NCBI GenBank assembly: GCA_015146655.1
Contig: VKHL01000268.1
Coordinates: 1-21,457 of the forward strand
Direction: 5' to 3'
Source: Ochromonas danica
Taxonomy: Eukaryota > Sar > Chrysophyceae > Chromulinales > Chromulinaceae
Length of the DNA stretch: 21,457 nucleotides
This document shows, one piece after another, positions 1-21,457 of the stretch (its first letter is position 1; each line of letters begins with the position of its first letter). The notes beneath the pieces were generated by a model that ran no database searches, was not told where the DNA came from, and worked only from the letters and a program-made list of their open reading frames with translations. A program made the position numbers and the translations under genes.

Positions 1-136
1 ACAGTAGCTACATGTACTGTAGTGGTAGTTAGACTCTACAGTAGCTACATGTACTGTAGTGGTAGTTAGACTCTACAGTAGCTACATGTACTGTAGTGGT
101 AGTCTGGACTCTACAGTAGCTACATGTACTGTAGTG
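1..136. repeat. 37-bp tandem repeat, about 3.6 copies
   Basis: Units begin at 1, 38, 75 and 113. The first two are 37 bp and identical, the third is 38 bp with a small change near its end, and the fourth is cut off after about 24 bases. Each unit carries a near-palindrome in which ACAGTA and TACTGT flank a core containing TACATGTA, so each copy could form a small hairpin. The following bases (137-280) are AT-rich, contain further TAGTCTA/CTACTGTAG words and hold no gene that I can see. Confidence 0.9.
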
Positions 137-280
137 TATATGGTATCCCGTAGTCTATACTGTACTACTGTAGTATGGGGTAGTCACTAGTAAGAAGAGT
201 AAGAAGTGGATTACTACTTTGTTGTCTTATAACACACACTATATGTACACTAGAACACTAGACTAGCTGCTTACTAGCCC

Positions 281-1549
281 TCAGAGAGAGAGAGAAAGGG
301 TGGTAGTAGCCGCAGGAGGAGGAGGAGGAGGAGCGAAAGCAGCGAGTGTGTCTTGGAAGGCTAGCAGGTGCTCTTTGAAGTCCAGCGGGCAGATGAAAGT
401 TGGGCGAATACGCCGCCTCGAAGGCTCTATGACTACCTCTGCGAGGGTGCGCCTTCTCTTGGCAGAGGGACTAGTTACAGGAGAAGAGGTAGTAGCAGCA
501 GGAGGAGGTGAAGGTAGCGCTCTCTTGTGGCGGTAGCTGTCGTTTTGATAGAGCGACTCCTCGTCTGAGATGCTGTTCGTAACTGTCACAGGACTACCAC
601 GAGGGATAGCAGGAGGAGGAGGAGGAGAGGGCGAGACAGTGTCTACTACCCTCCCAACCTCCTCCTCCTCCTCCTGCTGGGCAGCTATTAGTTCTAGCTC
701 TTCTTTGTTTTGGAATATAGACAGCTTGGCTAGCTCCACCTTCTTGTTGGCGAAGGAGGAGGAGGTGGTGGTGGTGGTGGAGGAGGAGGGTAGCAGGTGT
801 AGTCTGTCCAGGAAGGTGTCGGAGGTCTCCAAGGCTAGTTGAGTCATCTCCCCTGGGGGCAGCCAGAAGCCACAGCTGGAGGAGGAGGAGGAGGAACGAG
901 CATTCGCTGTGGTAGTGTGGCTCTTGCTAGCAGCGCAGGAGGAGGAGGAGGAGGGTAGCGGGTGATCCACTAGCTCGAGGGCATTCCACAGGCTGTCCTC
1001 TGACATGGTAGCAGCAGCAGCAGTGTTATTGTTATTGCGTGGTAGAGGTTGAAGAGGTGGCAATGCGAAGAGAGGTAGTGCAGGGCGAATAGTGTAGAAG
1101 AGCTGCACTAGCACCACCTCCTCGGTAGAGGTGGAGCAGGAGGAGGAGGAGGAGGGGTGCTGGGCTAGTCGCAGAGAGTCTCCCACGGCAGTGCTTGGCG
1201 AGGACAGCAAAGAGGCGCTGAGCGAGCCTTCCCCATTGAGACAGACTACCTCCAGCCTGGACGACAGACTAGGCACTCCCTTCCACTTCTCCTCCAGATA
1301 GCGCAGCACATGCTTCCAGGTCTTGTTGGACTAGTATAGACGAGAGGAGTCAGTCATGGAGGAGGAGGAGGAGGTAGGAGGAGGAGGAGGAGGAGGAGGT
1401 ACCTTTAAAGTTAAGTCCAGCATGTGTTTCTTGCCAATAGCACAAATGGAAGCTTTGGTATCTTCATCTGTGGGAAGAAATCTCAATTTGATCTGAGAGG
1501 TAGCAAGGGAGGAGGAGGAGGAGGAGGAGGAGGAGGAGGAGGGTGTCAT
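281..1549 (-). CDS. Ser/Pro-rich protein with possible CRAMP1/TKI1-like ubiquitin-like domain
   Basis: Two exons, 1549-1403 and 1330-281, joined over a 72-nt intron (1331-1402) that starts GTACCT, has a TCC-rich pyrimidine tract and ends CTATACTAG; the spliced protein is 398 aa. Without splicing a TAG would interrupt the frame. Residues about 20-67 plus the following strands read as two beta strands (LRFLPTDEDT, HMLDLTLK), a helix (TWKHVLRYLEEKWKG), a strand (RLEVVCLNG) and a last strand (EVVLVQLFYTIRP). This order fits a ubiquitin-like fold and resembles, from memory, plant TSL-kinase-interacting protein 1 and the animal Cramped/CRAMP1 chromatin proteins. The rest is poly-Ser, poly-Pro and acidic linker with a basic patch (SAKRRR). 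The start is uncertain: a strong acceptor (CTACCTCTCAG, exon at 1492) lies after the first poly-Ser codons, so a further 5' exon may exist and the ATG at 1549 may be intronic. Gene reality is fairly likely; the family call is tentative. Confidence 0.6.
1358..1400. repeat. (GGA)n microsatellite inside an intron
   Basis: Nearly pure GGA trinucleotides on the plus strand, TCC on the coding strand. It lies within the proposed intron of the serine-rich gene, where it forms the pyrimidine tract before the acceptor. Similar but shorter tracts occur at about 312-333, 609-628, 657-674, 879-895, 937-952 and 1138-1155, several of which encode Ser runs. Confidence 0.85.
1508..1542. repeat. (GGA)n microsatellite at the 5' end of the serine-rich gene
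   Basis: Eleven or so GGA units. On the coding strand they are either Ser codons just after the ATG at 1549 or the pyrimidine tract of an intron ending at 1493; the sequence alone does not decide. Confidence 0.85.
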
Positions 1550-1955
1550 AATCGAATTAATTGACTGTGAGACTGTTGAGAGCCACTGGACAACGCGTTT
1601 CTCCCCTCAGCCACCACAAGAGAAACGTGTTCTTCCTCTTTTTCAAATTCGAACCATACCCCGCGCATTAAAACTATTTCCCTTGTTTGAAGTCTAGAAC
1701 TCCAGAATCCTACTGGACTAACCTGCTAAATATCTAGACTAGACCACCTACCACTTACAGTGTACAGTATCCTGCTTTTCAAAAATCAACAACTGGGAAC
1801 TAATTAAATATCATTATTATCAATAGCTCATCCCCGTAGGGCGGGTTGATTCAACAGACTGGGAATACTTTCATGCATAATACCACAACTTACAACACGT
1901 CTAATCCCTGGTTATATAAACAATGAAACACGCAAACAAGCAACACCGAGAAAAC
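1550..1955. other. Intergenic stretch between the serine-rich gene and family member B
   Basis: AT-rich, no convincing open frame on either strand. It contains TATATAAA-like words near 1912-1920 and several CTAGA/TCTAG words also found in other spacers of the window. It should hold the promoter of the serine-rich gene (minus strand) and the 3' end of member B. Confidence 0.6.
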
Positions 1956-3236
1956 TCAAGCTGAAGGGAGAGGAGGACTTACAACGCTTGACTCATGACT
2001 CATCATTTCAAAATGCAGGAAATAAACTCGACTATCGGCATCCAAGTGCATGGAAGCAACTCCATTCACAGAGTAGGCGAGAGAAAACATCTTTGCTGTG
2101 GAGGGTATCTCGATGCCTCTCATTCGTAATTCACACAATGATTCCATCGCGGTGTTGAATTCTGCAACAGACTCGGTCGAGATCTTTAGATCACTAGAAG
2201 ACACATCTGAAGAAGTAGAATGATCACTGCAAGGAATTGAAGAAGGACTGGAGCCAGACATGGAACGAGAGCTCGTGGACGATTCGTCATTGGCTGTCAG
2301 CTCGTCAACAGTCGGTTCAAGAAGAAAATTTAGCACGTCATCATCATCTTGCGAGTCATAACAACTAATATCTGTAGACACAGAGGACGAACCATGGGGT
2401 CCAATTTCATCTCGATGGCCAAGTTTCAACATTGCGGAAGATGGATCAAGAACGGGTATATCAGATGTTCCAGAGAGAGTGAAGTGAAAACTAATCACTC
2501 CAGTTCCATCAGACCGCACACGAAGATTGGTCACACCAACTTCGAAACTGAGATCAGGAGAACTTTCCATACTTCCCCGCCAAAAAGCACTGATATTCTT
2601 CATCCCCAGCACTTCCAAATTTCTCTTCCCCTTTGCCAACATTTCCTCTGAGAAGAGCAGAGAAGTTAGTTTTGATATATGTACAACACATTAATATCTA
2701 ACTCTTTCTTACGTGCACACTGTTGTCGAAAGATAGAGTCTGGGCGGCAAAACTGGAACAAGTACTGGTTCATCAGCTTCTGATCGCAAGAGTTGTAGAC
2801 ATTGCGAAACATGGCAGCATAATCCCTGCGAATGTCATGTTTGAGGATTTTGGGCAGCACGACATGCTTGACAAGACGTCCATTTCTTCTGCGATTGAAG
2901 TAGACGCCACCATGAGGACCCAGAGGAACACTTTTCTCCTCTGAGCGCACACGTTTTTTCTTCCCAGAACTGCCTTGACTGTGAGGCAACCGACAGAATG
3001 GCAATGAGAAGCAATAGTTTAAGATACAACTAGAGCACAAAGGAAAGATGCAGAATCGTACCAAGATCCTTCAGAACCATCCCACAGTGTTTCCACGAGG
3101 TCATCGTCAACGAAAGCTTCCAGTGCAATCACTGTCAACCATACGAGAACAATCGATCATTCACACACCACCGGATTACCTCGAATAAATAAATAAAAGC
3201 ATCACCTTGGAATGACGGTACTTCCGAATTACTCAT
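1956..3236 (-). CDS. Local family member B, possible NTF2/SnoaL-like protein
   Basis: Four exons: 3236-3206, 3131-3062, 2978-2713 and 2647-1956, with introns of 74, 83 and 65 nt. All junctions are GT-AG and the phases agree, giving 352 aa starting MSNSEVPSFQ. Residues about 38-45 are a basic, nuclear-localisation-like patch (GKKKRVR). Then comes a conserved block with a GPHGGVYF turn and a helix DIRRDYAAMFRNVYNSCD, which is how many SnoaL/NTF2-like domains open. Further on, the segment LGMKNISAFWR...PDLSF and RSDGTGVISFHFTLSGT aligns with member D (GLTNIAD...PDLIM and GSKVVIHSTIYGT). A Ser-rich acidic linker follows, and the end reads NGVASMHLDADSRVYFLHF, matching GSFTIYLDNDHRIYRV of member D. 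I do not recognise the family; the fold is inferred. The gene is divergent from the FG-GAP gene. It shares an identical 191-bp cassette with member E at 16.5 kb. Confidence 0.8.
2730..2920 (-). repeat. 191-bp cassette identical to 16497-16687
   Basis: Base-for-base identical by eye to 16497-16687, offset 13767. It lies wholly inside exon 3 of member B and encodes the block from GPHGGVYF to FCRPDSIF. Identity stops abruptly at both ends, where coding sequence and introns of B and E are unrelated. Confidence 0.93.
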
Positions 3237-3659
3237 CTTGTTACCTGTTATCTGAGTCAATCACAATCTCTTTTCTCTCTTTTCATTCCGCCGAACTCAG
3301 AAGACCTGCGCAAAACAATAATTGCAGTGCAGTGACACTGTGGGTAGTTCCTAGTCTATCTAGTCTATCTAGTCTAGACCAGACCAGGTAGTGACAGTCT
3401 TCGAGTCATGATTATACACCCTAGAACATCTTCAACTAATACCATCTATTCTATTGGATTCGTTTGGAAAGTTACTACAGTAGGACCTAGTGATACTTTG
3501 TCACCGTCCGAAATTAAGCTTCCTACATCCAGCAAAAGTCTGCTTTATGGAGTTATAACCAGCATGAGGGAATGTTGGCGGTTTCAATGGCCAAGACGTG
3601 GTGATTGATTTGAAGAAAATTGTCAATCTGTCCTGTTCTCATCCCTATGACCTTGTGTA
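3237..3659. promoter_or_regulatory. Divergent intergenic promoter region of member B and the FG-GAP gene
   Basis: 423 bp between two divergently transcribed start codons. It contains a short tandem repeat (3351-3379) with a 9-bp period, CTAGTCTAT twice and then CTAGTCTAGA. A 66-codon open frame at 3408-3608 has no recognisable features and I do not regard it as a gene. No clear TATA box is visible. Confidence 0.5.
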
Positions 3660-5450
3660 ATGAGCTGTTGTTTTGCTAGCACTAGGTTGCTAACTAGCTG
3701 TCTGTTGCTAGCTTTGCCCCTCTTGCTTTCTCTTCTTCCATCAAGTCATTCTGTTTGGACAGGATTCGATTTGGTGCGCAACCGTTTGCATGCCTTTGGA
3801 TCAAATGACACCACCTCCTTCATCAAGATCACAGCCTCTTCAGTTTGTAGACAAAGCCTCACCTATTCTTGCACCCCTTTGAACATCCCTTCTTCGAACA
3901 GAGAGTCCAACTTCGGCTACGCGGTAGCGAATATTGGCGATCTTGACGGTGACGGACATGATGATATTGCTGTCGGCGCTCCTGGTGACAACATAGACTA
4001 TGGTGGAGACATTGGGCTACAGAAGGCAGTAGGGTCTATCTACATCTTATTTATGAATGAAAATGCAACAGTGAACAATGTTACTCGAATTAGTGGTAAC
4101 ATCAGCAATGGCCCTGTAGTCTACGCTAATGACCAATTTGGTTATTCCATAGCAGCATTAGGTGATTTAGATGGTGATGGTATTGTAGATATCGCTGTAG
4201 GAGCCCCTGGGTATATCATCTCGTCTGCCTACATCCTCTTCATGCATGCCAACGGCACTGTGCGAGAACACTCACTCATTCGAGGGGCTTATCATGGAGC
4301 AATTCCTCCTGGTTATAATGCTTCCTCCTATTCCTATTCCATTAAAGAAAACTATACATACAATGGACCACCTATCACGTATGGTTGTCGTTTTGGTGTT
4401 TCACTGGTTGCAATAGGTGATCTGGATGGAGATAACACAACCGAACTAGCCATCGGTCAAGTGGACTCTTCTACTGGCTTATCGAATGTTTACATTCTGT
4501 TCTTACATCCCAATGGTACCATGAAGAGCTATACTACAATCAGTGCTGGAGTTGGTGGAGGCCCTGACATTTCCACGACGTTTACTGGCTTTGGCTCTTC
4601 TTTGATGTCTTTCCCTGACCTCAACAATGACACTATTCCAGAACTGGTCATTGGTGCACCATTCCTTTATGAGGCAGAGTTATTAAACGTTGATGCAGGT
4701 ACTGTTTTCGTCCTCTTCATGACGAAGCAAGGTGTGGCCAATCACAGCACCACTATCAGCCAAACATCTGCAAAGCGCCTGGGAGTGGGGCCAACTCTTC
4801 CTCTTGTTTCATATGACGAATGTGGATCAAGTTTGACGATGATAGGTGATATCAATCGAGATAGATATAGACAACGTAGACCGAAAGAGCTTTCACCAAA
4901 GCGCTCTATTTCCATCCCTGATATTATCATGGGCTGTCCCCAGAGTCGCTCTTCAAATCTTCCTGGTCGTCTCTTCTTCTTGTTCTTGACTTTATCTGGA
5001 GAGAGCCAAGGATACACTGTTATTCCTGCTTCAAGTGATGCTGCCATCATGGCTAATCATCTGTCGCCATATGATCAATTCGCTCAGTCACTCTCTGCCT
5101 ATGTTGATGTGGATAAGAATGGCTTGAAAGAGATCATTTCTGGAGCTCCAGGGGATGACACCGTGGTAGATAATGGTGGAGCAGTATATATAATATTCCC
5201 GAGAAGGAGAAGACACCATTGGATTCCATTTGATTTCTTGACTTTTATTCTACTCGTTACATTGACACCTGGTCTATTTACCTTAGCTTGTATTGCAGGA
5301 GTTGTTTTCTTTTGTTGGTATTTCCGGCGGGAACCTGATGAGGCAGAGATCATTGTTAAGAAGGCAGGACTGCAGATCACTCCTTATCGACCTCGCTCTA
5401 GGTATAGCAAGAAGTTAGGACAGGTTTATGCAGAACATTATGAACCTTAA
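3660..5450 (+). CDS. FG-GAP repeat (integrin-alpha-like) single-pass membrane protein
   Basis: One intronless frame, 596 aa. It opens with a secretion signal (about residues 8-32, Leu-rich, ending SSHS). Six FG-GAP blades are visible: F-G-Y-A...DLDGDGHDD (about 85-102), DLDGDGIVD (169-177), DLDGDNTTE (254-262), DLNNDTIPE (320-328), DINRD...IPD (397-421) and DVDKNGLKE (483-491). The first three keep the DxDxDG calcium-binding loop; later ones are weaker. Several N-x-S/T sites suit an extracellular, glycosylated face. The fifth blade carries a basic insertion of about 19 residues. A membrane helix at about 526-555 is followed by a tail of roughly 40 residues with Tyr-rich basic motifs (PYRPRSRYSKK, VYAEHYEP). 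FG-GAP beta-propellers form the ligand-binding head of integrin alpha subunits; here no thigh/calf domains follow, so this is a propeller on a stalkless anchor. An AATAAA polyadenylation-type signal lies at 5551. Confidence 0.93.
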   Translation: MSCCFASTRLLTSCLLLALPLLLSLLPSSHSVWTGFDLVRNRLHAFGSNDTTSFIKITASSVCRQSLTYSCTPLNIPSSNRESNFGYAVANIGDLDGDGHDDIAVGAPGDNIDYGGDIGLQKAVGSIYILFMNENATVNNVTRISGNISNGPVVYANDQFGYSIAALGDLDGDGIVDIAVGAPGYIISSAYILFMHANGTVREHSLIRGAYHGAIPPGYNASSYSYSIKENYTYNGPPITYGCRFGVSLVAIGDLDGDNTTELAIGQVDSSTGLSNVYILFLHPNGTMKSYTTISAGVGGGPDISTTFTGFGSSLMSFPDLNNDTIPELVIGAPFLYEAELLNVDAGTVFVLFMTKQGVANHSTTISQTSAKRLGVGPTLPLVSYDECGSSLTMIGDINRDRYRQRRPKELSPKRSISIPDIIMGCPQSRSSNLPGRLFFLFLTLSGESQGYTVIPASSDAAIMANHLSPYDQFAQSLSAYVDVDKNGLKEIISGAPGDDTVVDNGGAVYIIFPRRRRHHWIPFDFLTFILLVTLTPGLFTLACIAGVVFFCWYFRREPDEAEIIVKKAGLQITPYRPRSRYSKKLGQVYAEHYEP

Positions 5451-5866
5451 ATACTTAGCCCTAGCACAGCAAACCAATCCAATCTCTTTCAGTGATATCG
5501 TGTACTAGTCTAGTAGACTATGTAATAATGCAGATTACTACTTCCTTGTAAATAAACGAAGAACTTCTAAAGGAGGTCTACTATATTGCACATTATATTA
5601 CATTAAGTGTCCTGATTTTAGGATATATAACCTTCAGAAGGTGATGCTAACCATATTATGGAAAGTGTGACCACAGCTTCTTCGACAACCGCTGGCGGTA
5701 ACCATTGGCAACAGAAGACAGAAACAGTTCATTATGTACGAATCCAGTGCTGGGTAGAGATCACAAACAGTGAATAGACATTTGCACGGTCCAAATATTC
5801 TTCGTTGGAACGCCTTGTGGTCCATCGTATAACAAGAGGAAAGAAAACAAGGATGTGATCTATTTA
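5451..5866. other. Convergent intergenic region with polyadenylation signal
   Basis: Lies between the 3' ends of the FG-GAP gene (+) and gene C (-). AATAAA at 5551-5556, about 100 bp after the FG-GAP stop, is a good cleavage signal. A 63-codon minus-strand open frame (5634-5825) is Cys-rich but has no support; it is probably 3' UTR of gene C. Confidence 0.6.
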
Positions 5867-6603
5867 TTAAGGCAGAGGAAGTGCCTCCTCTGTCCCTTGC
5901 GGAAGCATTTCAAATGGAGTGTTCTCTAATAAGAGAGTTGTCGAGAACTCTGGACACACTTGCAACGAGGCCAATCCCGTAATGATGGAGCTCATATCAG
6001 TGATGATTCGGATGGTCTGACACTCGCTTCTGTCTCCATCCTCTGCGAGGCGAGCCATTTTAGCGGCGTGAACTATCTCCATGACTGCTGAAGATGCTCT
6101 AGAAGCACCTGACAGGGAAGTAGTTCGACCAAGCATGTGGAAAGAAAGGGGATCCAACTTCATTCCAACGGTCGACTTCTTGCTCAGACTGCGAAAAGTC
6201 AATCGGTAGAATGGCATCATGCTGCGGCTCTTCTTGTAGCGTGATGTAACAACCATATGTCCCTCATTGACAGAGCTTCTTATCGTGCTTCCTTGATGAT
6301 GTTCTTGTTCTAGATCATCATGAGAAGAACACTTCTTTCGTTTCTGCCCTATCGTTCTCCGGCAGCAGCTGATAAGGACAAGGGATTGTCAGATTGCAAA
6401 GGAAGATTGAGTTGATACCAAAAAATAACTGACCTGTCTTTGGAAGGAATGTACTCAATCTCCACGAGGACGGGGTCTCTCTCAGAAGAAAAACCGTTCA
6501 CGCCTTCAGCATGTTCCAGGTGAGGGTTAGCACGAGATGAACAGCCTCCAAGGACGAAAAACTCTTCTAAAAATCGAGAACTGGTATTCTTTCCTTCCAA
6601 CAT
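5867..6603 (-). CDS. Unrecognised two-exon gene C
   Basis: Exons 6603-6434 and 6368-5867 join over a 65-nt GT-AG intron (donor GTCAGT, acceptor TTATCAG), giving 223 aa. The ATG at 6603 is preceded in frame by TAG two codons upstream, which fixes the start. The junction makes a strongly basic stretch (SCCRRTIGQKRKKCSS), possibly a nuclear localisation signal, followed by a His/Glu segment. The C-terminal half holds a predicted helix (ASSAVMEIVHAAKMARLAED) and a hydrophobic, strand-like stretch (IRIITDMSSIITGLASLQV). I see no known domain and no clear similarity to its neighbours B, D and E, although it lies between them on the same strand. Function unknown. Confidence 0.65.
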
Positions 6604-7172
6604 CAAATCCTAAGAGTGATGGAAGGATCTAACGGTGAGGGGAAAGGATTGTGATTGGAGAGGAAAATGGCGAGGATTGCCTTCTGGCCGGAGGAGGCAG
6701 TCGGGGGCGCGCAACACACACTATTCCCTCTTAAGTTAACATTACACTCCATCGACTTGATCTGACAATTCTACTGTAGTTGTCTACTGTGCTGTACAGA
6801 TGCAGCCTGAGTGGTTTATAAATTGGTGAAGTGCTGAAGTGGTCATCATGTTGTCATCCACAACCTGTTAGACAACTTAATTATAACTTTAACAAATCAA
6901 CAAGACTCTTCTTGGTTAGTTGTACTCATCTTAATCCAATTAACATTCAAACGCCAGAAATGAAAAAAACAACGTCATGTGGAGATTAATTGAAGAAGCT
7001 AAAGGTAGGAAATTAAAGCACCTCCCCAGCAGGAAGAATATACAAAAACAAATTCATAACAAGACGCATAGAATACAGTACAGGCACGGTATAATAGTCG
7101 GCAGAAACAAGAGTATATACAAATATTCAGATATGTTGCTGTAACACGAAACAGCACAGCAGAGTGAAACAC
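6604..7172. other. Intergenic region between genes D and C
   Basis: About 570 bp. The part next to gene C (6610-6720) is GC-richer and includes CGCCATTTTCC on the minus strand, which could belong to the promoter of C. The rest is AT-rich, without an open frame worth reporting. Confidence 0.5.
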
Positions 7173-8262
7173 TCAAATGGAGGCAGGAGAAGTGGTTGGG
7201 CTCTTGTTGGAAGCATCCAGCGGCACGGGATGCACGCCAACGGCATCAGCCACAGGATAAGGTTTGCACTTTAGATTGCCTTCCTTCTCCACACGGTAGA
7301 TACGGTGGTCATTGTCCAAATAGATGGTAAAGCTCCCCACGAACTCCATGGCATAGGAAGCGAGACGAAGCTCAGCTTGTTGTCCGAGACTGAAGATTTG
7401 AAGATAGGTTGGAGCACTCTCCAGCAACTTGGCATGAACACGACGAGGCAATGCCACAGACTTTTCTTCTCCTCGTTCATCACACCAGTAGATCACTTGA
7501 TCAGACAAGGCGGTACCATAAATGGTACTGTGAATAACTACTTTACTTCCTTGTTTAGTTAGATGGCGATGGATTTCTGATCGATTGGCCACCATGATGA
7601 GGTCTGGATAATGATCAATCTCACAACTGACTCGATCTGCAATATTAGTCAAACCATCTACACATTTCACGGGCACTTTTTGATCCAAATCTTGTGCGAA
7701 ATAGTCTTTGAGATGGTAATACTCCACTAGTCTGCAAGAACGAACACAAAAAGTGTGAGCAAAGGCAGAGATCAGCTTTTTGTCACCCGAGTTGATGACG
7801 TTGGACAGCATCGTGGCATACTCCCGGCGGATGTCTCTCTTGAGCATGCGAGGGAAGAGATGGACACGCGGTCGACTTCTCTTCGGCCCAGGCGGCGGTC
7901 GAAAATTGACTTCTTCGCCAAGCACTGCGCGCTCTTCTAGATCTTCCGGTAACATTGCCAATTCTTCTTCAAGATCGAATTGTTGAAAGAGTCTTCTCTT
8001 ACGACAGCTTCTATGCCATTAACAACAAACACAATAAGATGGAGAGGTAACAGACAGAAACAAATAGCTTAGACTACCTGGCCTTCTCGCCCTCTTCTCT
8101 CTTCTCAGTATCTTCCATCATCATTGGTGACACTCTGTCATTAGCAAAGGATAAAAGACACAGGTCTTGTGCGGAAGTGGTGACGTGGTCTGGGAGGACA
8201 GGGAAAACTTCTGTCCCACCTGCCTCCGCCACTGCAAGGAAATCATCGAAGCAGGTTAGCAT
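7173..8262 (-). CDS. Local family member D, possible NTF2/SnoaL-like protein
   Basis: The last exon (8010-7173) and the preceding one (up to 8078) join over a 67-nt intron (8011-8077) with matching phase. With the ATG at 8262 the protein is 340 aa. A basic patch (SCRKRRLF) is followed by an acidic region and then HLFPRMLKRDIRREYATMLSNVINSGDKK, the helix shared with members B and E. Next come VDGLTNIAD...PDLIM, VVIHSTIYGT and, near the end, VGSFTIYLDNDHRIYRV, strands that suggest an NTF2/SnoaL-like cone. The start is uncertain: bases just before 8231 form a strong acceptor (branch-like CTAAC, then TTTCCTTGCAG), with a fitting donor at 8387 (ACTG/GTGAGG). That model uses an upstream exon that runs into the 671-bp duplicated segment and finds no ATG before a stop at 8482. 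Either translation begins at 8262 or the original first exon was displaced by the duplication. Family and function unknown. Confidence 0.72.
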
Positions 8263-8403
8263 GGATAGGAGTCAAAGAGAATTTAAAGAGATAAGTATGG
8301 CAAAGATAGTTAAGGAGTGGGGTGTCGGAAGTGACAGACAAGAGCAGTCAGTCAGTCTAGAGTGCGGAGCAAGCAGACAAACCTCACCAGTTTCCACCTC
8401 GGC

Positions 8404-9074
8404 ACACTCTGGAAATCTGGAATTCAGTCTGGAAATTTGGGCCTCGACGCTAAAGTTCCCACTCTCTCTGTGTGTGCTAGACTAATTAGCGCAGTAGACT
8501 ACTGGTACACGTACACATGGAAGTCTACAGACATCAGTTCACCACTCTTGTACAGTGCTGATGTAGTCTAACTAGTGCACAAGGACTACTATGCTGCACC
8601 AACATCACGGTATGGAATTTCTATGCAAACTACAGTTAATAATTAGACGGACTAACATACTACATGTAACATAAACTATTGGTATTTGGAATGAAGTCTG
8701 GTATTGAAATGGACGGCATGGATCAAGTTGTTGCTTTCCAGAAACAAAGAAGCCACTCCTTCAAGAGTCACTGTCATCGCATTGTGTGTAGCCCTTCTGG
8801 AAGAAGCAACAGTTTTCAATCGAGGAGCAACGCAAAAGCTCGCTCGCGTGAATATCGTAATGGCGAATATCGCCATCAATCTCATGAGGGCAGGAATGGA
8901 CATCCTCTAACAGTGCCAGCAAATCCGACAGACTGCTGTCATCGCCAGCATCATCTCCATCGCTGACATTCCCCATGCTTTGCCCGAAGCGCTGGGCAGA
9001 GACCGCGGCTTCGACCACTTCCACCGGAACTGCACAGGTATTAGAAATCTTAAAGGAGAAGGAAACAAGACTAG
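8404..9074. repeat. 671-bp segmental duplication, copy 1
   Basis: Matches 15579-16249 at a constant offset of 7175 with no indel and two visible base differences (near 9000 and 9019). It contains the 3' half of member E on the minus strand plus its downstream flank. The match breaks off at 9074/16249 in the middle of a coding block, so this copy lacks everything upstream of the 'RSDGT' motif. Confidence 0.95.
8676..9074 (-). pseudogene. Truncated copy of family member E
   Basis: Within the 671-bp duplicate. One frame reads LVSFSFKISNT and the acidic segment SDGDDAGDDSSLSDLLALLEDV; another frame reads GVASLFLESNNLIHAVHF, equivalent to the C-terminal strand of member B. The conserved cassette and the N-terminal part are absent and the frame changes between the two blocks, so this is a non-functional fragment lying immediately upstream of gene D. 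Confidence 0.8.
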
Positions 9075-9154
9075 ACAACAATTGGACCTTCATTAGTGGA
9101 TGGCCATGCACTCTTAACGTATCTGTCTCCCTCTCATGTTGATATTCACACCCC

Positions 9155-9222
9155 GCACGAGTACGAGTATTTACTCGCCGTACTCGCGAGTACTACTCGT
9201 ACTTCCAGCGCGAGTACCGCTG
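9155..9222. repeat. Cluster of GTACTCG / CGAGTAC motifs
   Basis: About eight forward or reverse copies of the word TACTCG in 68 bp, including the perfect palindrome TACTCGCGAGTA. A related cluster is at 13031-13071. It lies just outside the transposon and may be a fragment of another repeat family. Confidence 0.6.
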
Positions 9223-9316
9223 TTGATAACTGTAAAGCTAAATCAATTGTGTGACACGAACTGTCAAATGCTTGAGACTAGAATTTTGTTTCCCCAAGTC
9301 TTTTCGTGTGCCCAAG

Positions 9317-11278
9317 TGTTTTCGTGTCCACCTCCGAAAATGCAAAAACCGAAAAAGATGGGAAACAACGCGTTGTTTTGGTGTTTTGTTTGTTAATAAA
9401 GCTTGGTGTTCGTCCTTTGGAAATGAAATGAAATCAGATCCAGATGGAAGATCTCTCTGCTGGATCATCAGACTCTGAGAGTGAGGTCAACGATGACGTT
9501 GACTTCACTCTCATGAATCAGAAGAAAAGGAAAAGGCATTTGGATTCCTCCCTTGATTCCGATCTCATTTGTGAGATCAGGGAGCTTTGGAAAGCCGGAA
9601 CTTACAACAAAACAGAGATTTCCAGGTTGCTCTCTGTGACACTAGATACTGTTAGATAGTGAGTTTTACCATCAAACTATTGTTGTCTATGATTTTTTGA
9701 CTGATTATGCATTATGAATTTTTCAGCCACGTTGCTATCATTGAGAAGCATCCTACTCTAACAGGAAGCAGTATGCCAGAAAGAATGAGAAGAAAACACA
9801 TTGTTTCAGCAGCTGAAAAAGCTATTATATTGGATACAGTAAAATCGAGAGACTTCAATATGGATTCAGTAACTGCTGATGAATTTGCAGGATTAGTCCA
9901 TGACGTTAGAAAAGAGCATCTTCATGAACAAAACAAGACTTCGGATCACTTGAAAGAACTGAGCTATAAAACATTAAACAAGTTGAAACGTGAGTTATCT
10001 TATTAATTATTCATTTTTTCTTATCTTCATTTTTCTCACAACAATAATAGGCGAGCTTGTACCAGAGAATATTAAATGCCCAACTTTGAAGAATCGAAGG
10101 AGAGCGGAAGCCTTAAACGACTTACCTTCGGCAATCAGTCAAGTGGCTGTGTCTTTCGCAATTCAAGACATTACACTAGCAAAACAAAGGGAGCAACAAG
10201 AAGCAATAGAGAATTCTGAAAAACTACAAAACAACAACTGTCCGCTAAGGATAATTCCTGAGTTATACTTTAACTTCGACTTCGTGACTTGCATGATGGG
10301 GAATTGGGATAATGCAAAAATTTTACTAACAGAAGGATCAACCAAATTCCTGAATCATTTAAACATATCACCGGGTATAAGTCAAGAATTGCACAAAAAA
10401 AGATCCATAAAGCTCCTATTTATTTCTAATGCTGCTGGATATGTGGTTGGTGCCATTGCTTTCATCAAAGATTATAATATAAACTGTATGGAAAAATACA
10501 AGCTATCCAATCAGCAGCGAGCATTATGGCTCAATAAAGAGTGGGCTATTAAGCGTAGAATACAAATTGAGTTGGAAAGACAAATGGCCGAACGAGAAAA
10601 GGCGGAAAAGTTGACCATTAAGGCTATAAATAAAGCTGTTGAAGTTGCAGTCAGCAGTGATCCTGGAAAGCAGCCCATAGTTAAAGCTTACAAGGACGAA
10701 GAGAATGCTGACTATGTGTTTTGTGGTTCGAACGCATGCAGAAACATACGTAAAGAGTGTTCCGCTGCAGTGGACGACAAATGGAGAGGATGTCCCACAA
10801 ATCATTGCACATTTTGGGTGTGTCCAAAACTCAACTGCCAAAGGCAAATGAAATCTCATATCGAGAAATGCTTGTTTAACTTGACCTTCAAAAGAATCAA
10901 TCCGTTTCCAACCAGCAACACCCGCCGCCTCGTCAATAAAGCTCTTATCATTTGATCATTTGATTACTACTACTAAGCTTCAAACAGCCAATTTCTCGAT
11001 TCATTTGTGCAATTTTAAATACTTACCAAAACAAAAGAATTCTTCGAAGTCCACCAATTGCTGTGATCTTCTACAGAAAACGTGCATCCGTGCTATTTAC
11101 AGAAACAATAGCATCATTCGCCACATTTAGGTCTGTTATCATCATTATTAAACCGGGGAAGCTTTGAACAATGGAATCTAGGCTGAAGTGGTGAGCACAA
11201 GAAAACAGCTTTTATCATATAAAAACTACTTTTTGGTCTTTTTCGGTTTTCGATTCTTCGGTTACAGAAACGAAAACA
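9317..11278 (+). mobile_element. DNA transposon remnant, pogo/Tigger-like (Tc1-mariner superfamily)
   Basis: A spliced DDE-type protein gene is bracketed by inverted repeats: 9317-9359 and 11236-11278, 43 bp each, 32 of 43 positions matching with no gap. Both start TGTTTTCGT when read inward and end CCGAAAAAGA. Weaker similarity continues outward for roughly 50 bp more, so the true ends may lie near 9240 and 11350; I could not fix a target-site duplication. The catalytic middle of the transposase is missing, so this copy is probably not autonomous. Confidence 0.6.
9444..10955 (+). CDS. DDE transposase-derived protein lacking the middle of the catalytic domain
   Basis: Three exons, 9444-9658, 9727-9989 and 10051-10955, with introns of 68 and 61 nt (both start GTGAGT; acceptors TTTTTCAG and AATAATAG). 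The phases agree and give 460 aa. The N terminus is acidic, then comes KKRKRH and a helix-turn-helix-like segment (ICEIRELWKAGTYNKTEISRLL). The block IPELYFNFDFVT...KILLTEGSTK...KRSIKLLFISNAAGYVVGAIAF matches the start of the DDE_1-type catalytic core, where the usual N-x-D-E is followed by K-V-L-V-P-K-G and then the strand ending in A-D/A-G. Here the residue after the Asp is Phe rather than Glu. Directly after this, the later Asp blocks are absent and the frame goes to a coiled-coil segment and a Cys-rich C terminus (FCGSNAC...WRGCPTNHC...CPKLNC), like the zinc-binding tails of some pogo-type transposases. The frame is open throughout despite the missing core. Confidence 0.72.
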
Positions 11279-11531
11279 GTGGAGGAGACGCAAATTGCAC
11301 ATAATCCAAAACGCTAGAATGTCACGTTCGTTGGCAATTAAATTATGCTATCAATGGCCACACACTTTCTTGCAGCTTGTTTGGAATCTGGGAATTTGGC
11401 CGGCCAGGGGCCAACGTTCCAACAACCGCTGTGAATACATCCAACGAATATTCGAAATCCCCAATTTTCGAAGAAACGTGTTTTCCACTTCGAAGAAACA
11501 CGTTGATCTTCAACTAGCCGCCAACGCGGCG

Positions 11532-11807
11532 ATGGACGACGATTTCAACGAGGAGGGCGAATTGGAGGACAGTTCTGAAGTTGACCAAGAAGCTCCTGAA
11601 ACTTTTGAGACAATCTCAACCAGTTCCGCGCCTGCCGTATCGAGCTCCTTTCTGGGTGAGAATGGAACTGTTATAGAGCGGGAAGACCGAGGTGCAGAGC
11701 CAGGGATGCCGGTAATCTCAAGAATCGGCATCAAATGCGGCATTATGGACTATTATCTATCATGGAAAATAGAGCCAGTTTGGATCCCTGCATTGGAGGG
11801 ATCGTGA
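11532..11807 (+). CDS. Hypothetical small acidic ORF
   Basis: 91 codons starting MDDDFNEEGELEDSSEVD. The frame stays open upstream to 11295, but the upstream part has no sensible composition. The acidic Ser/Glu-rich start resembles the opening of the transposase at 9444 in style only. It could be the first exon of another element, or spurious. No domain recognised. Confidence 0.25.
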   Translation: MDDDFNEEGELEDSSEVDQEAPETFETISTSSAPAVSSSFLGENGTVIEREDRGAEPGMPVISRIGIKCGIMDYYLSWKIEPVWIPALEGS

Positions 11808-12188
11808 ATTGTACTCAAGATCAATTTTAACGAGTTGCCCCAGACGTCAAAATATTAGGTAACACAAAAATATTCGGTAATATAATATTCGGTGTTTTGT
11901 AACACAAAAGCAAAGCAACTGACGACTGGAGAAAACCTCAATTCAAAACTCTCTCCCATCGATCGATGGGAATAATCAGATATTTGATCGATAGAGCAAG
12001 GTCTGATTCAGCAGCAACAATCCTGGACCATTGTGAGGTCTATCATTCTTATACACACACTTATCTTATATGTGTACACACACTTGTCACAACACACTTA
12101 TATATTTACATACATACACTTGTATTGATGTGTTAAAGAAGATTCATTCACTTGTTTCCATCATCTACTGTCTGCATGATGTCTAACC
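11808..12188. other. Intergenic, AT-rich with short repeats
   Basis: Contains repeated AATATTCGGTAA-type words (11848-11905), GATCGAT words (11957-11995), a TG/CA-rich stretch (12050-12125) and one telomere-like CTAACCCTAAC (12183-12193). I see no gene. Confidence 0.5.
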
Positions 12189-12551
12189 CTAACTTACATG
12201 GGTATTGTTTCGGAATGCACTTTCAATTTGTCCACAACATTTCGATGAAATGGCATAAGAAATGGAATGAGTACAGTTTAGAGAAGAACTAATCCAACAA
12301 ACATACACTACGCTCTTCAGCACATATCCATCCATGATGAGAAATCGCATTCCTTGTTGGCTGTGATGGCTAACTTGATCTTGTTTTGTCCATACTCGGT
12401 CATCGTTAATAACAACCTCCTCAGCATCTCCAGAGACAGTATTATCTTGCTACAGAAGAGAGATACTTAGTAACAAAGAAAAATCTACGTTAAGCAGTCA
12501 CACATGGATTCAGCCATCTTAATTAAATACCACCTTCCTCATTCTGGACAT
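12189..12551 (-). CDS. Possible two-exon ORF with FLYWCH-like start
   Basis: Exon 12551-12534 (MSRMRK) and exon 12449-12189 join over an 84-nt GT-AG intron (donor GTGGTA, acceptor CTTCTGTAG), giving 92 aa. The segment VSHHSQQGMRFLIMDGY resembles the opening of FLYWCH zinc fingers (F-x-x-S-x-x-G-x-x-L-x-x-x-G-Y), which occur in Mutator-like transposases and some nuclear proteins. The later W-x-C and Cys/His positions are not clear; part of the second exon after 12310 may be intron. The first exon overlaps the last codons of the LRR remnant in another frame. Low certainty; perhaps a transposon fragment. Confidence 0.3.
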
Positions 12552-13094
12552 TTGCCGTGTTGCAGATAATATACTCTCTCACGTAGATCGCTATTAGACA
12601 TGCACAACACCACCAATTTCACATCCTTTCTAATCATGCGACTTATCATCGCATCAGTGCAATAGCATTCATAACTCGCAGCTAATGGTGGCTTCGATCA
12701 GATTCTACCCCTGCTCTGCTATTGCTAATAGACTTACATTATTGAACCTATTGTTATTAACACAACAATGGTCCCCCTTCAACACTTGCAATCGAGGAAG
12801 ATTCACTAACAGGTCAATCAAAACATCATCTACAATGTTCTTTTCTTCATCCGCCTCAAGACTCCTTAAAGTTGTGTCAAAGGTAATAGATAAGTGATGG
12901 TTTAGATAGTCCATAGAAGTTAGTTTCACATAACAAAAGTCATTCAAACTTTGGACAAGATGTCCCAATCGATGTTCATTGGTACTTCTGGGAGTGGAGC
13001 GAAAGTCCAAAAGTGTGATTTTCAAATCTATCGGTACTCGCAAGTACTCGCTGGGAGTAGTACTCGTGCTGTGTTGTAGTAGTAGTGTTGACAT
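12539..13094 (-). pseudogene. Leucine-rich-repeat gene remnant
   Basis: From 13094 the frame reads leucine-rich-repeat-like blocks: LKITLLDFRSTP, YVKLTSMDYLNHHLSI, LRSLEADE and LPRLQVLKGDHC...VSLLAIAEQG. A TAG follows at about 12703, after which the pattern goes on in the same frame (NLIEATISC) and then in another frame (YCTDAMISRMIRKDVKLVVLC, ending KCPE and TGA at 12539). One in-frame stop and one frame change in 560 bp, with no fitting intron, point to a decayed gene or assembly errors. The type recalls AMN1/F-box LRR proteins. The 5' end is missing; it begins at a GTACTCG motif cluster. Confidence 0.5.
13031..13071. repeat. Second GTACTCG motif cluster
   Basis: Three TACTCG copies plus a near-copy. 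On the minus strand it reads CGAGTACTACTC...GCGAGTACC, similar in order to 9186-9219. It lies at the 5' edge of the LRR remnant. Confidence 0.5.
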
Positions 13095-13346
13095 TAGTTC
13101 GAAGTTAAAGAGTGCAATTAATAAAGAGAGTGCAGTCGAAGAATTTGTCAATATCGAATAGCCAAAATGAACGTTCGGAGGGAGCCTGTATAATTTGCTT
13201 ATGTTCTCTCTATTTCACCTGAGGCAACTTTTGGAGTAAATAGAATATTCAAATTACAGAAAGAGAAAAATGCATTAATATATTATTGACATTGACGACT
13301 GCTTTTGTTGGGACTTCTTTGGCTAATTCTCTAACAAAACACCCAC

Positions 13347-15227
13347 TTAAACAGATTGTTTGCAAACACACTGTTCAAAATTTTGAACCAAAGTATCAAT
13401 TTTATTAACTTGAGCGACTTTGTTTTCCTGAGTGTGCAATGGCTGGACAGAATTCAATTTTCCATCCAAAGGAGTAACAAACACCAAGATTTTTTTGACA
13501 ATTCGTAGATGAATCGATTCAGGATAAGCTAAAATGATATCGTGTAAGCCGTTGACTTTGACAGGATGGCTCTCTCCCACGGTAATCTGCAACACCACCA
13601 AAAGAAAGACAGGCAGACCATCTTGACCAAATCCGGAAGGAAACACACAAAATGCATCACCTGATTCTAAGTTGGATATCTTTGGTTGATAAAGGATATT
13701 TGGCAGAAGCTTCTTGGATTCATCATCTCTTGCGTTCTCTTTCCAGTGATATTCAAGTACAGCCATCGCAGGAAGAGAGATATTGTATGTCTCAGTGGTT
13801 TGCATCGATTGAGCTGATATTGTTTGCCCAGCGATTGGCTTCAACCACAAACAGATCTTTTCAAACAGATTACCAGCCGATCCTCCTCCATAAACTACAG
13901 GGGCAACACCAGCATTGAAGAGATTGATCGGCTCAGCAAGAATGCGAGACTGGTGTTTCTCAGCAATTCTCTTAAAAATCATATCAGAGGCAAAAGAGTG
14001 AATGGCACGACGATCATATAGCCAATCATTGTCAGACGGAGACCACGGAGGATTCATATGCAATAACATATAACTTTTCTCAGGATCCACACTCCCAAAA
14101 CCATGTTTGAAGAAGTAATCAGCAATGATTCCACCCTTCGATTCCAATGCATCTTCCAACTTCAACTGTGAATCTCCCTCAACTCCATCCCAAAAGATAC
14201 TTCTGGGAACCCCACCAAAGAGAATAAACCGATCGATCCATTTCTCGTCATCAGACTCGATGCACAACAGCTCAAAATAACTCCATGTCGGGAGAGTATA
14301 TCGGAATTTTGGTGAGTTGTTCATGGTTTGCTTGTAACGAAGAGGATTGGGAGAGCTAAAGATAAACAACCACTTCCCTTTACAACGAGGCTCTGCCATG
14401 TCTTTAAGATCAGAGAAAATAGGAACTTCAAGCAATGGACATTTTCCATGAGAGGTGATCGAACATTCAAAGACTCCGGGTTGTTCAGCTTCTGGAACAA
14501 AATAATGGTATTCTCCACTCATCAAACCTAATTCCAACACAAATCGCTTATCAGAAAATCTTTCATCAAAAAGAAACCTGAATAGGAAGTAGATGAGGAA
14601 CAAGGACTTTCCAATGCCTGGAACACCAGTAAAGAGAGTGGCTGGTAGTTGACCTTGATAAATCGGCATGAGTAGAGTTACGATATCATAAAGTTTTTTA
14701 TAGCAAGGACGAATGTAAATTCGTGAAGGAATCTTTCCATATCTCTCATAGAACATGACAGGAAGAGTTTTAATTTCCAAATATTCGACTTCATATTGCC
14801 GAACGACACCTTCGGAGTACAAGGGAATGCTGAACTCGATTATTTCACCACGGAAGTCAACAAGGGCTTTGCTTGCCAACATAACACCTGAGAGAAACAC
14901 AATAAAACAACGAAAATGGATGAGAAAACAAACAATGACCTGATGCAGGAGGAAGAGCTGATGAGAGAAAGTTAATGTTAAAACAATAGAAAAGTAACAG
15001 AAGCTACCTCTCAATATCAGATTCTCTTTTTCTTGTAATTGCTCCAGCTGTCTATGTAAACGTTCTTGATCCATTTCTTCATACATCAGGAAGCTGTCAT
15101 CCAAGGTGAGCGCAGGAAGTGGTAATAAGCCCTTTTCCACTGCTTTCTTCATAGCAACACGATAATTTAGCACATCTTTGATCGCTTGGATCTCTTTTCT
15201 AACGTTCTCAATCTCACTTCGATTCAT
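13347..15227 (-). CDS. RHS/Crinkler-type P-loop NTPase with nuclease-like C terminus
   Basis: Best model: exons 15227-15008, 14957-14940 (18-nt microexon) and 14887-13347, introns of 50 and 52 nt, 592 aa. The frame is also open straight through the introns (626 codons). Residues about 1-73 are a coiled coil (IENVRKEIQAIKDVL, RLHRQLEQLQEKEN). The P-loop GVPGIGKS is at about 167-174, then FLIYFLFRFLF, an IFSSPNPLRYK strand, the R-Y-T-L-P-T-W-S-Y-F-EL motif and FGGVPRSIF, all typical of RHS (retrotransposon hot spot) and Crinkler NTPases. The C-terminal part has GNLFE, LESGDAF and FLLVVLQITV...HP, the E, D and QxT signs of the PD-(D/E)XK-like nuclease of this group. No Crinkler leader (LxLFLAK) is present. 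Such proteins are known from oomycetes, trypanosomes, chytrids and some algae, where they act in the nucleus or as effectors; the role here is unknown. The reading frame looks intact. Confidence 0.85.
   Translation of the reverse strand: MNRSEIENVRKEIQAIKDVLNYRVAMKKAVEKGLLPLPALTLDDSFLMYEEMDQERLHRQLEQLQEKENLILRGSFCYFSIVLTLTFSHQLFLLHQVIVCFLIHFRCFIVFLSGVMLASKALVDFRGEIIEFSIPLYSEGVVRQYEVEYLEIKTLPVMFYERYGKIPSRIYIRPCYKKLYDIVTLLMPIYQGQLPATLFTGVPGIGKSLFLIYFLFRFLFDERFSDKRFVLELGLMSGEYHYFVPEAEQPGVFECSITSHGKCPLLEVPIFSDLKDMAEPRCKGKWLFIFSSPNPLRYKQTMNNSPKFRYTLPTWSYFELLCIESDDEKWIDRFILFGGVPRSIFWDGVEGDSQLKLEDALESKGGIIADYFFKHGFGSVDPEKSYMLLHMNPPWSPSDNDWLYDRRAIHSFASDMIFKRIAEKHQSRILAEPINLFNAGVAPVVYGGGSAGNLFEKICLWLKPIAGQTISAQSMQTTETYNISLPAMAVLEYHWKENARDDESKKLLPNILYQPKISNLESGDAFCVFPSGFGQDGLPVFLLVVLQITVGESHPVKVNGLHDIILAYPESIHLRIVKKILVFVTPLDGKLNSVQPLHTQENKVAQVNKIDTLVQNFEQCVCKQSV
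14940..14957 (-). other. Probable 18-nt microexon of the RHS gene
   Basis: The bases between two back-to-back introns, 14958-15007 (starts GTAGCT, ends CTCATCAG) and 14888-14939 (starts GTCATT, ends TCTCTCAG). Included, it adds ALPPAS between ILR and GVMLASK and keeps the frame. A single 120-nt intron that skips it is also in frame. Confidence 0.55.
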
Positions 15228-15380
15228 GAGAAAGTGAAAAATTCTTAATTAAGCAATTCCTTAACAATTCTTGAATTCAAAAAATTCTTTTGTGAAAGCA
15301 AATAAAATATTGCTTTGAAGAGTTCTCAATGACAGTCCTACAGCAATGTGGAATGAGTTCGTGCTGTTCTCGTCACTCTG

Positions 15381-15579
15381 TCTTGGACCTTCCAGGCTAA
15401 GGTTTAGAAAACCCTGATTTCACTATATGAAAACTCTTCTTTAGTCCAACAACCCAACATCGCCTTTCTCTTTTTTGTGCTTTGGAGAAAGGCGATGTTG
15501 GGTCGTTGGGCTAAAGAAGAGTTTTCATATAGTGAAATCAGGGTTTTCTAAACCTTAGCCTCGACCTTCGGGTCCAATA
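15381..15579. mobile_element. Foldback (MITE-like) element with 76-bp arms and 7-bp target-site duplication
   Basis: Arms 15395-15470 and 15485-15560 are inverted copies with two mismatches, separated by a 14-bp loop. Outside them, TTGGACC (15383) and GGTCCAA (15571) extend the symmetry. The element is flanked by CACTCTG at 15374-15380 and 15580-15586. It carries no coding frame. It sits between the RHS gene start and the 671-bp duplicate. A DNA-transposon derivative (7-8-bp target duplication) fits, but the superfamily is not determined. Confidence 0.7.
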
Positions 15580-16249
15580 CACTCTGGAAATCTGGAATTC
15601 AGTCTGGAAATTTGGGCCTCGACGCTAAAGTTCCCACTCTCTCTGTGTGTGCTAGACTAATTAGCGCAGTAGACTACTGGTACACGTACACATGGAAGTC
15701 TACAGACATCAGTTCACCACTCTTGTACAGTGCTGATGTAGTCTAACTAGTGCACAAGGACTACTATGCTGCACCAACATCACGGTATGGAATTTCTATG
15801 CAAACTACAGTTAATAATTAGACGGACTAACATACTACATGTAACATAAACTATTGGTATTTGGAATGAAGTCTGGTATTGAAATGGACGGCATGGATCA
15901 AGTTGTTGCTTTCCAGAAACAAAGAAGCCACTCCTTCAAGAGTCACTGTCATCGCATTGTGTGTAGCCCTTCTGGAAGAAGCAACAGTTTTCAATCGAGG
16001 AGCAACGCAAAAGCTCGCTCGCGTGAATATCGTAATGGCGAATATCGCCATCAATCTCATGAGGGCAGGAATGGACATCCTCTAACAGTGCCAGCAAATC
16101 CGACAGACTGCTGTCATCGCCAGCATCATCTCCATCGCTGACATTCCCCATGCTTTGCCCGAAGCGCTGGGCAGGGACCGCGGCTTCGACCACCTCCACC
16201 GGAACTGCACAGGTATTAGAAATCTTAAAGGAGAAGGAAACAAGACTAG
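15579..16249. repeat. 671-bp segmental duplication, copy 2
   Basis: Partner of 8404-9074 (two differences seen). This copy continues upstream into the rest of member E, so it is probably the parent locus. Its left end coincides with the right end of the foldback element. Confidence 0.95.
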
Positions 16250-16760
16250 TTCCATCCGAGCGGGTGTGCAGCATCACGTCATTCATCTGCGCACACAGTC
16301 CACCCAAGCCTCAATACGACACTGCCAGAAAAACTCGATCGCTGGGATGCCTAATAGAGAGATATTTTGCTTTCCTCTGCTAGCAAGATACTCTAGAAAG
16401 ACACATATTATTATTCAATAAGACCTCTCATAGCTATTAACTAATATTAATATGATATTTAATATTATTAATACCTGCACACAAAACTTCTCTTGGAAGA
16501 TAGAGTCTGGGCGGCAAAACTGGAACAAGTACTGGTTCATCAGCTTCTGATCGCAAGAGTTGTAGACATTGCGAAACATGGCAGCATAATCCCTGCGAAT
16601 GTCATGTTTGAGGATTTTGGGCAGCACGACATGCTTGACAAGACGTCCATTTCTTCTGCGATTGAAGTAGACGCCACCATGAGGACCAACAGGAGCATTA
16701 TTCAGAGTTGACACATCACGTTTTCTTTTTCTTCTTCCAGCTGTGTCGAAAACATTTTCT
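15851..16760 (-). pseudogene. Local family member E, probably disrupted
   Basis: Paralogue of member B. The 5' exon reads TAGRRKRKRD (basic patch), APV and then the 191-bp cassette from GPHGGVYF to DSIF, ending FCVQ at a donor (GTATTA, 16482). The next exon reads GKQNISLLGIPAIEFFWQCRIEA, matching B's GKRNLEVLGMKNISAFWRGSMES, then must change frame (one base fewer than in B) to reach HTRSDGTSLVSFSF. A second frame change separates the acidic linker from the C-terminal GVASLFLESNNLIHAVHF. No start codon precedes the basic patch in frame, and the exon boundary near 16400 has no phase-compatible splice pair that I can find. At least two frame breaks argue for a pseudogene, though undetected introns or assembly error remain possible. 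Confidence 0.6.
16497..16687 (-). repeat. 191-bp cassette identical to 2730-2920
   Basis: Second copy of the exonic cassette shared with member B. Flanking coding sequence, introns and 5' region differ completely between the two loci. Confidence 0.93.
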
Positions 16761-17237
16761 GTAGTGGCTATTCGTATTGGAGATGTCAGAGAGACTGGAG
16801 AAGAATGAATGCTTCACACAAAACATCGTGCCGTACTATCACATCAAAATCTATACTCATGACCTCAATACTGTCCCAAACGTAACTCCCAGAGGTCGGA
16901 ACAGCAGGCAAAACTCATTAGTCTACTGTTCCTTCATTCTCCCAACAGAAACTGTGAAGTTAAGCCGTTTCCCTTCCCTCTCAACACAGCAACACAACAT
17001 CCAACATGACCCTCTGGCAGTCTGGGACCCTTTGTTGTGGTCATCTCTCCTTCATAATGGAATCTTTTTTCACTGAGAGAGAGAGAAAGAAAATAAGAAA
17101 GAAAAAATTGGAGAGGTGTTTATCATTTTGAGAGAATTTGTCCTTCATTGATCATCTATAAAAATATTTTTTGTCTTAGTTAGCTGTTTTGGTTGTTATT
17201 CTTCTTGTTGTTGTTGTTGCTGTTGTTTTTCATAGCG
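16761..17237. promoter_or_regulatory. Intergenic region with TATA-like box upstream of the helical-repeat gene
   Basis: Divergent spacer between member E and the gene at 17238. TATAAAAA at 17157-17164 lies about 75 bp before the start codon, followed by a GTT-repeat leader. An open frame of 99 codons (16777-17076, +) has no recognisable content; part of this stretch may include the lost 5' exon of E. Confidence 0.45.
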
Positions 17238-18263
17238 ATGAAAAATGAGTCGTTGGAAAATAGTGCCTTTCTTGAGCAGAACTATCAAAGTGGCTATAGC
17301 ACAATGTACTCAGATGATTTGAAAGACGAGCAAAGTCAGAGCTTGAGCATGCACGGCCTCACGGATTCGCTCCGCCCTTCGGTGGTCTACCACTCCCTCT
17401 ACGCCCACCACAACGGAGATGACATACCCTATGAGAAGCGTTTCTTCTTATACCAACGGAGTGATCGCGTCATCCAGCAGGTCAATGAATTCCTCTCGAG
17501 CCGTTCCTACACCTCGACAACGTTCCACAAAAGCAAACAATGCTGGGATGTGGTCATCTTAAATGCTTGGGCTTATCTCTGGTGTCGGATATTCTTCCGC
17601 GATCGGCCTAATAATGACGACGACTCTATAGTCGTTGAACTTCGTTTAGTTGAAGGTGATGGCGAGGAATTGCATGCTTTGACCATCCAATTGCAACAGA
17701 AACTTTTGCCGTTCCATGCAGTGGGAGACACTTCTCTCTACCACCAGTGGCTTCAGTCGATGTCAGCTCCCGAAGAAGATATCTACGGATTTACAAATAA
17801 TAAGAACACATCTGCCTTGTCTTTGAAGGCGATATCGACTCTTCAAAACACTGAAGGCAATGTACCCGTGAGTGAGAAGCTTGGAGCAGTTCGAGCGATT
17901 TTGGATGCCATCGAGATTGACACCTTTCATAGTGAGCTCATCAACAATGGACTGATCGAGGCTGTGCTGACTCTCTTTAGATCTTCAAGTGGAAGTGATA
18001 TACTGGATGATCCTTACCTGCTCAAGCCTTACGCCGTACAGATCCTCCACGCTGTCTTGCACACGATCCCTGAAGTTCGGAGCAAATTGGCAGCAAATAA
18101 CGACTTCATGCACTTTTTATCCACAGTGATAGCGTCAAACGCAGACATTCTCTTGACTCATATCTTGAAAATGTGCAAAGAAATAGATGATCTGATCGTC
18201 CTTGCCCAACAGCGAAAACGGTCCCTGGAAGAAGCTCCCTGTAACAGTACCAATAAGAAGTAG
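17238..18263 (+). CDS. Unrecognised protein with helical-repeat C-terminal half
   Basis: 341 aa from the ATG at 17238. The frame is open back to 17193, but those codons come from a GTT repeat and give only a Leu/Phe run, so I prefer the internal Met; a signal peptide cannot be fully excluded. Residues about 70-170 form an alpha/beta region (QRSDRVIQQVNEFLSS...WDVVILNAWAYLWCRIFF...SIVVELRLVEGDGEELHAL). The V-V-E-x-x-x-x-E-G-D pattern recalls KA1-like domains, but weakly. Residues about 205-325 are amphipathic helices (LGAVRAILDAIEIDTFHSELINNGLIEAVLTLF, KPYAVQILHAVLHTIPEVRSKLAANNDFMHFLSTVI) as in ARM/HEAT repeats. The end is basic. Likely cytosolic or nuclear; function unknown. Confidence 0.8.
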   Translation: MKNESLENSAFLEQNYQSGYSTMYSDDLKDEQSQSLSMHGLTDSLRPSVVYHSLYAHHNGDDIPYEKRFFLYQRSDRVIQQVNEFLSSRSYTSTTFHKSKQCWDVVILNAWAYLWCRIFFRDRPNNDDDSIVVELRLVEGDGEELHALTIQLQQKLLPFHAVGDTSLYHQWLQSMSAPEEDIYGFTNNKNTSALSLKAISTLQNTEGNVPVSEKLGAVRAILDAIEIDTFHSELINNGLIEAVLTLFRSSSGSDILDDPYLLKPYAVQILHAVLHTIPEVRSKLAANNDFMHFLSTVIASNADILLTHILKMCKEIDDLIVLAQQRKRSLEEAPCNSTNKK

Positions 18264-19384
18264 TCCTCTCTCACTTAAGCTTTCTATTTGTGTAGCGACT
18301 TGGTGTTTAAACATTCAGGGAATTAGAGGAAGAAACCTCCAGCACACATGAATCACACCAACTCCATCAACCGATCAGATGTTAAACATGACAATGCGTA
18401 AGATTGACAAAAGAATGGTGAAGAAGTACTTGTAGTTGCTGCCCCGCTTAGCACTTACCCTGGCCCCAGGTCTGTGTTATAACAAAGTCCAAAACACTAA
18501 TTCCAAATATTTATTCCAATTTTTGAGAGAAAAAAAGTAATTCCTCACTGGTGGACAACCAGAATTAATCTTTCTCTTGGCTTGGAATAACAGCAGAGAA
18601 ATTGTCTAATGGTCTAATTGGCATCTCTGTTTATCGTTTCTGATCTCACAACAAAAGACTAGAAGATCCAAGGTACAAGCGGTTATGACCCAAATTTCCT
18701 TCCTTTAAGTGTTGACTTTCTTTGTGTGGCAATGCCACACTTTCCTTATGTTGATCACTGTGATGCTGATGTGCATAGTCTACTGTAACTAGTATGATGA
18801 CCTTTGACTTCAGACCAGACTAGAATTATTAATTCTAGAATTAATTTTTGAAGGTAATTACTAATTCCGGAATTAAGTAATTCCCGAAGTTTTGATAGCC
18901 CAATTAAGTAATTCCACATAGCTTTCCATTTGGAATTCGGAATACATTTTTAGGCAGCCATGGTTCCTAATAAGATCCCATAGCATGACCACCACTGGAT
19001 GGAAACGACAACCCGACCCGGCCACGCTGCTGGCTCACAATATCAACGATGACAACGAAATGAATGAGACAGATAAGCGATCGTGTTCATCAAATAGCAG
19101 ACTGCAAGCTTGAAGGAATAAAACAGCACAGAAAAAAGTGATGGATTTCATTTAGTCACAACTAGTTCATTGACAAAGCAAACGAGATTGGAGCGTCGCC
19201 ACGAACACGTCCGACCTCCTCCACGATATTCCTTAACTTTCGTCTGCACTAGTAACATAGCATCTCATGAAGCAAAGACAATCACAATCACAACATTTCC
19301 AGCAAGGACGGCCGATGAATCCTCGTCCTCGAAGGCCACCAAGTCTTTCCTGTGGGATTCTCTTGTGATCGCAATTGGTTCACA
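18264..19384. other. Intergenic region with AATTCC-rich palindromic sequence
   Basis: About 1.1 kb without a convincing gene. TAATTCC/GGAATTA words are dense at 18500-18545 and 18820-18955, including the perfect palindrome ATTAATTCTAGAATTAAT at 18828-18845 and TAATTCCGGAATTA. A 42-codon plus-strand frame (18985-19113, MTTTGWKRQPDPATLL...) followed by AATAAA is the only small candidate; it has no recognisable content. A 72-codon frame at 19170-19388 looks spurious. Confidence 0.5.
18820..18955. repeat. AATTCC-motif palindromic repeat
   Basis: At least six AATTC/GAATT words in forward and reverse orientation in 135 bp. Similar spacing of the word occurs near 18505-18545 and 20575-20640, so it may be a degraded dispersed element. 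Confidence 0.4.
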
Positions 19385-20476
19385 TTAATCATAACTCGCG
19401 CCTTTCTCAAGCGCTTCTAACTCGCGAAGTTTGTAGCCAACCACCATTTGCCACATACAGAGTTGAGCAAGTTGCGTGACACTTTGCTGCAGAACCACTT
19501 CAGGTCCTTGAGAGTCAACGCCCAACTTCTCCATGAGAGCATTCACAATAAGCTGAATAGCTTGAAGAATATCTCCTGACATATCCGCCGTCAGTCGCTG
19601 CATCTCTTTCTCAGGCAAAGCTTGAATATATGTTAGAAGATTTGCTTTGAGTTCATTCTCTCGTTGTGATCGAATGGCCGCGAGCTCCTTCCGCAAGGCA
19701 GTCACTTCGCGGCTCAGAGCAGACGTCAGCTCTTGTACATCTACACTGAACTCATCACCACGAGAGGAACGAAACCTCACTTCTCCTTCCACTTGACCTT
19801 CTTCTTGGATAATATCAATCGACTCTCCCTTTTCCGTGAGCAGGGTAGCTGGAGGCGGTGGCTTGGGTAATCCTTTCAACGTTCTTGTCAAAGACATTCT
19901 ATACTCCGCATTCTTAAACATGTAACCCGTGATCTGCATCTGATAGAGTAAGTTGGCAAGCTTAGCAGAAGTGGTGAGCAAGGAGGCGTCCAAGGCGTAG
20001 TTGGGCAGGCTGCCGAATATGTTCATGACAGTGGTCTTGGCAGCTTCCTGCACATGCAGAGGAGCTGTCTTGGAGAAACTCTTCAGCATTTCATTTGGAG
20101 CTAATTCTTCAATAAATCGGAAATAGCGAATAGCATCTTTACTTCCCGTGTTTAATATCTTCTCTGTCTGATCGGTCGTGAGGGAGGCGATGGCGTCAGG
20201 GTGAGTGGGGATGATAGCCTTGCTTTGACTTGCTTGCTGAGGTGACGCCTGTAATCCATCATAGACGGGTGCTAGGAAAGTGGGAGGCGGGAAGGGAGAC
20301 CGTGTGTCGTTCCTTCTTGCACCGTTTCCGTCACTAACCACACCTGTGCGAAAGGAAATAGTTCGACCACGGCGCAAACCCGGTCCAAAACAGTGTTGAC
20401 AATGGAAAAAGGACCTTCCCTGTTCAAGGAAGACTAGTACAATAAGGACTAGAATGCGAGAGGCAATGGACGACAT
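19385..20476 (-). CDS. DUF760 family plastid protein (UV-B-induced protein At3g17800-like)
   Basis: 363 aa from the ATG at 20476; an ATG 14 codons upstream is less likely because the signal peptide starts at MSSIASRILVLIVLVFLEQGRS. The residue after this is Phe (FFHCQHCF), then a basic Arg/Gly-rich stretch, which together read as the bipartite signal-plus-transit presequence of red-type complex plastids. Residues about 113-200 (IRYFRFIEELAPNEMLKSFSKTAP...LANLLYQMQITGYMFKNAEYRM) are a clear DUF760 domain. A second, more diverged copy lies at about 278-350 (LLTYIQALPEKEMQRLTADMS...LAQLCMWQMVVGYKLRELEA), linked by a coiled coil (250-275). The plant homologue is a chloroplast protein of unknown biochemical role. 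A 72-nt in-frame stretch (20272-20343, GTGTGG to TTTCCTAG) could be an intron, which would shorten the protein by 24 residues. Confidence 0.88.
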   Translation of the reverse strand: MSSIASRILVLIVLVFLEQGRSFFHCQHCFGPGLRRGRTISFRTGVVSDGNGARRNDTRSPFPPPTFLAPVYDGLQASPQQASQSKAIIPTHPDAIASLTTDQTEKILNTGSKDAIRYFRFIEELAPNEMLKSFSKTAPLHVQEAAKTTVMNIFGSLPNYALDASLLTTSAKLANLLYQMQITGYMFKNAEYRMSLTRTLKGLPKPPPPATLLTEKGESIDIIQEEGQVEGEVRFRSSRGDEFSVDVQELTSALSREVTALRKELAAIRSQRENELKANLLTYIQALPEKEMQRLTADMSGDILQAIQLIVNALMEKLGVDSQGPEVVLQQSVTQLAQLCMWQMVVGYKLRELEALEKGASYD

Positions 20477-21457
20477 TGTCGCGGACACAGTCCAACAGTC
20501 CAACAATCCAACAATCAATTACTACTAATTACCGCTCATTAGCCACATTATTCCGATCGAAAAGTCCACTTATTTGAATTATAACTTGTAATTTTGGAAT
20601 TGGCATAGGTGGTTTCGGAATTTCGTGTTTTTGCTATTCCGTATTCGTTTTTCTATTCTGTCTCACTCCTCCCCAAGAAGAATTTTAAACAACAATTGCA
20701 ATATTAAAACAATGGCAATTACAGAAACAATTCCTTGGCTTACTCTACTGCCAAAGAAACAACTAAATTTAGCTAATCTGCTCTTCCAACAACACCACAT
20801 AAAATCTTAATCCCAGTGCACAACCGTGTTAATGCATGGATGAATCGAATTATAATTGTATAGACTGTCAAGGCTGAAGCATCACGAAATATAGAGCACC
20901 AAGACATATCCATAATATGTCAAAGAGCAATCATTCTTTATGAATTGCTTGGTAAGAACAAAGAATCGCCTTTAATCAAAGCAGAGAACCCGACAAGTTA
21001 GGCTCTCCTCAATCATCACTTGTAACACTGGTGTCATCAGGTGTACAAGAATGTTGTAATAACTGCATTAACAATCAAAACGCAAAAACAACAAACAAAT
21101 TCTCTTCGTTCCAAATATGGAACAAAACAGCACATCAAGTTTTGGAACTGAACAAGATAAGCATCACTGCTTATTCTTGATTGCTGAATTGGAAGTCTAA
21201 CAAAACGAAAACTGACTATCCAACTACAAAATCAAATCAAATCACAGAGGGAGAGGGAGAGGGAGAGAGCACAATAGCAGTTGTCACTCGTGGCGAGCAG
21301 TTGCTCAACCATCTATGAATAAGAACAATCTATGTCTCTTTCCTCTTGATATGTAATCAAACACATAGACAATCAAGACTTCTTCTTGACTTGGTTCACA
21401 TCAACACCACGACCATAACAACAAAATCTAAATCACCGCGACACCAAAAATGTCTCA
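20477..21457. other. Intergenic region to the end of the window
   Basis: AT-rich. A GAGGGAGAGG microsatellite lies at 21247-21269. A minus-strand frame ending in TGA at 21373 reads GRGVDVNQVKKKS after an acceptor-like site near 21410; it may be the last exon of a gene that begins outside the window, but I cannot support that further. The upstream 100 bp (20477-20580) should hold the promoter of the DUF760 gene. Confidence 0.4.

What the first reader, a model, noticed from the sequence alone, without database searches (positions are those of the whole stretch)
2730..2920. Identical 191-bp exonic cassette in two otherwise diverged paralogues (with 16497-16687)
Members B and E share 191 bp with no visible difference, silent sites included, while coding sequence just outside, introns and promoters are unrelated and the rest of the proteins align only weakly. 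The boundaries are sharp. That is the mark of recent ectopic gene conversion or cassette exchange limited to the most conserved domain. One donor looks like a pseudogene, so a broken copy may be seeding a live one or the reverse.
Basis: seen in the sequence. Interest (0 to 1): 0.75.

Follow-up and report, generated by a model that had tools for sequence, protein, structure and literature searches.

The report
Recent gene conversion between diverged paralogues
In a stretch of eukaryotic, probably algal, DNA, two old and otherwise very different sister genes share one perfectly identical 191-letter piece, most likely because one gene was recently overwritten with a copy from the other; this is a known kind of event, made more interesting by a second copied piece that ends at a large DNA hairpin.

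Summary
The 191-bp identity (2730-2920 = 16497-16687) is real, exact and maximal. All 61 degenerate codons in it agree, 23.8 expected if silent sites were saturated (P about 1e-27). In the flanks silent sites look saturated (8 of 26 agree, 9.0 expected), and gene D shows no silent constraint on the domain. Programmed cassette exchange has no support; 'unrelated' flanking coding sequence is wrong for exon 4.

The finding omits a second tract: 8404-9074 = 15579-16249, 2 differences in 671 bp, a truncated copy of E's 3' half. Its E-side end lies 2 bp from a 195-bp foldback hairpin (15383-15577). E has one frame change relative to B and perhaps a second; whether it is a pseudogene is likely but not settled. 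Direction of the 191-bp transfer is unresolved, with a weak lean to B into E. No whole genome was held, so neither assembly artefact nor family-wide tracts could be tested.

The parts
2730..2920 (-). 191-bp conversion tract, copy in gene B: 63 whole codons of exon 3, GPHGGVYF...RPDSI
   Evidence: Exact match to 16497-16687; all 61 degenerate codons identical
16497..16687 (-). 191-bp conversion tract, copy in gene E
   Evidence: As above
1956..3236 (-). Gene B, 4-exon model: 3236-3206, 3131-3062, 2978-2713, 2647-1956; 352 aa; introns 74, 83 and 65 bp, all GT-AG
   Evidence: Splice sites chosen by eye; the joined model translates without internal stop. No transcript evidence
15878..16813 (-). 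Gene E (limits approximate), paralogue of B: exon 3 holds the cassette; exon 4 matches B in one frame (16387-16298), then another (16271-16212), and perhaps the first again (15997-15878)
   Evidence: 62 nt against 63 in B between the FW and RSDGT anchors; tblastn hits, the C-terminal one only E = 0.007 at 22.5% identity; C-terminal stretch against B 0 of 2000 shuffles in the first frame and 96 of 2000 in the second, but against D 352 and 34 of 2000
7173..8018 (-). Gene D, main ORF (281 aa), third paralogue, with a diverged form of the cassette domain at 7859-7746
   Evidence: tblastn to the cassette E = 8e-11, 50% of 38 aa; silent codons 9 of 18 identical, 7.1 expected
8404..9074 (-). D', truncated copy of the 3' half of E plus downstream sequence
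   Evidence: 671 bp, 2 differences (9000/16175 and 9019/16194) from 15579-16249
15579..16249 (-). Segment of E that matches D'
   Evidence: homology to B continues across 16249 in E (16271-16212), whereas the match of D' to E stops at 9074
15383..15577 (.). Foldback (hairpin) element, arms 15391-15470 and 15485-15564, 96% complementary, 14-nt spacer; TTGGACC at both outer ends; CACTCTG at 15374-15380 and 15580-15586, possibly a target-site duplication
   Evidence: arms; fold; arm alignment; the flanking CACTCTG was read by eye in the sequence

Best explanation
The 191-bp identity is a recent ectopic (non-allelic) gene-conversion tract between two old paralogues, B and E, about 13.8 kb apart in the same orientation. 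Shown: exact identity including silent sites, silent sites at the saturated level outside, homologous exon 4 downstream. Inferred: a break or stalled fork in one gene was repaired by copying the most conserved domain from the other, and the tract is confined to that domain because only there was enough homology left. E looks like a hub: a 671-bp piece matching it also lies at 8404-9074, at a compatible sequence age (2/671 against 0/191). That tract's E-side end lies next to a long hairpin, so the hairpin may have broken or blocked synthesis there. Direction of the 191-bp transfer is unresolved; weak lean B into E, because E carries a frame change (perhaps two) in exon 4 yet its cassette is intact.
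For: Exact and maximal tract. P about 1e-27 under independent silent sites. Cassette 61 of 61 degenerate codons identical against 23.8 expected; flanks 8 of 26 against 9.0 expected, summed over three stretches; B against D inside the same domain 9 of 18 against 7.1. Exon-4 homology 0 of 1000 shuffles in two stretches. Second tract involving the same gene E. Hairpin next to the second tract. Length is in the usual range: about 500 bp in one large yeast study, 200-300 bp in most follow-ups, 287-296 bp in rodent cells (PMC3924818, passages).
Against: Conversion usually needs high similarity: about 92% (MESH), with a minimal segment above 200 bp in mouse and 337-456 bp in humans (PMC3966225, passages). 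Aligned flanks here are 44-53% identical and the island is 191 bp, so the domain must have been much more alike than its surroundings beforehand, or the copying was not classical homologous repair. The flank test rests on 26 codons. Homology on the N-terminal side is weak (50 of 1000). No strains, reads or genome-wide family. The hairpin lies about 0.9 kb from the 191-bp tract, its 14-nt spacer exceeds the loop of under 9 nt to which Mre11 attack is limited in yeast (PMC8053094, abstract), and its role is inference.
Confidence: 0.82

Rival explanations
1. Replication-based template switching, perhaps set off by the hairpin, rather than classical homology-driven conversion. Both copied pieces would be products of the same kind of event.
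For: The 671-bp match of D' to E shows no obvious flanking homology: self-BLAST finds none and local alignments give only short matches of 12 and 16 columns (no shuffle control). So homology-poor copying probably happened in this window. The tract's E-side end lies next to the hairpin. Flanks of the 191-bp tract look too diverged for normal homology-driven repair. For var chimeras with several close breakpoints the authors favour template switching (PMC3936766, passages).
Against: The 191-bp piece sits in register with homologous exon 4, which homology-driven repair explains more simply. The two events may be unrelated. The 10-mer TTGGACCTTC shared by the D' right flank and the hairpin end is rare in the window but not convincing as an alignment (11 of 200 shuffles).
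Confidence: 0.25
2. Assembly or polishing artefact: reads of one copy overwrote the other during polishing, or loci were chimerically joined.
For: 191 bp is near short-read length; E has a one-base length difference from B in exon 4, as noisy assemblies do. No reads were available.
Against: A chimeric join needs the repeat to exist already. Overwriting needs a strongly similar second copy and I would expect ragged edges. Both are arguments, not tests.
Confidence: 0.1
3. Extreme purifying selection on the DNA or RNA itself (overlapping gene, regulatory element) keeps the two copies identical without exchange.
For: The + strand of the tract is also open (ORF 2702-2944).
Against: Gene D, with the same domain, agrees with B at silent codons near the saturated level (9 of 18 against 7.1 expected). 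Rfam finds no family in the window at its gathering scores (0 matches). Boundaries are sharp to the base.
Confidence: 0.03

Closest known systems
Ectopic (interlocus) gene conversion between paralogues
   Same: Short, sharply bounded, non-allelic tract with silent identity inside and saturated-looking divergence outside; length within the usual range (PMC3924818, passages)
   Different: The flanks are far more diverged than the roughly 92% similarity suggested for efficient conversion, and the tract is shorter than the minimal segments given for mouse and human (PMC3966225, passages)
Secondary-structure-associated ectopic recombination in Plasmodium var genes
   Same: Multigene family, exchange between paralogues, strong DNA secondary structure near breakpoints (PMC3936766, passages)
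   Different: No antigen function shown, only one hairpin and two tracts here; the var structures are 50-mers, this is a 195-bp foldback
Fragile inverted repeats in yeast
   Same: Inverted repeats and quasi-palindromes cause breaks (PMC8053094, outline and abstract; PMC3855049, abstract in search listing)
   Different: Here fragility is inferred from position only; arms are 96% complementary with a 14-nt spacer, longer than the loops of under 9 nt that Mre11 attacks in yeast (PMC8053094, abstract)

Membership tests
Ectopic gene-conversion tract | Near-identity including silent sites within a bounded tract | tested here: met
   191 of 191 bases; 61 of 61 degenerate codons
Ectopic gene-conversion tract | Diverged but homologous flanks on both sides | tested here: inconclusive
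   Exon 4 side met: 0 of 1000 shuffles in two stretches. N-terminal side weak: 50 of 1000
Ectopic gene-conversion tract | Cassette tree disagrees with flank tree across the family | not testable with these tools
   No whole genome held; no relatives confirmed in viral contigs or genome contigs
Programmed cassette exchange | Fixed exchange boundaries, dedicated donor array or recombinase sites | tested here: inconclusive
   The two tracts involving E have different ends, and the repeat listing (24 nt or longer) shows no repeat at the 191-bp tract's ends other than the tract itself. Shorter boundary sites were not looked for
NTF2-like / SnoaL-like domain (protein family of B, D, E) | Scores above the Pfam SnoaL_2 cut-off | tested here: not met
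   Spliced B 14.6 bits, E 0.05, cut-off 27; D no hit. In PDB the one SnoaL-like hit is last of 7, E 0.88; the best hit is a methyltransferase, E 0.045
NTF2-like / SnoaL-like domain (protein family of B, D, E) | Cone-shaped alpha+beta fold | tested here: inconclusive
   Single-sequence AlphaFold model of D has mean pLDDT 33.2, unusable
Foldback / hairpin transposable element | Long terminal inverted repeats filling the element, a target-site duplication, several copies | tested here: inconclusive
   Arms 80 nt, 96% complementary; 7-bp CACTCTG flanks read by eye; no other copy in the window by self-BLAST; no genome to count copies

The most novel reading that the evidence does not exclude
A hairpin element parked beside a decaying paralogue turns it into a local source of copied segments: hairpin-triggered, homology-poor template switching pastes pieces of it into neighbouring loci and trades its conserved domain with a live paralogue across flanks far too diverged for ordinary gene conversion, so that a mobile hairpin drives concerted evolution of one domain only.
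Probability: 0.13. Interest if true: 0.6.

Novelty: new member of a known kind. Interest (0 to 1): 0.38.

Why it matters
If true, it is a clean natural example of conversion between paralogues whose silent sites look saturated outside the tract. It bears on how little homology ectopic conversion needs outside model organisms. The second tract's end next to the hairpin makes a specific, testable link between a foldback element and where copying stops. For family evolution it warns that the most conserved domain, often the only alignable one, may carry a different history from the rest of the gene.

Tried and rejected
Whole-genome route: the file request and the own-genome search both failed because none is offered or held for this window. 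Relatives: the cassette protein found none in viral contigs (7 pattern matches, none confirmed) or genome contigs (87, none confirmed); the B/D alignment none in viral contigs (141, none confirmed); an exact 23-base cassette pattern none in viral contigs; the P-loop ORF none there (2, none confirmed).

Family identity: Pfam gives for B only sub-threshold SnoaL_2 matches (12.3 to 14.6 bits, cut-off 27). The E exon-3 ORF has a sub-threshold efThoc1 match with a better E-value (0.0089, 15.2 bits, cut-off 27), over a stretch that runs into the intron. NCBIfam gave one sub-threshold match for the B domain and none for D or E exon 4; PHROGs one weak match for D (E 0.024). The AlphaFold model of D is unusable, so no fold search was run and the second structure job was not used. 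Alignment A2 of window ORFs aligned the partial sequences poorly and was not used.

Considered and rejected: exon insertion into unrelated genes (exon 4 is homologous); nucleic-acid ultraconservation (gene D's silent codons); D' as a complete gene (its match to E stops at 9074 where E goes on). Gene C (5867-6609), looked at as a possible family member, showed no convincing similarity to B (813 and 344 of 1000 shuffles) and a weak one to D in one of two pieces (36 and 948 of 1000). The shared 10-mer TTGGACCTTC was not counted as evidence. That call made 8 comparisons of flanks with the hairpin: the lowest were 7, 11 and 11 of 200 shuffles (B's left tract flank on both strands, D' right flank on +), the other five 50 or more, so none stands out after eight tries.

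Changed on checking this report: the second frame change of E is now given as possible only, because D's C-terminus favours the other frame (34 against 352 of 2000); with it the claim that E was already broken when D' was copied is withdrawn to a possibility, and the odds of the novel reading were lowered from 0.15 to 0.13.

Literature: six paper searches; I make no claim that this locus or family is absent from print. PMC3924818, PMC3966225 and PMC3936766 were seen as passages, PMC8053094 as outline and abstract, PMC3855049 as the start of its abstract in a listing.

Full report
What is there. The window is eukaryotic DNA (43% G+C) with short introns; the 4-exon model of gene B, with splice sites chosen by eye, has introns of 74, 83 and 65 bp, all GT-AG. 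A DUF760 gene at 19385-20518 (E = 6.5e-36) hints at a plastid-bearing alga; that DUF760 proteins go with plastids is recalled, not tested. No whole genome is held for it. No Rfam family reaches its gathering score and ARAGORN finds no tRNA. Three related genes lie on the minus strand: B (1956-3236), D (main ORF 7173-8018) and E (about 15878-16813). They share a domain in which D is 50% identical to B over 38 residues (tblastn E = 8e-11).

The observation. 2730-2920 and 16497-16687 are identical over 191 of 191 bases and differ at the next base on each side. The tract holds 63 whole codons, 61 of them with synonymous alternatives, and all 61 are the same. Under the window's codon usage 23.8 would be expected to agree if silent sites were saturated, and the chance of complete agreement is about 10^-27. 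With no change in 40 silent sites, the upper 95% bound on silent divergence is 0.075.

The flanks. In three aligned stretches outside the tract, codons for the same amino acid agree in 3 of 9, 4 of 13 and 1 of 4 cases, 8 of 26 in all, where saturation predicts 9.0. The sample is small, but B and E are evidently old paralogues. They are homologous beside the tract: exon 4 aligns at 10/30 and 13/25 identical residues, each with 0 of 1000 shuffles as good. The N-terminal side is weak (50 of 1000). The tract therefore most likely replaced a homologous stretch in place rather than being an exon dropped into an unrelated gene. Gene D suggests that the domain's silent sites are not constrained: B and D agree in 9 of 18 cases against 7.1 expected.

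Is E broken? E has 62 nucleotides where B has 63 between two conserved anchors in exon 4, and homology moves to another frame there. Further on, the C-terminal part of B matches E in the first frame again (0 of 2000 shuffles, against 96 of 2000 in the second frame; tblastn E = 0.007 at 22.5% identity). The same test with D's C-terminus points the other way: 352 of 2000 in the first frame and 34 of 2000 in the second. So one frame change is clear and a second is possible. The clear one lies outside the 671-bp tract and has no second witness, so a sequencing error is not excluded. The possible one lies inside that tract and would be shared by its copy D'. An undetected intron could also explain a change. 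E is likely, not certainly, a pseudogene.

A second tract. The finding as given omits that 8404-9074 equals 15579-16249 with 2 differences in 671 bp. In E the homology to B continues past 16249 (16271-16212); the match of D' to E stops at 9074. D' is thus a truncated copy of the 3' half of E and its downstream DNA. The two tracts are compatible with the same age (0/191 and 2/671; my inference). Beyond the ends of D', self-BLAST finds no further match to E and local alignments give only short matches (12 and 16 columns, no shuffle control), so D' looks like an insertion without flanking homology.

The hairpin. A foldback element occupies 15383-15577: arms of 80 nt, 96% complementary, 14-nt spacer, outer ends TTGGACC. 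By eye it is flanked by CACTCTG on both sides. The 671-bp tract starts at 15579, two bases on. I did not compute the chance of this coincidence; it looks small, and if it is not chance the hairpin was present and ended the copying. That is inference from position. Inverted repeats are break-prone in yeast (PMC8053094, outline and abstract; PMC3855049, abstract in listing), and gene conversions in human disease genes tend to occur where stable hairpins can form (PMC3966225, passages). Against this, Mre11 attack in yeast is limited to loops under 9 nt (PMC8053094, abstract), and the spacer here is 14; the same abstract describes other break pathways.

Mechanism. The most likely account is ectopic gene conversion between B and E. 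The difficulty is homology: efficient conversion is put at about 92% similarity, with minimal segments above 200 bp in mouse and 337-456 bp in humans (PMC3966225, passages), and the aligned flanks here are 44-53% identical. Either the conserved domain was already an island of high identity, or copying used template switching, as argued for var genes (PMC3936766, passages). D' suggests that homology-poor copying did happen in this window. Direction: E has a frame change (perhaps two) in exon 4 and none in the cassette, which leans weakly to B into E; it is far from decisive.

Family. B's exon 3-4 region resembles the SnoaL_2 profile at 14.6 bits, E = 0.05, below the cut-off of 27, and D has no match. 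In PDB the one SnoaL-like hit is the last of 7 (E 0.88). An NTF2-like fold is a lead only; the model of D was unusable (mean pLDDT 33.2). No relatives were confirmed in viral contigs or genome contigs; these are viral and prokaryotic collections, so this says little about the family's spread.

Verdict. It is a new instance of a known process. The added value is the second tract and its end next to a hairpin.

Noticed in passing
9301-11294: Probable DNA transposon: imperfect inverted repeats (9301-9358 and 11237-11294, 72% complementary) around ORFs 9701-10006 and 9987-10955, the latter with a cysteine-rich end by eye and no Pfam hit. It lies just beyond D'.
   Followed up: partly
13347-15248: 633-aa ORF on the minus strand with a P-loop-like stretch (GVPGIGKS, by eye) and only a sub-threshold Pfam match; it recalls Crinkler or retrotransposon-hot-spot type ATPases, from memory only.
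   Followed up: partly
3651-5450: 599-aa open frame with FG-GAP repeats (integrin-alpha-like), E = 3.2e-29, and a C-terminal hydrophobic stretch that looks like a membrane anchor (by eye).
   Followed up: no
1-136: Tandem array, 37-bp unit, 3.6 copies, 97% matches, at the very start of the window.
   Followed up: no
281-1606: GGA-rich repeats giving runs of serine or proline in minus-strand ORFs.
   Followed up: no
9082-9091 and 15383-15392: TTGGACCTTC occurs only twice in the window: 8 bp beyond the end of D' and at the outer end of the hairpin (0.03 expected); weak as an alignment (11 of 200 shuffles).
   Followed up: yes
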